From the NCBI GenBank assembly GCA_000381605.1, contig KB906758.1:434001-498000 (forward strand): 64,000 nt of DNA, written 5' to 3'. Under the pieces are notes generated by a model, which was not told the origin of the DNA, ran no database searches, and worked only from the letters and a program-made list of their open reading frames with translations. Position numbers and translations under genes: made by a program. Origin of the DNA: Acidobacteriaceae bacterium KBS 89. GTDB taxonomy: Bacteria > Acidobacteriota > Terriglobia > Terriglobales > Acidobacteriaceae. Of this stretch, positions 1 through 64,000 are shown piece by piece (position 1 is the first letter of the stretch; every line of letters begins with the position of its first letter).

Positions 1-653
1 GCTTGAACGATTGGTTCGCAGAGGGTGCCACGGCTGAGTTCTGCATAACAAAACCATCGACTCTTTCTCTGAAGCCATCTTCTCTTTCCCACGTCGAAGC
101 GGCCTCAGCCCCGATTGGCTTGTTGACGGCATGGCAGGGGCTGCATGTCCGAGCAAAATTACAGAAAGGCGAACGAGTCCTTATACATGGAGGGGCTGGG
201 GCGGTGGGACTTTTCGCAGTTCAACTTGCAAAATCGCAAGGAGCGAATGTGGTTGCCACGTCGTCCAAGGCGAACCTCGATTTTGTAAAGAGGCTTGGAG
301 CCAATGAGGTCATCGACTATCGGGAACGCCGCTTTGAGGAGGTAGGCCTAGTCGATGTAATCTTCGATACCGTGGGTGGAGAAACCCTGGACAGATCCTG
401 GGATCTTCTCAAACCTGGTGGCAGGTTGGTCACGATTGCTGCGGACGCAGAATCGAATACCGATCCAAGAGTAAAGAGTGCTTTTTTCATCGTCGAACAG
501 GATGGAGAACAACTAGCTGGACTAGGCAAGCTTTTCGATTCCGGGGAATTGAAGACTTTTGTCAAAGCTGAGCTGCCAATGGAAGAAGCAGACCATGCCT
601 ATAATGGCTCGATTGCTGGCAAGCCCGGCAAGCTAATTATCCAGACGAAATAG
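1..653 (+). CDS. NADP-dependent quinone oxidoreductase-like MDR protein (5' truncated)
   Basis: C-terminal part of a zinc-independent medium-chain dehydrogenase/reductase; the gene enters from the left edge of the window, so the N-terminal catalytic-domain residues are missing. The Rossmann signature GGAGAVGLFAVQLAKSQGA binds NAD(P)H, followed by ATSSKANLDFVKRLGANEVIDYR, typical of quinone reductase/zeta-crystallin relatives, and a C-terminal return to the catalytic fold (AYNGSIAGKPGKLII). These cytosolic enzymes reduce quinones or enones with NADPH; the substrate cannot be told. It ends at a TAG. The 268 bases up to the next gene show no recognisable element. Confidence 0.85.
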   Translation, partial: LNDWFAEGATAEFCITKPSTLSLKPSSLSHVEAASAPIGLLTAWQGLHVRAKLQKGERVLIHGGAGAVGLFAVQLAKSQGANVVATSSKANLDFVKRLGANEVIDYRERRFEEVGLVDVIFDTVGGETLDRSWDLLKPGGRLVTIAADAESNTDPRVKSAFFIVEQDGEQLAGLGKLFDSGELKTFVKAELPMEEADHAYNGSIAGKPGKLIIQTK

Positions 654-921
654 TTCCACTGTCCGAAGTTGCCCTACGTCGACTACTTGTAGAAAAGGTC
701 GGTAGTCGTCTGGCCACAGTGTCCTCTTGAGCAGGACCAAAGTAGCGGCTGCCCAATTTCTCGAAAACAGGGTTTTTGAGAAACTTCGATTTTGAAGTTG
801 CCGAAAAGCTGACTTCACGGAGAGCGATTGCAACCTGTCTCTACAGGTCCAGGCATGTAAATTGATTATTGTTGTTTCGCCACGTAGATTGCTCGTACGA
901 TTCCATGCCTGGAGGAACTTT

Positions 922-3165
922 GTGCTGAAAGCGTTTGCTGCTAGTGCCTGCTGTAGTTTCGTGTCGTTGGGTCTGTTTGTGTCCAGCCCTGTCTCGGCTC
1001 AGACAGCGGTGCGGCCCCAACCGGACCGGCAGCAGTGGTATCTCAATGCCGGCAAGATGACCTACGTGGTGGGCGTCAATGAACAGGGCATCCTGCAATC
1101 GCTTTACTGGGGACCGAAGCTGAGCGACGGTGGTCTCGTGCCGGTGGCGAAGAGCCTGCCTGAACGCGCTTCCCAGTATGCTCCGGCAGCCACGACGCCA
1201 CAGGAGTATCCGGCATTCGGCGCAGGGATATTCCTGGAGACAGCGCTGAAGGTTAACTCGCCGAACGGGGATCGGACGCTGATCCTCAAATACGAGTCGG
1301 CAAAGGTAACTGGCTCGCAACTCGAGATCGTCCTGAAGGATACGAATGAGCCTCTGCGCGTACACCTGTACTACAAGACCTTCCCGGAGGGCGTGCTGGC
1401 GCGCTGGTCACGCATCGAAAACACAGGTAAAGGCAGCTTCGGCATTGAGAATGCCGCGTCGGCTACATGGAATCTGCCTGCTGGCACAGGTTATACACAT
1501 CGCTGGCTGACGGGTATGTGGGGCGGTGAATTCCAATTGAGCGAGGAGCCGCTAAAGACCGGAAAGAGCGTGCAGGAAAGCCGTACCGGACACACGTCGC
1601 ACGAGGCGAACCCGTGGTTTTCGATCGGCAAAGAGGGGGAAACGACCGAAGAGACCGGTCCGGTCTGGTTTGGGGAGCTTGGCTGGAGCGGGAGCTGGCA
1701 GATCGTCACTGAATATACTTCGCTGCGCCAGCCGCGGGTGACCGGCGGGTACAACCCATTCGACTTTCATTGGACGCTTGCAGCCGGCGCGTCGCTAGAG
1801 ACACCGAAGTTCTACGCGGGTTACACGGATGGCGGCGATGGCGAGGCGTCGCGCATCCTGAGCCAGTTTCAGTTGCAGGAGATCCTGCCAAAACGCGGTG
1901 AAGCGCGCCAGCCCAAGCCCCGTCCAATCATCTACAACTCCTGGGAGGCGACGGAGATGAACTTCACGGCCGACACGCAGATCGCGCTCGCCGAACGCGC
2001 CGCGAAGGTGGGTGTGGAGAGGTTCGTGATCGATGATGGCTGGTTCGGCAAGCGTGACGACGACCATGCTGGACTTGGCGACTGGACAATCACGCCGAAG
2101 AAGTTTCCGCAGGGGTTGAAGCCGGTGATCGATCGCGTGCATGCGCTCGGCATGGATTTCGGCATCTGGGTGGAACCGGAAATGGTAAATCCAGACAGCG
2201 ATCTCTATCGCCAGCATCCGGAATGGGCGATGCAGTTCCCCAATCGCGAACATTCGGAAGAGCGCAACCAGTTGATGTTGAACCTGGCCCGGCCGGATGT
2301 GAAGGAGTGGATGTTCAACTGGCTCGACAAGCTGGTGAGCGAGAACGATATTGCTTTTCTGAAGTGGGACTACAACCGCATTTGGTCGGAACCGGGCTGG
2401 GACATGGCACCAGGTTCTTCGCCGGCGCACCCCAATACGGACGCGGAAAAGGCAATCTATCTCGAGGCTGTGCGCAACCTGTACGAGGTGATCGACCAGC
2501 TTCGCGCGAAGCATCCGAAGCTCGAGATCGAGTCCTGCTCAAGCGGCGGCGGGCGCGTGGACCTCGGCATTCTTGAGCGCACGGATGAGGTTTGGCCGAG
2601 TGATAATACGGACGCGCTCGACCGGCAGGACATTCAGTTTGGCTACACGCAGGCGTACACGCCACAGACCATGGTGGCGTGGGTGACGGATGTGCCAAGT
2701 ATGGATCACCGCATGGTTCCGCTGCAGTATCGCTTTGTTGTTGCCATGCAGGGTGCGCTCGGCATTGGGGCAAACCTGACGAAGTTTTCCGACGCGGACC
2801 TGGCGCTCTCGGCGAAGCTCACAGAGTTTTACAAGACCATTCGTACTACGGTGCAACAGGGCAGGCTATATCGGCTTGCATCTCCGCTGACAGGAGATCT
2901 ATCGCAGATGGAATATGTCGCACAGGACGGCTCACAGGCCGTGCTGCTGGCGTTTCTGCATAGCCAGCGATTTCGGTTGTCCTACCCCACCGTCCACCTG
3001 CGTGGGCTTGACCCCGACGCGATGTATCGTCTTCGTGCGTTGGACCCGGGGAAGTACGCGGGGGAGGCGGTCCTATCGGGCTCCGTGCTGATGGGAGAGG
3101 GTGTGAAGCTGAAGCTTGAAGGCGATTATGACAGCACTGCTTTAGTCCTGGAGCGGCTCCCGTAA
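922..3165 (+). CDS. Exported alpha-galactosidase, glycoside hydrolase family 36
   Basis: Hydrolyses terminal alpha-galactosides such as melibiose or raffinose sugars. I chose the GTG at 922 because GGAGG lies six bases before it and it begins a clean signal peptide (MLKAFAASACC...SPVSAQ); the frame is open upstream to a TTG at 862 that has no ribosome site. About 747 residues, usual for GH36. After a beta-sandwich N-terminal domain, the TIM barrel begins near PIIYNSWEA and carries VIDDGW, then the nucleophile Asp483 in FLKWDYNR, the CSSGGGRVD loop and the acid/base Asp561 in WPSDNTDA. All key residues are present. It stands alone, with no transporter or regulator beside it, so it probably acts in the periplasm or outside on plant oligosaccharides. 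Confidence 0.93.
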   Translation: MLKAFAASACCSFVSLGLFVSSPVSAQTAVRPQPDRQQWYLNAGKMTYVVGVNEQGILQSLYWGPKLSDGGLVPVAKSLPERASQYAPAATTPQEYPAFGAGIFLETALKVNSPNGDRTLILKYESAKVTGSQLEIVLKDTNEPLRVHLYYKTFPEGVLARWSRIENTGKGSFGIENAASATWNLPAGTGYTHRWLTGMWGGEFQLSEEPLKTGKSVQESRTGHTSHEANPWFSIGKEGETTEETGPVWFGELGWSGSWQIVTEYTSLRQPRVTGGYNPFDFHWTLAAGASLETPKFYAGYTDGGDGEASRILSQFQLQEILPKRGEARQPKPRPIIYNSWEATEMNFTADTQIALAERAAKVGVERFVIDDGWFGKRDDDHAGLGDWTITPKKFPQGLKPVIDRVHALGMDFGIWVEPEMVNPDSDLYRQHPEWAMQFPNREHSEERNQLMLNLARPDVKEWMFNWLDKLVSENDIAFLKWDYNRIWSEPGWDMAPGSSPAHPNTDAEKAIYLEAVRNLYEVIDQLRAKHPKLEIESCSSGGGRVDLGILERTDEVWPSDNTDALDRQDIQFGYTQAYTPQTMVAWVTDVPSMDHRMVPLQYRFVVAMQGALGIGANLTKFSDADLALSAKLTEFYKTIRTTVQQGRLYRLASPLTGDLSQMEYVAQDGSQAVLLAFLHSQRFRLSYPTVHLRGLDPDAMYRLRALDPGKYAGEAVLSGSVLMGEGVKLKLEGDYDSTALVLERLP

Positions 3166-3927
3166 TCTGATGCACTCCATCGAGTACGGTTCCCGGAAAC
3201 AGTGTTTTCCGCAAGCTCAACCAAGTCGCCGATAACTTCAGCGCTCGCGGCAAAACCGTCCTGGATTATGAACTTGCCGAAAATACGACTGTTCTGGAGT
3301 TCGCGAGAGCCACTCGTAATCGACCCATGAAAGCCGCACCGGTTACGGAAAAAGCTGTCAATAATAACTGCGAAAGCTAGTACTATTACCAATTCCCTTA
3401 GTGCGTTGCAAGTCTTAAAGTAGCCGGTGGAATGCACTACGCCCGTGATGCAATAATCACGGAGCGTGTCCAAAAGGAATAGAGCGACGGCCTCCTAAAT
3501 TATCTTCCTTAGCACCGGTTAGTTCGTTTCTCCGTTGCTAACACATTGCGACCGCAGACGATCGCACTTGGGGAAGATTATGAAAAGCCGCTTTTGCTTT
3601 TGGTTGACCTGTTGGGCCACGACGGTTATCGGAATAGACAGGACTAAAGTCCATTTTTTGTCTAGCGGCTCGAGATAAAGTCAATTCCAAGAAATCAGAG
3701 CAAGGCCAGTTAGATCACCGCTGACCTGCTTCTGGTACTCCCCTTCTCACGTTCGGATCAGTTGGATTCGTGATCAAGCAGGTCCGTGCGCGGCCGCCTC
3801 CTCTGGGTGAGAAGGCGCGGCCCCGTTGTACGCGGCCCCCCGTAATTTGATTCGTCGCGATGATTCATTGTGAGCCGTTCGGCTGAAGTTGCGACCAAAA
3901 TTACTTTCTTGAAACGCGAGGTGTTCC
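3166..3927. other. Long intergenic region with no recognised gene
   Basis: No complete gene is recognised in these 762 bases. On the + strand a stretch from about 3190 to 3380 is open and reads like protein (KLNQVADNFSARGKTVLDYE and on to a stop) but has no start codon or ribosome site, so it may be a gene remnant. A 32-codon ORF at 3580 (MKSRFCFWLTC...) has a GGGGAAG upstream but nothing else in its favour. The promoter of the lipoprotein gene at 3928 should lie in the last 100 bases. Confidence 0.4.
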
Positions 3928-5685
3928 TTGAAGAAACTCTTATTAGTCGCAGTGCTTGCAGCTCTAGGTGCGGTCGTGGGATGCAGTGATGCGCAGCTTC
4001 CCTATCTCACAGCGATCCAGGTAAACCCTGGGACTCCGTCCGTCGCAGCAGGACGCACCCAACAATTTACCGCGATGGGAACCTTCAGCAATAGTCAAAC
4101 GCGGGATATCAGCAGTCTCGTGAAGTGGACTTCGTCGACGGCGCCCGTCAGCACGATCAACGCAGCCGGCCTCGCACAAACCTACAGCCAAGGCTCTTCT
4201 ACAATTACGGCGAGCTTCACCAGTCCCGCCGCTGGCACGGTCACTGGCACCGCAACGTTCAATGTTGCTGCGCCTGCCCTGCTCTCGATTGGTGTCACTG
4301 GAGCCGTCGCTGTCATCGCGAGCCCCAGCTCCAAAGGAACCACTGTAGCCAAAGGCACTGGCCGCCAATTCCAGGCTTACGGTCTCTACAGCGACGGCGG
4401 AGTGCGTTTGCTATCAAACGTCACGTGGGCTTCAACTCCGGCAACGGTCGCAACGATCACCAACACGGGACGCGCGACCAGCATCAATGCAGGAACAGCC
4501 ACGATTACGGCAACCGATCCGGCCTCGGCTATTTCCGGCAACACTCAGCTGGTTGTAACCAACGCAACCATAGCGAGTATCGTGATCTATCCGCGCGCCG
4601 GGGTGACCATCGCTCCACTTACCCGTCAGCCCTTCTTTGCCCTGGGGGTGTTCAGCGACAATACGCAACAAGACATTACTGCAGATGCGAACTGGGTCAG
4701 CACGAACGTCGCGGCAGCAACTGTTTCTAATACCAGTCCGAAGGGAGTTGCCACCGGCGTGGCTGTAGGCGCGACGGTGCTGCAGGCTTCTTTCCTCGGT
4801 ACGACAGGACAAGCTGCGCTCGGCGTAACTGCAGCTTCGCTAACGTCCATCACGCTCACCCCGGGAACGACGCCCACTGGAGTTGCGACCGGCTCGACAC
4901 TTCTGATTAATGCGGTTGGCACGTTTAGCGATGGGTCAAAGCAGCCCATCAATCTGGCCACGGCGTGGAGCGTCACTCCATCCAACGGCTCGATAGCAAC
5001 AGTGGATCAAACTGGACTCGTGACAGGGGTCGCAGCCGGATCGGCTACAGTGACAGCGAAGTTCGGTACGATCACCACGAACGCAGTGATCAATGTCCAA
5101 GCGGTAAAGTCAATTGCGGTCGGACCAGCTACGCCCATAGTGAATCCAAGTACTCTCAGCATCGCACAAGCGACCGCGTCGCAGTTTATCGCGACGGCGA
5201 CTCTGACGGATGGGAGCACTCAGGACATCTCGAACTCTGCCACCTGGGTCGCGATCTCGCCGCCAGCGGTCTCGGGGACGGGGCCAGTAGCGACAATTTC
5301 CGATACGCTCGGCTCATCGGGATGGGCAACGGGCAACGCTCCAGGGACAGCCGTAATCGCAGCGGTATTCGGCGGCCAGTCCAATCTGTCGAGCGTAACC
5401 GTGACCAACGCAACCCTTAGGACACTTGCGATCACACCGACTGGCAATGTGCACGTTGTTTTTGGTGGCACGCAGCAATACCAGGCCACTGGGACCTTCA
5501 GCGATTCGACAACGCAGAACCTCACCAATCAGGTGACCTGGAATTCTTCGGCTCCAACGGTTGCCGTAATGAGTCTTACCGGTTTAGCTACCAACACAGG
5601 GCCAGGGACGACGAACGTGAGTGCCACGAGCAATATCACCACCCCAGCCACGACCAGTCCGGCAGTGGTTTTCTCCAACCCCTGA
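3928..5685 (+). CDS. Lipoprotein made of bacterial Ig-like (BIG2) repeats
   Basis: A 585-residue surface or periplasmic lipoprotein. The start is TTG, with GAGG six bases before it. The signal MKKLLLVAVLAALGAVVGC ends in a lipobox (VVGC, Cys19). The rest is about six BIG2-type Ig-like repeats of roughly 90 residues, each with the pattern 'I.V.PGTPSVAAGRTQQFTA.GTFSN...DI...V.W.SS....A.I...GLA......G...ITA'. Such repeats serve as stalks or adhesins; no enzymatic domain is seen. A perfect 14-bp inverted repeat follows the stop, and an outer-membrane protein gene comes next on the same strand, so the two may work together at the envelope. Confidence 0.88.
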   Translation: MKKLLLVAVLAALGAVVGCSDAQLPYLTAIQVNPGTPSVAAGRTQQFTAMGTFSNSQTRDISSLVKWTSSTAPVSTINAAGLAQTYSQGSSTITASFTSPAAGTVTGTATFNVAAPALLSIGVTGAVAVIASPSSKGTTVAKGTGRQFQAYGLYSDGGVRLLSNVTWASTPATVATITNTGRATSINAGTATITATDPASAISGNTQLVVTNATIASIVIYPRAGVTIAPLTRQPFFALGVFSDNTQQDITADANWVSTNVAAATVSNTSPKGVATGVAVGATVLQASFLGTTGQAALGVTAASLTSITLTPGTTPTGVATGSTLLINAVGTFSDGSKQPINLATAWSVTPSNGSIATVDQTGLVTGVAAGSATVTAKFGTITTNAVINVQAVKSIAVGPATPIVNPSTLSIAQATASQFIATATLTDGSTQDISNSATWVAISPPAVSGTGPVATISDTLGSSGWATGNAPGTAVIAAVFGGQSNLSSVTVTNATLRTLAITPTGNVHVVFGGTQQYQATGTFSDSTTQNLTNQVTWNSSAPTVAVMSLTGLATNTGPGTTNVSATSNITTPATTSPAVVFSNP

Positions 5686-5694
5686 GGTAGAAAC

Positions 5695-5726
5695 GCTCGG
5701 TGGGACTCTTGCGAGTCCCACCGAGC
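5695..5726 (+). terminator. Perfect 14-bp hairpin after the Ig-repeat lipoprotein gene
   Basis: GCTCGGTGGGACTC, loop TTGC, then its exact complement. It starts nine bases after the stop codon. No T-tract follows, so it is either a weak terminator or an mRNA 3'-end stabilising structure. Confidence 0.6.
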
Positions 5727-5819
5727 ATAGAGACCGATGCATTCCGGGGCGTTTTAGCGAGCCCGATCAGTTGATCCAGATTGCAGACCACTCAGAGTTA
5801 CGAGTTATGGAGGGATTGA

Positions 5820-7463
5820 ATGAAACTCAGAACTGCACTTATCTTTGCTGTGGATGTCATGCTTGGCCTGTCAGCATGGTCTCAGGAACATCCCAAATGG
5901 GAGATCCCAATCGACTACTCCTACATGCACTATCAGGGCATCGACTACGAAAGCCGCAACGGCAACTATTTCTTTGGGCAATATTTCAGTCTGGAAGGCG
6001 GCGGCGGCGGAGTCGTGTACAACTTCAGCCACAAGCTTGGAGTTAAGGCTGAATTTCAAGGGTACAAGAGCAACACGAGAGTGGTGATAGTTCCTCCAGG
6101 CAATCCGTTTCTCCCGGCAGGTGGATCAGCGAGTGTCTCGGGAAATCTATTTACCTACATGATCGGGCCCGAATTCGGTATTACCAAAGGTAAATTCCGT
6201 CCATTCGCAGAAGGACTGGTTGGCGGCGCGCACAGCAATGTCTACAAAAATGCCTACAATAATCTGACTTTCACGGGAATCAGTGGAGCGCCTTCCAATA
6301 ACGCATTCGCGGCAGCAGCTGGCCTGGGACTTGATATTGGTCTGAGCCAACGTTTTTCCATCCGTCCGTTTGAGGTGGACTATTTGTATACCAACTTCAG
6401 CAGCGTCCTGACCGCGAACCAGCATAGCTGGCGCTATCTCGGCGGTGTGGTGTTTACCTTTGGTGGCAAACCTCCAATCCCACCGAGTGCGAGCTGCTCT
6501 GCTTCTCCGACGGAGATATGGTCTGGAGCCCCAGTGACAGCTACGGTTAGCACGCAGAACTTCAATCCCAAGCATACGGTTACCTATAGCTGGACTTCCA
6601 GCGGCGGCAGGGCGTCAGGAACCGGGGAAACAGGAAGTGTCGAAACCACCGGTCTTGCCCCGGGGAGCTACAGCGTCTCGGCTACAGCTACCGACACCAA
6701 GGAAAAGAAGAACAACACAGCCACCTGTTCAGCACCCTTCACCGTAAAGCAGCCGCGTGCTCCGACGGCGACTTGCTCGGCCAGCCCACAGACGATAAAG
6801 CCGGGCGATTCGTTCACACTCACGGTCGCTGCAGAGAGCCTGGATGACAGCACGTTGACGTACTCCTATTCCAGCTCCGCGGGCAACATCACCGGTACGG
6901 GAAACAGCGCAACGGAGACGACCACCTCTGCCAATGCGGGCTCCACGATAACAGCAACCGCAAATGTAGTGGATGGTCGTGGCTTGAGCACGAGTTGTTC
7001 CGCAGCGGTAACCGTTCAACCCTTCCCGGTTGTGACCGCTCCTCCAGAAGTCATCTCGGCCGGAGAGTGCAAGTTCAATATGTCCAACAAACCGGGCCGT
7101 GTGGACAATGAGTGCAAGGCGGTTCTGGACGAAGTAGCTCTCCAGGTCCAGCGCCAACCCAACGGCACCGTTGTTGTGGTTGGTTACACCGACGAACAGG
7201 AGACGGTCAAGATGACGCAATTGGCCGGTCAGCGTGCGGTCAATGTGAAGTACTACCTGACATCCGGAGAAGGAGGAGCGGGAATTGACGCTTCGCGCGT
7301 CCAGGTGAAGGCGGGAACGGTCAAGAGCAAGAGTGCAAAGATTTACATCGTTCCCGAAGGTGCCACCTTCGCCGAAGAATCAACCGTGATCGACGAGACG
7401 AAGGTGAAGGGTCAGCCTCGAAATGCTCCTGCGAAGAAGAGCAAGAAGGGAAGCTCGAACTGA
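5820..7463 (+). CDS. Outer-membrane beta-barrel protein with Ig-like repeats and an OmpA C-terminal domain
   Basis: 547 residues; ATG preceded by GGAGGG. A signal peptide (MKLRTALIFAVDVM...SAWSQ) leads to a beta-barrel of about 200 residues (aromatic/Gly alternation, WEIPIDYSYMHYQG ... WRYLGGVVFTFGGKP). Then come two Cys-containing Ig/PKD-like modules (SCSASPTEI, TCSASPQTI; about 225-400). The OmpA-like domain covers about 415-520 (CKFNMSNKPGRVDNECKAVL, VVGYTDE, LAGQRAVNVKYYL), and the protein ends in a basic tail. OmpA domains bind peptidoglycan, so the protein probably ties the outer membrane to the wall. The middle Ig modules between barrel and anchor are less usual. It follows the Ig-repeat lipoprotein by 134 bases. 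Confidence 0.85.
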   Translation: MKLRTALIFAVDVMLGLSAWSQEHPKWEIPIDYSYMHYQGIDYESRNGNYFFGQYFSLEGGGGGVVYNFSHKLGVKAEFQGYKSNTRVVIVPPGNPFLPAGGSASVSGNLFTYMIGPEFGITKGKFRPFAEGLVGGAHSNVYKNAYNNLTFTGISGAPSNNAFAAAAGLGLDIGLSQRFSIRPFEVDYLYTNFSSVLTANQHSWRYLGGVVFTFGGKPPIPPSASCSASPTEIWSGAPVTATVSTQNFNPKHTVTYSWTSSGGRASGTGETGSVETTGLAPGSYSVSATATDTKEKKNNTATCSAPFTVKQPRAPTATCSASPQTIKPGDSFTLTVAAESLDDSTLTYSYSSSAGNITGTGNSATETTTSANAGSTITATANVVDGRGLSTSCSAAVTVQPFPVVTAPPEVISAGECKFNMSNKPGRVDNECKAVLDEVALQVQRQPNGTVVVVGYTDEQETVKMTQLAGQRAVNVKYYLTSGEGGAGIDASRVQVKAGTVKSKSAKIYIVPEGATFAEESTVIDETKVKGQPRNAPAKKSKKGSSN

Positions 7464-7476
7464 GGAAGACATTGAA

Positions 7477-7545
7477 ATGACCAATCGTTCTCTTCTGTTC
7501 GCTGCAGTATTGGTGTCGCACGTCGGAATCATTGGGCCCAACTGA
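7477..7545 (+). CDS. Possible 22-residue hydrophobic peptide
   Basis: ATG at 7477 with GAGGA ten bases upstream encodes MTNRSLLFAAVLVSHVGIIG plus two residues, which resembles a signal-peptide start that breaks off. It lies just after the OmpA-type gene and before a strong terminator. It may be the stub of a lost secreted-protein gene; nothing beyond reading frame and ribosome site supports it. Confidence 0.2.
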   Translation: MTNRSLLFAAVLVSHVGIIGPN

Positions 7546-7580
7546 ATCGTCGCTCGTGATGACCCCCAACCGCTAAGAAT

Positions 7581-7610
7581 CCAAAACCCCAGTCAAGACT
7601 GGGGTTTTGG
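7581..7610. terminator. Bidirectional rho-independent terminator
   Basis: CCAAAACCCCAGTC, two-base loop AA, then the exact complement GACTGGGGTTTTGG. A 14-bp stem with A-tract and T-tract in the stem itself; it ends the OmpA-type unit. Confidence 0.75.
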
Positions 7611-7766
7611 ATGTTCCGGGTGATTGCAAGCAGTTGCATAGTCAAATCGGGTTGTTTTTCTTCGGAGAAGTCGAATCGGCGGCCCCCGAGCTTGCAGACT
7701 TATGGTATTTATGGGTGTGAGTTTTCAGGCCCAGCTACTCCATCTTGAGCACCATAGGAGATTGCA

Positions 7767-8162
7767 ATGCGCCTTTACTCCCTACCCGCCATCTTCCTTC
7801 TCTCCGCCTCTACCCTCACCACCCACGCTAATTCACTCCTGGTAGGAACAGATTTGTCACATCCCGTTGGGGGTCCAGTGCTATGCCCCGGCGCGCCCAA
7901 CAATAATGTGCGGATTAGTGCAGTCACTTGTTTCTCCACAGTTGCGATCGATGATGTGAAGGTCGCAATTAGTGAATTTGGGCCCAGTCTGAATTCGGAT
8001 GGTCATTTGACCGTGAATCTGACCGACGGTCTACATGTCTTCGCCGAACCGCTGAACACGTCCGGCGGAACCGTTGGAGATGGCGACAAATTGCGCAAAC
8101 GGAATTCTCAGTCGAATTTACGGACATCGAGTCCAACATTCTTGGATGGGATTTCTACCTGA
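7767..8162 (+). CDS. Exported protein of unknown function, probably frameshifted
   Basis: 131 residues as read. The ATG lies after AGGAGA, and a signal peptide (MRLYSLPAIFLLSASTLTTHA) is clear. It resembles the small exported proteins common in Acidobacteria but has no PEP-CTERM tail. The last 20 residues are Ser/Arg-rich and unlike the rest. From about 8099 another frame reads TEFSVEFTDIESNILGWDFY up to a stop at 8219, which looks more like genuine beta-sheet protein. I infer a one- or two-base indel near 8092-8100, so the gene may be inactive or the true product longer. Function unknown. Confidence 0.5.
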   Translation: MRLYSLPAIFLLSASTLTTHANSLLVGTDLSHPVGGPVLCPGAPNNNVRISAVTCFSTVAIDDVKVAISEFGPSLNSDGHLTVNLTDGLHVFAEPLNTSGGTVGDGDKLRKRNSQSNLRTSSPTFLDGIST

Positions 8163-8265
8163 GCTTCATAATGTTGGGCGCAATCTCTTTCCTGACGTGC
8201 TTACATACCAGTTACCACTGATCTTGGCTTCCGCTCAGATTCTGTTTGCTAATCATAGGTGATTC

Positions 8266-11200
8266 ATGAACATTACAGTTGCGCCACGGCTTCTAATTAA
8301 GTCCTCCCAGAGGCTTGCGCCTAAAAACGGCAGGTTCGCCATCGGTGGAAACAGTGTCGAGTTGCGTGAGCTTTGCCCCAATGAAGGACAATCGGCAGTT
8401 CACGGTGCCGCGCCTGGAAGCCGCTGGTATCTGGCCGCAACAGGCGACAGCGCGGCGTCTTTCGCGGAGATGTGGAATCTAGCCCATGAGACGGCGAGGA
8501 GCACACAGGCTTACGTTGAACCCGACATCGGTCGTCAATGGGAGTACGAGAATAAAGTCACAGGGGCAATTGGAGCAGCGCCTGGCGAGACATGCTCCTA
8601 TGATCCGCAGTCGAAGGATTTCCCCCAGGGGAGTGGTTTCGCATGGCACCTAGACCTTTCACAATTGAGAGACGCGCGCAAAGCTGTCGAAGATAGCCGG
8701 GCACGCGTCCGTATCGGAATCCTGGACACGGGTCTGGACTTCAACCACCAGGCCGCTCCCGCAAACATACTCAAGAATCTGCAGCGAAACTTTGTCGACG
8801 ACGGACGGCCTGTGAACGACGCCTCAGACCCTTATGAACGCGGACCCTTTAGAAATCCCGGCCACGGGACGGGCACCATCGGCCTCCTGGCGGGACGGCG
8901 CCTGGCCGACATGGCGCAACCAGGACAGAACGGCGATTACCTGGGTGGCGCTCCACTGGCGGAGATACTGCCTGTGCGAATCTCGCCTGGCGTTGTCCTT
9001 TTATTCACAAGCGCATTTGCCGCTGGACTGGACTATCTGATCGCTCCTGGAGGCGATGCAAACGAACGTGTCGATGTTCTTTCGATGAGCATGGGAGGCG
9101 TGCCCTCGAAGGCCTGGGCCGATGTCGTCAACCGGGCATATGAAGCGGGGATCGTTATGGTGACTGCCGCGGGAAACAACTTCCCGCTGACTCCACAGAG
9201 TCTTGTCTACCCAGCGCGATTTCAGAGAGTGATAGCTGCCTGCGGCGTAATGGCGGATGGTAAGCCATACATTCGTGAGAACGTCCCCTTCGGCAAGATG
9301 GCCGGAAACTACGGTCCCGATAGCAGGATGGCTACCGCTCTCGCTGCATACACCCCGAACACCGCCTGGGCTGAGATCAACTGCAGCGCGATCGTTGATA
9401 TGAATGGAGCCGGCACATCTTCTGCGACTCCGCAAATCGCTGCAGCCGCAGCACTCTACCTTCAAAAGTACAAGGGCAAGATGGGCGCTTACGAACCCTA
9501 CGAGAAAGTGGAAGCAGTCCGCAAAGCGCTCTTTGACTCTGCCGACAACTCTGCCAGGGATTCCCACAAGTATTTCGGCAGAGGAATTCTTCGTGCTGCT
9601 GACGCGCTGAAAATAGAACCGCAACGTGGCTTGCCGATGACACTTCCGGATGATGCCGACCTGGGATTCTGGAAGGTACTGTTCGGCCATGGCATCGCCG
9701 CCGCCGGAACGGATTACTCGCAGGAGATGCTTGGCGTTGAGGTCGCGCAACTGTTTCAGATCGATCCAGATGTTGCCCGCTCCATAAAAGATCCCGAAGC
9801 TGCAACAGAGCCAACGCAGGAGTTCTTTGACGCCGTGCTGGGTAGTCCGTTTGCCTCGACAGCATTAAAGAACTCTCTGCAGAACTACAAGCGCACAGCC
9901 GCGGTTCCGGGAGCGAACATGGGGAAGGGACAGCCGATCGAGCGGCCGCGGCACAAGATTATCGAGACTCCACTTCCGAAGACTCGCAGGCTGCGGATCT
10001 ACGCGATCGATCCAAGTCTTTCTTCGAGAACAGAGACCGTCGCAGTAAACGACATAACCATTCCCGTGAAATGGGAAGCAAACCTTAAGCCAGGCCCTAC
10101 GGGAGATTATGTTGAGGTGGTCGATCACGATCCGGCCTCGGGGTGCTTTTACCAGCCCGTAGACCTGAACGATCCTCAGCTGCTTGCATCCGATGGACTC
10201 TCTCTCGATCCAGCTGACCCTCGGTTCCATCAGCAGATGGTTTATGCCGTAGCGATGCGAACGATCGGAAACTTTGAAAAGGCGCTCGGACGTAAGGTTT
10301 TGTGGTCGCCTTCCATACCACCTGGCAGTTCACGCGATGGCACGTTCGTGGAGCGTCTTCGCATCTATCCTCATGCTCTTCGCGCGAAGAATGCTTACTA
10401 CAATCCGGAGAAGAAGGCGCTGTTGTTTGGCTATTTCCCGGCATTAAGCTCCGATCCCGCAAGCATCTACCCCAACGGAATCGTGTTCACGTGTCTTTCA
10501 CACGACATCGTGGCGCATGAAACGACTCACGCGCTGCTCGATGGAATGCACCGCAATCTTTCAGCCGAAGGAACCGTGGACGATCTTGCGTTCCACGAGG
10601 CCTTCGCAGATATCGTAGCGCTCTTCCAGCACTTCTCCCTCCCCGGCGTGCTTCAGTTCGAGATCGCCAGGACGCGCGGCAGTTTCAAGGTGAACAACCT
10701 GCTAGCGGAGATTGGACAGGAATTTGGCGCAGCTACAGGACTCCACGGCGCGCTTCGGAGCGCAATTGGAAGGAAACCTGATCCGACGTTGATTGATAAC
10801 ACGGACGAACCGCATGATCGCGGCTCGCTGCTTGTCGCCGCCGTCTTCGACGCATTTACCGACATCTACCAACGGCGAACTGAAGACCTGCTCCGCCTTG
10901 CCACTGGCGGTACTGGCATCCTCGAACCGGGCGCAATAGCTCCTGACCTTGTGGCCCGACTTGCCGATGAGGCCCGCAAGGCGGCACAGCATGTGCTGAC
11001 AATGTGCATCCGTGCGCTCGACTACTGTCCGCCTGTCGACCTGACGTTTGGCGACTACCTTCGAGCGCTGATGACAGCTGACTTCGAGGTGGTCCCAGAC
11101 GATCGCTTCGCTTATCGCATCGCTTTTGCCGATTCATTCCGTCGATGGGGAATCTATCCACGCCATCTGCAGTCTCTTGCGCCGGAGTCGCTGCGGTGGC

Positions 11201-11811
11201 GTGGACTGCAGTTCGATGCGTCTGCAGAGGTTCTAAAAAAAGTCCTGTTGATCGCTCGCGAATTTGCAAGCAAGACGAGGTATCTCTCCGAACTCAATGA
11301 GTACGAGCCCGGAAAGCCTATTAAAAAAGATACGCCCCCGCGGGAGCGCATCTTTGTCTTCTCAAGAATGTGGCGGAAGAAGATTCACAATTCCCTGGCA
11401 CAAGCAATTAAAGATCTAAACGAGGAGGACCGGATGAAGCTCGGGATGGACCTCGGCCTAGATTTCTCAACTGGCCGCGAGCACTTTGAATTGCACGTCC
11501 TACGTGTCTCCGAAAAGATCAGCCCTGACAATGAAATCCAATGCAGTCTCATTCTTCAAATTCTCCAGAGCAGGCAGGAGATGATTGCCGGTAACGCGGT
11601 ACGTTTCAAAGGCGGCGCCACGCTTATCGTCGATGAGACGACTCTCGCGGTAAAGTACTCGATCCTGAAGGGCATTGCGAACCAGGAGAGGCTCCAGCAA
11701 CTGGAAAACTCCTTTGCGAGCTCCTCTACCCTACGGCAGATCTACTTCAGCAACTCATTATTGACCGGAAGCGGGGAACGCTTCGCTATCCTTCACAGTT
11801 CGGAGAAATGA
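8266..11811 (+). CDS. Fusion of a subtilisin-like (S8) and a thermolysin-like (M4) peptidase
   Basis: 1181 residues with no signal peptide or membrane segment, so probably cytosolic. Residues about 1-110 look like a prodomain or adaptor (...HETARSTQAYVEPDI). The S8 domain spans about 145-450 with the whole triad: Asp154 (GILDTGLD), His200 (GHGTGTIGLLAG), Ser385 (GTSSATPQ), and the oxyanion Asn in TAAGNN. Residues about 580-900 hold a gluzincin domain: H751-E752-T-T-H755 with downstream E778 and D782 (HEAFADI), the HExxH...ExxxD arrangement of M4 peptidases. The last about 280 residues are unassigned alpha/beta sequence. Its stop overlaps the start region of the MBL-fold gene that follows, so the two are co-translated. 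Two peptidase classes in one intracellular chain are rare; no known family matches the full layout to my knowledge. Confidence 0.88.
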   Translation: MNITVAPRLLIKSSQRLAPKNGRFAIGGNSVELRELCPNEGQSAVHGAAPGSRWYLAATGDSAASFAEMWNLAHETARSTQAYVEPDIGRQWEYENKVTGAIGAAPGETCSYDPQSKDFPQGSGFAWHLDLSQLRDARKAVEDSRARVRIGILDTGLDFNHQAAPANILKNLQRNFVDDGRPVNDASDPYERGPFRNPGHGTGTIGLLAGRRLADMAQPGQNGDYLGGAPLAEILPVRISPGVVLLFTSAFAAGLDYLIAPGGDANERVDVLSMSMGGVPSKAWADVVNRAYEAGIVMVTAAGNNFPLTPQSLVYPARFQRVIAACGVMADGKPYIRENVPFGKMAGNYGPDSRMATALAAYTPNTAWAEINCSAIVDMNGAGTSSATPQIAAAAALYLQKYKGKMGAYEPYEKVEAVRKALFDSADNSARDSHKYFGRGILRAADALKIEPQRGLPMTLPDDADLGFWKVLFGHGIAAAGTDYSQEMLGVEVAQLFQIDPDVARSIKDPEAATEPTQEFFDAVLGSPFASTALKNSLQNYKRTAAVPGANMGKGQPIERPRHKIIETPLPKTRRLRIYAIDPSLSSRTETVAVNDITIPVKWEANLKPGPTGDYVEVVDHDPASGCFYQPVDLNDPQLLASDGLSLDPADPRFHQQMVYAVAMRTIGNFEKALGRKVLWSPSIPPGSSRDGTFVERLRIYPHALRAKNAYYNPEKKALLFGYFPALSSDPASIYPNGIVFTCLSHDIVAHETTHALLDGMHRNLSAEGTVDDLAFHEAFADIVALFQHFSLPGVLQFEIARTRGSFKVNNLLAEIGQEFGAATGLHGALRSAIGRKPDPTLIDNTDEPHDRGSLLVAAVFDAFTDIYQRRTEDLLRLATGGTGILEPGAIAPDLVARLADEARKAAQHVLTMCIRALDYCPPVDLTFGDYLRALMTADFEVVPDDRFAYRIAFADSFRRWGIYPRHLQSLAPESLRWRGLQFDASAEVLKKVLLIAREFASKTRYLSELNEYEPGKPIKKDTPPRERIFVFSRMWRKKIHNSLAQAIKDLNEEDRMKLGMDLGLDFSTGREHFELHVLRVSEKISPDNEIQCSLILQILQSRQEMIAGNAVRFKGGATLIVDETTLAVKYSILKGIANQERLQQLENSFASSSTLRQIYFSNSLLTGSGERFAILHSSEK

Positions 11812-11813
11812 TC

Positions 11814-13313
11814 ATGGCTACGAAGAAGGCAGCATCCACGCTAACGAGAGCTCGAAAGACTACAACGACTAGACGTGTTAAAAGCAGCAATGCAGCCACG
11901 TCACGTTCGGACTGGAAAGTTCGAATCCGAATGTATCGCAAGTGGCTTGGCGACTGTTTCCTTCTGACCTTCCGTAACGGAGCCAAGGAGGAGCACATTC
12001 TGATCGATTGTGGTGCGCTGTCTGGAACGCCTGCGGGCAAAGCAACGATAAGAGCAGCCGCTGAAGATATTAGGACCACCACGGATGGTGCGCTCCGTGC
12101 GCTCGTCGTAACGCATGAACATTGGGACCATGTCTCGGGTTTCTCTGACGCGGCCGATATCTTCGAAGACAAGTTCAAGATCGACGAGGTGTGGGCCGCA
12201 TGGACTGAGGATCCCAACCAAACCGTGGCAAATGAAAAGAAAAAGCAGCGGCTGAACCAATTGGCGGCAATCGAGGCTGGCTTGCAGCACTGGAACAAGC
12301 CCGGCAGCACAGAGGAACAGCAGCAGATGGGTGCTGCGGTTACAGCTCTGCTCGACTTCATGCCACCTGGAGGTCTCGCCGCTTTCTCTGACGGTACAAA
12401 CACTGCCATGAAGACCGCTCTTGGCCTGGGCAAGCTGCAGTTTCTTGAGCCCGGCGACATCCTCACAAAATCATGGCTACCAGGAATCCAGGTCTTCGTG
12501 CTTGGGCCGCCGAAGGATATCAAGGCGTTGCGGAACACGACCGGCAACGAGGACACCGACATGTATGCACTTTCGCTTGTCGCGGCAAGCGATGCCAGTC
12601 TTACCCAGGCATTCTCTGCCGCAGCCAGAGGCCAGCTTCCTGACTCAGACGTTCAAGACACGTACCGCCCATTTGACCGCTACCTGCAGTGGGACGAAGC
12701 GGTATGGGAGGATCAGAGCCAGCCATGGCACAGTCTTAGCATATCTTATGCTGAGGAGAAAGATCGGCGCGTCGACAACGACTGGTTGAACTCGGTCGCG
12801 GAGCTCGCATTGCAGTTGGACAGCTACACCAACAACACGAGCCTTGTTCTCGCATTTCAGTTTGAGGATAGCGGCGACGTCCTTCTGTTCGTCGGAGATG
12901 CACAGATTGGAAACTGGCTCTCCTGGTCGAACGTCAAATTCAAGGGCAAGACGACGGTCTCCGATCTTCTCGCGAAGACCATCTTCTATAAAGTTGGTCA
13001 TCACGGCAGCCACAATGCCACCCTAAAGACTGGCGGTCTGGAAGTCATGCAATCTCCTCGACTAGTCGCTTCCATTCCGGTCGATCAAGAGTTCGCTCAT
13101 CGTCCCAAGGGTGGCTGCCCAAATGGCTGGGACATGCCAGCAGGGCCCTTGCTGAAGGCAATCACAGAGAAGACTAAGGGTCGGATCCTGCGAGGCGACT
13201 CTGACTTTCCACAAGGAGCAAAGCAGCCTTCGAGGCTAAATGACCGCGAGTGGAAGGACTTTCTGAACTCAGTCAATGTCGAGGAAAACTACATCGAATA
13301 CTTCGTCTCATGA
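11814..13313 (+). CDS. MBL-fold metallohydrolase (ComEC/Rec2-like) paired with the S8-M4 protease
   Basis: 499 residues. I chose ATG 11814 because GGAGA lies seven bases before it; an ATG at 11808 overlaps the previous stop (ATGA) but has no room for a ribosome site. After a basic N-terminus (about 35 residues rich in Lys/Arg/Thr), the metallo-beta-lactamase fold begins with LLTF...EEHILIDCG; the metal motif is H101-E-H103-W-D105-H106 and a later GHHGSHNATL supplies another His. This is the pattern of MBL proteins related to the DNA-internalisation protein ComEC, here without membrane domains. The substrate could be a nucleotide or nucleic acid. Tight coupling to the S8-M4 gene suggests one two-part system. 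Confidence 0.87.
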   Translation: MATKKAASTLTRARKTTTTRRVKSSNAATSRSDWKVRIRMYRKWLGDCFLLTFRNGAKEEHILIDCGALSGTPAGKATIRAAAEDIRTTTDGALRALVVTHEHWDHVSGFSDAADIFEDKFKIDEVWAAWTEDPNQTVANEKKKQRLNQLAAIEAGLQHWNKPGSTEEQQQMGAAVTALLDFMPPGGLAAFSDGTNTAMKTALGLGKLQFLEPGDILTKSWLPGIQVFVLGPPKDIKALRNTTGNEDTDMYALSLVAASDASLTQAFSAAARGQLPDSDVQDTYRPFDRYLQWDEAVWEDQSQPWHSLSISYAEEKDRRVDNDWLNSVAELALQLDSYTNNTSLVLAFQFEDSGDVLLFVGDAQIGNWLSWSNVKFKGKTTVSDLLAKTIFYKVGHHGSHNATLKTGGLEVMQSPRLVASIPVDQEFAHRPKGGCPNGWDMPAGPLLKAITEKTKGRILRGDSDFPQGAKQPSRLNDREWKDFLNSVNVEENYIEYFVS

Positions 13314-13654
13314 GCAAGGCTGCATGCGCGTTAGTGCATCAACATTTCTGTAGTTGTACGTGTGGGAAGGGGTTCTCATCATCAATGAGAACGGTTCCCA
13401 GACTGTCAGACGTAAGGCAGTGCATGCTTGCGAACCATGCAGATCAAGCAGGACCGAGCGATCGAGCGCAAAGTCCAGTGAGATGATCCCATCGAAAACC
13501 GGACGAAGTCTGACAATGATTGTCGGCGCCATGGGGCAGTTGACCCAGAACTCGCAGTTTTGAGGGTGGTCCCCTGACCAGATCTGCGCAAAACGCCCAA
13601 TGATATGAACGATGCGCCGCCGAGTTAAAAACATCGTCCTTGCGCCTAATCTCC
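13314..13654. other. Intergenic region after the S8-M4/MBL unit
   Basis: No gene recognised in 341 bases. It contains a perfect 8-bp inverted repeat (GTTCTCAT, loop CATCA, ATGAGAAC) at 13372-13392 without a T-tract, possibly a weak terminator for the protease/MBL unit. The remainder looks like unconstrained or decayed sequence. Confidence 0.4.
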
Positions 13655-14524
13655 TTATTTCACCAACCCTTGCGCGAACGCCTCGATCGTCGTCTGCCCG
13701 TAGAAAGTTTCGGTTCCCGAATTGCCGAAGTGAATCCAGCCTGAGTTGAAACTCTTCACCATCTCGATGTAGAGCCCGGTGCGGTCGGCTGGCATGCCCA
13801 TACCCTCGAGAACGCTCTGCCAGACTGCCTCGGGCAGTTGCACGGCCTTCACCTCGCGACACAGCGCCCTGCCGAACGCGGCAGCCGCTTCAAGTAAGTC
13901 TGTTCCACCCTGTGGACCGTCCACCTCCAGCACCCGCTCTCCCGTCCAGGTTTCCTGTAGCACCTTGGCGCCCGCCAATCCGATGTCTCGCGAGGCCACC
14001 AACGGAAATTTTCTCTCGAGCGGCGCATAAAAGAAGGGCATCTCACCCGTCGCGCGTATGTGGTCCATCGCTCCCAGCCAGTTTTCCATGAAACTGCCCG
14101 CGCGCAGATACGCAACAGGGATCGGAAGCGTGCGTGTCGCCTGCTCCATCAGGTGCGTCGATGTGATCAGCCCTAGCCCACTCGGTTGCTCCGAACCGAT
14201 GGATGAAAGAAAGACGGCCTTGCCGGGCTTCGCCTGTTCAAGCGCTCCACGGATCGCTGCGATCGTGCGCTTCTGATCCGGTAGCCCGGGAGCCGGCGCA
14301 AAGTCCGGTGGAATCATTGCGAACACACCCTCTGCACCCGCGAAGGCGTTTGCGAGTGCGGCCGCGTCGTCGTAGGCCGACTGCACCAGTTCCACACCTC
14401 TGTCGACCCAAGCTTTCGCCTTCTCCGGATTGCGCACCACGCCGCGCACTGCCTTGCCCGCCGCGAGCAAATTCTCCGCTACCGCCCCACCAACGTTCCC
14501 CGTAATTCCCATGACTGTGAACAT
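13655..14524 (-). CDS. NmrA/SDR-type NAD(P)-binding oxidoreductase
   Basis: 289 residues from the ATG at 14524, which has AGGAGG eight bases upstream; a GTG at 14533 is too close to that site. The N-terminus MFTVMGITGNVGGAV carries the GxxGxxG nucleotide-binding signature of atypical short-chain dehydrogenases (NmrA, quinone-reductase-2-like). FLSSIGSEQPSG replaces the usual YxxxK region, so it may bind NADP as a sensor or reduce quinones. It is divergent from a TetR regulator 92 bases away, with an 18-bp palindrome between them, so it is very probably the regulator's target and may answer electrophile or quinone stress. Confidence 0.87.
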   Translation of the reverse strand: MFTVMGITGNVGGAVAENLLAAGKAVRGVVRNPEKAKAWVDRGVELVQSAYDDAAALANAFAGAEGVFAMIPPDFAPAPGLPDQKRTIAAIRGALEQAKPGKAVFLSSIGSEQPSGLGLITSTHLMEQATRTLPIPVAYLRAGSFMENWLGAMDHIRATGEMPFFYAPLERKFPLVASRDIGLAGAKVLQETWTGERVLEVDGPQGGTDLLEAAAAFGRALCREVKAVQLPEAVWQSVLEGMGMPADRTGLYIEMVKSFNSGWIHFGNSGTETFYGQTTIEAFAQGLVK

Positions 14525-14539
14525 TCCGTTCACCTCCTA

Positions 14540-14557
14540 TACAAGTAGATACTTATA
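14540..14557. promoter_or_regulatory. Probable TetR operator between the SDR and TetR genes
   Basis: TACAAGTA-GA-TACTTATA: two 8-base half-sites with one mismatch around a 2-base spacer. It lies directly upstream of the SDR gene's ribosome site (reverse strand) and inside the divergent promoter region. A second inverted repeat, CAAGC-TTTT-GCTTG, is at 14572-14585, next to the TetR start. Position and symmetry fit a TetR dimer site; binding itself is inferred. Confidence 0.6.
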
Positions 14558-14616
14558 TCAATCAAAAGATGCAAGCTTTTGCTTGTATTTCCACTTTCCC
14601 TGCGAAGATATGAGGT

Positions 14617-15246
14617 GTGGCCGTCTTCAATCCAAACCGAAAGCGCAACGCGCGAGGCGAGCAGCGCCAGCAAGATCTCCTCCGCGCCGCCGCCGCGGTC
14701 TTCGGCCGCCTTGGTTACCACGGGACCACCACAAACGCGATCGCGACGGAAGCGGGCGTATCTCCGGCCACACTCTACCAGTTTTTCCCCAATAAGGAGG
14801 CCATAGCCAGCGCACTCGCCTCGATGTACGCTCGCGAAATGGCCGAAGCAGAACGAGCAATCGACTCCGAAGGCCGCTTGAGCTTCACAGAAGCCGTCGG
14901 TGAGCTGATTGATGTGTGCATGAGTTTCAACCTGAGGCGACCCGAGTTCCACACCCTGGTAGTCGACGCCCCGCTGTCAGCTAGCGCCCGGGAAGACAAG
15001 CATGCTCTTGGTCAGGTTTTCGTCGACTTCATCACAGTGCGCCTCCGGCGCGAGCTACCGACGCTTTCGCGCTCCGAAGCGACCCACCACGGACAGGTAG
15101 CCCTCATGATCTTCCGCGGTATTCTCGACGAGCTCGCTGCCGCCCCACCTCGCGTCCGTGCGCGCCTGCACCAGGCAATGCGCGATGCTATTCTTCGCTA
15201 CCTCGACCCTGTGCTCATTGAAACGAAAGCGGGACCGCGCAGTTAG
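14617..15246 (+). CDS. TetR/AcrR-family transcriptional regulator
   Basis: 209 residues, GTG start preceded by GAGGT. An Arg-rich lead (NPNRKRNARGEQRQQ) precedes the TetR HTH at about 20-65 (TTTNAIATEAGVSPATLYQF, then FPNKEAI). The C-terminal helical half, which binds the ligand, is variable as usual. It is transcribed away from the SDR gene and probably represses both genes through the palindrome at 14540-14557; the inducer is unknown. Confidence 0.92.
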   Translation: MAVFNPNRKRNARGEQRQQDLLRAAAAVFGRLGYHGTTTNAIATEAGVSPATLYQFFPNKEAIASALASMYAREMAEAERAIDSEGRLSFTEAVGELIDVCMSFNLRRPEFHTLVVDAPLSASAREDKHALGQVFVDFITVRLRRELPTLSRSEATHHGQVALMIFRGILDELAAAPPRVRARLHQAMRDAILRYLDPVLIETKAGPRS

Positions 15247-15365
15247 AAGCGGATGGATACGATTAGCCGCTTATCGGGAGCGATCCGATTGCGCTGAGAA
15301 TGTGGTTTGCCGTTCACAGAATTCTCGAGGCTGGTCCTACTCTCACTCTATCGCCGGATAACCAG

Positions 15366-15761
15366 TTAGGATCGATGTGCGAACGCGGCAGACGGACCAA
15401 CGGTTGGATCGGCCTCATCTCCGAGGTCCATAGCTGCGATGAGACCGCTCTTCACGGTGAACACGTGTAGAACCTCGCTGTCCGAGAGAACATCACCTTG
15501 AAGGCTCTTGACGAGTTGGTGCACCTTGACGCGGGTTCTGCCTCCGTTTTCCTGGGTCATTGCAAGCGGTTCGACATGGGGATCGAACTCACCCCATTGT
15601 CGAGTCCAATAGCCGCGGATCTCTTCTTTTCCAATAACCTTGCCGCCCTCCGAAGCCTTGGGCCAGCTCACGTCGTGCGTCATCAGTGCTAATGCACCGT
15701 CGATGTCGCGTTTGTTGAATGCGGAGTACGCCTGCTCAATAATGGTCCTGGTGTCTGCCAT
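15366..15761 (-). CDS. SnoaL/NTF2-like protein
   Basis: 131 residues with the cone-shaped NTF2 fold signature: an N-terminal helix (IIEQAYSAFNKRDIDGALALM), then THDVSWPKASEGG, a tryptophan-rich hinge (EEIRGYWTRQWGEF) and antiparallel strands ending in HVFTVKSGLI. AGGAGA lies upstream of the ATG. Members act as small-molecule isomerases, polyketide cyclases or binding proteins; no specific activity can be assigned. It is convergent with the TetR gene. Confidence 0.8.
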   Translation of the reverse strand: MADTRTIIEQAYSAFNKRDIDGALALMTHDVSWPKASEGGKVIGKEEIRGYWTRQWGEFDPHVEPLAMTQENGGRTRVKVHQLVKSLQGDVLSDSEVLHVFTVKSGLIAAMDLGDEADPTVGPSAAFAHRS

Positions 15762-16046
15762 TCATTCTCCTCTAACGCCTGCCAAGCACTCGATTCTCAT
15801 TATCCCGCCAATCGGGGAAGCGCATTCCACATGGACGAGTAGTCGGGTTATCGGAAATTTCATCCAGCGGCCATTCGGAAGCCCCAGTTCCCGAAAAATT
15901 CCGTTTTTCGTGCTTAACCTATCGTTCTCATAACACCGAGAGGGGATTTACCAAGCTGAGAGACGGGGTGTGAAATACGAGGGCGAAAGGTACTCAGTTA
16001 GATGCGGCGGGAAATTACACATTCCCAATCCGAAGATTAACAGGGT

Positions 16047-16634
16047 ATGAATACGCATATTGCTGGAATACCCAAGGCCGGGGGTACGGATATGCCATCG
16101 ACTCAAGATTTTGAGGATTTGTATGGTGTTACGGAAGAACGAGCTTTTAGCTTCTGGGCGTCTCATCTTCACGAAACGATAGGAAGTGATGAGTGGTCCA
16201 GGATCCGCGATTCCACTGGGGTTTATCTTGCAAGCGTGCTTGGTCATTTTTGCCTGCAGTCGATCGATCGGGCAGATGTCCTTTCTCCGGATTACAGCCC
16301 GAGCGAGCTGGAGTTCCGGCAGTTTGCGGACCTGACCCAGATCGCAGAGATGATGATGCAGCAGCTTACCAGCGCGAAGAACCCACTGTGGATGGAGTCG
16401 GCCGGTGCGCACATACTTCTTTATGCCGGCTTCTTTCAAAACCAGAACAAGGACCGGCACAACATTGAATTCTATTCAGCGATGGGCAGAGAGTGCTATC
16501 TGATGGCGGCAGTAGGAAAGAGAGAGAGAACCATGAAGCTGATGGCGGCAGGCTTTCGTCAATACCTCTTCCATTTGGCCAACCTCCATCGAAATCTGCA
16601 GGAGAGCAGATATCTGATCAGGCCGGTGAACTAG
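16047..16634 (+). CDS. Protein of unknown function, alpha-helical
   Basis: 195 residues with no family I recognise. Mostly helical, with FEDLYGVTEERAFSFWASHL near the start and Met/Gln-rich helices (TQIAEMMMQQLTS), FFQNQNKDRHNIEFYSAMGR and YLMAAVGKRERTMKLM later. No signal peptide or membrane segment. ATG 16047 is weakly supported (AGGG upstream); ATG 16092 is an alternative. Its stop codon overlaps that of the convergent VOC gene. Confidence 0.65.
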   Translation: MNTHIAGIPKAGGTDMPSTQDFEDLYGVTEERAFSFWASHLHETIGSDEWSRIRDSTGVYLASVLGHFCLQSIDRADVLSPDYSPSELEFRQFADLTQIAEMMMQQLTSAKNPLWMESAGAHILLYAGFFQNQNKDRHNIEFYSAMGRECYLMAAVGKRERTMKLMAAGFRQYLFHLANLHRNLQESRYLIRPVN

Positions 16635-17017
16635 CTTCCGCTGACGGGACCTGATTCCTGTTCGGGATCCTTCCGATAGGGGAAGAACAGCTGGTTGCCG
16701 TCGGGGTCTTCGATAATCATGGTGTCATAACCCCACCAGCCATCCCTGATCGGCGCGCCACGGTTCTCGAATTCGGTTCTAAGCGTCTTTAGCGGCTCCA
16801 GGTCGATCGAGATGAAGACGCGGCTGCGGCCGGTCTTTTCGGGCTGCTGGCAGTTGAGGATGATTTCACAATCCTCACGGTTGACCTGACCGACGAGGAT
16901 CTTCCCTTCCTCCTCGTAGCGGAACCCCTGGGTGAAGCCGAGCTTTTCGGTGTAGAAGGCGATTGACCGCTCGACACTTTCGACGAAGAAAACAGGACGT
17001 GAGTACCAGACGTTCAT
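16631..17017 (-). CDS. VOC-superfamily (glyoxalase/bleomycin-resistance-like) protein
   Basis: 128 residues with one pair of beta-alpha-beta-beta-beta modules: VFFVESVERSIAFYTEKLGF, then DCEIILNCQQPEKTG and the C-terminal strand IIEDPDGNQLFFPYR. Family members bind a metal and an antibiotic or small electrophile, or act as isomerases and dioxygenases; Glu in IIEDPDGN is the usual last ligand. Substrate unknown. Stops overlap with the convergent gene at 16047-16634. Confidence 0.85.
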   Translation of the reverse strand: MNVWYSRPVFFVESVERSIAFYTEKLGFTQGFRYEEEGKILVGQVNREDCEIILNCQQPEKTGRSRVFISIDLEPLKTLRTEFENRGAPIRDGWWGYDTMIIEDPDGNQLFFPYRKDPEQESGPVSGS

Positions 17018-17149
17018 CCAATGGCTCCCGGCGGCGCCGCGATGATTATCATAGCCGGAAAGGTTAAACGCTATGCCCGGCGGCCAGCGTTCTCTGTGGA
17101 TTGAAGGTGACTCCGCTGTCTGGTCAGGCGGAGGGTGATGGGTTCGGCC

Positions 17150-17155
17150 TATAAT
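17150..17155 (+). promoter_or_regulatory. TATAAT -10 element placed for a leaderless rel transcript
   Basis: An exact TATAAT ends five bases before the ATG at 17161, so transcription would begin at or next to the start codon. No ribosome site and no good -35 element are visible upstream. It may also be a chance match, in which case the true rel start is further downstream. Confidence 0.4.
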
Positions 17156-17160
17156 GTCCT

Positions 17161-19680
17161 ATGGCAATCGCTCATCCGGCCTCTTCGGAGGCTGGCCCGC
17201 AGCCAGAGTCGAACAAAAAGCCGAAGAACCAACCGGAAACCCAAGTCAGTGCAGGGGCAGAGCTGGAAGCGGCTCCTCCCGTCGCGGCTTCGCCGGTGGT
17301 GTCGGATGCGATCTCTCATGGAAAACGGACGAAGCAAGTTGATCCCGCTGCGGGGCCGGTGGATGCGGGTTCGGCCGACTCGCAGCTGGTAATCGCGGGG
17401 GTGGACGAGGCTGCTGAGCTCTCGGAGTCGTCGGCCAGCCATCTTGCGGGTAGCTCGGCCAGGGATATTCGGTCGGTGGATGCAAAGTTTCAGAGGCTGC
17501 TGGAGACTGTGCACGCGAATCGGCCCGCGGATGATCTGGATGTTATTCGCAAGGCGTGGGCGTTTTGTTTGCTGCAGCACGAGGGACAGAAGAGGGCCAG
17601 CGGGGAGCCTTACATCATCCATCCGCTGGAGGTAGGGCAGGTACTGGCTGAGTTGAAGATGGACTCTACGGCGATTGCGGCGGGGTTGCTGCATGACGCG
17701 GTGGAAGATACAGATGTTACTTCGGCTGAGATAGCGAAGCGGTTTGGAGACCAGGTGGCGCACATCGTTGAGGGTGTGACGAAGCTGGAGAAGATCAAGT
17801 TTGCCAATCGCGAAGATCATCAGGCGGAGAACATTCGCAAGATGCTGCTGGCGATGGTGACGGATGTTCGCGTGGTCATCATCAAGCTGGCGGACCGGCT
17901 GCACAATATGCGGACGCTGGAGCATTTGAAGCCGGAGAAGCAGCAGAAGATTGCGCGGGAGACGCTGGATATTTACGCTCCGCTGGCGCACCGGCTGGGC
18001 ATGGGCAAACTGCGCGGCGAGTTGGAGGATTTGGCGTTCCGGTACACCGATCCGTATGCGTACGAGCAGGTGTCGACTGAGGTGGATTCGCTGCGTGGGG
18101 CGGGCGAGGAGTTTTTGCAGAAGATTGTGAAGCAGCTTGAGGCGAAGCTGAAGGAGTTCAAGATTCAGGGGCGGGTGGAGTCGCGAATCAAGCGGCTGTA
18201 TTCGATTCAGCAGAAGCTGCAGGACCAGAAGATTCCTGTGGACCAAGTGTATGACCTGCTGGCGATTCGGGTGATTTGTAATTCAGTGCAGGATTGCTAT
18301 GCGCTGTTGGGGTTGCTGCATTCGATCTGGCGGCCGGTGCCGGGGAGGATCAAGGACTTCATTGCTATGCCGCGGCCGAATCTTTATCAGTCGCTGCATA
18401 CGACGCTGATTGCTGAGGGCGGGCATCAGTTCGAGGTGCAGATTCGGACGGAGGATATGCATCGCGTCGCCGAGGAGGGGATTGCGGCGCACTGGAAGTA
18501 CAAGGCCTCCGACAATGTGAGCGCCAAGGACGAGCAGCGACTGGCGTGGGTGAGGCAGTTGATGGAATGGCAGCGGGAGATGACCGATCCCAATGAGTTC
18601 ATGTCGACGCTGAAGATTGATCTGTACCCTGAGGAGGTTTATACCTTCACTCCGAAGGGCAAGGTTGTTGTTCTGCCGAAGGACGGGAGCCCGATCGATT
18701 TTGCGTATGCGATCCACACTGAGGTGGGCAATACGACGGTTGGGGCCAAGGTGAATGGGCGGATCGTTCCGCTGCGGACGAAGCTTCGCAATGGCGATAT
18801 TGTTGAGATTTCGACGCAGGCGGGGCATGCTCCGAGCCGCGACTGGTTGAGTTTTACGAAGAGCTCGAGAGCGCGGAACAAGATCAAGCACTGGCTGAAT
18901 GAGCACCAACGCGAGCGGGCGATCGAGATTGGCAGGAAGCTGCTGGATCGTGAGGCGAGGAAGTACAAGCTGTCGCTGGGTAAGTATGGTGAGGCGGACT
19001 ACGACAAGGTCGCCAGTGAGTATGGGCTGGGAACGCAGGCAGAGCTTCTAGCCGGGGTGGGGTTTGGGAAGTTTTCTGCGCGGCAGGTGTTGAACAAGCT
19101 GGAGCCCGGGTCGACGATGACGGCGGAGCCGGCGGTGCCGGAGAGTGGGATCGGCAATACGCTGGGGCAGATGTCGGAGGCGGTGAAGCGGGTCTTCTTT
19201 GGGAAGGGCTCGGAGTCGCTGCAGGTAGAAGGGCAGGACGATCTGCTGGTGTATCGGGCGCGCTGTTGTAACCCAATCCGTGGTGAAGAGATTGTTGGGT
19301 ATGTGACAAGGGGCAAGGGTGTGGCGGTGCATGCGCGGAGCTGCCCGAATGTGCAAAATTTGCTGTATGAGTCGGATAGGCGGATCCAGGTGGAGTGGTC
19401 GCCGTCGCCTACGGAGCCGGGTAGTACGAAGCCGCAGACGTATCCGGTGAAGCTGACGGTGATTTGCGATGACAGGGCGGGGCTGCTGAAGGAGTTTACG
19501 GCGATCATTGCGGATGATGGAACGAATATTCGGAGTGTGGACACGAAGCCGACGCCTGAGGGAACGATGGTGGTGGACTTCGTTGTGGAGACGGTGGATG
19601 TGCGGCACCTGAATAAACTGGTGCAAAACCTGCGAAAGGTTCCTGGGGTGCGGGATGTACAGCGGGTACAGAAGATCTGA
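17161..19680 (+). CDS. rel: Bifunctional (p)ppGpp synthetase/hydrolase (Rel/SpoT)
   Basis: Makes and degrades (p)ppGpp, the stringent-response alarmone. 839 residues as called; the first about 100 are Ala/Pro/Ser-rich and outside the family. The HD hydrolase domain follows with H178-D179...E182-D183 in HDAVEDT, so hydrolysis should be active. The synthetase domain has VPGRIKDFIAM and NLYQSLHTT; the RxKD-type motif is that of bifunctional Rel proteins. After it come TGS (YTFTPKGKVVVLPKDGSPID), a helical/zinc-finger region with YRARCCNPI, and a C-terminal ACT domain. The start is uncertain: in-frame TAA is at 17152, and ATG 17161 has no ribosome site but a TATAAT just ahead. The trp/aro run follows 223 bases later. 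Confidence 0.93.
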   Translation: MAIAHPASSEAGPQPESNKKPKNQPETQVSAGAELEAAPPVAASPVVSDAISHGKRTKQVDPAAGPVDAGSADSQLVIAGVDEAAELSESSASHLAGSSARDIRSVDAKFQRLLETVHANRPADDLDVIRKAWAFCLLQHEGQKRASGEPYIIHPLEVGQVLAELKMDSTAIAAGLLHDAVEDTDVTSAEIAKRFGDQVAHIVEGVTKLEKIKFANREDHQAENIRKMLLAMVTDVRVVIIKLADRLHNMRTLEHLKPEKQQKIARETLDIYAPLAHRLGMGKLRGELEDLAFRYTDPYAYEQVSTEVDSLRGAGEEFLQKIVKQLEAKLKEFKIQGRVESRIKRLYSIQQKLQDQKIPVDQVYDLLAIRVICNSVQDCYALLGLLHSIWRPVPGRIKDFIAMPRPNLYQSLHTTLIAEGGHQFEVQIRTEDMHRVAEEGIAAHWKYKASDNVSAKDEQRLAWVRQLMEWQREMTDPNEFMSTLKIDLYPEEVYTFTPKGKVVVLPKDGSPIDFAYAIHTEVGNTTVGAKVNGRIVPLRTKLRNGDIVEISTQAGHAPSRDWLSFTKSSRARNKIKHWLNEHQRERAIEIGRKLLDREARKYKLSLGKYGEADYDKVASEYGLGTQAELLAGVGFGKFSARQVLNKLEPGSTMTAEPAVPESGIGNTLGQMSEAVKRVFFGKGSESLQVEGQDDLLVYRARCCNPIRGEEIVGYVTRGKGVAVHARSCPNVQNLLYESDRRIQVEWSPSPTEPGSTKPQTYPVKLTVICDDRAGLLKEFTAIIADDGTNIRSVDTKPTPEGTMVVDFVVETVDVRHLNKLVQNLRKVPGVRDVQRVQKI

Positions 19681-19763
19681 TTAGGATGAGTTGCAGAGCT
19701 GCCGTGCAAGATGTATCTTGGTTTCAAGATGATTTCTCAGTCCAGCCGAATTTCGTTTATTCT

Positions 19764-19786
19764 CCGCTATTGGCGCACAATAGCGG
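19764..19786 (+). promoter_or_regulatory. Leader hairpin upstream of trpB
   Basis: CCGCTATTG, loop GCGCA, CAATAGCGG: a perfect 9-bp stem. Its left arm (CTCCGC, 19762-19767) can instead pair with GCGGAG at 19792-19797, so two exclusive folds are possible ahead of the terminator at 19849. Confidence 0.4.
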
Positions 19787-19848
19787 CCTCGGCGGAGTAG
19801 CTTCATCTGACAGAGTTCTGAAAATTCAGTTGATTCGACATCCATACG

Positions 19849-19881
19849 AGCCGCGACCCTACGAGTCGCGGCTTTTGCTTT
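19849..19881 (+). terminator. Rho-independent terminator just before trpB
   Basis: AGCCGCGA ... TCGCGGCT (8-bp stem, 9-base loop) followed by TTTGCTTT. It sits 31 bases before the trpB ATG and 170 bases after rel, so it either ends rel transcription or serves as a trp attenuator. Confidence 0.65.
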
Positions 19882-19903
19882 GTGCAACGCAGGGAGAAGA
19901 ACG

Positions 19904-21121
19904 ATGAATGCGATGACGAGTTTGCCGACGGCAGTGGCGGGGCGGTTTGGTGCTTATGGTGGACGATACGTTCCGGAGACGTTGATGGCGGCTCTGGAGG
20001 AGTTGGAACACGCCTACGGCGGGGCCAAGGTGGATCCGGCGTTTCAGGCGGAGCTGGATGACCTGTTGCACAACTACTGCGGGCGGCCGACTCCGCTGTA
20101 TTTTGCGAAGCGGCTGACGGAGCAGTGTGGCGGGGCGAAGATTTATCTGAAGCGAGAGGACCTGCTGCATACCGGGGCGCACAAGATCAACAATGCGCTG
20201 GGACAGGGGTTGCTGGCCCGGCGGATGGGCAAGCAGAGGATCATTGCAGAGACCGGTGCGGGACAGCACGGCGTGGCTACAGCTACAGTTTGCGCGTTGT
20301 TTGGGCTTGAATGCGTCATCTACATGGGCGAAGAGGACATGCGGAGGCAGGAGTTGAACGTCTACCGTATGCGGCTGCTGGGGGCGGAGGTGCGCGGGGT
20401 TTCGGGTGGATCGGCCACGCTGAAGGATGCGATCAACGAGGCGATGCGGGACTGGGTCACGAATGTTCGGACTACGTATTACGTGTTGGGGAGCGCGCTG
20501 GGGGCGCATCCTTATCCGACGATGGTGCGCGACTTTCATCGTGTGATCAGCCGTGAGGCCAAGGCACAGATGTTGGAGCGAGAGGGCAGGCTGCCGACGG
20601 CGATCATTGCCTGTGTGGGTGGTGGATCGAATGCAATTGGTGCGTTCTATGAGTTTCTGCCGGATGAGAATGTGCAGTTGATCGGCGTTGAAGCGGGCGG
20701 ACGCGGAACAGCACTCGGAGAGCACGCAGCGCGGTTTCAGAAGGTCGGGGGCGGCCTGCCGGGCGTACTGCAAGGTACGTACTCGTATGTATTGCAAGAT
20801 GACGCCGGACAGGTAAGCAGCACGCATTCTGTTTCGGCGGGGTTGGATTATGCAAGCGTTGGGCCGGAGCATGCAATGCTGCATGATTCCGGTCGGGCCA
20901 GCTACGTTTCTTGTTCGGATGATGCGGCGTTGAGGGCTACAGTGACACTTTCAAGGACGGAAGGGATTCTGCCGGCGCTTGAGAGCGCTCATGCTGTCGC
21001 GGAGGCGATTCGACTGGCTCCGACGATGACTAAGAGTGCTGTGTTGATGGTGAACCTGTCAGGACGTGGCGATAAGGACATGGGCATTCTGGCTCGGGAG
21101 TTGGATTTGAAGGGAGCTTGA
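19904..21121 (+). CDS. trpB: Tryptophan synthase beta chain
   Basis: Condenses indole with L-serine to L-tryptophan, with PLP, as the beta part of the alpha2-beta2 complex. ATG 19904 is set by AGGGAGA six bases before it; 405 residues is normal. The PLP lysine is Lys94 in HTGAHKINN; the phosphate-binding GGGSNAIG and the substrate loop ETGAGQHG are intact. trpA follows 41 bases later. A terminator and an alternative hairpin lie in the leader. The other trp genes are not in the window. Confidence 0.98.
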
Positions 21122-21162
21122 GGCATAAGGTCCGCGGGTGAATGATTTGATTTGGAGGATTT

Positions 21163-21924
21163 GTGACGATTGAGTTCAGGAAGAAGCCGGGGATTGTCGC
21201 GTATTTGACGGCGGGCGATCCCGATCTCGCGACAACGCGAGATATTGCGCTGGCTGCTATCGACAATGGTGCGGATGTGATTGAGCTGGGAGTGGCGTTC
21301 AGCGATCCGCTGGCGGATGGGCCGGTGATTCAACGGGCCAGTGAGCGGGCCGTGGCGAGAGGTACTCGCTTGACTGACGTGCTCGAACTGGCGAAGGAGT
21401 TGCGCGCGGCGAGGCCTGCGGCGGGGCTGGTGTTGTTTTCGTACTTGAACCCCGTAGTGCGGATGGGGATGAAAACATTTTGCGCGCGGGCCGCGGTTGC
21501 AGGTGCGGATGGAGTATTGCTGACGGACATGATCGTGGAAGAGGCCGGGGAGTATTTGGAGTCGATGCGCGAGCACAAGCTGGCCCCGGTGTTTCTGGCT
21601 GCGCCGACTAGTCCGGACGCGAGGTTGAAGGCGATTGCAGGAGTGTCGCAGGGATTCGTTTATGCGATCTCTCGCGTAGGGATAACCGGGACCCAGCAGA
21701 AGGTTGCAGGAGATGCTTCTGAGCTTGTGGGGCGGTTGCGACAGTTTACGACCCTGCCAATTGCGGTGGGGTTTGGCATTTCCAATGCCGAACATGTGAA
21801 GGCCGTGGGTGAGTTTGCCGATGCGGCTGTCATTGGCAGCGCGCTGGTGGCGCTGATCGAGACGACATCGCCGGCCGAGGCGGCATCTGCGGTTGGACGA
21901 TTTATTGCGGGGTTGCAGGCATGA
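21163..21924 (+). CDS. trpA: Tryptophan synthase alpha chain
   Basis: Cleaves indole-3-glycerol phosphate to indole and glyceraldehyde-3-phosphate and channels indole to TrpB. 253 residues, TIM barrel. GTG start, preceded by GGAGG. Catalytic Glu41 and Asp52 lie in IELGVAFSDPLADGP, matching E. coli Glu49 and Asp60; the phosphate loop appears as GFGISNAEH. It follows trpB directly; the chorismate mutase gene begins 118 bases further on. Confidence 0.98.
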   Translation: MTIEFRKKPGIVAYLTAGDPDLATTRDIALAAIDNGADVIELGVAFSDPLADGPVIQRASERAVARGTRLTDVLELAKELRAARPAAGLVLFSYLNPVVRMGMKTFCARAAVAGADGVLLTDMIVEEAGEYLESMREHKLAPVFLAAPTSPDARLKAIAGVSQGFVYAISRVGITGTQQKVAGDASELVGRLRQFTTLPIAVGFGISNAEHVKAVGEFADAAVIGSALVALIETTSPAEAASAVGRFIAGLQA

Positions 21925-22042
21925 AATCAGAGGGCTGTAAGAGCGACTGTGCAGGCGTTGAGCCGCGTTTATCATTAGAGGAAGAACTTACTTCGCGGCG
22001 AGCTGTGCGCAGGCATGTGCCACTGCACCGAAAGGCGATTGG

Positions 22043-22306
22043 ATGGACATCTCCGACTGGAGAAAGAAGATCGATGAGCTGGATATTGAGATTGTGCGCC
22101 TCATTAGCCAGCGTGCTGCGGCTGCGCGCGCGATTGGAGAGCTCAAGCGGACGGCCGATCTTCCGGTATATGAACCGCGTCGCGAACAGGATGTCTTCGA
22201 CCGTGTACGTGCCGCGAATCCGGGACCTTTGGCGGATGCGGAGCTACTGCATGTGTATGAGCGGATTATCGACGTGATGCGGACGTTGCAGCGGCGAGAT
22301 CTTTAG
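22043..22306 (+). CDS. Chorismate mutase, AroQ class
   Basis: Rearranges chorismate to prephenate, the branch to Phe and Tyr. 87 residues, all helical, as expected for a stand-alone AroQ domain: WRKKIDELDIEIVRLISQRA, then AIGELKR, VYEPRREQDVFDRV and YERIIDVMRTLQR. The Arg and Lys residues that hold chorismate are in place. It lies between trpA and the DAHP synthase gene, which in some bacteria forms a complex with the mutase. Confidence 0.93.
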   Translation: MDISDWRKKIDELDIEIVRLISQRAAAARAIGELKRTADLPVYEPRREQDVFDRVRAANPGPLADAELLHVYERIIDVMRTLQRRDL

Positions 22307-22362
22307 GGAACTGAATGTTGTTATGAACTTGTTATGCCTTGAGAGAGAGTGAAGCGAAGACG

Positions 22363-23388
22363 ATGATAGTTGCAATGCATGGCCAGGCGACGGAAGAAAA
22401 CGTACAACAAGTGATCGAGCGGATGGTAGAGCTCGGCTTCAATGTTCACAGGACAACAGGCGCGGCGCAGACGATTCTGGCGGGAGTCGGGACGCCGGAG
22501 CACTTCGAGGTCGCCGAGTTCAAAGTACTGCCGGGCGTGTATGACGCTTACCGGATCTCGTCTCCGTACAAACTTGCGGGACGGAATTTTCGCCCAGAGG
22601 GAACGACGGTCAAGTTTCCAAACGGCGTAGTGGTCGGTGGGAAAGAGGTTGTGGTGATGGCTGGCCCATGCTCGGTGGAGTCGCGGGAGCAGATTCTGAC
22701 CAGCGCAAAGCAGGTTGCCGCAACTGGCGCAAAGTTTTTGCGTGGCGGGGCGTTCAAACCACGCAGTTCGCCATACAGCTTCCAGGGGATGGGGCTCGAT
22801 GGTTTGAAGTTGCTGCGTGAGGTCTCGGATGAGACGGGACTGCTTGTGATCACGGAGGTGATGGAGATCTCACAGATCGAGGTGATGTTGCCTTATATCG
22901 ACTGCTTCCAGGTGGGCGCAAGGAATATGCAGAACTTCAACCTGCTGCGCGAGCTGGGACATGTGCGGACGCCGGTGCTGATGAAACGCGGGATTGCAGC
23001 GACGATCGAAGAGGTGTTATTGAGTGCGGAGTACATCCTTTCGGGCGGCAACTACAACCTGATGCTGTGTGAGCGCGGGGTACGGACCTTCGAGACGTAT
23101 ACACGGAACACTATGGATATTTCAGCAATTCCCGTGCTGAAGAAACTGACGCATCTGCCCGTACTGGGCGATCCGTCGCATGGCGTGGGAATACGCGATC
23201 TGGTGCCGGCCATGGCGCTGGCGAGTGTGGCTGCTGGAGCAGATGGGCTGCTGATGGAGATGCATCCTAATCCGGACAAGGCGATGAGCGATGGAGCGCA
23301 GAGTTTGTATCCGGAGCAGTTACAGAAATTGATGGCACAGCTGCGTTTGCTGGCCCCGGTTGTTGGCAGAACGATCGCGGTTGGGTAA
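22363..23388 (+). CDS. aroF: 3-deoxy-7-phosphoheptulonate (DAHP) synthase, type I-beta with regulatory N-terminus
   Basis: First step of the shikimate pathway: phosphoenolpyruvate plus erythrose-4-phosphate to DAHP. 341 residues from ATG 22363. Residues 1-70 form a ferredoxin/ACT-like domain (MIVAMHGQATEENVQQVIER), as in Thermotoga-type enzymes where it gives feedback control. The barrel begins at GPCSVESREQI and has KFLRGGAFKPRSSPYSFQG, the metal Cys region with GPCS, and DPSHGVGIRD. It stands 56 bases after chorismate mutase and 10 bases before prephenate dehydrogenase. Confidence 0.96.
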   Translation: MIVAMHGQATEENVQQVIERMVELGFNVHRTTGAAQTILAGVGTPEHFEVAEFKVLPGVYDAYRISSPYKLAGRNFRPEGTTVKFPNGVVVGGKEVVVMAGPCSVESREQILTSAKQVAATGAKFLRGGAFKPRSSPYSFQGMGLDGLKLLREVSDETGLLVITEVMEISQIEVMLPYIDCFQVGARNMQNFNLLRELGHVRTPVLMKRGIAATIEEVLLSAEYILSGGNYNLMLCERGVRTFETYTRNTMDISAIPVLKKLTHLPVLGDPSHGVGIRDLVPAMALASVAAGADGLLMEMHPNPDKAMSDGAQSLYPEQLQKLMAQLRLLAPVVGRTIAVG

Positions 23389-23398
23389 GGATGCTTGC

Positions 23399-24256
23399 AT
23401 GATGGAGCGCATTTTCATCATTGGTACGGGATTGATTGGCGCTTCGACGGGCCTGGCACTGCGCGCTGCAGGGTTTGCGGGCCGCATCGACGGTTGGGAC
23501 ACGAGCCAGCTGGAGATGGCGGCTGCGGTGCAGATGGGCGCGATCGATGGCAGAGCCGCCAGCCGTGAAGATGCACTGGAGCTGGCTCGATTGGCGAATG
23601 TGGTTGTGCTTGCAGTGCCGGTGCTTGCGATCAAGGACTGGATGCGGATGCTGGCACCGGTGATGCGCACGGGACAACTCGTGACCGATGTGGGGAGTAC
23701 GAAGCTCGAGATTGTGGAACTCGCCCAGCAACTATTTTCTGATAACGGGACGTCGAGTTTTCTGCCAGGGCATCCGATGGCCGGAAAAGAATCGGGCGGC
23801 GCGTTGCTGGCGGAGGCTGGGCTGTTCGATGGGGCGATGTGGCTGTTTACGCCGACTAAGCCTGAGATGACGGTGATGGAGAAGGAGTGGCGAGGATGGG
23901 TGGGGTGCTTTGGATCGCGGACGCTGGATATGGAAGCGGCAAGGCACGATGAACTATGTGCGTGGGTGAGTCACCTGCCGCAGATGTTATCGACGGCGCT
24001 GGCGGCGCTGCTTGAGGAGAGGTTTGGGGACGCTCCGGAGATTGCTGCAATTGGTGGACGTGCGCTGAAGGAGACGACGCGGCTGGGAGCCAGCCCGTAC
24101 AGCATGTGGCGTGACGTCGCGCTGACCAACACCGGGCCGGTTGCGGACACGTTGTTGGCGTTGGAGCAGCGATTGCAGCACGTTCGGGAGAATCTTCGGA
24201 CGCCGGAGTTGCGCGATGAGTTTGCGCTGGCAAATAGGTTTCGACAAAGGCGATGA
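23399..24256 (+). CDS. tyrA: Prephenate dehydrogenase
   Basis: Oxidises prephenate to 4-hydroxyphenylpyruvate with NAD(P), towards tyrosine. 285 residues from the first of two adjacent ATGs (AAGG eight bases before). Rossmann motif ERIFIIGTGLIGASTG, then VTDVGSTK and the GHPMAGKESGG active-site segment with catalytic His. It is shorter than fused TyrA enzymes; no ACT or mutase part is attached, which matches the free mutase two genes upstream. Confidence 0.95.
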   Translation: MMERIFIIGTGLIGASTGLALRAAGFAGRIDGWDTSQLEMAAAVQMGAIDGRAASREDALELARLANVVVLAVPVLAIKDWMRMLAPVMRTGQLVTDVGSTKLEIVELAQQLFSDNGTSSFLPGHPMAGKESGGALLAEAGLFDGAMWLFTPTKPEMTVMEKEWRGWVGCFGSRTLDMEAARHDELCAWVSHLPQMLSTALAALLEERFGDAPEIAAIGGRALKETTRLGASPYSMWRDVALTNTGPVADTLLALEQRLQHVRENLRTPELRDEFALANRFRQRR

Positions 24257-24309
24257 GAGGTTGATGCTCTAAGCTGAAATGACCCGCAGCAGATCTAAAG
24301 GAAGACCAA

Positions 24310-25548
24310 TTGACTGTGAGTGATTTGATAAGCCGACCTAGTATCAGTCTTGCCGACGTGGTTGCTGCGCGGGAGCGGGTGCGTGGAGCGATTTATTATT
24401 CGCCTTGTCCGCACTCGCAGATGTTGTCTGCGCTGACGGGTCAGCAGGTTTATCTGAAGCTCGAGAACCTGCAGATGACGGGCTCGTTCAAAGAGCGGGG
24501 GGCGTTGAATCGGATTGCGATGCTAACCCCTGAACAGGCGGCTCGCGGGGTGGTGGCAGCAAGTGCAGGCAATCATGCGCAGGGAGTGGCGTATCACGCG
24601 ACCAAGCGGGGGATTCGAGCGCTGATCGTGATGCCGCTGGCGACGCCGCTGGTGAAGGTCACTGCGACGCGCGGATTTGGCGCGGAGGTGGTGCTGCACG
24701 GGGCAAACTATGACGAAGCTTGCGAAGAGGCGACGAGGCTTTGTGCAGCGGAGGGGATGACGTTCATTCATCCGTTCGACGATGCGATTGTGATGGCTGG
24801 ACAAGGCACGATTGGGTTGGAGCTGCTGGAACAGGTCCCCCGGCTGGAAGCAGTGGTGGTGCCGATTGGTGGTGGTGGGCTGATTGGTGGAATTGCCTGT
24901 GCAATCAAGGAGTCGCGACCTGACGTCCGGGTGATCGGAGTGCAGACCTCGAGGCTGCCGTCGATGCTGGCAGCGAGGCTGGCGGGGCATCCGGTGACGG
25001 TGGATCCTGCGACTACGATTGCCGATGGCATTGCGGTGCGGCGTGCAGGTGATGTGACGCTGCCGGTAGTCGAGAGATATGTCGACGAGATCGTGACCGT
25101 GGATGAGGACGAGATCGCTTCGGCGATCCTGGTATTGCTGGAGCGCGAGAAGACGCTGGCCGAGGGTGCGGGTGCTGCAGCTCTGGCGGCGCTGCTACAA
25201 AAGAAGACCTCGCTGAACAGCGCGCATACCGCGGTGATGGTGGGTGGCGGAAATATTGATGTGACATTGTTGAGCAGGATTATCGAGCGCGGTCTGGTGC
25301 AGGACGGCAGAATGATCCGGCTGAGGATTCATCTGCTGGATAAGCCTGGAGCCTTGGCGGAGTTAACGCTGCTGATCGCAAAGTACCGCGCGAACATAGT
25401 GGATACGCTCTATAACAGGGCGTACTACGGTGTGAACCTCGGCGATACTACGATTGACATTACGATGGAGACGCGCGGACGGGAACAGGTGGAGGAGTTG
25501 TTGACTGCGCTGACGGCGGAGGGGTACAAGCACGACAGGGTTTTGTAG
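24310..25548 (+). CDS. ilvA: Threonine ammonia-lyase with C-terminal ACT domain
   Basis: PLP enzyme that deaminates threonine to 2-oxobutyrate, entry to isoleucine. 412 residues; TTG start set by AAAGGAAG five bases before it. PLP Lys61 in GSFKERGAL; the phosphate cup PIGGGGLIGG is intact. A single ACT domain covers about 335-412 (RLRIHLLDKPGALAELTLL), as in the short IlvA/TdcB forms. It closes the same-strand amino-acid run and converges on the TonB-like gene with an 11-base gap. Confidence 0.95.
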   Translation: MTVSDLISRPSISLADVVAARERVRGAIYYSPCPHSQMLSALTGQQVYLKLENLQMTGSFKERGALNRIAMLTPEQAARGVVAASAGNHAQGVAYHATKRGIRALIVMPLATPLVKVTATRGFGAEVVLHGANYDEACEEATRLCAAEGMTFIHPFDDAIVMAGQGTIGLELLEQVPRLEAVVVPIGGGGLIGGIACAIKESRPDVRVIGVQTSRLPSMLAARLAGHPVTVDPATTIADGIAVRRAGDVTLPVVERYVDEIVTVDEDEIASAILVLLEREKTLAEGAGAAALAALLQKKTSLNSAHTAVMVGGGNIDVTLLSRIIERGLVQDGRMIRLRIHLLDKPGALAELTLLIAKYRANIVDTLYNRAYYGVNLGDTTIDITMETRGREQVEELLTALTAEGYKHDRVL

Positions 25549-25559
25549 GGTCGTCGGAG

Positions 25560-26138
25560 TCAGGCTTTTTCGTAGTGGAAGTGAAGTTCCTGTTCGCTGG
25601 CTACGGGTTGGCCGTCTCTGGTTGCCGGGTGAAAGGTCCATCGTTGGACAGTCGCGATCACCGTCTCGTCGATTCCGTGGCCAAGGCCGCTGGTTATTTT
25701 GATGTCGGCGATTTTGCCTGCGGTGTCGATGACGACGTCAAGGATGACGTCGCCTTTTGTGCCACGGGGGAGCACGGACAGGTCGGGCCTGGGCGTAGGA
25801 AAGTAGCTGGCGCGGGCGATGTCGATGTTACCGGAGCCTAGAGAGTCCGCACCTGCGGTGGAGTCGGGATTCGGGGAGGCTGGAGAGTTCGTGTTGGGCG
25901 AAGCTGTGTCGGTTTTCGGCTTGGGCGTAGGTCGTATCGGAAGCGGGGTGTCGGCTTGAGCTTGTTGCGGTAAGGCTTTTGGAGTGGGGGTGGCGGCCTG
26001 GATCGGTGCTCGACCGGGCAGGTAGGTGACCATGAGATTGCTGCCGCGTTCGCTGCCGGGCAGGCGGATGGGAGCTATCCAGGATGCACGCTGGTGGATT
26101 AGGAAGCCGAGCAGGAGGAGATGCAGTGCGATCGACAC
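25560..26138 (-). CDS. TonB-family energy-transducer-like protein
   Basis: 192 residues from the GTG at 26138. A single N-terminal membrane segment (SIALHLLLLGFLI), a Pro/Thr/Ser-rich periplasmic linker, and a C-terminal TonB domain (GDVILDVVIDTAGKIADIKI, WTFHPATRDG). It would pass proton-motive force to outer-membrane transporters; no ExbB/ExbD is adjacent. The frame stays open and protein-like upstream to a TGA at 26204; there an ideal ribosome site (GGAGTGA) faces ATC at 26195, not ATG, so the natural start may be non-canonical and longer. Confidence 0.85.
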   Translation of the reverse strand: MSIALHLLLLGFLIHQRASWIAPIRLPGSERGSNLMVTYLPGRAPIQAATPTPKALPQQAQADTPLPIRPTPKPKTDTASPNTNSPASPNPDSTAGADSLGSGNIDIARASYFPTPRPDLSVLPRGTKGDVILDVVIDTAGKIADIKITSGLGHGIDETVIATVQRWTFHPATRDGQPVASEQELHFHYEKA

Positions 26139-26256
26139 GGCCGCGTGCCGTGGGCTGCGGCTGGGTGTCGCGACTGGTTTGCCGATCGTGTCGATGCTTG
26201 TTCACTCCTAGATGCGCGAATCCGGTTTTGTTGGAGCAGGATAGCAGGGCTGTTGT

Positions 26257-27420
26257 TTAGACGCGGGTGAAGGTGGTCTGTTGCTTTTCCTGATGGCGTT
26301 CGGTGGCGAGGGTGATGAGGCGATCGATCAGTTGCTTGTAGGGTACGCCGGTGGCTTCCCATAGCTTTGGGTACATGCTGATGCTGGTAAAGCCGGGCAT
26401 GGTGTTGATTTCGTTGAGGTATATGCGGGCAGGTTTGGGCTTTTTGTTCTTCTTTGATTTGACAGCCGGTTCCATGAGGAAGTCGACTCGGGCGAGGCCG
26501 GCGCAGTCGCAGGCGCGGAAGGCGGCGATGGCCATCTTGCGGATCTGTTTGGACTCGGATTTCGAGAGTTTTGCCGGGATGATGGGGACGCTGGTGTCGG
26601 AGTGGTATTTGGCGTTGTAGTCGTAGAACTCGGCGCCGGGCACGATTTCTCCCACTACGGAGGCCTCAGGAGAGTCGTTGCCGAGGACGGCTACTTCGAG
26701 TTCGCGGGGTTTTGCTCCGGGGCCGCCGACACCTTGTTCGATGATGAGCTTGCGGTCGTAGCTGGCGGCTAGGTCCATGGCGGGGGCTAGTTCGCTGCGG
26801 TCGTGGACCTTGCTGATGCCTACGGAAGAGCCTAAATTCGCGGGTTTTACGAAGACGGGGTAGTTGAGATTTTTTTCGATGAGCTTCGTGCAGCGTTTGG
26901 CGTCGGACTTCCATTCGCTGCGGAGGAGGTTGACGTGTGGGGTTTGAGGCAGGTCTGCGGCGGCGAAGAGCTGCTTCATTGCGGACTTGTCCATGCCGGT
27001 GGCGGAGCCTAGGACGCCGGAGCCAACGTATGCAATATCAGCGAGTTCCAGGAGGCCCTGGATGGTGCCGTCTTCGCCGAAGGTGCCGTGGAGGACGGGG
27101 AAGATGACGTCGAGGGATTGGGCTAGCGAGTTGCCTTGTTGGGCGAGGTCGGCGCTGGCGCTTAGCTGGATGGATTTTGTTTTCGGTGTTTTGAGCAGGA
27201 CTGGCACGGGTTTTGTGTCGCCGGCGAGGAGGTTCCGGGCTTCAGTGGAGGTGATCCACTGGCCCTGTTTGGTGATGCCGATGGGGACGACGTCGTAAGT
27301 TGTTTTGTCTATGGCGTTTAGGATCGAGGCGGCGGAGAGGAGGGAGACTTCGTGTTCTCCGGAGCGGCCTCCGAAGAGGATGCCTACGCGTAACTTCTTC
27401 TTTGTTTGTTTTTTCGTCAT
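26257..27420 (-). CDS. ddl: D-alanine--D-alanine ligase
   Basis: Joins two D-Ala with ATP for the peptidoglycan precursor. 387 residues, slightly longer than usual because of Lys-rich inserts (SKKNKKPK). ATP-grasp hallmarks: GILFGGRSGEHEVSLLSA at the N-terminus, FVKPANLGSSVGIS, and the metal/substrate loop INTMPGFTSISMYP. ATG 27420 is used; a TTG at 27432 is closer to AGGAG and is possible. The leader region holds helically spaced TGGT repeats. It is followed on the same strand by the TonB-like gene. Confidence 0.95.
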   Translation of the reverse strand: MTKKQTKKKLRVGILFGGRSGEHEVSLLSAASILNAIDKTTYDVVPIGITKQGQWITSTEARNLLAGDTKPVPVLLKTPKTKSIQLSASADLAQQGNSLAQSLDVIFPVLHGTFGEDGTIQGLLELADIAYVGSGVLGSATGMDKSAMKQLFAAADLPQTPHVNLLRSEWKSDAKRCTKLIEKNLNYPVFVKPANLGSSVGISKVHDRSELAPAMDLAASYDRKLIIEQGVGGPGAKPRELEVAVLGNDSPEASVVGEIVPGAEFYDYNAKYHSDTSVPIIPAKLSKSESKQIRKMAIAAFRACDCAGLARVDFLMEPAVKSKKNKKPKPARIYLNEINTMPGFTSISMYPKLWEATGVPYKQLIDRLITLATERHQEKQQTTFTRV

Positions 27421-27528
27421 GGATAGGTACAAGTTTCTCCTAGTTTTTGGTTTGAACGCGGAAAAAAGTTGGGAGGGGTATCGAGGTGGTTTTTACAGGG
27501 GGTTTTGAGGTTTTGGTGTGTTTTTTGA

Positions 27529-27588
27529 TGGTAAATCGTGGTGAATTTGTGGTGGATTGCGTGGTGAATCGTGGTGGATTGTGGGGTG
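27529..27588. repeat. Helically spaced TGGT(G/A)(G/A)AT repeats upstream of ddl
   Basis: TGGT-type units begin at 27529, 27539, 27550, 27562 and 27572, with a degenerate TGGG at 27582; spacing is 10-12 bases, about one helical turn. On the ddl strand they read ATTCACCA. The surrounding 27433-27620 is rich in G/T runs and has no recognised gene. Confidence 0.6.
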
Positions 27589-27759
27589 CTTTTCGGGGTC
27601 TCAAAACACGCCACTTTCTCTGGATTTATTTTTGAGGGATTCCCGTTTTGGGAATGTGGTTCGAGTTTCTGCGCCTAATCGCTTTATGAGTGGAAGACTC
27701 CACGGATTGAACCAGATTCAGATTGGTCCTAGCGACATGGACTCGTTTAGAGCATCGGG

Positions 27760-27828
27760 ATTTTCGCCACCGCGAAAATGGCCTACCTTCGTGACTAGGA
27801 GATCGTCGCGAGGATGGCACCCGATTTT
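27760..27828 (+). repeat. Dispersed palindromic repeat, copy A
   Basis: First hairpin ATTTTCGC, loop CACC, GCGAAAAT (perfect, 27760-27779); the second palindrome (CCTACCTTCGTGAC ... GTCGCGAGGATGG) is decayed, then CACCCGATTTTC. Same order and orientation as copy B at 28931. The family resembles REP-type elements of Acidobacteria. Confidence 0.7.
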
Positions 27829-27897
27829 CTTCCGCGACACAATGATGAAGCAGATTGAAGCTCGGGTACTGGATACAAAATACTCAATTGTTGCCGC

Positions 27898-28869
27898 TTA
27901 GTTTAGCGACCCAAACATCCCGGATGATGCTGGCTCCATATCCTCTGGCTTGAGCGTTTGGCTAAATATTGCAACCTTGCCCAGCACATCCACACATCGA
28001 ACCGTCACAACCGAATGCTTTTGAGTAAGCTCTTCACGAGTTATTCCTCTAAATTCTTCAAAAGTCCATACCGGCGTTGAACTATTCGGTTGTATCGGTA
28101 TCTCTCCGACAGCATAAGACCAATACCGATGACCAGGCAGAACGTAGGTTCCTTTTCGGATTTCATCATGAAACAGCTCTATTTTTTGGTCTCTATTCGG
28201 AGGGACAATCGGCGTGGGCTTATAAGTCTTCCCGTCAACTTTCAGAGATATTTCAAGGTTAGCCACTGTTCCTGGGGCTGATCCGGTGTTTGCGATGTCC
28301 ATGGCGGCAACTATAGTTGCTCCATCCTGATCTCCCAACCCTTGGGCCACAATGATTCCCTCGGGCTTGACTGTTAAGTGAGGAATAAGTGGAACAGGCA
28401 CATATAGCGCCTCGCGAGGTTTTTCGGCAAGCCACGGCATCTTTTTAATGAAAGTTTCGTATACCTTGTTGGCCTCTTGATCGAGAGTAGGCGGTGTTGG
28501 CTGTTTAGGCGTGTTTTTCCATATCAGGAATAAAACTGCGGCAGTAGCACAGGCAAAAGCTAAAGCGCTCAACACCTTCCACAGTGTGGCCTTAAAAAAA
28601 TCCACCCTTATAAATTCTGCGATGGCCAAAGCCCATGCTATGAAGTACACGAGCAATAAAGAAAAATGAGAAAAGATTGCACCGAGCAGCATGGTTATAC
28701 CACTCCATAGCGGAGTGCTATTCCAAAAGGTGGATAACTTTGCTCCCGGATCTTGCTCTGCGTATTTATGGATAGGCGGGACTTCAGGTTTAGTAGGGGA
28801 TTCGTCCGGCTCGTGTACGGTACGAATAATGGTTGTCTGAAACAGGAACCTGCCTTTATTTCTCGCCAT
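27898..28869 (-). CDS. Membrane protein of unknown function between two repeat copies
   Basis: 323 residues from ATG 28869 (GAGAGG nine bases before it; a GTG at 28896 has no such site). The N-terminal 50 residues are soluble; about 60-120 hold two or three membrane segments (MLLGAIFSHFSLLLVYFIAW, then LSALAFACATAAVLFLI). The C-terminal 190 residues form a soluble, probably extracytoplasmic domain (PLIPHLTVKPEGIIVAQGLG, DIANTGSAPGTVANLEISLK) resembling an Ig-like sandwich. Function not recognised. Base composition is visibly more AT-rich than its neighbours, and palindromic repeats flank it on both sides, which suggests acquisition by transfer. Confidence 0.75.
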   Translation of the reverse strand: MARNKGRFLFQTTIIRTVHEPDESPTKPEVPPIHKYAEQDPGAKLSTFWNSTPLWSGITMLLGAIFSHFSLLLVYFIAWALAIAEFIRVDFFKATLWKVLSALAFACATAAVLFLIWKNTPKQPTPPTLDQEANKVYETFIKKMPWLAEKPREALYVPVPLIPHLTVKPEGIIVAQGLGDQDGATIVAAMDIANTGSAPGTVANLEISLKVDGKTYKPTPIVPPNRDQKIELFHDEIRKGTYVLPGHRYWSYAVGEIPIQPNSSTPVWTFEEFRGITREELTQKHSVVTVRCVDVLGKVAIFSQTLKPEDMEPASSGMFGSLN

Positions 28870-28930
28870 TCCCAAAATCCTCTCACTGGGCACCACTGTG
28901 CGCCAAGGTCATAATCTTCAGAGTTTCGGG

Positions 28931-28996
28931 ATTTTCGCTGCCGCGAAAATGGCCCACCTTAGCGACAATGAAAGCGTCGCTAAGATGGGGCACCCG
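28931..28996 (+). repeat. Dispersed palindromic repeat, copy B (most complete)
   Basis: Two tandem hairpins: ATTTTCGC-TGCC-GCGAAAAT (perfect, 28931-28950) and CCCACCTTAGCGAC, 9-base loop, GTCGCTAAGATGGG (13 of 14, 28953-28989), then GCACCCG. It shares over 30 nearly identical bases with copy A and its second hairpin with copies C (50445) and D (52294). Confidence 0.8.
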
Positions 28997-29042
28997 GTTT
29001 TGTGGCTTTGGTTAAATCAGGACCCGCCTCAGGCAAGCCCGC

Positions 29043-29816
29043 CTACTTGGTCACCATGTCCGCACTCAGTCTCACGGCTCCAGTGCCCACCATCATGCTT
29101 CGGGACCAATTCTGATATCCGGTTTTCTTCACCACAATTTCATGCCTTCCGGGTGCGAGATTCAGCGTTGAAGGTGTGTTCCCCATGAAGTTTCCATCGA
29201 CCTCGATATCGCAGTTCGGGACACTCGCATCCACAGTTATCGAAGATTGCGGAGCGACTGCGGGTGCTGGGGTTGCTGGGCTACCGCCGTATCCCTTTTC
29301 ACCGAATCCCCTTTGGCCGTAACCAGTAGGGGTAGTTTTTAACTCGCTTGCGTGCGCACTCCAGTGTGTCAGCACCGCTGCGCAGGCATCCTTCACGGAA
29401 CCACCGACCGATAAAGTTGACTCACTAAAAATAGAGTCGCCCGTCTTCTGGATGAAGACGGCGATCTTGTCCTTGTGCATCAAAAGTCCCTTGCCGCCCT
29501 CGTGGTCCAACTCGACGACATAGTTGGCGGCATCGAGACGATTGTTCGCGATTACCTGTGGGCAGCGTTGGCCAAAAGTTTTGATGATCTCGGCTGTCTG
29601 CGGCCGCGCTCCACCCGAAGAGCTAGCAGCAAAGGTCCCATTGGACCCACCCGCTGCTCCCTGCGTTGACCAGGAATTGCTATCGGTAACAAATATTCGG
29701 GGTTTGTCTTGATCGTTAACGGTCGCTTGTGCCGGCGACGCAGGAGGCTGTTGCGCTGAAGCGAAATTGCCAAACCCAGAAAGAGCTAGCAGAAAGGAGA
29801 ATGCAAGATAATGCAT
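29043..29816 (-). CDS. Exported PEGA-domain protein
   Basis: 257 residues. Signal peptide MHYLAFSFLLALSGFGNFAS. The middle part (about 40-165) holds a domain with NNRLDAANYVVELDHEGGKG and VFIQKTGDSIFSESTLSVGG, common in exported acidobacterial proteins, followed by a Gly-rich linker. The last about 65 residues are a PEGA module (CDIEVDGNFMGNTPSTLNL, PGRHEIVVKKTGYQNW), which is thought to bind surface or wall components. No partner is adjacent. Confidence 0.85.
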   Translation of the reverse strand: MHYLAFSFLLALSGFGNFASAQQPPASPAQATVNDQDKPRIFVTDSNSWSTQGAAGGSNGTFAASSSGGARPQTAEIIKTFGQRCPQVIANNRLDAANYVVELDHEGGKGLLMHKDKIAVFIQKTGDSIFSESTLSVGGSVKDACAAVLTHWSAHASELKTTPTGYGQRGFGEKGYGGSPATPAPAVAPQSSITVDASVPNCDIEVDGNFMGNTPSTLNLAPGRHEIVVKKTGYQNWSRSMMVGTGAVRLSADMVTK

Positions 29817-30489
29817 GTATTCGACGACCTATTCTCAACAAGTTTGAAGTCGTATCGAAAGTACTCCTCGTCCTGTCAACAGACAAGGAGAAACTTCGTA
29901 TCCGGTCCGTAAGCTCGCAGACATTCCTAAAATGGCTCTGATCTGAACTGAATCACAAACCGAGGGACGCTTCTTCGCGGTGTGACAAGAAGGCATACCC
30001 CAGGGGCTGAAGCCCCGTCGTTGCTGAATCGTGAGAGTGCCAAGGCTGAAGCTTTGGCCTACCTAGAGGCAAAAGCGAGTCGGCCCAGGTCGAAGGTTGG
30101 AAGCGAAAGCGAGAGTGTCGGCTGCCAGTTGTGCTCGTAAGAAATACAGACTTTTCGCCGCGTCAAGGCTTGCCCCATTTTGTGGATTCAGCAAAGATGC
30201 GGATTTGAGATGGTTTAGGCGGCGGTTGGTGTTGCGGGTGGGTGATGGGTTTTCAGGAGAGAGTTTTGTGGCGTATATTGTTTTGCACTCATCCTGCCAG
30301 GGATGAGACTCCCCGGGCCAACAAAACAAATTTGATTGATTCCGCTTCGCGGATCGGCGGACAAGTTTTCAGCTACGCGCTGAGACACCGCTGCCCCAGC
30401 AGTTCGTGGCATCCCATTGAGTTCCTGCCATGTTCCGAGATCCCATTTTGATCAAGATGCCGCTCACACTTTTTTAAGGAAGGTGTCTT
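29817..30489. other. Long intergenic region with hairpin repeats
   Basis: 673 bases between divergent genes, with no gene recognised. It contains the paired GGCTGAAGC hairpins at 30003-30057. The promoter of the propeller-like gene should be near 30420-30480; GGAAGG lies before its ATG. Confidence 0.5.
30003..30057. repeat. Twin hairpins with shared GGCTGAAGC core
   Basis: GGGGCT-GA-AGCCCC (30003-30016) and CCAAGGCT-GA-AGCTTTGG (30040-30057, one G-U pair), 23 bases apart. Both share the core GGCTGAAGC. Another REP-like type, different from the CCCACCTTAGCGAC family. Confidence 0.6.
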
Positions 30490-32391
30490 ATGCCGACTCA
30501 CACAATTACAGAGAAAACCCCTGCGGAAAAGAAGGACCAGAAGACGGTGGTTACGCCCGGTGGTCCGCGTCTGAAGGAAAATACCGTTGCCGTTAAACCG
30601 GGACAGGCTGTTCGCGAGAACGCTGCCGGTGAGTTCGAAGTGGTTACGGCGAAACAGAATATGAAGACTGATGGATCGCCGGCGACGGCTACCGATCTGG
30701 TGCTTACGCCGGGCGGGTATCGCTCCAGCTCGCAGGTTCATCATGTCGAGTCGGGAGCGGTCGTCGACAGTGCGAAGAACCAGTTCAGGGTGATGGACCC
30801 TAAGGGTAAGGTCCTGGCCGATCTGGGCGAGCTGGTGCTGAAGCCTAAGGGCAAGCCGCTGATGCCGGAGAATGTCGGGCTTCATCCGTCGGTGGTGCCG
30901 GCGCTTGGTTCGGGCTGGATCGTGTATGCCTCGTGGACGGAGAACGCTGCGCCGGTGTCGCGGTTTACGACGACGTGGGTAGTCCCGCCAGTGCCTGCGA
31001 CGCAGTCGGGACAGACGATTTTTCTGTTCAACGGAATTCAGAACTCGACGATGATCTATCAGCCGGTGCTGCAATGGGGGCCTTCTGCAGCGGGAGGAGG
31101 CAACTACTGGGCGGTTGCGAGCTGGTATGCGGATGGACAGGGAGGCAAGTCGTTCTATAGCTCCCTGGTGCGGGTGAATCCGGGGCAGGTGCTTGTGGGT
31201 GTGATGACGGAGACGGGACAGTCTGCGGCTGGGTTCAGCTACAACTGCCAGTTCACTGGTATCGCGAACACGAGTCTGCCGATTCAGAATGTGCAACAGC
31301 TTTACTGGTGCATCGAGACGCTGGAGTGTTATGGCCTGCAGAAGTGCTCGGACTATCCGCAGACTTGCAGCACGGCGATGAAGAGTATCGAGATCGAAGC
31401 GGGCGGGAAGGTTGTGACTCCGGCGTGGGCTGCGACGAACTCGGTGACGGATTGCGGGCAGCACGCGGTTGTTGTGAGCAATGCTTCGCCGGGTGGCGAG
31501 GTGGATCTCTTCTATAACAACTCGACGGCTTCGGTGTTTACGGGAAAGGTCACGCTTGGCGATACGAGCCCGAAGAGTCCGGCGCTGGCTTCGCTAAATG
31601 GGAAGCTGTATATCGCGTGGAAGGGCGACGGAAACGATCATCTGAACGTGATGTGTTCGCCGGATAACGGGATGACGTTTGGCGGGAAGTTCGTGTCTGG
31701 GGAGACGAGTCCGCAGGCGCCAGCACTATGTGTTCACAATGGCGGTCTTGTCATCGGCTGGAAGGGCGATGGGAACGACAATCTGAATGTCGCTCATGTG
31801 AACCTGGCGGGCAATGCGGTGACGGGCTTCTCGAGCAAGACAGTGCTTGGCGATACTAGTCCGGTGAGCCCGGCGCTGGCTTCGCTGAACGGCCGTCTCT
31901 ACATTGCGTGGAAGGGTGATGGGAACGACAACCTGAATGTGATGTACTCGGCGAACAACGGAGCTACGTTCGGAAATAAATTTGTGTCCGGCGAGACGAG
32001 TCCGCAGGCGCCGGGGCTGGTTGTGCATAACGGCGCTTTGTACATTACGTGGAAGGGCGATGGGAACGACAACCTGAATGTGGCGAAGGTGAATATTGCG
32101 GGGAATTCGATCACCGGGTTTACGAACAAGGTTGTGTTGGCGGATACGAGTCCGGTGACTCCGACGCTGACATCGGCGAACGGCAAGCTGTATCTCGGAT
32201 GGAAGGGCGATGGGAACGATTTGTTGAACGTCGAGAGCTCGGGGAACAATGGAGCTAGCTTCGGCAATAAATACACTTCGTTCGAGACGAGTCCGCAGGC
32301 TCCGGTGCTGTGTACGCATAATGGACGGGTCTATATCGCATGGAAAGGGGATGGCAACGACAACCTGAATGTCGCTCAGCTTTGCGGCTAA
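30490..32391 (+). CDS. Two-part protein with six WKGDGND repeats (propeller-like)
   Basis: 633 residues, no signal peptide. Residues 1-130 are polar and Lys-rich; about 135-345 form a beta-rich domain (GSGWIVYASWTENAAPVSRF, FLFNGIQNS, QPVLQWG, YWAVASWYADG) with a Cys cluster, resembling a concanavalin-like or eqolisin-type sandwich though no catalytic pair can be fixed. From about 350 the motif (I/G)WKGDGND.LNV occurs six times, 46-51 residues apart, in three two-repeat units that alternate 'NGKLYIAW...MYS.NNG.TFG' and 'HNG..I.W...A.VN.AGN'. This should fold as a beta-propeller with a likely sugar- or metal-binding role. It is followed by a strong terminator. Role unknown. Confidence 0.75.
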   Translation: MPTHTITEKTPAEKKDQKTVVTPGGPRLKENTVAVKPGQAVRENAAGEFEVVTAKQNMKTDGSPATATDLVLTPGGYRSSSQVHHVESGAVVDSAKNQFRVMDPKGKVLADLGELVLKPKGKPLMPENVGLHPSVVPALGSGWIVYASWTENAAPVSRFTTTWVVPPVPATQSGQTIFLFNGIQNSTMIYQPVLQWGPSAAGGGNYWAVASWYADGQGGKSFYSSLVRVNPGQVLVGVMTETGQSAAGFSYNCQFTGIANTSLPIQNVQQLYWCIETLECYGLQKCSDYPQTCSTAMKSIEIEAGGKVVTPAWAATNSVTDCGQHAVVVSNASPGGEVDLFYNNSTASVFTGKVTLGDTSPKSPALASLNGKLYIAWKGDGNDHLNVMCSPDNGMTFGGKFVSGETSPQAPALCVHNGGLVIGWKGDGNDNLNVAHVNLAGNAVTGFSSKTVLGDTSPVSPALASLNGRLYIAWKGDGNDNLNVMYSANNGATFGNKFVSGETSPQAPGLVVHNGALYITWKGDGNDNLNVAKVNIAGNSITGFTNKVVLADTSPVTPTLTSANGKLYLGWKGDGNDLLNVESSGNNGASFGNKYTSFETSPQAPVLCTHNGRVYIAWKGDGNDNLNVAQLCG

Positions 32392-32411
32392 AGGGGACAT
32401 TGCTGTTTATG

Positions 32412-32445
32412 AGCGGGCCTGCCTTCGGGTGGGCCTGTTCTTTTT
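32412..32445 (+). terminator. Rho-independent terminator after the repeat protein
   Basis: AGCGGGCCTGCC, loop TTCG, GGTGGGCCTGTT with several G-U pairs, then a run of Ts (CTTTTT). It begins 20 bases after the stop. The rest of 32446-32730 contains no gene. Confidence 0.8.
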
Positions 32446-32730
32446 GTCAAATTTTAGTCACTGGCTGATGGAGTGGAAGGGCTCTGTAGATGAAGATGCC
32501 GCCGTTCGCGGTGGGTGCTTTGGGGATCGCTTTTACGGTGCAACGCTATTGTTTTGATTGATTTAGATTTTGGCTACGGGGTGGGTTCCGTGTCAGGTTG
32601 AAGCGGATCGGCTTTGGGGGAGCTGATTTGCGAGGTAAATCAACGGTTTGAGGGAGCCATTGTTCGATAGTCGGACGTATACTGAGCGGCACACGAGAGC
32701 TCGCGAATCGTGCAGGTGTGGAGGCGCGAT

Positions 32731-34419
32731 ATGAAGATCCGAATCGGACATGGAATGTTCGTTGTGCTGGCGCTGTCAATGGTCGGTGTTGTGGCGCGTG
32801 CGCAGAGTAATCCAATAGCAGATACGAGTTCGGCAGACGCCACTGTGGCGACCACCCAGCCGACGACTGCAGCGGCGCCGGACAACGGTGCAAAGCCGGG
32901 AGATTCGCATGTCAGGATCGTGCGACTGAGCGATGCGAAGGGCATGCTTGCGCTGGACCGCAAGACGGGCCTGGGCTTCGAGCAGACGATGCAGAATATG
33001 CCGATCGTCGAAGGCGAGAGATTGCAGACGGCAGAGGGTTATGCCGAGGTGGAGTTCGAGGACAACAGCACGCTGCGTCTGGCGCCGAATTCGCAAGTGG
33101 ATTTTCCGCTGCTGGCGCTGCGGAGCTCGGGAGCGAAGGCCTCGACGATGAACGTGGTGAAGGGGACGGTGTATGTGACCACGGAGAACACGAAGGGCAA
33201 CGAGATTCTGCTGGTGGCTGGTGAGACGAAGATTAATGTGTCGCCTTCGACGCATCTGCGATTGCAGGTCGCGGACGGGAAGACTGTGCTGTCGGTCTTC
33301 AACGGAACTGCTGAGGTGCAGAAGGGCGCAGAGACGACGGTGGTGGCGAAGAAGCAGTCGCTGACACTGGACGGGGACCAGGTGATCGTTGCGAAGAAGG
33401 TCGCGGGGGAGCCGTACGATGCGTGGGATAAAGAGTCGAACGAATATCACCAGCGCTACTCGGCTGCGAATACTTTTGCGGGTGGCGGGAATTCGTTTGG
33501 TCTGAGCGACCTGAATTATTACGGGAGCTTTATTAATGTTGGTGGTTCGGCGTTCTGGCAGCCTTATTTTGTTGGATCGGGATGGAGTCCTTATGCCAAT
33601 GGAGTGTGGGCGATGTATCCGGGAGCGGGCTACTCGTGGGTGTCGCCTTATCCATGGGGATGGCTGCCGTATCACTCGGGTAACTGGTCGTTCTTCCCAG
33701 GGTACGGATGGGGCTGGCAACCGGGCGGCGGATTCAACGGCTTGAACAATGTGAACAACGGAACCATGATGACTGGAAACATGCCCACGGGTGCGGGTGG
33801 TATGCCTGTGAACGGGATCGACAGGAGCACGATGCATTCGCCGACTCGGCCGGCCATGCCGCAGGCGCCAACGGCGGGAGCGACGAGAGCTTCACTTGTG
33901 ATGGCGAACGACAAGCCGATTGTGATGTCGAGACCAGACAGGGATGGGAACTTCGTGTTCCAGAAGGACTCGGCTGGGCTGGGTGTGCCACGAGGATCGC
34001 TGGGGAATCTGCACCACGTAAACAACGACGTGGGGCGGCATGGATCGGCGAGCATGCCGGTGTATGCGGCTACGCCCGGTGGGATGGATGGCAATAATGC
34101 CCACAGTGCGACCCGTGGACCGGCGACTCTGCGGCCCGGATACGGCGGAGATGGCCAGATGGGGCCACGTGGGAATACCGACGCTGCTGCTTCCGGTGCA
34201 CGGCAGGGCGGGCATGACGGGTCCAGAGGTGGCGGGCAGGGAGGCTACGATGGATCGCGAGGCGGGGGGCAAGGGTCTCCGTCGTATCACGGTGGTGGTG
34301 GTGGCGGCGGTCAGCCTGCGGGCGCTGCGGCTCCGACCACTTCGGGCAACTCTGGTAGCAACGCTGGAGCAGTCACCAGCGGCGGCGCCAGTCGTGGCCC
34401 TATCTCGATGCCGAAGTAG
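32731..34419 (+). CDS. Exported FecR-domain protein with aromatic (DUF6600-like) and Gly-rich regions
   Basis: 562 residues from ATG 32731, chosen for GGAGG six bases before it and a proper signal peptide (MKIRIGHGMFVVLALSMVGV). About 50-215 is a FecR domain (EGERLQTAEGYAEVEFEDNS, LRLAPNSQVDFPLL, GTVYVTTE, TKINVSPSTHLRL). Then comes an aromatic, Trp/Tyr/Gly/Pro-rich segment (WSPYANGVWAMYPGAGYSW, PWGWLPYHSGNW) as in DUF6600 proteins, and a Ser/Gly-rich tail with GGQGGYDGSRGGGQG repeats. No sigma factor or TonB receptor lies next to it, so this is not a classical FecIR pair but a secreted structural protein of the acidobacterial type. Confidence 0.86.
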   Translation: MKIRIGHGMFVVLALSMVGVVARAQSNPIADTSSADATVATTQPTTAAAPDNGAKPGDSHVRIVRLSDAKGMLALDRKTGLGFEQTMQNMPIVEGERLQTAEGYAEVEFEDNSTLRLAPNSQVDFPLLALRSSGAKASTMNVVKGTVYVTTENTKGNEILLVAGETKINVSPSTHLRLQVADGKTVLSVFNGTAEVQKGAETTVVAKKQSLTLDGDQVIVAKKVAGEPYDAWDKESNEYHQRYSAANTFAGGGNSFGLSDLNYYGSFINVGGSAFWQPYFVGSGWSPYANGVWAMYPGAGYSWVSPYPWGWLPYHSGNWSFFPGYGWGWQPGGGFNGLNNVNNGTMMTGNMPTGAGGMPVNGIDRSTMHSPTRPAMPQAPTAGATRASLVMANDKPIVMSRPDRDGNFVFQKDSAGLGVPRGSLGNLHHVNNDVGRHGSASMPVYAATPGGMDGNNAHSATRGPATLRPGYGGDGQMGPRGNTDAAASGARQGGHDGSRGGGQGGYDGSRGGGQGSPSYHGGGGGGGQPAGAAAPTTSGNSGSNAGAVTSGGASRGPISMPK

Positions 34420-34542
34420 AAACTACGAATGATCACGGATGCGGTCAGCAGCGGGAGAGCTGCGTAGTAACGCGCCGGTCGCTCCAGTCCGCGCGGATTC
34501 GCCAGCTTTGTCGTAGTCTGACATAGAAGGAGAGAGTTACCT

Positions 34543-34785
34543 ATGTCGGATGAAGATTTGAAGGCTGAGATTGAGCGGTTGCGTGCGGAGAACGACAAAC
34601 TGAAGAACAAAGGTGTGCGGGGACTCAGCCTGAAGGTGAGTGAGAAGGGCGGAGTGTCGCTGTATGGTGTGGGGCGGTTTCCTGTGACGCTGTACAAGGA
34701 GCAATGGCGCAGGATTCTCGGAATGGCGACGGAGATCGAAGCTTTTATCGAGGAGAATGAAAGCTTGCTGAAGAGTAAGGAGTAG
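34543..34785 (+). CDS. Small coiled-coil protein of unknown function
   Basis: 80 residues; ATG preceded by GGAGAG. Heptad-like helix at the start (EDLKAEIERLRAENDKLKNK), then a short beta-part (GLSLKVSEKGGVSLYGVGRF) and a C-terminal helix (QWRRILGMATEIEAFI). Similar small proteins occur widely in Acidobacteria and Proteobacteria without assigned function. Cytosolic. Confidence 0.8.
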   Translation: MSDEDLKAEIERLRAENDKLKNKGVRGLSLKVSEKGGVSLYGVGRFPVTLYKEQWRRILGMATEIEAFIEENESLLKSKE

Positions 34786-34880
34786 GCGGCGCGAGCCCGA
34801 TATGAAAAAGGCTCCCCTTTATATTGGTGACTACCAGACTCGAACGATGCTGAAGGAGTCGAGCCTGGTGGCCGCCGTTT

Positions 34881-34900
34881 CGGTAAAACCAGGTTTACCG
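34881..34900. other. Hairpin between convergent genes
   Basis: CGGTAAA, loop ACCAGG, TTTACCG. It lies between the coiled-coil gene and the convergent membrane-protein gene and may serve as a terminator for either; no T-tract. Confidence 0.35.
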
Positions 34901-34908
34901 GAACGCTC

Positions 34909-35397
34909 TTAGCGATGTTCTCTTTCGCTTGTGGCACGGACGTACAGTGCCAGAAGCAAGATGACCAACGGAGTGATGATTTCGGTGATGAGGAAGATGC
35001 CGGAGTTGTTGGCGGCGTGGTTGTTGTTGAGGGTGATCTGACGAATGTGGCCTATGGCATCGCCGAGGAGCCATACGGCGTTGGCGATGGCTGTGGCGAG
35101 CCAGAAGTTTCCGCGGAACCAGAGACAGAGGATGCCAAGAACGCCTACGGTGAGATCGGCCATACCGACTTCGTATTCGTAGGGGCTTGTGGCCCATCCG
35201 ATGGATGCTGAAGTTTCGAGCGGACGGAAGACATGGGCGTATGCGGTAAGGAGTCCCATGAGACCAACGTAGATAAAGAGCAGATAGAGCAGATAGGTTT
35301 TGGCGATAGCCGATTTGGTGCTTCGGCTATCAGATGAAAACGCCAAATGGATGGATGCGGCTACCACTGCGAGGATTGCAAAGATCACCTGGAACAT
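34909..35397 (-). CDS. Four-helix membrane protein, DUF6790-like
   Basis: 162 residues with about four membrane segments: MFQVIFAILAVVAASIHLAF, YLLYLLFIYVGLMGLLTAY, MADLTVGVLGILCLWF with FWLATAIANAVWLLGDA, and IITPLVILLLALYV. The motif GDAIGHIRQ and the overall layout match a family of small inner-membrane proteins of unknown role. Stands alone next to ychF. Confidence 0.8.
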   Translation of the reverse strand: MFQVIFAILAVVAASIHLAFSSDSRSTKSAIAKTYLLYLLFIYVGLMGLLTAYAHVFRPLETSASIGWATSPYEYEVGMADLTVGVLGILCLWFRGNFWLATAIANAVWLLGDAIGHIRQITLNNNHAANNSGIFLITEIITPLVILLLALYVRATSEREHR

Positions 35398-35467
35398 TTG
35401 AACTCCTCATGGGTGTCGGTGATTTTCGACGGGATGGGAAAAGCCTACCATCTACCCTGAGACAGTC

Positions 35468-36568
35468 TCAGACGTTGAACTTGAAGAAGAGGATGTCGCC
35501 GTCTTTGACGACGTACTCTTTGCCTTCCGAGCGGAGGAGGCCGGCTTCTTTGACGGCTTGTTCGCTGCCGTATTTGAAGAGGTCGGCGGAGGCGTAGCAG
35601 TCGGCCTTGATGAAGCCTTTTTCGAAGTCGGAGTGGATGACGCCTGCGGCTCCGGGGGCTTTGGTGCCGCGGCGGATGGTCCATGCGCGGACCTCCTGTA
35701 CGCCTGCGGTGAAGTAGGTGATGAGGTCGAGCAGGCGGTAGGCGGAGTGAATGAGGCGGTCGAGGCCGGGTTCCTTCAGTCCTAGCGATTCGAGGAATTC
35801 GGTGCGCTCGGCGGGTTCGAGTTGCGCGATTTCGGATTCGAGTGCGCCGCAGATACGGACGACCTGGCTGTTCTCTTCTGCTGCGCGCTTCTCTACGGCT
35901 TCGGTGTAGGCGTTGCCGGTGAGGAGGCCGGACTCGTCGACGTTGGCGACGTAGAGCTGAGGCTTGGCGGTGATGAGGAAGAGGTCGCGGGTGTAGGGTT
36001 TTTCTTCATCGGTGAGATCAACTGTGCGGGCGGGTTTGCCGGCTTCGAGGGCTTCCTTGAGCTTGGAGAGAGCGGCGAACTCGGCTTTGATTTTGTGGTC
36101 GGCGTTGGCGGGCTTGTTGAGCTTCTCGACTTTGGCGTGGCGTTTATCGACGGTGTCGAGGTCGGCGAGGAGGAGCTCGGTGTTGATGATGTCGATATCG
36201 TGGAGCGGGTTGACGCCGCCGGCTACGTGGACGACCTCGGGGTCGTCGAAGCAGCGGACGACGTGGCAGACGGCGTCGGTGGCGCGGATGTGGCCGAGGA
36301 ACTGGTTGCCGAGACCTTCACCCTTGCTCGCGCCTTCGACGAGGCCGGCGATGTCGATGAACTCCATTGTCGTTGGGACGAGGGACTTGGGCTTGATGAG
36401 GTCGGAGATCTTTCTGAGGCGCTCATCGGGCACGGTGACGACGCCGGTGTTGGGGTCGATGGTGCAGAAGGGGTAGTTGGCGGCTTGCGCCTTGGCCGAG
36501 GTGAGGGCGTTGAAGATGGTGGATTTTCCGACGTTGGGGAGGCCAACGATTCCGCAGTTCAATGGCAT
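35468..36568 (-). CDS. ychF: Redox-regulated ATPase YchF (Obg-like)
   Basis: 366 residues. P-loop GLPNVGKST near the N-terminus; G4 is NVDE rather than NKxD, the change that makes this Obg-family member prefer ATP over GTP. A coiled-coil insertion follows the G-domain start, and a TGS domain closes the protein (IRRGTKAPGAAGVIHSDFEK). Associates with ribosomes or the proteasome-like machinery and links to oxidative stress response. Conserved single-copy core gene. Confidence 0.97.
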   Translation of the reverse strand: MPLNCGIVGLPNVGKSTIFNALTSAKAQAANYPFCTIDPNTGVVTVPDERLRKISDLIKPKSLVPTTMEFIDIAGLVEGASKGEGLGNQFLGHIRATDAVCHVVRCFDDPEVVHVAGGVNPLHDIDIINTELLLADLDTVDKRHAKVEKLNKPANADHKIKAEFAALSKLKEALEAGKPARTVDLTDEEKPYTRDLFLITAKPQLYVANVDESGLLTGNAYTEAVEKRAAEENSQVVRICGALESEIAQLEPAERTEFLESLGLKEPGLDRLIHSAYRLLDLITYFTAGVQEVRAWTIRRGTKAPGAAGVIHSDFEKGFIKADCYASADLFKYGSEQAVKEAGLLRSEGKEYVVKDGDILFFKFNV

Positions 36569-36791
36569 TGGGTGCTGTTTCCTTCTTGCGTGGCTTATTA
36601 CGAGGCTTGCTTTGGCGTCGTGGGATTGTCTTTAACAGAATAGTCCATTGGCGGATTGCGGGTATAACGCCGAGCGGGAAGGTACGTGCCTTAGTTGACG
36701 ATCGGCGAGATCCAGGTTCCGGTAAGCTAGCGGGAGTCAACTTCGGTGTCATGGAAGGTAGTCGAGCGCGAAATAAGAACAAGAGGACTTC

Positions 36792-38003
36792 ATGTTAAAG
36801 AGAGTTGCTGTTTTGGCCCTGTTGTTTTGTGCACTATGCCTATCCACACTCGCACAGAATACCGTGCCATTGACAGGGCACTATCTGTTCGCATGGACAG
36901 GCGACGCTGATAAAAAGGGCAATGATTTTCTGGCGGTCATCGATGCAGATCCTGCATCTGCTACCTATGGCAAGCTGGTGACTACCCTCGCGACAGATCA
37001 ACAGACCGTGCGGATCCACCACACAGAATACTTAATGCCTGCCAGCGGAATGCTCTTCGCCAATGACCATGACATAGGCCGGACCTTCATCTTCGATGTT
37101 AACGATCCCCTGCACCCGAAGACTGTGACGTCATTTACGGAAATGAACGGATACATGCATCCGCATTCTTTCGTGCGCCTTCCCAATGGGCACGTCCTCG
37201 CGACCTTCCAGCACTCGCATCACGGTAAAGTAGCTGGTCAGATGGGCATCTCGGGTGGCCTTGTAGAGATTGATGACAGCGGCAAGGTAATTCGCTCTGT
37301 CAGTAACGCGGACCCTGCATTCCCCGATGCTCTGTTGATGCCTTATGGCCTTGTTGTTCTCCCTGATGAAGACCGCCTCGTATCGACCAACTCCTCAATG
37401 CATGACGACGATTTATTCAGCGGGGTCACCTATCAGATATGGCGTCTCTCTGACCTGAAGCTTTTGAAGACCGCCAAGTTCGACATTGGCGCGAACGGGT
37501 AAGCCCACATTTCTCCGGAAGAACCGCGCCGCGCCGCGGACGGCTCAATCTTCGTACAGACTCTAGGTTGTGGGATGGAGCGAATCACAGGTGTGGCAGA
37601 TCAAGAGCCATCTTCTCAGCTGGTGCACACCTTTCCCGGCAACTGGTGCGGGGTCCCGACGATCGTTGGGCACTATTTTGTCGAAAGCGTTCCAGCCATC
37701 CGCGGCCTAATTGCGATGGATATCGCAAAGCCTGCCCACCCGATTGAAGTTTCGAGGCTCACGCTGGATGCGGAGTTCGAACCGCACTGGACTGGATGGG
37801 ACGCCAAGACGCATCGTTTGGTCGTTACGGGCTCGGCGGGGCGGCTTTACTTAATGAAGCTCGATGAAAACACAGGAGTGCTGACCGTGGATACAGCGTT
37901 TCACGACGCCAATGGCAAACCCGGATTTGATTTCGCCAATCGGGAGTGGCCGCATGGCTGGAAGGGGACGGGTCAGCCTCATGGCGTGGTGTTCTCACGC
38001 TAG
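36792..38003 (+). pseudogene. Selenium-binding-protein (SBP56)-like exported propeller, interrupted by an in-frame stop
   Basis: ATG 36792 has AGAGGAC upstream and a signal peptide (MLKRVAVLALLFCALCLSTL). The product matches the propeller fold of selenium-binding/methanethiol-oxidase-like proteins: LFANDHDIGRTFIFDVNDP, MHPHSFVRLPNGHVLATFQ, and in the second part HPIEVSRLTLDAEFEPHW, WPHGWKGTGQPHGVVFSR. A TAA at 37500-37502 (after FDIGANG) cuts the frame; the same frame then continues as AHISPEEPRRAADGS to the end. One base (Tyr TAC/TAT to TAA) would explain it. Without readthrough only the first 236 residues are made. TAA excludes selenocysteine. Confidence 0.8.
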
Positions 38004-38426
38004 ACATGGATATAGTTTTAGCGCCCGTCAGGGGGTGGCTGGAGAAACCTTGCAGGCACCGTAGTTCTCTTTCTGCCGGAAGTTTGGCGCGATCGCCGAC
38101 CTTAATGGCGGCAGTGTCTCCAATAAGGTCGTAGGTCTACCGATCGCCTTCATTGAGAAGAAGAATTGAATTTGGAGTGGAGGGACACAGCCCTGGAGCG
38201 TTTCGGCTTGAGCGATTTTTGAAGCCGGGACGAGTGAGGTGCAAAGCAGAAGGGTGGTAAGTCTATTCCGCGAAGATGACTTCAAGAAAACCTCATTTCC
38301 CCAATCGTGGATAGATGGAGGGCCCGTTGTGAGTTTCCGCATCGTTGATGGTCAGGTCAAGGCAGTTTTTAAGCGGTGTTTACCCGCGGCCACGAGGTTG
38401 GAGGATCCGTCTAACTGTAGAACCGG
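38004..38426. other. Intergenic region without recognised gene
   Basis: 423 bases with no convincing coding frame; the reverse-strand frame at 38028-38342 has neither ribosome site nor protein-like composition. The promoter of the VWFA-like gene should lie at its right end. Confidence 0.4.
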
Positions 38427-39455
38427 ATGAAAGCTGCTCTTCAATTCGGGATTGTGGCTGTGGCGCTTGCCGGCGCGGCGGTGGCGCAGACGACACTGCA
38501 TACGACGACTACGCTCGTGGTTGTTCCAACGCTGGTGCAGACAGTTGGCAAAGAGCCGGCGTTTTCGTTGACCGCGGAGGACTTTGTGTTGACTGACAAT
38601 GGCGTTCCGCAAAAGATCACCCTGGAAGAAGGAACGAAACGGCCGCTGTCGTTGGTGGTGTTGATGCAGACGGGCGGAGTGGCCCATGGCCAGTTTGCGA
38701 GTTACACGAACCTCGAGACGATGCTGGCTTCCTTGCTTGGCGGAGCGCCCAACAGGGTCTCGATCGTGAACTTTGACAGCCGGCCAGAGGCCGCGTCTCC
38801 GTTTACCACTAACGTTGCGGAGTGGACCGATGCGATCAATAAGCCGGACCAGGGCGACAGCGGAGCGGCGATCTACGATGGGATTTCCTTTGCTCTCGAT
38901 CTGTTGAAGAAGGAGCCTGTCGGTAATCGCCGGGCTATTTTGCTGATCAGTCAGGAGCATGATGGCGGCAGCAAGACTCCGATGAAGGAGATTGTGCGGG
39001 ATTTGGGCGAGACAAATACTGCGATTTACAGCATTACTTTTTCCGCGGAGAAGACGGAGGCGAAGCTGGCGTTGAAGTACCCGCAGGTGAACCCGCCGAT
39101 TACGGCCGTTCCTTCCGATGGTTCGATCAAGGCTTACAACGATCCAGCGAGGCCTTTTCAGGGGTACTTCAAGCTTGACGTGCCTTTGAGGCTGGTTTTT
39201 GGCGCGATGCAGAAGAATCTGTCTGCGGAGGTCGCTCAACTTTCAGGGGGCGAGTCGATGACCTTCGACAATCGGGGAGAGCTGGACCAGGACTTGAGTC
39301 TCCTGGGAAGCCACATTCGGAACAGCTATATTTTGAGTTTCTATCCAAGCTCGACTGAGTCGGGTCTGCACACGATTAAGGTTTCGCTGGCGCACCATCC
39401 GGAACTGGTGGTGTCGGCGAGAACGAGCTACTGGGCCGAAGATTCGAAAAAATAA
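38427..39455 (+). CDS. Exported VWFA-like protein without MIDAS motif
   Basis: 342 residues. Signal peptide MKAALQFGIVAVALAGAAVA. The layout follows the VWFA-related family of Acidobacteria: an N-terminal strand block (TTTTLVVVPTLVQTVGKEPA, LTAEDFVLTDNGVPQKITLE), then a Rossmann-like VWA domain (PLSLVVLMQTGG ... RVSIVNFDS ... AIYDGISFALDLL ... RRAILLISQEHDGGS). The usual DxSxS metal site is replaced by MQTGGVAHG, so metal-dependent ligand binding is probably lost. The C-terminal YILSFYPSS with SARTSYW is family-typical. Monocistronic by position. Confidence 0.85.
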   Translation: MKAALQFGIVAVALAGAAVAQTTLHTTTTLVVVPTLVQTVGKEPAFSLTAEDFVLTDNGVPQKITLEEGTKRPLSLVVLMQTGGVAHGQFASYTNLETMLASLLGGAPNRVSIVNFDSRPEAASPFTTNVAEWTDAINKPDQGDSGAAIYDGISFALDLLKKEPVGNRRAILLISQEHDGGSKTPMKEIVRDLGETNTAIYSITFSAEKTEAKLALKYPQVNPPITAVPSDGSIKAYNDPARPFQGYFKLDVPLRLVFGAMQKNLSAEVAQLSGGESMTFDNRGELDQDLSLLGSHIRNSYILSFYPSSTESGLHTIKVSLAHHPELVVSARTSYWAEDSKK

Positions 39456-39520
39456 GGACGAAATGCTTGTTGTGGAAGCGTGGGGCGGTTAGGCTAGTGG
39501 GGACGTTCGAGGAGAGTGCA

Positions 39521-40081
39521 ATGCGGCGAGATTCTTTGATGAGTGCAGCTTTGATGAGTGCAGCGATGATGTTGGCGGTGTCGGGGGTTGCGTTTGGACA
39601 GGCGCCAGCGAGTGGCGCTCCAGTGGCGACCGGGCCGGCGGCTGAGGTGCAGCGCGCCTATGCGGCGCAGAAGGACAATATCTTGAAGGCAGCGGAGAAG
39701 ATGCCGGCGGACCAGTATCAGTACAAACCGACGCCTGAGGTGCGGACGTTTGCGCGGGTTGTGAACCATGTGACTGAGGCGCAGACGCGAAGCTGCGGCA
39801 CGGCTAACCACGTAGCTCCGGCTGATATGGTGAAGCCGCCTGCGGATACGGCGGACAAGGACACCATCATCGCTGGGCTGAAGGCTTCTTTCGCAGAGTG
39901 CGACAAGGCGTTTGCGGCCACGACCGATGCGAACTTTACCGAGATGTTTACGGTGGGACCGGGGAAGCGCTCGCGCGCGGGGCTGATGTGGGGAACGGTG
40001 TCGCACGACAATGAACAGTATTCGACGCTGGCGATGTATCTGCGGTTGAAGGGCCTGGTACCGCCAAGCAGCGAAAAGTAA
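39521..40081 (+). CDS. Exported DinB-like protein
   Basis: 186 residues from ATG 39521 (GGAGAG seven bases ahead; the frame opens earlier at 39467 but without ribosome site). Signal peptide with a repeated LMSAA block caused by a 15-bp tandem duplication. The DinB four-helix bundle follows: AYAAQKDNILKAAEKMPADQ, YKPTPEVRTFARVVNHVTEA. The first metal His is present in VNHV, whereas the usual HNxxH is changed to SHDNEQY. DinB proteins include thiol-dependent enzymes. The next gene but 148 bases is a second DinB. Confidence 0.85.
   Translation: MRRDSLMSAALMSAAMMLAVSGVAFGQAPASGAPVATGPAAEVQRAYAAQKDNILKAAEKMPADQYQYKPTPEVRTFARVVNHVTEAQTRSCGTANHVAPADMVKPPADTADKDTIIAGLKASFAECDKAFAATTDANFTEMFTVGPGKRSRAGLMWGTVSHDNEQYSTLAMYLRLKGLVPPSSEK
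39535..39564 (+). repeat. Perfect 15-bp tandem duplication in a signal-peptide coding region
   Basis: TTTGATGAGTGCAGC occurs twice without gap, in frame, and adds five residues (LMSAA) to the hydrophobic core of the DinB-like protein's signal peptide. Confidence 0.85.
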
Positions 40082-40108
40082 ACGATTCTGAGTATGTGTT
40101 CGTTAGAG

Positions 40109-40136
40109 CGCGGCTACCTTCTTTCAAGGGGCCGCG
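40109..40136 (+). terminator. Terminator-like hairpin after the first DinB gene
   Basis: CGCGGC ... GCCGCG with an inner CCTT/AAGG stem, then TTCCTCGTT. Two-part stem, weak T-tract. Confidence 0.5.
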
Positions 40137-40229
40137 TTCCTCGTTACGGGCATAGAATTGTTGCGTTGAGTTGGCCGTTGGGTCGCAACCGGCGACTTGT
40201 TGATCTGAATTTTTAATAGAGGAGATCCG

Positions 40230-40760
40230 ATGAGACGAATGCTTGTTGGCCTGGTGGTGTTGGTGTCGTGTTTTGCTGGTGCTCAGGAGCAGAAGCCGAT
40301 GACGCTTAAGGCCGTGCTGCTTGAGCAGCTTCGGTCGACGCATAACAAGGCGGAGTGGTTTGTGCCGGCGAATACGGCGGTGGCTGGGCTGACGCCGGCG
40401 CAGGCGAGCTGGACGGACAAGAGTGGAAACCATTCGGTGGGGCAGTTGGCGAATCATCTGCTGTTCTGGGATCGCGAGAGCTTGATGAAGTTCAAGGGAG
40501 AGAAGCCGCCGCAGTTTAGTGGCAACAACGATGAGACCTTCAACAATTTCGACGAGAAGAGCTGGAGTGCGACAGTGACGCAGCTCGACGCGGTGATGAC
40601 GGAGTGGGAGAAGGCAGTCGAAGCTGCTGATGATGCGAAGGTCGCACTGTGGGCTTCGAGGATTGCGCATGTCGGGGCACACAACGCGTATCACATTGGG
40701 CAGATGGTTTATGTGCGGAAGTTGCAGGGGGTTTGGGATCCGGCAAAAGGGGTGAAGTAG
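40230..40760 (+). CDS. Exported DinB-family protein
   Basis: 176 residues; GGAGAT before the ATG. Signal peptide MRRMLVGLVVLVSCFAGA. DinB bundle with all three metal histidines: NHLLFWDRESLMKF and HNAYHIGQM; also KAVLLEQLRSTHNKAEWF. Likely a metal-dependent hydrolase or thiol transferase-type protein acting outside the cytoplasm; no substrate can be named. Confidence 0.9.
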   Translation: MRRMLVGLVVLVSCFAGAQEQKPMTLKAVLLEQLRSTHNKAEWFVPANTAVAGLTPAQASWTDKSGNHSVGQLANHLLFWDRESLMKFKGEKPPQFSGNNDETFNNFDEKSWSATVTQLDAVMTEWEKAVEAADDAKVALWASRIAHVGAHNAYHIGQMVYVRKLQGVWDPAKGVK

Positions 40761-40865
40761 GCGAGCTGAAGAAAACTGCATCCATTCAACCTTCCCCTGC
40801 GTCTATGCACGGAGAGTGACCGCGTCGACTGGCGATCTTGAGGCCGCTGCGATGGAAGGAACGGA

Positions 40866-41855
40866 ATGATAGTGGTTGCAGCGAGTCGGATCCGGACGCT
40901 GGTTTGGGTGGCGGTGATTTTTGCGGTTGGCTTTCTTTGTCTTCAGCTCGTTCGACCTACTTTGACGAATCCTCCGGTGACGGCCGAGCTGCAGGCGCCT
41001 CCCGAAGTGCGACAAATTTTAAGAAATTCCTGTTACAACTGCCACTCGAATGAGACGCAACTGCCCTGGTTCGACAAGGTGGTGCCGGCCTATTGGCTTG
41101 TAACGAGCGATGTGAAGGAAGCAAGGAAGCACCTGAATTTTTCTGAGATCGGCAAGCTTCCAGCGGCGCAGCAGAAGGCGTTTCTGTTTGAGGCAGTGAA
41201 CATGATCCAGTTGGGGGCGATGCCGCTGCCGTCGTATTTGCGTGTGCATCCGGGAGCGGCGGTTACGCCGGAACAACTGGCAGTGTTGAGAAATTATCTG
41301 ATTGCGCCGGCAGATTTGGATGCGACAGCGGCGGCTGAGGCCGCTATCAGAGCCGCCAGTGCTTCGAGTGCTGCTGATGCGGAGTACGACAAGTGGGTTC
41401 ACACAAGCAATGTCGCGATGGATGTGAAGCCGGAGTTCAATGGAGTGGCGTACATCCCGGACTACAAGAACTGGAAGGTGATCAGCAGTACGGATCGGTT
41501 TGACAATCACACGATGCGGGAGATTCTGGGGAACGATGTTGCTGTGAAGGCGATTGCAGAGGGGCACATCAATCCGTGGCCCGATGGGACTACGTTTGCC
41601 AAGGTGACGTGGGCCCAAACACAGCCGGATGTGAATGGTTTTGTGAAGACGGGGGCTTTTGTGCAGGTGGAGTTGATGGTGAAGGACGCGACGAAGTATG
41701 CGTCGACCGAGGGGTGGGGATTTGGGCGGTGGCGAGGCACGGAGCTGAAGCCGTATGGGAAGGATGCAGGGTTTCAGAATGAGTGCACGAGTTGCCATGC
41801 TCCGATGGCTAAGAACGATTATGTCTACACGATGCCGATTGGAGGCCAGCAGTGA
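40866..41855 (+). CDS. Membrane-anchored haem-binding/cytochrome P460 protein with two CxxCH sites
   Basis: 329 residues. N-terminal membrane anchor (TLVWVAVIFAVGFLCLQLV), then a haem-binding domain with CYNCH (about residues 57-61), NETQLPW and GAMPLPSYLRVHPGA. The second half is a cytochrome-P460 domain (WKVISSTDRFDNHTMREILG, GNDVAVKAIAEGHINPWPDG, FAKVTWAQ), and a second haem site CTSCH stands near the C-terminus (ECTSCHAPMAKNDYVY). It probably carries electrons in the periplasm. The next gene overlaps its stop by four bases and encodes a reduced P460 paralogue. Confidence 0.9.
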   Translation: MIVVAASRIRTLVWVAVIFAVGFLCLQLVRPTLTNPPVTAELQAPPEVRQILRNSCYNCHSNETQLPWFDKVVPAYWLVTSDVKEARKHLNFSEIGKLPAAQQKAFLFEAVNMIQLGAMPLPSYLRVHPGAAVTPEQLAVLRNYLIAPADLDATAAAEAAIRAASASSAADAEYDKWVHTSNVAMDVKPEFNGVAYIPDYKNWKVISSTDRFDNHTMREILGNDVAVKAIAEGHINPWPDGTTFAKVTWAQTQPDVNGFVKTGAFVQVELMVKDATKYASTEGWGFGRWRGTELKPYGKDAGFQNECTSCHAPMAKNDYVYTMPIGGQQ

Positions 41856-42343
41856 GAGTGGCGAACGTTTTCTTGCTGGGCGTTGTGGTGGCGGTTGGTG
41901 TGGTTGGGTGTTCGGATAAGACGAATCCGCGCGTTGCAACGAAGCTTAATCAGGATGCGATGCTGGTTGGAGATCTGCCCGCGAACCCGCTTCAGGGGAG
42001 GGTGATTACGTCGTGGATCGATAAGCGGAATGCAACGATGTCTACGATGTTCGGCAATGATGTCGCGGTGCAGAACGCGCGGACGAAGGCAGTGGTGCCT
42101 TATCCGGTTGGAGCAGTGTTGTCGGTGGTGACGTGGGGACAGCAAGAGGACGCGCGATGGTTTGGCGGGAATATTCCCAAGGGTGTGAAGGCGGTGGAGT
42201 TTGTAACCGTGACTGCACCAGGAGCTTATTCTTACGAGAGGTTTGAAGGGTTGCCGCTGAAGAAGGTGGCGAGCGGAGAGGGTGGCGATCCGGCAGATCG
42301 GGCGGGGTATCTGATGTCAGTGCGGGCGGCGGTGATGCCTTAG
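41852..42343 (+). CDS. Lipoprotein with a P460-like domain but no haem motif
   Basis: 163 residues; the GTG start overlaps the previous stop (GTGA). Lipoprotein signal MRVANVFLLGVVVAVGVVGC with lipobox VVGC. The domain is related to the second half of the upstream protein (VITSWIDKRNATMSTMFGND, VVPYPVGAVLSVVTWGQ) but lacks CxxCH, so it would not hold c-type haem unless by other ligands. The overlap argues for joint translation and a complex with its neighbour. Its stop overlaps the convergent regulator gene. Confidence 0.82.
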   Translation: MRVANVFLLGVVVAVGVVGCSDKTNPRVATKLNQDAMLVGDLPANPLQGRVITSWIDKRNATMSTMFGNDVAVQNARTKAVVPYPVGAVLSVVTWGQQEDARWFGGNIPKGVKAVEFVTVTAPGAYSYERFEGLPLKKVASGEGGDPADRAGYLMSVRAAVMP

Positions 42344-42657
42344 CTTGTGCGAGGGGAGCGGCTTTTCCACGGTGTGAGGGCTTTGTATTCGGGCGTGCTG
42401 GTGACGGTGGCTTTGATGGCGGCGAGGAGTTTGCGGCGAATGAGCCAGGCTACGGCGGACTGCGCGGAGCTCTTGGAGATGCCGATGGATTCGGCGAGCT
42501 CCTGATAGCTGATGGTGACGGAGCCGCGGCGCTGCTGGCCATAGTTTTGCTGCTCGGCGGTGAACCAGATGTAGACCAGAAAGCTGGCGGGGCGGCGATC
42601 GTGGCCAACGAGATCGCGCATCAGGACTTCGGTGATGTAGGGATCGAGTTTGAACAT
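42340..42657 (-). CDS. Small winged-helix (HTH) regulator
   Basis: 105 residues from ATG 42657 (the frame extends to 42744 without ribosome site). Wing-helix core: VYIWFTAEQQNYGQQRRGS, then SYQELAESIGISKSSAQSAV as the HTH and AWLIRRKLLAAI. A perfect 8-bp inverted repeat with 7-base spacer lies immediately before the start codon and may be its own operator. The divergent gene encodes a VOC protein about 100 bases away. Ligand and targets unknown. Confidence 0.75.
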   Translation of the reverse strand: MFKLDPYITEVLMRDLVGHDRRPASFLVYIWFTAEQQNYGQQRRGSVTISYQELAESIGISKSSAQSAVAWLIRRKLLAAIKATVTSTPEYKALTPWKSRSPRTS

Positions 42658-42658
42658 G

Positions 42659-42681
42659 GCTATACCGATTGATGGTATAGC
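42659..42681. promoter_or_regulatory. Perfect inverted repeat at the start of the HTH gene
   Basis: GCTATACC-GATTGAT-GGTATAGC, ending one base from the ATG of the HTH gene (reverse strand) and facing the divergent VOC gene. No ribosome site is seen for the HTH gene, so the repeat covers the translation start region. Candidate autoregulatory operator or RNA hairpin. Confidence 0.55.
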
Positions 42682-42755
42682 AACTACTACCAGATTGCGA
42701 TAAAGCGGCGTGGACGATATTGTCTTTTCTGTGCTGAAGCACATGGAGGCGAGTA

Positions 42756-43124
42756 ATGATTCGTGGCGTGAAGATTGTAAGTATTCCGGTGAGTAATCAG
42801 GATGTGTCGTTGAAGTTCTATACGGAAAAGCTGGGGTTCAAGGTGGCGACGGATCAGGAGATGGCGCCGGGTGGGCAACGTTGGATTGAGTTGATGATTC
42901 CGGGGTCGGATACGAACCTGGCGCTGTTTACGGCGCCTGGGCATGAGAGCCGTATCGGTGGGTTTCAGCCGATGACTTTCTGGACCGATGATGTGTTTGC
43001 TACGGCGGAGCAGATGAAGAAGAAGGGTGTCGAACTGGCGGCCGAGCCGAAGAGAGAGATTTGGGGGACGATGGCGAAGTTCAAGGATCCGGATGGGAAT
43101 GAGTTTGTGTTTTCCAGTCGGTGA
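42756..43124 (+). CDS. VOC-superfamily protein
   Basis: 122 residues; GGAGGCGAG before the ATG. GVKIVSIPVSNQDVSLKFYT-EKLGF opens the first module; MTFWTDDVFATAEQMKKKGV and FKDPDGNEFVFSSR form the second. Family roles range from glyoxalase-type isomerases to antibiotic-binding proteins. It is divergent from the small HTH gene and may be under its control. Confidence 0.88.
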   Translation: MIRGVKIVSIPVSNQDVSLKFYTEKLGFKVATDQEMAPGGQRWIELMIPGSDTNLALFTAPGHESRIGGFQPMTFWTDDVFATAEQMKKKGVELAAEPKREIWGTMAKFKDPDGNEFVFSSR

Positions 43125-43151
43125 GTGCGGCAATCACTCGACGCGCGATGG

Positions 43152-44102
43152 TCAAGCGTTTGGTGTGAGACCATCGCGAAAGCCCTGGCGCCAAGTGCTC
43201 CACTTCGGGGTCCAGCCAAGATCCCGCTTTGCTTTTGCATTGGAGACCCCGCGAATCTCGTTCATCAGGGTGACGATGTGTTCGCCTATGAGGACGCGGG
43301 CTAACCAGTTTGGGACGCTAATGGGGGGCTTTGCCCCGACGCATTGGGCGAGGAAGGAAGCCACTCGGACACGGGGGCCGGGTCGTCGTCGACGATGTTG
43401 TAGAGGCCGGGTTTTGCGTTGGTGAGGGCGGCGAGTGTGGCGGTGGCGGCGTCGTGCAGGTGCAGGAAGGACCATACGCCGGTTCCCTTTCCGACCACTG
43501 GCACTTTTCTTTTGCGAATGTCCTCGATCATGGTGCCGTCTGACGCGATGGAGATGTGTGGGCCGTAGAGCGGCCCTTAACGGAGGACGGTGCCGGTGAG
43601 GTGGGTTCGTCGAGTACGGTTGCTTCGAGCGTGCGCAGAGCATTGAGGATCGACTTCATACGGGGTGGAGGTGTTGGGTCGAGTGCGTCTTCCTCTGTTT
43701 TGAGAGAGAAGTTCCTGTACGGGCATAGGGCCACCCGGCGAAGCTTTGCGCGACAAATTTTTCTGCGCCTGTGTTGATTGCGGCGGTGATGAGATTGCGG
43801 GTGCCTTCGATGCGGAGACGGTTTGTGAGCGCGAAGTCGCGGTCGAAGTGGCGGAGGTCTATGCGTGGGGGGATGGCTGTGAGTTGATGGATGACGATCT
43901 GCGGCTTGATTTGATCGATGTGTTTGTTGACGGCGAGTGGATCGAGCGCGTCGAAGAGGACCGGAGTTGCGCCCAGGCGTTGGACACGGTCTTTGTTTGC
44001 GGAATTGCGGAGGACACCGAAGACCTCGTGTTGCTGCTGGACGAGAAGCGGGATGACGGTTTGGCCTACGGCTCCAGATGCGCCCGCCAGCAGTATCCTC
44101 AT
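43152..44102 (-). pseudogene. NAD-dependent epimerase/dehydratase gene, decayed
   Basis: ATG 44102 has GGAGG eight bases upstream; MRILLAGASGAVGQTVIPLL is a clear Rossmann start (GxxGxxG), and NRLRIEGTRNLITAAINTGA, QSFAGWPYARTGTSL follow. The frame then moves three times. One shift is in a CTCTCTC run near 43710 (to KTEEDALDPTPPP). A second is near 43608 (to THLTGTVLR), followed at once by TAA at 43577-43579 where Tyr is expected (GPLYGPHISIASDGT follows). The third is near 43357 in CTTCCTTCC (to FLAQCVGAKPPISVPNWLAR), and the end is DLGWTPKWSTWRQGFRDG. The gene has no intact product. Confidence 0.85.
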
Positions 44103-44224
44103 GTGCATCACCTCCGGTAGATTGGATGGTTGTCGTGGAAATGGCGATGCTACGGAGCACTGTTGTGCAGCGCAGTTCGCGGGCATCTAAGTTTCTAGCG
44201 ATGGCGTGTTGCCGGGAGGCGCGT

Positions 44225-44659
44225 ATGAGCGACCAATTTAATTTGCAGCGGTTTGTGGATGCGCAGGCGGGAGTGATTGATCAAGTTTGCGCGGAGCTGC
44301 GAGCGGGACAGAAGCGGAGCCATTGGATGTGGTTTGTGTTTCCGCAGATTCGCGGACTGGGAAGCAGCGGGATGGCGGTGAGGTATGCGATCTCTGGCCG
44401 GGAGGAGGCACGCGCCTATCTGGACCATTCTATTTTGGGGCCGAGGCTGCGAGAGTGCACGGGAGTTGCGGTGGAGGTGGAGGGGAAGACGGCCGCGGAG
44501 ATTTTCGGGTATCCGGATGATCTGAAGTTCCATTCGAGCATGACGCTGTTTGCTGAGGTGGAGGGCCCGACGGAGCGCGTGTTTCATAAGGCGCTGATGA
44601 AATATTTTGCCGGGAAGGCCGACCAGGCGACATTGGATCGGCTCGCATCTGAAAAATGA
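44225..44659 (+). CDS. DUF1810-family protein
   Basis: 144 residues from ATG 44225. Family hallmarks: FVDAQAGVIDQVCAELRAGQ, SHWMWFVFPQIRGLG, YAISGREEARAYLDHSILGP, and GYPDDLKFHSSMTLF. Cytosolic; widespread in bacteria and fungi with unknown role. It is divergent from the epimerase pseudogene. Confidence 0.9.
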   Translation: MSDQFNLQRFVDAQAGVIDQVCAELRAGQKRSHWMWFVFPQIRGLGSSGMAVRYAISGREEARAYLDHSILGPRLRECTGVAVEVEGKTAAEIFGYPDDLKFHSSMTLFAEVEGPTERVFHKALMKYFAGKADQATLDRLASEK

Positions 44660-44859
44660 AGTTTTCCTGAGGCCTTGATTCAAGGCTGACGGAGTCTGAT
44701 AGAAAAAGCGTGCACGCTGCGGTGGGTCGGCCTGCGCGATTTCGCCAAATATTCGCAGCATTGCGATTAATGTGTCCATAGGCCAAGAGCAGGAGATAAT
44801 GACCCAAATGCTAACTTTTTCAGCAGGGTGAAGGATATTTCAGTCTGGGTGGAAGTTCT

Positions 44860-46137
44860 ATGCGTGACGTAATGAATCGCGAACTCGTTGAAGAGCATAT
44901 TGAGAGGCTGCGCGGGAGCAGCTATCGATGGCTCGACTTCGATCCGGTGCTGGAAGCTGAATTCGAGCGGGACACGGCGCGTGAGCGATCGCATCGGCTT
45001 TGGCTGGAGGGGTTGCTCGCGATCCTTTTCTTTAACGGATGTCTGATGGTGGACTACGTTCTGGTGAAAGACGTGATGCTTGGGACTGCATTGAAGCGGA
45101 CGATGGTGGTGACTCCGCTGGCGCTTGTTGTGAATTTCATGATGCGCCTGAACCTCAGGCGATGGATGCGCGAGGGCAGCGTCGCGCTTGGGATGACTCT
45201 GATTTGCTGCATCAACCTTTACGTTGAGGGTGGATCGACGGCTGCGACGGCGATGATGGGCATGTTGTCCGTGGTGATAACGGCGCTGTTTGCGAATGTG
45301 GTGATGCGGCTGCGGTTTGCGTATTCGACGGCGACGACGGTGCTAATGCTGGCGGCGGGGATCTGGTTTGCGGGCCACGCGAGCGGGCTGGATTGGTCGG
45401 AGAAGGTCATCGGGACGAGCATGATGGCGCTTGGGGTGGCGATGACGCTGACGGCAGCTTACAGCCTGGAGCGGCAGGAGCGGATCGGGTATCTGCTTTA
45501 TATCAATGGGCAGTTGCAGAGTGCGGAGTTGCATCGGCTGTCGAATGTGGATCAACTGACGGAGTTGCCGAACCGCCGGGCGTTTGAAGAGCACTTTGAG
45601 ACGCTGTGGGGAGAAGCGATGCGGACGGACGCCTCGCTGAGTGCAATTGTCATCGATATCGACCACTTCAAGGTAGTGAACGATGTGTACGGACATCTCT
45701 ACGGGGACGAAGTGCTGCGGCATGTCGCCCGCTTGCTACCGCAGATGCTGGGTACCGAGAGTGAGCTGGCTGCACGATTTGGGGGAGAAGAGTTTGTGAT
45801 TTTGCTGCCGAATACAGAGGTGGAGGGGGCGATCGCGGTGGCGGAGCAGGTTCGCAAGCTGGTGGAGACGACCGCGCCTCCAGTTCCCGAGATGGTCGCC
45901 GACGGCGAGACACTGCGGTTGACGGTGAGTTGTGGAGTTTCGACGTGTGTGCCGGATGCGGCGATAGGCCGCGAGAGATTGTTGAGGAATGCAGACCGCG
46001 CGCTGTACGAGGCCAAGCATAATGGACGCAATCGGGTGGAGGTGCGAGGCTGCGAGGCGGGGGCGTCGATGCAGCTATTGGAGAGAATGAGTGTCAGCCG
46101 CTCCAATGGGCGAGGCTCTGCGAAAAAGGCGGGGTGA
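44860..46137 (+). CDS. Membrane-bound diguanylate cyclase (GGDEF)
   Basis: 425 residues. About 45-215 has six membrane helices (LLAILFFNGCLMVDYVLV, MVVTPLALVVNFMMRL, LGMTLICCINLYV, MMGMLSVVITALFANVVM, VLMLAAGIWFAG, MMALGVAMTLTAAYSL). The GGDEF domain follows (DQLTELPNRRAFEEHF, VIDIDHFKVVNDVYGH, GGEEF at 308-312), so it should make cyclic di-GMP from two GTP. The RxxD inhibitory site five residues before GGEEF is absent, which removes product inhibition of the usual type. It converges on the DUF1080 gene. Confidence 0.94.
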   Translation: MRDVMNRELVEEHIERLRGSSYRWLDFDPVLEAEFERDTARERSHRLWLEGLLAILFFNGCLMVDYVLVKDVMLGTALKRTMVVTPLALVVNFMMRLNLRRWMREGSVALGMTLICCINLYVEGGSTAATAMMGMLSVVITALFANVVMRLRFAYSTATTVLMLAAGIWFAGHASGLDWSEKVIGTSMMALGVAMTLTAAYSLERQERIGYLLYINGQLQSAELHRLSNVDQLTELPNRRAFEEHFETLWGEAMRTDASLSAIVIDIDHFKVVNDVYGHLYGDEVLRHVARLLPQMLGTESELAARFGGEEFVILLPNTEVEGAIAVAEQVRKLVETTAPPVPEMVADGETLRLTVSCGVSTCVPDAAIGRERLLRNADRALYEAKHNGRNRVEVRGCEAGASMQLLERMSVSRSNGRGSAKKAG

Positions 46138-46237
46138 GGGGTTTACGCAGAGATCGAGGCGTCTCTTCCTTCCTTTGGGCAGGCTCGCTTCCAGTGAGTT
46201 CAACTTGAGGCAAGAACGGCACACGACGGATTGATAT

Positions 46238-46993
46238 TCACTTCGTCTGAATCGGTGGCAGCTCACGAATCTTAATGTTGCGGAAGGAGACGGGGAAGCC
46301 GTGGTCCTGCAGCAGAATGTAGCCGTCGTGGAGTTCGCCGAAGTTGGGCCAGACATGATATTTGCTGTCGGCGACGAGCTGTCGGAACTGTGGGGTGAAG
46401 CGGTCGTACTCGACGACTTTGACGCCGTTGAGCCAGTGCTCGCCATGTGCTCCGCGGACGACGATGCGTGCGGTGTTCCATTCGCCGACTGGCTTTGCGG
46501 GCTTGTCTCTGGCGGCGGGGATCAGGTCGTAGAGCGAGGCGAGGGTGCGGTCGCCGTCTTTGCCTTTCTTCGCGTCGGGGTGAACGGCGTCGTCGAGGAT
46601 TTGATATTCGAAGCCGATGGAGGAGCCGGGGCCCTTGTTGAGATCGGGATCGACGAAATATTTGATGCCGCTGTTGGCGCCCGGCGTAATGCGGAAGTCG
46701 ACGGTGAGTTCGAAGTTGGTGTACTTGCGCGTGGTGATGATGTCGCCGGCGTCGCCTCCCTCTTCGCCGCCGTGATCGGTGACGGTGAGAAGGCCGTCTT
46801 TGACCTCCCAGCCTGTGGCAGGGAAGGTTGGGGCGTGGGTGCTTCGCCAGCCGTTGGTGGTCTTTCCGTCCCAGAGGAGTTTCCAGCCAGCGGCTGCCTC
46901 TTGCGTGGAAAGCGTGTTCGGTGCGGTCTGCGCGAGGGCTTGAACGGCGCCGACTACAACTGCTGTTGCTAGAAAAGCGGCTCGGGTGGACAT
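46238..46993 (-). CDS. Exported DUF1080 (3-keto-disaccharide hydrolase-like) protein
   Basis: 251 residues from ATG 46993. Signal peptide [20 protein letters not shown]. Family features: [96 protein letters not shown] and a C-terminal [20 protein letters not shown]. Concanavalin-like sandwich; relatives cut 3-keto-glycosides or bind polysaccharide in Acidobacteria, Planctomycetes and Bacteroidetes. No sugar-oxidase partner is close by. Confidence 0.9.
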
Positions 46994-47073
46994 AGGTTTC
47001 CACGATACGTGGAAAAGCGCGCGCTTGCCCATGAGCGAATTACTGTGGCTAGCTTGATCGAATTCGCACGGTA

Positions 47074-47156
47074 TGTAAAAAGATTGCTGCGGTGTGACGA
47101 TTGGTTGTAAAGAGATTGTCAACGTGTGTCGGTGGGTTAGCAAAAAGATTGTCAGT
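47074..47156. repeat. Three direct repeats with AAAGATTGTCA core
   Basis: GTAAAAAGATTGCTG at 47074, GTAAAGAGATTGTCAAC at 47107 and GCAAAAAGATTGTCAGT at 47140; spacing 33 bases each, three helical turns. The second and third also share GTGTGxCGxTxGGTT ahead of the core. They lie in the region between the DUF1080 gene and the PEP-CTERM gene. Confidence 0.6.
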
Positions 47157-47282
47157 TTACGGCAATGGGCTAGATCGCGATCGGGAAAGCTGATTTCATA
47201 AATGCCATGTGGTATCTGAAATATCAATGTGAACCAAATCTTTCCTGGGCCGCGCAGTCCCATTTTGAAAATCGGAGCTGAC

Positions 47283-47873
47283 ATGCGCTTCATTTCTCCC
47301 CTCGCCGTCTTTGCCGTTCTCGCTGCATCCACACTCGCTGCACACGGAGATTCAATCTATTCGAACTTCGGGCCGGGGAAAACGTACGACACCTTGAATC
47401 GCGGCTATGACATTGGAACCGTTCAAGGCATCAATCAGTTGATTGCCATTCCATTCATCCCGACGGAGACCGTGACCCTTACGGACGGCGGAGTACCTGA
47501 GATCCTCCTCGACACTCTTGGTCAGGTGGGAAGCATCAAGACGTTGTCGCCGTCGTTAGTGGATTTCACTTGTTCGCCCTGCTCGGTACTTGATGCGGGG
47601 ACTACGTATTTTCTTGTTGCCCAACAGAGCGGCGGTAGTTCCCTGTCGGGGTCGCAGCCTGCACTGAGAGCTAGAGGTACGATTTATGACAACGCGGATG
47701 GCAGCCGTACAGGGCAGTGGGACGATGACCCTAACGGTGCTTTAGGTGCGTTTGAGGTGAATGGAACAGCTTACGGCTCTTACGCCACGCCGGAACCTTC
47801 GTCCTTGTTCCTGTTAGGGGCGGGGCTACTCTGTGCAGCAGGTATGGCGCGCTGGAAGTTTTACCCGTCTTAG
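47283..47873 (+). CDS. Exported PEP-CTERM-sorted protein
   Basis: 196 residues from ATG 47283 (CGGAG six bases before). Signal peptide [20 protein letters not shown]. The middle holds beta-strands ([40 protein letters not shown]). The end is the PEP-CTERM signal: [20 protein letters not shown] followed by a basic tail, recognised by exosortase and linked to exopolysaccharide. No exosortase is in the window. Function unknown otherwise. Confidence 0.9.
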
Positions 47874-47890
47874 GTAGTGGTTGTGATGCA

Positions 47891-47925
47891 AGAAAGCCGC
47901 CCCTTCGGAGGCGGCTTTCTTTTTG
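47891..47925. terminator. Strong bidirectional terminator
   Basis: AGAAAGCCGCC ... GGCGGCTTTCT with a C-TTCG-G tip and TTTTT beyond. It serves the PEP-CTERM gene and the convergent TIGR03435-type gene. Confidence 0.85.
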
Positions 47926-47937
47926 TTGGTGTCGCCG

Positions 47938-49071
47938 CTAATTGTCGGTCGGCTTCTCGACTTTGTCGATAACGAATACCTCGGCGAGAGCTTTGGTGGC
48001 TTCGAACTTCAGTCCAAGCTGCTCCTGCATTGCGGTGGAGAGTGCTGGTGGAGCGTTGGGATCTTCGGTCGTGGGTGGTTTGTAGCCGCCCATTGCTTCG
48101 AATTGCGATTCGTCGGGGGTCCACTTGAGGGTGAAGTCGTAACGCGCGGTGAGGCCAGTGTGGTCGACGACTGGCTTGTCCATGACTGCGCCCTGCATGC
48201 CATTGCAGAAGTCCTGCATGGTTGAGTTGGTCACGGTCAGGTTGCCGAGATTACGGAAGAGGAAGTTTCTGGGACCGCTTGGCTGAGAGATGGTCTCGGT
48301 GAGCTTCGGGCCTCCTTTGGCGATCTCAAGCGCGTAGACGGAGAGTTCCTTCTTGTCGTGGTGGAAGGTGAGCTTGAAGCGGTCGGTCAGGGCCGATTGA
48401 AGCAGGAGTCTCATTTGTTGCGCGCTGGGGCGGCCATCGACATCGGGAACGCCGTCGAGGTCGAAATGATCGGTGGCGAACCAGGCCGGTGCGTTGATGA
48501 GTTGCTTGGCGTGGAGGCTGTAGGCGAAGGTGACGAGGTCGTTCATAGTGGTGTTGATCGTCATGACATGACGGCCGCGGACGGTGAAGCCTTTGCCAGG
48601 CTGGTCGGGCTTGCTTGGCTTGACGGTGATGACCTCGAACTTCGGTATTGCATCGGCGGGCATCGACTTGGGCGGCTCAGGGATGGGCCAGGTGTTTTCG
48701 GGGGTGACGTGGTCCAGATTGAGGACGTTGGTGTGGCCGTTCTGGGTCGCGTTGCCGGAGATGGAGTTGCCGTCGGGGTTGAGGGTGCCGGTGTAGGTGA
48801 CGTCGAGCGGACTGATCGCAAAGTTGACGGTCGATCCTTCGACTGAGATTGACGTGAGAGGAATGGGCTGGCCGCCCTGGTCGATGCTGTACATAACAGC
48901 CTTCAACTTGCCGTCGTCTTTCGAAATTTTGATCAGGGTTCGCAGGCCCTTTCCGGCTTGCAGGGTGCCCTGCCAGTTTCCGGTGATGTCTTTGTTTTGC
49001 GCGTGCAGTGCGCCTGCGAAGGCTCCGAAGATCACGGTGAGCCCAACCATCCACAGTAACGTTCTCTTCAT
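47938..49071 (-). CDS. TIGR03435-family exported protein
   Basis: 377 residues from ATG 49071 (AGGAG nine bases before). Signal peptide MKRTLLWMVGLTVIFGAFAG. About 25-135 is a lipocalin-like block (DITGNWQGTLQAGKGLRTLI) found in many of these proteins. The TIGR03435 domain follows (PKFEVITVKPSKPDQPGKGF, NTTMNDLVTFAYSLHAKQLI, APAWFATDHFDLDGVPD, RLLLQSALTDRFKLTFHHDK). The family is expanded in soil Acidobacteria and has no known role. Often such genes follow BlaI/BlaR regulators, but none is here. Confidence 0.9.
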   Translation of the reverse strand: MKRTLLWMVGLTVIFGAFAGALHAQNKDITGNWQGTLQAGKGLRTLIKISKDDGKLKAVMYSIDQGGQPIPLTSISVEGSTVNFAISPLDVTYTGTLNPDGNSISGNATQNGHTNVLNLDHVTPENTWPIPEPPKSMPADAIPKFEVITVKPSKPDQPGKGFTVRGRHVMTINTTMNDLVTFAYSLHAKQLINAPAWFATDHFDLDGVPDVDGRPSAQQMRLLLQSALTDRFKLTFHHDKKELSVYALEIAKGGPKLTETISQPSGPRNFLFRNLGNLTVTNSTMQDFCNGMQGAVMDKPVVDHTGLTARYDFTLKWTPDESQFEAMGGYKPPTTEDPNAPPALSTAMQEQLGLKFEATKALAEVFVIDKVEKPTDN

Positions 49072-49323
49072 GTGTGATCTCTCCTGATCGGGCACGGATT
49101 GTTTCTTGAGGTGAAGGTGCGGAAGTCTACGAAGTTAGACTCGTGTATCGAATTACGGATAGACACGGATTAAAGTTCGTGCGAAATAGGAAGATTTTGC
49201 AGATAGCCGGTGAGGTCTTTAGCAGCCGACCGCAATGCCAATGACCGACGCTCCCTTTATTGCCTTTTCTCTCAGAATGTATTGGCCAACGGACGCGTGC
49301 CCTGGAACGCTGAGGCGGCTTCC

Positions 49324-49824
49324 CTACCAGGTGAAGCCGCCTGAGGCTGGAGGCCACGCCTGCATCAGCTGGCGAAGCAGGACGATGCGGCCGAGGTGGT
49401 AGGCGTTGTGGGCGGCGAGCGATATGAGTTGGTCGCCCACGGACATGATGCGGGTGGGGGCCCCGGGCCGCGATGGGCAGCGGATGGAATGGTCGAGACG
49501 GGTCATGTCCTCTGCGGCAGCGGCGGCATGTTCGCATCCGTGGAGAAAGCGGTGGCGGAGTTGTTCTCATGGTTCTTGCACGGATTCGGTGGAGGGCTTT
49601 TGGGGGAAGCCGTCGGAGGGCTTGGCAGGGTAGGGAGTCTCGATGCCGGCGATCCAGTGGAGGGTGATCCTCTGCCAGAAGGCGATGTGCCAGAGCTCGG
49701 CGTAGATGGTGTGCGGGACGTTGGGGAGTTCTCGGTGGACGAGGTCGTCGGTGAGGCCCTCGAGGATGTGGGAGGGTTGGGCGGCGTAGCTTTCGGCGAT
49801 CAGGGCCTGGGTTAATTCGTTCAT
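49324..49824 (-). pseudogene. DinB-family gene interrupted by an in-frame TGA
   Basis: ATG 49824 has GGAGAAA upstream and overlaps the end of the GNAT gene (ATGA). The first 85 residues are intact DinB (MNELTQALIAESYAAQPSHI, ELWHIAFWQRITLHWI). TGA at 49567-49569 stands where relatives usually have Trp (EPW-E), and the same frame continues EQLRHRFLHGCEHAAAAAED to HNAYHLGRIVLLRQLMQAW, which holds the last metal histidines. A single G-to-A change explains it. The short product alone would lack the metal site. Confidence 0.8.
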
Positions 49825-50348
49825 AGGTTTCTCCGATCTTTCGAGAGCCACTTCGAGTCTGCCAGGACTACGGAGGTTTCAACCTGGCGGTCGGGGATGG
49901 CCCAGTAGTGTTTGAGGAGGCTGGTTTTTTCTTCGGGGCCGACGGTGCGGAAGCCGTGGCGCTGGTAGAAGCGGATGGCCCAGTCGGCGGCTGCCCAGGT
50001 GCCGATGAGGATGGGCTTGTCGGTGAGTTCGCGAAGGTGGGCGAGGAGGAGGGTGCCGATGCCTTGCTTCTGATGCGTGGTGCGGATGTAGGCGTGGCGG
50101 ATGAGAGTGACGTCGTGGACGTGCTGGATGCCCATGACTCCGGCTAGTGTGGCGGGGTCTTGTGGGTCTTGCGGATTTTTGTAGCCGTGGAAGATGACGC
50201 CGGAGTCGATCTCGTGCTGGAGGTGGTTGTGGGACATGTAGGGGTCGGCGAAGCGGTCTGTGGGGATAATGCCTTTGTAGGCTTGAGCGCCGTCGTTGAT
50301 GATGGCTTGGATTTGATCGAAGTCCTCGGGGGTGCAGGGGCGAATCAT
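49821..50348 (-). CDS. GNAT-family N-acetyltransferase
   Basis: 175 residues from ATG 50348 (GAGG seven bases before; the frame runs to 50396 without ribosome site). MIRPCTPEDFDQIQAIINDG at the start, acetyl-CoA loop KQGIGTLLLAHL, and WAIRFYQRHGFRTVG at the end. Transfers an acetyl group from acetyl-CoA to an unknown amine. Translation is coupled to the interrupted DinB gene, a pairing often seen with small detoxification enzymes. Confidence 0.92.
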   Translation of the reverse strand: MIRPCTPEDFDQIQAIINDGAQAYKGIIPTDRFADPYMSHNHLQHEIDSGVIFHGYKNPQDPQDPATLAGVMGIQHVHDVTLIRHAYIRTTHQKQGIGTLLLAHLRELTDKPILIGTWAAADWAIRFYQRHGFRTVGPEEKTSLLKHYWAIPDRQVETSVVLADSKWLSKDRRNL

Positions 50349-50425
50349 GCGGCGGCCTCTTCGAGTAAGGATGAGGATTGTTACGTGGGGATTCACAATT
50401 GCGACTAGACGATAGTGAAATGCGG

Positions 50426-50486
50426 TTCGCGCGTGGCGCGAATGCCCACCTTAGCGACGATGAGCTGTCGCGAAGATGGGGCGCCC
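50426..50486 (+). repeat. Dispersed palindromic repeat, copy C
   Basis: First hairpin TTCGCGC-GTG-GCGCGAA (50426-50442), second CCCACCTTAGCGAC ... GTCGCGAAGATGGG (50445-50480), then GCGCCC. The first hairpin differs from copies A and B in sequence but keeps its pairing. Confidence 0.75.
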
Positions 50487-50587
50487 AGGTTGGTGCCTAT
50501 TTTAAATATGGGCAGCCGTCTGGTTCCAGAGATAACAACTGAGGCCATTTTCACTCCTTGTGCGTCAGGTGCCCGTGCCGACTAAGC

Positions 50588-52213
50588 CTATAGCAACAGA
50601 GTGCGGTAGCGCTCGAGCGCGTTGAGATGGTCTCGGTCGGCTCGCAGGCCGACGTAGCCGTCGGGGCGCAGCGCGAGAAGGGTGATTTCTTCAACGCCGA
50701 GGAGGTCGGCTGCGGCCGGTTCAAGGTGTCCGAACTGGACGGGCAAGTTGGGATGAATGCCCAGGGCGACGGCTGCTTCGAACACGGGCGAATCGGTGGC
50801 GAGTTTCTGCAAGGCGGCGTCGAGGCCCTTGAGAGTTGGGACGTGGGCGGTTGGGCCAGAGAGGAGCATGAGGGTGTGGCCTGCGCGGTGGGCAAGCTGA
50901 TGGAGTCGCCGCTTGTCCGAGTGTTGGATTGCGATTGTGTCGGGCAGCCGATAGCCGGGAGCTAGCGCGGTGTTGGTGTCGCCGGTGACGATAGGGGATT
51001 GAGAGTACTCGAGGTTCAGTTCGGTTTCGGCCATGATCTGATGGTGCAGGTCGTCTGGATTGGCGAGCATGGCTCTGATGGCCTGGTCGCGGGCGTCGCG
51101 TTCGATTGGGTCCGTCATCATCTGGGCGTGTTCGAATTCGTCGCCAGATTGGGTGAACATGACGGCGATGGGGCGACGTTCCGCTTCGTAGCTGTCGAGG
51201 AGGGTTGAGTCGGCGACGCCGTGGTGGACGAGGGCAAGTTTCCAGGCAAGATTGAAGGCGTCCTGAATGCCGCAGTTCATACCATGTCCTTCGGCTGGAG
51301 AGCAGAGGTGCGCGGAGTCGCCGGCCAGAAAGACTGAGCCGGATCGGTATTTGGTGGCGATCCTGGTGTAGCAGTGGAATCGTGTCGGGTTTTCTACGTT
51401 GGCGAAAGATGCAGTGGGTGTGTAGGCGTGGAGTGTCGAGGTCGCATCGGCGACGAGGTCGGAGGTGTCGGAGCTCGGCCTCAGGTAGACACGCCAGCGT
51501 TTGTCGGGAAGCGCTGTAAGGATGATAGGTAGCGTGTCGTTGTAGGCGAAGATGCCTTCGTACGTGTCGGTCCAGCCTTGCACTGTCGCGTCGAAGACTG
51601 CCCACTCCTTGCCGAGTTCGTGGCCCTCGAAGCCGATGCCGCTCGATTCGCGGGTGGCGCTGTGAATGCCGTCGCAGCCTACGATCCATCGGGCGTCTAT
51701 TGGATAACGGCCGCCATCGTGCTCGATTTCGGCAAGGACTCTGTCGTCATGCTGCAGTAGCCCGACCAATCGAGAGGAACGGTTTACTTTGCCTCCCTGT
51801 TGGTGGAGATAGTCGGTGAGGATGGATTCGGTGACTTCTTCAGAGACACCGAGATTGAAGCCGTAGATGCTTCCGCAGGTTGAAAGGTCGATCATTCCGA
51901 GCTCTTTGCCCCCGGAGTAGATCTTGACGACTCGCTGTCTGCAGCCGACGTCGAGGAGTTTCTCGACGAGACCAAGCGACTCGAAGATTTGTAGAGAGCG
52001 GGGATGAACTACCGTTGCTCTGTCCCAGTGGTTCGGGCCGGGACGGGCATCGATCACGTGGCATGGGACGCCGCGTCGCTGAAGTTCAGAGGCGAGGAGT
52101 AGACCTGTTGGTCCTGCACCGACTACTAGTACGGATGTTTGAAGACTTGCCGGGTCAGCGTTCTTTGTGTCGAGTTCTTTGGGAGAATCTTGTTGGGTTG
52201 GGATCGGCGACAT
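50588..52213 (-). CDS. FAD-dependent aromatic monooxygenase
   Basis: 541 residues from ATG 52213; upstream extension would run into palindromic repeat D. FAD site VLVVGAGPTGLLLASELQRR, the DG motif (RWIVGCDGIHSATRE) and the GD motif SGSVFLAGDSAHLCSPAEGH with MNCGIQDAFNLAWKL place it in the PheA/TfdB/PgaE class. The C-terminal 130 residues are the thioredoxin-like oligomerisation part. It would hydroxylate a phenol or polyketide-like aromatic with NAD(P)H and oxygen. No pathway genes are adjacent. Confidence 0.92.
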   Translation of the reverse strand: MSPIPTQQDSPKELDTKNADPASLQTSVLVVGAGPTGLLLASELQRRGVPCHVIDARPGPNHWDRATVVHPRSLQIFESLGLVEKLLDVGCRQRVVKIYSGGKELGMIDLSTCGSIYGFNLGVSEEVTESILTDYLHQQGGKVNRSSRLVGLLQHDDRVLAEIEHDGGRYPIDARWIVGCDGIHSATRESSGIGFEGHELGKEWAVFDATVQGWTDTYEGIFAYNDTLPIILTALPDKRWRVYLRPSSDTSDLVADATSTLHAYTPTASFANVENPTRFHCYTRIATKYRSGSVFLAGDSAHLCSPAEGHGMNCGIQDAFNLAWKLALVHHGVADSTLLDSYEAERRPIAVMFTQSGDEFEHAQMMTDPIERDARDQAIRAMLANPDDLHHQIMAETELNLEYSQSPIVTGDTNTALAPGYRLPDTIAIQHSDKRRLHQLAHRAGHTLMLLSGPTAHVPTLKGLDAALQKLATDSPVFEAAVALGIHPNLPVQFGHLEPAAADLLGVEEITLLALRPDGYVGLRADRDHLNALERYRTLLL

Positions 52214-52293
52214 GGGTTTTCCGCTTTGCGTGGATTGTCGCAGGTTGGAAGAGGCGGGACAAGGTTGGATGCTGCACCGGGATTGCATGAATG

Positions 52294-52330
52294 CCCACCT
52301 TAGCGACGATGAGACTGTCGCGAGGATGGG
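52294..52330 (+). repeat. Dispersed palindromic repeat, copy D
   Basis: CCCACCTTAGCGAC, loop GATGAGACT, GTCGCGAGGATGGG, then CACCCG. The first hairpin of the family is not preserved here. It lies upstream of the FAD monooxygenase gene. Confidence 0.75.
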
Positions 52331-52505
52331 CACCCGCATTTGTGTTTAGTTCAGGGCCTGGGCCATCCGCCAAAAAGAATGCGCGTGAGCCGTTTTGTCC
52401 TTCATTTTGGGTAGGCGCGGGCTCTTGACGCAGATGCAACAGCAGGAGTAAAAATAATGTCCCACAACAGGCCCCGGACCTTGTATTGCAAGTAAGGAGG
52501 GTCCG

Positions 52506-54731
52506 ATGAAACGCCTTTCCTTCACCATGTCCATCGTGTTTGGAGCAGGGTTTGTATACCTATGCCCGGCTCCGGCCGGCGCTCAGCTCCAGGTCATCGT
52601 CGCCCCAGGCACGGCGGGCGCTACCACGATTATGGATAACGGACCTGGTGATATGGACCCTGCTCCCAATGTGATTGATTTTGCGTTGGAGCCCGGCCTC
52701 GGGGGCGGGAACAAGGTTATTTTCAGCGGCCTCGCCAGGCAGACCATCACGGCGAAGGACATGAAGGTGGGATTCGACCGGCTTACGCTCTCCAACACGG
52801 GAGGGGCGCAGGTGAGCACCACGATCGAGGCGCGGAGCGGGGTGTTTGCGGCGATCGGGCCTCCGTTTGACGGAAGGGTCCACGTGGATGGGAAGTACTC
52901 GACCGATCCGAAGGGTGTGCAGATAGACAACTCCCAAATAACGGTGGAAGGCACTGTCTTCCTGCCCGCGACGGTGATCGGGACGATCGTTGTTCCCGCC
53001 GCAGTGGCCAAGCCGAGGCCGGTGCCGTTCAACCCGCCGGACCAGTCTTTGGTCGGGGGAATCGGCGTGACGCAGGGGCGTGTGCTGGTGACGTTCAGCA
53101 TAGCGCCGCATGACAGGATTGTGACGCCGGGCAGTATCTTCCTCGCCGGATATACCTATGACCGGGAGCTGACGGTGAACTCTACTGCCGATCTTGCGGA
53201 TGGCAGGCCGGGAGACGGCGTCTGTGATACGGGCAACGCCACTATCGGCTTTACTGAGATTTGCACGCTGCGCGCGGCCCTGACGGAGGCCGACCTGCTC
53301 GGCAGTCAATCTACCGTCTCCGCAATCCACTTCAAGATTCCGGGCTCGGGCATTCCAAGCATCAAGATGGACCCGAACACAACCTTCAATTTTGGCAGCA
53401 TGGGCGCGCTGCGCCCGGTGATCGTCGACGGCACGACGCAGGCTGCGGGCCAGGTGGATGTGGATGGGAGCGCGTCCTCGTCGCCGGACATCTCGGGAAA
53501 TCCGATCGTCGGGCTTGATTTTGTGGGCGAGAAAAGCAGCGTAATCGGGATGGTGATCCATAACTTCCCTTCGCATGGGATTGTGATTCGGCAGAGTGGA
53601 ACGCCATTCGGCGGGAGCAATGTCATCTCGGAGAATCTGATTGGAACCGATCCCACTGGAGCGTTAGCGGAGCCGAATGGGGGCGATGGCATCCACATCT
53701 TCTTTATGCCGGGGAACCTTATTCAGGACAATGTGATCGCGAACAACGCGGGCCAGGGTGTCGCGGTTGACGGCACAGCCGCGACGGGCAACCGCATTCA
53801 TGCCAACTCAATCGTTAACAACGGCGGATTGGGCATTGACCTGACGAATGGCGGCAATAATGTGCAGCCCTCTCCGGCGGTGTCTTCGGCGACGCTGAAC
53901 GTCACTTACCTGACGGTTGGTGGGTCAGTTCATGGCACCGTCAACACTGCGTTTACGCTCGACTTCTTCGCGAACCACCAATGCGATCCTTCAGGCTTCG
54001 GCGAGGGCGAGACGTATCTAGGCTCGACGGGAGCGACGACGGACGGCTCTGGCAATGCGACCTTCTCGGCGACGGTGCCGGCTGACGTCTCGACGGGGGA
54101 TGTCGTGACGGCGACGGCGACCAACTCGGGGGGCAACACCTCCGGGTTCTCGGCGTGCACCAACATCACGCAGGTGACGCCGCCGAATCTACCTCCGGTT
54201 GCAAACGCCGGCTCCAATCAGACGGCTACAGTGGGAACCCAAGTGACGCTGAATGGCACCGGGAGCTCCGACCCGGATAACGGTCCTTCTCCGCTCACGT
54301 TTTCGTGGACACAGACCAGCGGGCCTGCTGTGACCGTCACGGGTGCCAATACGGCGACGCCGAGCTACACGCCAACTGTGGCGGGAACGTATGTGTTCAG
54401 CCTGGTTGTGAACGACGGGGCAGCAAATAGCACTCCGGCGAGCGTGACGATCACGGTTGTCGCGGCGCCGCCGACTCCCGTGGCGCAACAGATCCAAAGC
54501 CTGATTGCGCAGGTCCAATCGCTGGGTTTGCAAAAGGGGACGGAGAACAGTCTGCTGGCCAAGCTCAATGCTGCGCTGGCCTCGGTGAATCGAGGGAATA
54601 CCGAGAGCGCAAGGGGACAACTGGGCGCCGTCATCAACGAGGTAAGCGCACAGAGCGGCAAGAAGATTCCGGCGCAGCAGGCTGCGGCGTTGACTGCCGC
54701 TGCTCAGCGGATCATAGGAGACCTAGCCTGA
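52506..54731 (+). CDS. Large exported protein: CSLREA-type, beta-helix, PKD and C-terminal helical (FIMAH-like) domain
   Basis: 741 residues; AGGAGG before the ATG. Signal peptide MKRLSFTMSIVFGAGFVYLC. About 20-215 is an unassigned beta domain (FALEPGLGGGNKVIFSGLAR). From about 220, LTVNSTADLADGRPGDGVCD and CTLRAALTEA form the CSLREA start of a right-handed beta-helix (SSVIGMVIHNFPSHGIVIRQ, ENLIGTDPTG, GNLIQDNVIANNAGQGVAVD). A PKD/REJ-like Ig module covers about 565-655 (PPVANAGSNQTATVGTQVTL). The last about 75 residues are helical (IQSLIAQVQSLGLQKGTENS), like FIMAH domains. Probably binds or cleaves polysaccharide outside; no catalytic residues can be fixed. Confidence 0.85.
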   Translation: MKRLSFTMSIVFGAGFVYLCPAPAGAQLQVIVAPGTAGATTIMDNGPGDMDPAPNVIDFALEPGLGGGNKVIFSGLARQTITAKDMKVGFDRLTLSNTGGAQVSTTIEARSGVFAAIGPPFDGRVHVDGKYSTDPKGVQIDNSQITVEGTVFLPATVIGTIVVPAAVAKPRPVPFNPPDQSLVGGIGVTQGRVLVTFSIAPHDRIVTPGSIFLAGYTYDRELTVNSTADLADGRPGDGVCDTGNATIGFTEICTLRAALTEADLLGSQSTVSAIHFKIPGSGIPSIKMDPNTTFNFGSMGALRPVIVDGTTQAAGQVDVDGSASSSPDISGNPIVGLDFVGEKSSVIGMVIHNFPSHGIVIRQSGTPFGGSNVISENLIGTDPTGALAEPNGGDGIHIFFMPGNLIQDNVIANNAGQGVAVDGTAATGNRIHANSIVNNGGLGIDLTNGGNNVQPSPAVSSATLNVTYLTVGGSVHGTVNTAFTLDFFANHQCDPSGFGEGETYLGSTGATTDGSGNATFSATVPADVSTGDVVTATATNSGGNTSGFSACTNITQVTPPNLPPVANAGSNQTATVGTQVTLNGTGSSDPDNGPSPLTFSWTQTSGPAVTVTGANTATPSYTPTVAGTYVFSLVVNDGAANSTPASVTITVVAAPPTPVAQQIQSLIAQVQSLGLQKGTENSLLAKLNAALASVNRGNTESARGQLGAVINEVSAQSGKKIPAQQAAALTAAAQRIIGDLA

Positions 54732-54793
54732 TCTAGCTCTATCAAGGGCCGGAAGGCTCTGCATATATTCACTGGAATCAGGTTGAATTAAAG

Positions 54794-56263
54794 CTATGGG
54801 TAAATGCGATTCAGGGTTCTGGCGAAGGGGATAGTTTCGCGGACGTGGTCGAGGCCGCAGATCCAGGCTACGACTCGCTCGATGCCCATGCCGAAGCCGG
54901 CGTGGGGGACGCTGCCGTATTTGCGGAGGTCGAGGTACCACTGGAAGGCGTCGAGAGGTAGACCGTGGGCTTCGATGCGGGACTTCAGGAGATCGTAGCT
55001 GTCGACTCGCTGCGAGCCGCCGATGATTTCGCCGTAGCCCTCGGGCGCTAGGACGTCGACGCATAGGGCCTTCGTGGGGTCGAGCGGGTCGGGCTGCATG
55101 TAGAAGGCCTTGATGGCGGCGGGGTAGCGGTGGATCATGACGGGCTTTGAGAATTGGCTGGAGATGTAGGTTTCGTCGGGGGAGCCGAAGTCGTCGCCGT
55201 ACTTGTGGGGGGCTTCGATTTTGCCTTCGGCGAAGGCTTTTTCGAGCATGGCGTGGGCTTCGTCGTAGGAGAGGCGGGGGAATTTGTTTACCGGCGCTGA
55301 GGTCTGTGGCGCTCCGGACGAAATGCGGGGGTCCCTCCACTCCGCCTTCGGCTCCGGTCGGGATGACGCATCTTTTTCAATTTCACTTTCTGATGTGGTC
55401 GCGGCCTCGGGGGCGATGACGGCTTCTAGTTTGGCGATGTCTTTGCCGATGACTTTGAGGTCGGCGCGGTGGTGGGCTAGGACCGTGGTGACAATGTGGG
55501 TGATGAAGGCTTCGGCGAGGTTGAGGAGGCCGTCGAGTTCGAGGAAGGCTACTTCGGGTTCGACCATCCAGAACTCGGTGAGGTGGCGACGGGTTTTGGA
55601 TTTTTCGGCGCGGAAGGTGGGGCCGAAGCTGTAGACCTTGCCGAGGGCGAGGGCGGTGGCTTCGATGTAGAGCTGGCCGGATTGGGTGAGGTAGGCCTTG
55701 TCGTCGTCGAAGTAGTCCATCTCGAAGAGCTCGGAGGTGCCTTCGCAAGCGTTGGGGGTGAGGATGGGTGGGTCGGTGCGGATGAAGCCGTTGGTGTCGA
55801 AGTACTCGGCTGCGGCGCGCATGATGGTGGCGCGGACGCGGAGGATGGCGGATTGGCGGGGGGTGCGGAGCCAGAGGTGGCGGTGCTCCATGAGGAAGTC
55901 GACGCCGTGCTCTTTGAGGGTGATGGGGAAAGGGGTGTCTTCGGGGACGCGTTGGAGGACTTCGATGTTTTCTACGTCGAGCTCGTAGCCGCTGGGGGCA
56001 CGGGAGTCGGCACGGACTTTGCCGGTGACGGTGAGGCTGGATTCGAGGGTGAGATTTTTGAGGGTCTCAAAGACCGCTTCGGTGACGGCGGCTTTGGGGA
56101 CGATGCCCTGGATGGTGCCGGTGCCGTCGCGGAAGATGGGGAAGAGAAGCTTGCCGGAAGCGCGGAGGTTGTAGAGCCAGCCGCGGAGGGTGATGGTCTG
56201 GCCTTCAAAGGAGGCGAGGGAGGCTATGGTGGCGATGGGTGGGGTGTTTGCTTCGTTCGACAT
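54794..56263 (-). CDS. asnS: Asparaginyl-tRNA synthetase
   Basis: Charges tRNA-Asn with asparagine. 489 residues, longer than the usual about 465. N-terminal OB-fold anticodon-binding domain ([20 protein letters not shown]), then the class II core: motif 2 [15 protein letters not shown], motif 3 [12 protein letters not shown]. Between about 287 and 325 an insert ([36 protein letters not shown]) stands where relatives have only a short loop before [13 protein letters not shown]. This insert is encoded by DNA resembling a dispersed repeat. Everything else is conserved, so the enzyme should be active. Confidence 0.96.
55325..55378. repeat. Repeat-like insertion inside asnS
   Basis: GCGGGGGTCCCTCCACTCCG, then GCCTTCGGC and GGTCGGGATGACGCATC on the + strand. 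The pattern (A/G)(A/G)TCC-TC ... GGGATGAC also occurs in the non-coding hairpin at 56363-56389. It contributes the peptide around [17 protein letters not shown] to AsnRS without breaking the frame. Confidence 0.55.
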
Positions 56264-56362
56264 GTCACTAACAGTCTACTAGTGCGAGGTCTTCTCGAAG
56301 CGGCCCGCCTGGTATGGGCACCCAGCGTGAACAGACGTCGGCAAGTGCAGAGGCGTAAAGCA

Positions 56363-56389
56363 GATCCTCCGTCTGCGACGAAGGATGAC
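56363..56389. repeat. Intergenic hairpin related to the asnS insert
   Basis: ATCCTCCGTC-TGC-GACGAAGGAT (9 of 10 paired) followed by GAC, between asnS and the amine oxidase gene. The ends (ATCC ... GGATGAC) match the pattern of the asnS insertion. Confidence 0.45.
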
Positions 56390-56558
56390 AACTTTTGTTT
56401 TAGTGAAGAGCTTCTTTGCGAGACATTTCGGAGACAAATTGAATATGTATGGCAACAAATTTCAATACAAAACGGTGACACAACAAGGACAAAATCCTCT
56501 CCCCGTTATTCCACACTGAAATAGGCCCCCAAAATTTCAATTGCTAGGAGGACTCTGT

Positions 56559-58124
56559 ATGAGTTTCACTCGGCGCGCCTTTATTCAGCGCATGGCACAG
56601 ATCGGCGGGTACTCGGCTGCGTTTTCTACGATGCGGACTCTTGGGTTGATGGCCGCTCCCGGTATCTCTATGCTGCCACAGCTTACGGCTGATTTCGGCA
56701 AGGGAAAGAAGGTTGTCATTCTGGGTGCAGGGATCGCGGGCCTTGTGGCTGCTTATGAGCTCCGAAAAGCGGGCTTCGACTGCACAATACTCGAAGCTCG
56801 CAATCGCCCTGGCGGCCGTAACTGGACGGTTCGTGACGGCACCAAGGTTGAGTTTACCGATGGCACGGTGCAACACTGCGACTGGAATAACGGCGGCTAT
56901 TTCAACGCCGGGCCGGCGCGAATTCCATCGATCCATACTCATATGCTTGGGTATTGCCAGGAGCTGGGCGTTCCCCTCGAAGTCGAGGTCAACACGTCTC
57001 GCTCTGCTTTGATGCAGGCCGACGTTCTTAACGGAGGCAAGGCCGTTGAGCAGCGCCAGGTGGTCCATGACACACGAGGGTATCTTGCAGAACTGCTGAC
57101 CAAGGCGATCAACAAACACTTGCTTGACGAGGAGCTGTCGAAGGAGGACTGTGCTCGTCTTGCCGATTTCCTTCACGGCTTCGGGGACCTGAATGCGAGC
57201 GGCAACTACGCTGGCACGACGCGTGCGGGCTTCACTACGCAACGGGATGCTGGCCTTACCCAAGCGGTGCTGCATAAACCTCTTAAGCTGACTGAACTTC
57301 TGGCGGCTGACTTTTCGAAGGGAGAGTTTTACGAGGAACAGATTGACTGGCAGGCTACGATGTTTCAGTCGGTCGGCGGTATGGACCGCATTGCATTTGG
57401 CTTCGCCAAATCGCTCGGCGACGTCGTTCAGTACGATTGCGTGGTCAAGGAGATTGCGACGGGCGACAGCACTGTTACTGTTGCGTACTCGAAGTCCGGG
57501 ACACCCCAGATGCTCATCGCTGATTTCTGCATCTGCACCATGCCGATTGCTGTGCTCGCCCAGACGAAGAACAACTTCTCCGCAGAGACCCAGAAGGCAT
57601 TCACGGGCATGCCTATGACTGCGCAGTTCAAGATTGCGTGGGAGTCGCCTCGCTTCTGGGAGAAGGAGAAGAATATCTATGGTGGCATCTCGTTCCTCAA
57701 TGACACTGTTGATCTCGTCTGGTATCCCACGGATCGGATGTTTTCGCCTACCGGGGTTGTCATCGCGGGCTTTAATCTGGAGCGCGAAGATCTGACGGAC
57801 AAGCTGACGCCCTTCGGCGCGTTGCCATCAACGCAGGCAAAACTCGACGCCTCGCGCGCTGCCGTGGAGAAGCTGCATCCGGGTTGTTCGCATTTACTCA
57901 GCAAGCCTGTCTACGTCAGTTGGGCCAAGATTCCGTACTCGCTAGGGGCGTATGCGAACAACCGACATGTCGAGTGCGATGCCGCGTACGCGCAGCTCGA
58001 TAAGCCGCAGGGTCGCACTTACTTTGCTGGAGATTACCTGTCGCATCTTGTTGGGTGGCAGGAAGGCGCGGTGCTTTCTTCGCACCACGCAATCGAGCGT
58101 ATTGCCAAACAGATGCAGAGTTAG
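56559..58124 (+). CDS. Flavin-containing amine oxidase with Tat-type signal
   Basis: 521 residues from ATG 56559, which has AGGAGG seven bases upstream. The N-terminus MSFTRRAFIQRMAQIGG is a twin-arginine-type signal, so the folded protein is exported. FAD site VVILGAGIAGLVAAYELRKA, then ILEARNRPGGRNWTV; the C-terminal FAD segment is RTYFAGDYLSHLVGWQEGAV. Similar to monoamine/polyamine or L-amino-acid oxidases, releasing ammonia and H2O2; the substrate is open. It converges on the methyltransferase gene with 8 bases between. Confidence 0.92.
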   Translation: MSFTRRAFIQRMAQIGGYSAAFSTMRTLGLMAAPGISMLPQLTADFGKGKKVVILGAGIAGLVAAYELRKAGFDCTILEARNRPGGRNWTVRDGTKVEFTDGTVQHCDWNNGGYFNAGPARIPSIHTHMLGYCQELGVPLEVEVNTSRSALMQADVLNGGKAVEQRQVVHDTRGYLAELLTKAINKHLLDEELSKEDCARLADFLHGFGDLNASGNYAGTTRAGFTTQRDAGLTQAVLHKPLKLTELLAADFSKGEFYEEQIDWQATMFQSVGGMDRIAFGFAKSLGDVVQYDCVVKEIATGDSTVTVAYSKSGTPQMLIADFCICTMPIAVLAQTKNNFSAETQKAFTGMPMTAQFKIAWESPRFWEKEKNIYGGISFLNDTVDLVWYPTDRMFSPTGVVIAGFNLEREDLTDKLTPFGALPSTQAKLDASRAAVEKLHPGCSHLLSKPVYVSWAKIPYSLGAYANNRHVECDAAYAQLDKPQGRTYFAGDYLSHLVGWQEGAVLSSHHAIERIAKQMQS

Positions 58125-58132
58125 GTTGCGGA

Positions 58133-59143
58133 TTATTTGATGCCGATGACCATGGAGTCGGGGCCGACGAGATGTTCTACGCGTGTGGAGTGGAATCCTG
58201 CTTCTTTCATCCAGCCCACGCAGTCGGCGCCGGTGTAGTCGAAGCCGCCGGGGGTTTCGATGAGCATGTTGAGACTCATGAGGAGGCCAAAGGAGTTTTT
58301 GGAGCGATCGTCGTCGATGATGCCTTCGTAGACGATGAAGGCGCCTCCTGAGGGCAAGGCTTCGTAGGCTTTGCGGATGAGCATCTTCTTTTCTTCGAGG
58401 TTCCAGTCGTGGAGGATGTGGCCCATCATGATGACGTCGGCTTGAGAGATGGGTGAGTCGAAGAAGCTGCCCGGACGGAACTGGACACGACCGGAGAGAC
58501 CGTTCTCGGTGATGTAGTCCTCGAAGATGGGACCGACCTCGGGGAGGTCGAAGCCGATGCCGGCGATGTGCGGGTTGGCGAGAGCAACTTGGGTGATGAG
58601 ATCGCCTTGTGCGGTGCCGACGTCCACGGCCGATTTGTAGTCGGCCCAGGGGAATTTTCTGGCGATAGCCATGTTTGCACCGTGGCTGATGCCGGTCATG
58701 GCTTTGAGGAAACCGCGGAGCCTTTCGGGATCGGCGTAGAGGGCGTCGAAGAGGCCGACACCGCCCTGGCTGCCTTCGTTCTGCGGCTCACCGGTTCGGA
58801 GAGCTACGGTGAGGTTGCCCCAGAAGGGATAGAGGCGGTTGTTGGCCATCTCGAGCATGCCGCCGATGTAGGAGGGCTTGCGCTTGTCGAGGAAGAGATC
58901 GGTTGAGGGCGTGTTGTAGTAGGTGCCGTCGCGGCGCTCGAGGAAGTTGAGGGAGACGAGGGCATCGAGGAAGTCGTGCGCGGAGCGGGGGTGCAGGCGG
59001 AGGCGAGCGCTCAGTTCGGTCAAGGTTTCGGGGTGTTTTGCGAGCTCGGTGAAGAGCTCCATTTCGACTGCGCTTAGCAGGACTTTAGAGGACCAGAAGC
59101 CGAGTCCTACCTGCATTATGTGGTCCATCCGTGGTTCGCTCAT
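58133..59143 (-). CDS. SAM-dependent O-methyltransferase with dimerisation domain
   Basis: 336 residues. N-terminal winged-helix dimerisation domain ([40 protein letters not shown]), SAM motif [21 protein letters not shown], acidic loop [11 protein letters not shown] and the active-site segment [15 protein letters not shown] with [14 protein letters not shown]. This is the layout of methyltransferases acting on plant or polyketide phenols (acetylserotonin-OMT-like). AGGAGG lies upstream of the ATG. The substrate is unknown. Confidence 0.92.
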
Positions 59144-59265
59144 TACCGTACTAACCTCCTGAAATTATTGAAGGCCCGGAGATTCAATTGTAGAAGGGGA
59201 GAGCTTTCCGATCATACGCGAGTCGACGGCTCATGCCGATCAACTCCTTCGACGATTCAGCTCTG

Positions 59266-60132
59266 TCACGCCAGTTGTTCGGTATTTCGCTTGAAGAAGT
59301 CGAAGGCCTGGGTGGTTTTCGTGGTGACGGACTCGGGAGTTTCTTCGAGGTCGTGGGCGATTTCGAGGAGGCCTGTGGTTTCCGCGGGAAGCGTGGAGGC
59401 TTGCCTGGCGATGTTGTTCCAGTCGATGGTGCCGCTGCCGGGCCAGAGGTGATTGTCGTGTTGACCGTGGTTGTCGTGGAGGTGGAGTTGCGCGATGCGA
59501 GGCCGGAGGAGTGCGATGGCTTCGTCGATGCCAAGGTTGTTTTCAGAATGCGAGAGGTGGGCGTGGCCTATGTCGAGGGCGACACCGACGCGGTCGAAGT
59601 GGCCGACGTTGAGGATTTCGAGGATGTGTTCGGGGGTGGTGATTTCGTTTTGCAGATTTTCGATGAGGATGCGGACGCCGAGGGGGTGGGCGAAGGCTTT
59701 AAGGTGTTCGATAGCGGTGAGGGAGTTCTCGAGGGCGCGGGTGTTCCAGGGGTCGTCTTTTTGGCCGAGGTGGAGGACGCAGGCTGTGAAGGGGACCTGC
59801 TCGGCTGCCTCGAGGGCGCGCTTGACCTCGTCCATTGCGGTGATGCGGTGGGATTTTTCGGGATCGATGAGATTGATGTTCGGGGCGACGTGGCGGGACC
59901 ATTGCCCGCTTCCCCGATCGCTGAAGTAGAGGGGCTGGTGGAGCGTGGCGGTGACGCCTGTGTTGCGGAACCATGTGGCGACGTCGCGGACGGCGGCGCG
60001 GTCGCTGTAGTCGAAGTGGTGGCGGGCGGCGACGACTTCGATGGTTTGGGCTCCACCCCTGTGCAGGGCGTCGAGCAGGCCGGGGTGGAGGCGCTGCTGG
60101 AGGAAGACGTGGGTGGACACGGCGGGCTGCAT
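59266..60132 (-). CDS. Sugar phosphate isomerase/epimerase-like TIM-barrel protein
   Basis: 288 residues of the xylose-isomerase-like (AP endonuclease 2) barrel family. Landmarks: IEVVAARHHFDYSDRAAVRD, TACVLHLGQKDDPWNTRALE, GVRILIENLQNEITTPEHIL, VGVALDIGHAHLSHSENNLG and IAQLHLHDNHGQHDNHLWPG. The His, Glu and Asp residues typical of the metal site are present. No signal peptide. Substrate unknown; probably a keto-sugar or inositol derivative. Confidence 0.88.
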   Translation of the reverse strand: MQPAVSTHVFLQQRLHPGLLDALHRGGAQTIEVVAARHHFDYSDRAAVRDVATWFRNTGVTATLHQPLYFSDRGSGQWSRHVAPNINLIDPEKSHRITAMDEVKRALEAAEQVPFTACVLHLGQKDDPWNTRALENSLTAIEHLKAFAHPLGVRILIENLQNEITTPEHILEILNVGHFDRVGVALDIGHAHLSHSENNLGIDEAIALLRPRIAQLHLHDNHGQHDNHLWPGSGTIDWNNIARQASTLPAETTGLLEIAHDLEETPESVTTKTTQAFDFFKRNTEQLA

Positions 60133-60209
60133 CAGTTCTTAAAGTACAGCAGCGGAGGGTCAAATGCGCGGTTCGGCTAGAATCGGAACGTTAAAGGAGA
60201 GAGTTAATC

Positions 60210-61007
60210 ATGAAGGATCTATTGATGGTGGGTCTGTTGGGTGGGGTCGCCTTGATGAGTGGGTTGGGGTATTCGCAGACGGCACCGGCTGCGAACACGC
60301 CTGGCAGTCCTGCAGCCGCAACTGTGCCTGCTGCGGCGGATACGGCGAAGCAGATTGCGACGATGGAGGCGAAGCTGGCGGACTGGCCGCAGCTGGGAAG
60401 GTACAAGGCCGCGAATTCAGAGCTGGGACCGGTGGGTCAGGGGGAACAAAGGGTGGTGTTTTATGGGGATTCGATTACGGACGGGTGGGGACGACGTCCG
60501 GATACGGGCGAGTTCTTTCCCGGGAAGACGTATGTGAATCGCGGGATCAGCGGACAGACGACGCCACAGATGGTGGTGCGGTTTCGGCAGGACGTGATCA
60601 ATCTGCATCCGGCTGCGGTAGTCATTCTGGCGGGTACGAATGACGTTGCAGGAAATACAGGGCCGATGACACCGGAGATGACGGAGGATAACTTTCGGTC
60701 GATGATCGATCTGGCGAAGGCGAATCAGATCAAGGTGATCATCGCGTCGATTACTCCGGCGGCAGACTATCCGTGGAAGAAAGGGCTGGCGCCGGCGGCA
60801 AAGATCAGGACGCTGAATAATTGGCTTCAGGGATATTGTGTAACTCGTTCGGTGACGTTTCTTGATTACTACTCTGCGATGGCGGGGGAGGACGGTGGGA
60901 TGAAGGAAGGCCTCAGTTTCGACGGGGTGCATCCGAATGCGAAGGGGTATGCGATTATGCGGCCGCTGGCGCAGGCGGCGATCGATAAGACACTGGGTGG
61001 GAAGTAG
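60210..61007 (+). CDS. Exported SGNH/GDSL-type lipase or esterase
   Basis: 265 residues; AAAGGAGAG before the ATG. Signal peptide MKDLLMVGLLGGVALMSGLG, Ala/Pro-rich linker, then SGNH blocks: VVFYGDSITDGWG (Ser), NRGISGQTTPQMVVRF (Gly), VVILAGTNDVAGNTG (Asn), and FDGVHPNAKGYAIM with the Asp/His pair. Likely removes acyl or acetyl groups from carbohydrates outside the cytoplasm. Monocistronic. Confidence 0.93.
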   Translation: MKDLLMVGLLGGVALMSGLGYSQTAPAANTPGSPAAATVPAAADTAKQIATMEAKLADWPQLGRYKAANSELGPVGQGEQRVVFYGDSITDGWGRRPDTGEFFPGKTYVNRGISGQTTPQMVVRFRQDVINLHPAAVVILAGTNDVAGNTGPMTPEMTEDNFRSMIDLAKANQIKVIIASITPAADYPWKKGLAPAAKIRTLNNWLQGYCVTRSVTFLDYYSAMAGEDGGMKEGLSFDGVHPNAKGYAIMRPLAQAAIDKTLGGK

Positions 61008-61026
61008 GTCTTTCTGGATTGCTAGA

Positions 61027-61755
61027 TTAAGCCAGTGCGAGGAGATGTTTGAGGGTTCGGGAATCTCCAAGTGCAGCGCCGGAGGCGGTGTTGTCGAAGA
61101 TGCACCACACCTCGGCGACCTGACGCTGGTGTGCAATTGTAGTGGCGAGTGATTGCAGGAATGGTCTTGTGTACCCGGAGTAATACATGCGCGGAGAACC
61201 GTGTAGGCGGTAGTAGATGAGTTTGTCCCAACCACCAAAGGCGGCGGCTTCCGGGACTGGCGCAGGGTCGGCTGCGACTCTGGCGATTTGGAATTGCTGC
61301 AGAAGCTGGTCTGTTTCGGGAGTGAACCAAGTGGGATGGCGGGGTTCGAAGGCGATGGGGCCTGAGTACTGGTTGCGAAGAAGGGTGAAAAAAACTTCGG
61401 CGATCTTGCGGTTGAAAGCAGATTTTGGCGGGAGCTGGAAGAGAGTGGGGCCGAGTTTGTCAGCCAGGGTCATCGCTTCTGTGAAGAAGTTCTTCAACTG
61501 GTTGGAGGAGCATGCGAGGGTGGCTTCGTGGGTAATGGTCTTTGGTGCTTTGACGGAGAAACGGAAGTTGCCGGGGACTGACTCCGCCCATTTCGCCCAG
61601 GTTGCAATGCGGTGTGAGCGATAGAAGGAGGAGTTGATCTCGACACAGGAGAGGACCTGAGCGTAGCGTTCGAGGTGAGTTCCGATTTGGGGGAATTCGT
61701 CGAGGTACTGCCTGGGTATGCTCCAGCCGGCGGTACCGATGTGGGTGGGGAACAT
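61027..61755 (-). CDS. DUF72-family protein
   Basis: 242 residues, TIM-barrel-like. HIGTAGWSIPRQYLDEFPQI, EINSSFYRSHRIATWAKWAE, FRFSVKAPKTITHE, IAFEPRHPTWFTPETDQLLQ and IYYRLHGSPRMYYSGYTRPF are all typical. Widely conserved; role unknown, perhaps in nucleic-acid metabolism. Cytosolic. It precedes a small membrane-protein gene on the same strand. Confidence 0.94.
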   Translation of the reverse strand: MFPTHIGTAGWSIPRQYLDEFPQIGTHLERYAQVLSCVEINSSFYRSHRIATWAKWAESVPGNFRFSVKAPKTITHEATLACSSNQLKNFFTEAMTLADKLGPTLFQLPPKSAFNRKIAEVFFTLLRNQYSGPIAFEPRHPTWFTPETDQLLQQFQIARVAADPAPVPEAAAFGGWDKLIYYRLHGSPRMYYSGYTRPFLQSLATTIAHQRQVAEVWCIFDNTASGAALGDSRTLKHLLALA

Positions 61756-61800
61756 GCTGATTCGATGCAGACGCAGCTTGCGGCGTGCGTCTGAGGCCTT

Positions 61801-62151
61801 CTACCAGTGAACGGATGGAGTGAAGATGTAGTGGGCTTGCAGGAACCGAGCGAGGAAGAACATGACGACCATCGTGCCGGTTGTCCAGTAGAAGAGTTGC
61901 AACGGAAGGGTGGCGGAGAGGGATGGGTGTGGCGGCGGCTCGGCTTCGCGAAAGATGAAGCCGCCGATGAGACAGATTCCTGCCGAGAGCGCGAAGAGCA
62001 GGAGTGAGTCTATGATTTTGTCGCGGAAGGCCTGGTGGGGCTGGAGGAAGAGATGCGGGTCTTCGATTGTGAAGAAAAGGGCGTGGAAGACGGCGTAGAG
62101 GGAGAGCAGGCAGAGGAGTAAGGCGACGAGTTTGGCGAGTTCGAGCAGCAT
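61801..62151 (-). CDS. Small three-helix membrane protein of unknown function
   Basis: 116 residues with three membrane segments: LAKLVALLLCLLSLYAVFHA, IIDSLLLFALSAGICLIGGF, FYWTTGTMVVMFFLARFLQ. The first loop (TIEDPHLFLQPHQAFRDKI) is polar. No family recognised. Codon use and ribosome-site context are unremarkable. Confidence 0.7.
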   Translation of the reverse strand: MLLELAKLVALLLCLLSLYAVFHALFFTIEDPHLFLQPHQAFRDKIIDSLLLFALSAGICLIGGFIFREAEPPPHPSLSATLPLQLFYWTTGTMVVMFFLARFLQAHYIFTPSVHW

Positions 62152-62249
62152 GCTCCGGCCTCGGGGCTATGGCGGTAGTTTACCGCGTTTCGCCAGTGAG
62201 GGGGCACCGAGGCGCTGTTCGCAATTTCGGAGTTCCTGACAGGCCCTGA

Positions 62250-62843
62250 CTATTGTTTGATAGTCAGCGGTGGGCCGCTGGTCCGCTTCCCAACGAGGCT
62301 GATATCCACCTCAACGCGGTCGGCGATCTTGATGAAGGGGATGCCGCTGTTCATGCCGAACTCTTTGCGGTCGAAGGCCATTGTGCCCTTGATCGTGCCT
62401 GAGCCTGTTCCCACGCCGGAGACTGTAAGGGTCAGGGTCTCGGGTTTCGAGACGCCACGAATGGTAAAGGTGCCGGGTACCTCAAAGGTGTTTGGACCTG
62501 TCTGTGTGATCTTCGTTGACTTGAAGGTGATGAGCGGGTCGTGCTCGGAGTCGAAGAAGTCCTTACCCTTCAGCTTGTCGTTCTTCATTCCGCTGCCGGT
62601 ATTTACGGAGGCTGCCTGAATTTTGATATCCAGGACACCGGTGGTGACATCGGGAGATGCAAAGGTCAGGGTGGCGTCCCACTTGTCGAAGGTACCTTCT
62701 ATTGCGACCGATGCTTTGACGCTGAACTTGACTGTGCTTTGTGGCGGCTGCGAGATTGCGAAGACAGGGGCTTGTGCCTGAGCTGGCGACGGCAACAGTG
62801 CGGCGGCAAGCAACGGCATGAGTGTCAGATGTCTCATCTTCAT
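62250..62843 (-). CDS. Exported YceI-family lipid-binding protein
   Basis: 197 residues from ATG 62843 (the frame runs to 62939, but only this ATG begins a signal peptide: MKMRHLTLMPLLAAALLPSP). YceI beta-barrel: STVKFSVKASVAIEGTFDKW, GVLDIKIQAASVNTGSGMKN, GKDFFDSEHDPLITFKSTKI, GTFTIRGVSKPETLTLTV. These lipocalin-like proteins carry isoprenoid-type molecules in the periplasm. No cytochrome b561 partner is next to it. Confidence 0.93.
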   Translation of the reverse strand: MKMRHLTLMPLLAAALLPSPAQAQAPVFAISQPPQSTVKFSVKASVAIEGTFDKWDATLTFASPDVTTGVLDIKIQAASVNTGSGMKNDKLKGKDFFDSEHDPLITFKSTKITQTGPNTFEVPGTFTIRGVSKPETLTLTVSGVGTGSGTIKGTMAFDRKEFGMNSGIPFIKIADRVEVDISLVGKRTSGPPLTIKQ

Positions 62844-63072
62844 GGATTTTTTCCCTTTCCTGAATCCAATAACATGCGGGAGCGGGGCCGCTTGGCCGAT
62901 TCCAGTGTTGCAGACGCTGGAGAACATACTAGGGATCAATTGCCGGAAAGAACACTAGCAAAAATGCCTGTGGCTCGAATTATGGCCCGCAGTTGAAGGC
63001 AATCGCTGCCGAAGGATCACTCCGGTAACTACGCCTGTTCCGAGTACAAACACCAATACCATTGCGGTGCTT

Positions 63073-63318
63073 TTACTTGCCAGTCGTCTCTTCTTCCCCG
63101 TGAGGAATGACAGCGACTACGTCAATAGGCCCCTTACCATGCGGATATCTTATGAAATCCAAGGCATTGCCCGTGACACATGCCTGTTTTTCGCCATCGG
63201 CAAAGACTACGGTGAAGATGGTGTAACCCAGACCCGATTCGCCATGCCGATACAGTTTATTCGCAAAACGGGCGGGCAATCGAGCCGGGCTGTCTCGTGC
63301 TTCAGCCAACATCTTCAA
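63073..63318 (-). CDS. Small protein of unknown function, second of an overlapping pair
   Basis: 81 residues from the TTG at 63318, or 79 from the ATG at 63312; both lie inside the last codons of the preceding gene, so it is probably translated by coupling. FANKLYRHGESGLGYTIFTV-VFADGEKQACVTGN and IDVVAVIPHGEEE suggest a compact alpha/beta fold. I do not recognise a family. The pairing recalls two-gene toxin-antitoxin or immunity modules, but no motif confirms that. Confidence 0.55.
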   Translation of the reverse strand: MKMLAEARDSPARLPARFANKLYRHGESGLGYTIFTVVFADGEKQACVTGNALDFIRYPHGKGPIDVVAVIPHGEEETTGK

Positions 63319-63526
63319 TGCGAATCCACCTCTTACCTGGATCGTCTTCCGGATAGATTCCCCAATGCATTATGTATGGTTTCTCTGCCACGATGTAGAC
63401 CGTATCGACAATCTCTCCATTTCGCAGAATTGCCCGGCAGGGGAAATAGATGAGGTCTCCGTCTTTGCTAGGTTCGATGGCGGACAATGCTTTGCGAAGA
63501 TGGTCAGGCAGTACGGAATATCGCAT
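63302..63526 (-). CDS. Small protein of unknown function, first of an overlapping pair
   Basis: 74 residues: MRYSVLPDHLRKALSAIEPS, DLIYFPCRAILRNGEIVDTV, YIVAEKPYIMHWGIYPEDDP. Beta-rich with several aromatics, no signal peptide, no family recognised. The following gene starts within its last codons. It lies 9 bases after the gamma-glutamyltransferase gene, possibly on one transcript. Confidence 0.6.
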   Translation of the reverse strand: MRYSVLPDHLRKALSAIEPSKDGDLIYFPCRAILRNGEIVDTVYIVAEKPYIMHWGIYPEDDPGKRWIRIEDVG

Positions 63527-63535
63527 GGCAGATAT

Positions 63536-64000
63536 TCAATAACCCGCGGCTTTGCCGAAAGCTCTGCGGTTGTCGTGGCCGCCGAGGAGTTCGTGGGTTT
63601 TGGGGTCGATGGCGATGAGTTCGCTGTCGCCCCAGACGCCGGGGTTGTGTTCGTCGGCTACGGCGAGGCGGTTGATGGTGTAGCCCATGGCGGCGAGGGC
63701 TTCGGCGGGTGGGACGGGGAATTTCTTTTCCAGGTCGATGCGGTCGGGCAGGTACTGGTGGTGGAAGCGCGGGGCGTCTGCGGCCTGCTGGATGTTGAGG
63801 CCGTTGTCGATGGTGCTGATGATGTCGTTGGCTACGGTGGTGATGATTGTCGAGCCGCCAGGCGTTCCCATGACGTAGGCGAGGTTGCCGTGTTTGTACC
63901 AATGGCTGGGAGTGGTGAGGATGGTGGGGGTCATGGCGGAGAGGGGGCGCTTGCCGGGGGCGATGGAGTTGGCGGAGCTCTGGATGAGGCCGTAGACGTT
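63536..64000 (-). CDS. ggt: Gamma-glutamyltransferase, C-terminal part (cut by window edge)
   Basis: The last 154 residues of a Ggt precursor; the catalytic Thr at the start of the small subunit lies outside the window. IAPGKRPLSAMTPTIL, then VMGTPGGSTIITTVAND and PRFHHQYLPDRIDLE are the conserved small-subunit blocks; the GSPGG-type loop appears as GTPGG. It transfers or hydrolyses the gamma-glutamyl group of glutathione, normally in the periplasm. The end at LGGHDNRRAFGKAAGY is the usual family end. Confidence 0.94.
   Translation of the reverse strand, partial: NVYGLIQSSANSIAPGKRPLSAMTPTILTTPSHWYKHGNLAYVMGTPGGSTIITTVANDIISTIDNGLNIQQAADAPRFHHQYLPDRIDLEKKFPVPPAEALAAMGYTINRLAVADEHNPGVWGDSELIAIDPKTHELLGGHDNRRAFGKAAGY

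Follow-up and report, generated by a model that had tools for sequence, protein, structure and literature searches.

Positions 8266 to 13313 of the window, i.e. the entire 64,000-nucleotide stretch of Acidobacteriaceae bacterium KBS 89 DNA analysed here, encode two peptidases of different families on a single chain and, in an overlapping gene, an MBL-fold protein. The question raised by this locus is whether these parts form one unit and, if so, which of them constitute its constant core and what they might accomplish together. The first gene comprises the following features:

8266..11811, + strand: S8-M4 double peptidase gene, an ORF of 1181 aa (Pfam S8; both active sites conserved)
8278..8589, + strand: propeptide-like N-terminal domain, residues 5 to about 108, edge approximate (structure alignment to pro-Tk-subtilisin)
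8635..9624, + strand: S8 subtilisin catalytic domain, residues 124-453, with D154, H200 and S385 (Pfam, structure match, conservation)
9904..9966, + strand: low-confidence linker, residues 547-567, directly before the M4-like part (pLDDT <50)
9973..11205, + strand: divergent thermolysin-like (M4/gluzincin) domain, residues about 570-980, with HExxH at 751-755 and Glu778 (motif conservation)
11215..11808, + strand: C-terminal alpha+beta domain, residues 984-1181 (secondary structure of the model)

The protein displays the Asp-His-Ser triad and subtilisin fold of the S8 family, and scores 83 bits with the Pfam S8 model against a cut-off of 21.8. In an alignment of 82 rows, namely the window protein and 81 homologous loci, D154, H200, S385, H751, E752, H755 and E778 are identical throughout and D782 in 81 (the remaining row is gapped), which bears out the sequence-only reading that a single chain holds both a full subtilisin triad and a full HExxH..E site. 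The VIA-align structure matches, which list S8 chains alone and cover the S8 part rather than the M4-like or C-terminal domain, include pro-Tk-subtilisin forms aligning from residue 5-6 (over residues 5-453, Z about 35), whereas alignments to mature Tk-subtilisin forms begin only at residue 109-124; this difference suggests a propeptide in the N-terminal ~110 residues and a zymogen-like S8 part. Intracellular subtilisins and pro-Tk-subtilisin likewise combine the S8 fold with an N-terminal propeptide-like domain, but in the window the S8 domain shares its chain with a metallopeptidase and is linked to an MBL gene.

The HExxH..E signature of the metallopeptidase domain is invariant in the 25 rows of alignment A3, while the thermolysin match to it (E 0.06) covers the motif only and a Pfam search with the window protein returned no M4 match. 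Judged by its motif and weak profile scores, it is taken to be a very divergent, thermolysin-like domain. Just four of 25 members match Pfam M4 at E<0.1 (best 0.002) and one any PADLOC model at that threshold (0.016), so that such proteins are largely missed by annotation with these libraries. The linker before it is a possible separation point, at which a cut would release the S8 from the M4-like part. The C-terminal domain, to which some M4-only relatives show weak similarity, is a candidate sensor or oligomerisation domain. Neither product appears secreted: the maximal mean Kyte-Doolittle values over 12 residues at the N termini of the S8-M4 and MBL proteins are low (0.86 and 0.63), in agreement with the earlier claim of a cytosolic double peptidase lacking a signal peptide.

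The features of the second gene are:

11808..11811, + strand: 4-nt ATGA start/stop overlap of the S8-M4 and MBL genes (sequence)
11808..13313, + strand: ComEC-type MBL protein, candidate gated pro-nuclease, 501 aa (Pfam, ComEC fold match, PADLOC LmuA)
11808..11915, + strand: basic, mostly low-confidence tail, residues 1-36 (block pLDDT 46-52 over residues 1-30)
12114..12131, + strand: HxHxDH metal site, residues 103-108 (alignment)
12348..12377, + strand: putative gating loop 1, residues 181-190, with F184 (block pLDDT 54)
12558..12677, + strand: putative gating loop 2, residues 251-290, with P288-F289 (block pLDDT 41-58)
12999..13010, + strand: second metal-site motif HHGS, residues 398-401 (alignment A2)

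Both the overlap, which suggests translational coupling, and the HxHxDH motif noticed earlier were found as described: 60 of the 62 rows in the alignment have H103, H105, D107 and H108 (the other two are gapped there), and H398, H399 and S401 are invariant across the 48 rows of A2. Conservation on this scale in both proteins goes well beyond what chance would give. The 501-aa protein matches Pfam Lactamase_B (30.5 bits, cut-off 22.7). Its best fold match is ComEC (9ic4, E 1.4e-10), a domain described as a Mn-dependent nuclease (PMC8579336), followed by the phosphorylcholine esterase Pce (E 5e-6). Among PADLOC profiles it matches LmuA (1.3e-16) and Avs1a (1.4e-6), and all 48 members of A2 match LmuA at 1e-5 or better, with further matches to RTasMBL (35), Avs1a (8) and PDC-M48B (5). 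By sequence, it goes with LmuA, RTasMBL and Avs1a, and it groups with the gated pro-nucleases that are opened by trypsins or caspases in Hachiman, AVAST and Canu. A weak NCBIfam match is to "6A-MBL", a term not found in the literature among the matches listed. The tails are rich in basic residues: across 64 of them, the median Lys+Arg fraction is 0.225 (0.108 for the bodies) and 39 reach at least 0.2, which would fit nucleic acid binding.

The two low-confidence loops carry near-invariant residues. F184 is present in 91 of 96 MBL sequences and P288 and F289 each in 94; after dereplication, applied because many rows are close Mesorhizobium relatives, the counts are 59, 63 and 62 of 64, respectively. 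Position 186, P in the window protein, is G in 85 of the 96. Relative to shared anchors, both loops take the positions of those in Avs1a-like proteins, as judged by eye at conserved sites of a MAFFT alignment; a separate profile alignment of the MBL with Avs1a-like proteins covered only the N-terminal half.

Which components belong together emerges from the genomic comparisons. An MBL gene adjoins in 60 of the best 80 of 477 homologous loci (six of the other 20 end within 1.5 kb of a contig boundary); these 80 were ranked by similarity to the window protein and hence favour S8 fusions. It adjoins likewise in all 22 plasmid loci examined, which were chosen for variety from 115 plasmid records with relatives. 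Among 396 genomes of the window's phylum, each of the 12 with the MBL also has the M4-like domain, adjacent in 11 and with the M4 cut by a contig end in the twelfth; the chance of such co-occurrence is 5e-17, with the window's own genome counted and kinship ignored. Five of five MBL-bearing genomes among 279 Pseudomonadota (centre genome counted) have it adjacent as well, giving adjacency in 16 of 17 across both samples. Distances in the two families are strongly correlated (Mantel r 0.921, n=95; 0.838, n=52 after dereplication), none of 2000 permutations reaching the observed value; this test was confined to MBL genes read as one frame of 380 aa or more, which removed fragmented or truncated ones as well as the window pair. 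A chance juxtaposition is ruled out by this conservation and linkage, and the neighbour co-occurrence that the sequence-only reading proposed to count is indeed conserved. Neither of the outcomes it had set against itself, mainly secreted stand-alone homologues or unconserved linkage, was encountered.

The pair so conserved is, however, not the one first envisaged. In the tree of 127 rows, in which loci present twice in the set (L056/L139, L058/L191, L065/L141, L099/L107) were kept once each, 30 rows are M4-only with an MBL; these S8-less rows occupy deep, scattered branches within which the S8-bearing rows are nested. Conversely, 16 S8-M4 rows lack the MBL. Since S8 is missing from those 30 rows, S8-MBL was rejected as the basic pair: the constant core is the divergent M4-like peptidase with the MBL, and some lineages have S8 fused to the N terminus of the peptidase. 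The linkage claimed for the two genes thus stands, with the M4-like domain rather than the S8-M4 chain as the constant partner. Like the 16 S8-M4 rows without the MBL, 11 of the 23 M4-bearing genomes in the phylum sample that lack an MBL match (four S8-fused, three S8-less, three distant matches and one cut by a contig end) count against the reading of the two as one system. The loci come from Acidobacteriota, Pseudomonadota, Bacteroidota, Deinococcota and Planctomycetota (alignment A1 holds 57 sequences, A2 48; L154 and L196 are distant relatives only).

A precedent for the pairing of a protease with such an MBL is provided by the protease-gated MBL nucleases, which according to Tuck et al. 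2025 (PMC12799240) comprise HamM in Hachiman, Avs1a/Avs1b in AVAST, variants of Lamassu and DRT, and Canu. HamM, Avs1a and CanC each have a pair of disordered insertions with conserved residues at which the protease acts, cleavage having been demonstrated for HamM and Avs1a; the same authors already report nuclease homologues accompanied by proteases of "other diverse families". The general mechanism having been published in 2025 (PMC12799240), the label "undescribed" can hold, as far as checked, for the present protease combination only. The pair in the window shares with the HamM/Avs1a type the ComEC-type MBL, a neighbouring protease gene that co-evolves with it, two low-confidence loops at matching positions that each contain a conserved residue and, in plasmid loci, a defence neighbourhood. 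It differs in that a divergent metallopeptidase, alone or fused to a subtilisin, takes the place of the trypsin, is encoded upstream instead of downstream, and is accompanied by no recognised equivalent of the fused sensor (HamA, STAND, SMC), and in that the conserved loop residues are Phe instead of Ile. Canu (CanABC) shares the upstream protease gene and the separate downstream gene for a gated nuclease, but its protease is a caspase, its conserved loop residue is Gly, and its Ig-like parts and CanB were not seen here; membership in Canu was rejected since the upstream protease is S8-M4. AVAST type I was likewise rejected: neither its STAND NTPase nor its trypsin is among the window neighbours scanned, as the sequence-only reading had remarked, and the MBL scores 41 bits with the NCBIfam Avs1a model against a cut-off of 420, although through LmuA, RTasMBL and Avs1a it is closer to AVAST than that reading supposed. 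The peptidase/NucA systems of Kaur et al. 2020, described in PMC7159879, also couple several peptidases, sometimes S8, to a nuclease, but with NucA/HNH nucleases, mainly trypsin-like peptidases and another operon layout.

The expected defence context was recovered in part. Defence-type neighbours (Hachiman, CBASS, SIR2, ThiF or JAB genes) occur in 10 of 20 annotated plasmid stretches (L164 and L172 are unannotated), as compared to a defence gene in one of six control stretches. At 1e-10, 71 neighbour proteins from six plasmid loci match 147 PADLOC families, and 32 families, Shedu and IetA/IetS models among them, are matched by 75 proteins encoded elsewhere on those plasmids, a difference that is only suggestive as the counts are of families, not proteins; 24 of the 25 neighbour families listed represent HamA, HamB or HamC, with two members behind each. 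These protein sets exclude truncated genes, part of the transposases and a handful of very short genes. The window locus itself lies outside any defence island: 10 of its neighbours yield no defence-type PADLOC match except a RelA/SpoT-like gene (17161-19680) matching PDC-S33.

We consider it somewhat more probable than not that the M4-MBL unit is a protease-gated nuclease system to which S8 was added as a trigger or second weapon. The MBL is predicted to be a ComEC-type DNase that two flexible insertions close to the active site keep inactive. Its M4-like partner would cut both, with the near-invariant Phe residues as the likeliest sites, and the freed nuclease would degrade DNA, so that the infected cell is killed or arrested. 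In the window lineage, the zymogen-like subtilisin fused before M4 probably matures or controls it, or is a second proteolytic weapon. Loop cleavage, cascade order, DNase activity and phage defence are what we infer for the system; the conserved Phe residues could instead pack the plug, and F184 and F289 offer two named residues for directly testing the gating. Of the proteolytic cascade proposed earlier, a protease-triggered effector remains the most economical element, but a gated pro-nuclease opened by a protease describes the MBL better than a second effector acting on its own. As related units with interchangeable parts are often found among anti-virus genes of plasmids, this soil-bacterium unit probably represents a new form of bacterial self-destruct defence with a protease as its trigger, and would, if so, extend proteolytic gating of the same nuclease fold to further protease classes.

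A more elaborate version, possible though doubtful, is a modular two-stage immune switch in which a zymogen subtilisin would act on the fused metallopeptidase and this on the gated DNase, with a variable slot beside the M4-MBL core filled by S8, patatin, a Tle1-like DUF2235 lipase, PLD, a GMC oxidoreductase or a RecF-like ATPase. An immune system with a metalloprotease-gated nuclease, in which a single chain carries proteases of two classes acting in succession, is not known to us. The main reading, too, takes in the other lineages, in which a phospholipase gene (patatin, Tle1-like DUF2235 or PLD) adjoins instead of or besides S8, and the patatin context counts in its favour. A patatin gene lies within 2 kb in 16 of 130 loci, with the nearest at 2-10 kb in none, and a GMC oxidoreductase within 2 kb in six; the patatin, DUF2235 and GMC seeds were drawn from the set itself, and L107, L108, L191 and L192 of its 134 loci were excluded (two double pairs remain, none with a partner match).

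Subtilisins favour Pro at P2 and Phe at P1, and the P288-F289 step would suit S8, rather than M4, as the opener of the nuclease where both are present, leaving M4 another target; in L208 an S8 gene directly precedes the MBL gene and M4 is absent from the stretch examined. Nevertheless, S8-less loci keep the same loop residues (P288 in 25 and F289 in 24 of 26 dereplicated) and it is M4, not S8, that is present in every sampled MBL-bearing genome, which renders this quite improbable. A purpose other than defence, i.e. a self-lysis or stress module in which ordinary host regulators would direct proteases, a nuclease, lipases and wall hydrolases to take the cell apart, appears unlikely, if less so. 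It would accommodate the window's want of defence neighbours, the GMC genes, a PG-binding/carboxypeptidase gene after the MBL in L087 and 17 loci (16 Mesorhizobium, one Hyphomicrobiales) in a common fixed chromosomal setting, unlike a mobile defence unit, next to genes for a Crp-family regulator and a P450/weak Dyp-peroxidase, as identified by Pfam for a single regulator and two of the P450 genes. It sits poorly with the plasmid carriage, the Hachiman and CBASS neighbours and the patchy presence of M4 (4 of 60 genomes of the genus, 23 of 396 of the phylum, 8 of 398 in the second sample).

The recurrent phospholipase-type neighbours and the Pce match raise the prospect that the MBL is a phosphodiesterase acting on lipids or other small substrates, in a membrane-degrading set with patatin, DUF2235 or PLD. 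We hold this very unlikely given the better ComEC match, the affinity of its sequence to MBL proteins of defence systems and a basic tail that would suit nucleic acids. Least probable is a cargo for a T6SS or contractile particle directed against rivals: the DUF2235 partner in L161 matches the Pfam family "T6SS phospholipase effector Tle1-like" (3e-78), but none of the 20 annotated plasmid stretches names T6SS or contractile-particle genes, and a gated nuclease with its own protease would not need export.

Within the genus, an OmpA-like gene is present in 59 and a 195-aa gene in 15 of the 60 genomes; in five genomes inspected by eye these lie 12-15 kb apart in another orientation, so that no clean empty site for the window locus was obtained. 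A scan for sigma-70 promoters and terminators gave no more than in shuffles. A scan of viral contigs confirmed at least eight distant loci, and two phage records hold relatives, one being a 9.5-kb sequence of human faecal origin whose match spans 66% of the M4 query at 47% identity.

The unit comprises two genes whose ORFs share an ATGA at their adjoining ends:

8266-11811, + strand: S8-M4 double peptidase gene, ORF of 1181 aa
HExxH at residues 751-755 with Glu778 and Asp782, + strand: second active site of the 1181-aa protein, from alignment conservation
11808-13313, + strand: MBL gene, ORF of 501 aa, with a Lactamase_B match by Pfam

In the 1181-aa protein, a Pfam scan recovers S8 at residues 148-434 (83 bits) and gives no match over the HExxH site. 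The conservation of this site equals that of the S8 triad (82/82 aligned rows, with one gap at Asp782), bearing out the claim of the sequence-only reading that a single chain holds a complete subtilisin triad and a complete zinc site. Pfam M4 is reached at E<0.1 by four of 25 M4-like proteins (best 0.002), and a profile of all 25 meets thermolysin at E 0.06 with overlap across HExxH..E only. The AlphaFold2 model of the chain (mean pLDDT 87, pTM 0.58; best Foldseek E 9e-15) matches pro-Tk-subtilisin 2z2z over residues 5-453, including the propeptide (Z 35.5, rmsd 3.0, 350 aligned), and has a linker at 547-567 with pLDDT <50.

The S8-M4 and MBL components are present, conserved and coupled. Among the best 80 of 477 GTDB relatives, S8 is fused in all and an MBL gene adjoins in 60; 14 have none despite enough flanking DNA, and six have a contig end within 1.5 kb. 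Evenly drawn genome samples are less biased than this set: in that of the window's phylum the M4 part occurs in 23/396 genomes and the MBL in 12/396, every one of the latter among the 23, and the two are adjacent in 11 of the 12, the remaining genome (G462) having its M4 cut by a contig end and its MBL on a different contig. The 11 M4 genomes without MBL comprise four S8-fused and three S8-less cases, three distant matches and one cut. The Pseudomonadota sample has M4 in 8/398 genomes and MBL in 5/279, adjacent to M4 in 5/5, with one of the five (G474) being the sample centre and not randomly drawn. Matches were also found in 115 plasmid records, and the MBL is next door in 22/22 plasmid loci opened (in pieces in L169). 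The linkage to an MBL gene claimed for this DNA recurs in relatives. S8 is missing from 17 of these 22 loci and from the M4 frame in 15/21 M4 loci opened in the window's phylum, some frames being cut. In an M4 tree of 127 rows, built by a quick method and with 50/124 inner branches weak, M4+MBL rows without S8 are deep and scattered while S8 rows are nested; the 16 S8 rows that lack MBL group with four cut rows and one MBL row in a single 21-row fork (support 85). Distances between M4 sequences correlate with those between the MBL sequences (r 0.921, n=95; r 0.838, n=52 after dereplication), an agreement partly raised by common descent of whole genomes. The MBL gene is in two frames in L107, L059, L105, L169 and L193, and the M4 gene of L105 is also in several; these frames reflect either degraded copies, errors of assembly or natural splits.

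In fold, the model of the MBL protein (mean pLDDT 81.5) is closest to ComEC's beta-lactamase-like domain (9ic4, E 1.4e-10), with the esterase Pce second. At 1e-5, PADLOC matches in the family are to LmuA (48/48), RTasMBL (35), Avs1a (8) and PDC-M48B (5), which places it near the gated nucleases of Tuck et al. 2025. The tail ahead of the MBL domain is basic in many members, with at least 20% Lys+Arg in 39/64 tails. We compared the family with Avs1a-like proteins from the caspase locus L206/L195 (Pfam C14), from L207 and L208, where they follow a patatin and an S8 gene respectively (Pfam), and from the MoxR locus L162. The VWxAW, VLGPP, NNTSL, GDA and KVGHHGS anchors are in register, and both low-confidence loops of the MBL protein occupy the same two gaps as in the Avs1a-like proteins. 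Only three of 50 loop columns reach at least 90% conservation: P288 (63/64 dereplicated, 94/96 of all sequences), F289 (62/64, 94/96) and F184 (59/64, 91/96); next, below that level, comes G at 186 (55/64 dereplicated). Since loci without S8 retain F184 (21/26), P288 (25/26) and F289 (24/26), the sequences point to the M4 as the putative cutter of these loops. Thermolysin-type enzymes prefer a hydrophobic residue directly after the scissile bond.

Most likely, an M4 cut of the MBL loops would release a DNase; every reaction in this scheme is inferred. A trigger would activate the M4-like peptidase, perhaps via the C-terminal domain of the S8-M4 protein; the activated peptidase would cut the two loops, and the freed DNase would destroy DNA. 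In the window's lineage, the propeptide-bearing subtilisin on the same chain would mature or regulate the M4, or itself attack proteins. As described by Tuck et al. 2025 (PMC12799240), a proteolytic cut releases the DNase of gated systems, cleavage of HamM and Avs1a by a trypsin-like protease is demonstrated, mutating the cut sites of Canu abolishes defence, and nuclease homologs are also paired with proteases of 'other diverse families'; 'subtilisin', 'metallopeptidase' and 'metalloprotease' are absent from the main text of that paper. The protease-gated nuclease is an already known mechanism class, and the S8/M4/MBL combination appears in no title or abstract among the matches listed (open-licence papers other than bioRxiv preprints); hence we count it as a variant of a known mechanism.

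Genes of defence type accompany many of the plasmid loci; the surroundings of the window's unit have hardly any. A Hachiman (DUF1837), CBASS, SIR2, ThiF or JAB gene lies in 10/20 annotated plasmid stretches (L155-L158, L163, L165, L168, L170, L173, L175), as against a defence gene in 1/6 control stretches on the same plasmids (Shedu, L179). The window's unit is flanked upstream by Ig-like and OmpA-type proteins and downstream by NmrA, TetR, SnoaL and glyoxalase (Pfam), and PADLOC on 10 of its neighbours gave no defence-type match except a RelA/SpoT-like gene. This neighborhood, together with one chromosomal setting common to 17 loci (16 Mesorhizobium), weakens the defence reading. A patatin-like gene lies <2 kb from the core in 16/130 loci, in 14 of them with matching strand, and no locus has its nearest one at 2-10 kb, even though the DNA scanned at that range was 2.8x more; the counts within 2 kb versus 2-10 kb are 5 versus 2 loci for DUF2235 (Tle1-like phospholipase in L161) and 6 versus 1 for GMC oxidoreductase. 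Other neighbours are:

L159: PLD
L155, L163: RecF-like ATPase
L087: PG-binding/carboxypeptidase
L037: transglutaminase

Several further associations were observed. At 8816-17477 of L195 (G695:C1:77000-96000), M4, MBL and patatin genes lie beside an oppositely oriented, Canu-like pair of a caspase gene (Pfam C14) and an Avs1a-like MBL; two gated-nuclease-type units adjoin there. Immediately 5' of the MBL gene are a patatin gene in L207 (3-2232; Pfam, MBL Avs1a-like) and an S8 peptidase gene in L208 (2-2805; Pfam 142 bits), with no M4 seen in either stretch examined; L208 is possibly an S8-only gated pair. A possible sensor is encoded at L143:11884-15024, where a DUF4062-NACHT (STAND-type) gene lies close to an M4-MBL pair and on the strand opposite to it. 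In 17 loci, almost exclusively from Mesorhizobium, S8-M4 is preceded on its own strand by a gene of 1408-1455 aa (L046:4236-8570 is one), and in most of them an opposite-strand Crp-family gene intervenes. The two members of this family that were scanned match P450 and, weakly, Dyp-peroxidase. A 285-340 aa family with hydrophobic stretches (by eye) recurs beside the core in L076, L086, L087, L096, L162, L169 and L171; Pfam on the L096 member gave no match. In L103 and L151 the gene next after the MBL encodes an astacin-like metallopeptidase (L103:1989-2864, L151:6262-7149), and the opposite flank holds a divergent gene whose product has a basic, H1-like tail (L103:6262-7296, L151:10540-11643). 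Upstream of the window's unit are an OmpA/PKD protein (5820-7463), with relatives in 59/60 genomes of the genus, and, just 5', a 131-aa ORF (7767-8162) with a signal-like hydrophobic start (by eye) and no Pfam match. Among phage records, a 9.5-kb faecal 'Bacteriophage sp.' (MT836994.1, 4690-5883) carries a 47% identical M4-like stretch, and a 595-kb uncultured phage (LR756511.1, 539332-539892) a distant relative (30%, spanning 29% of the query length).
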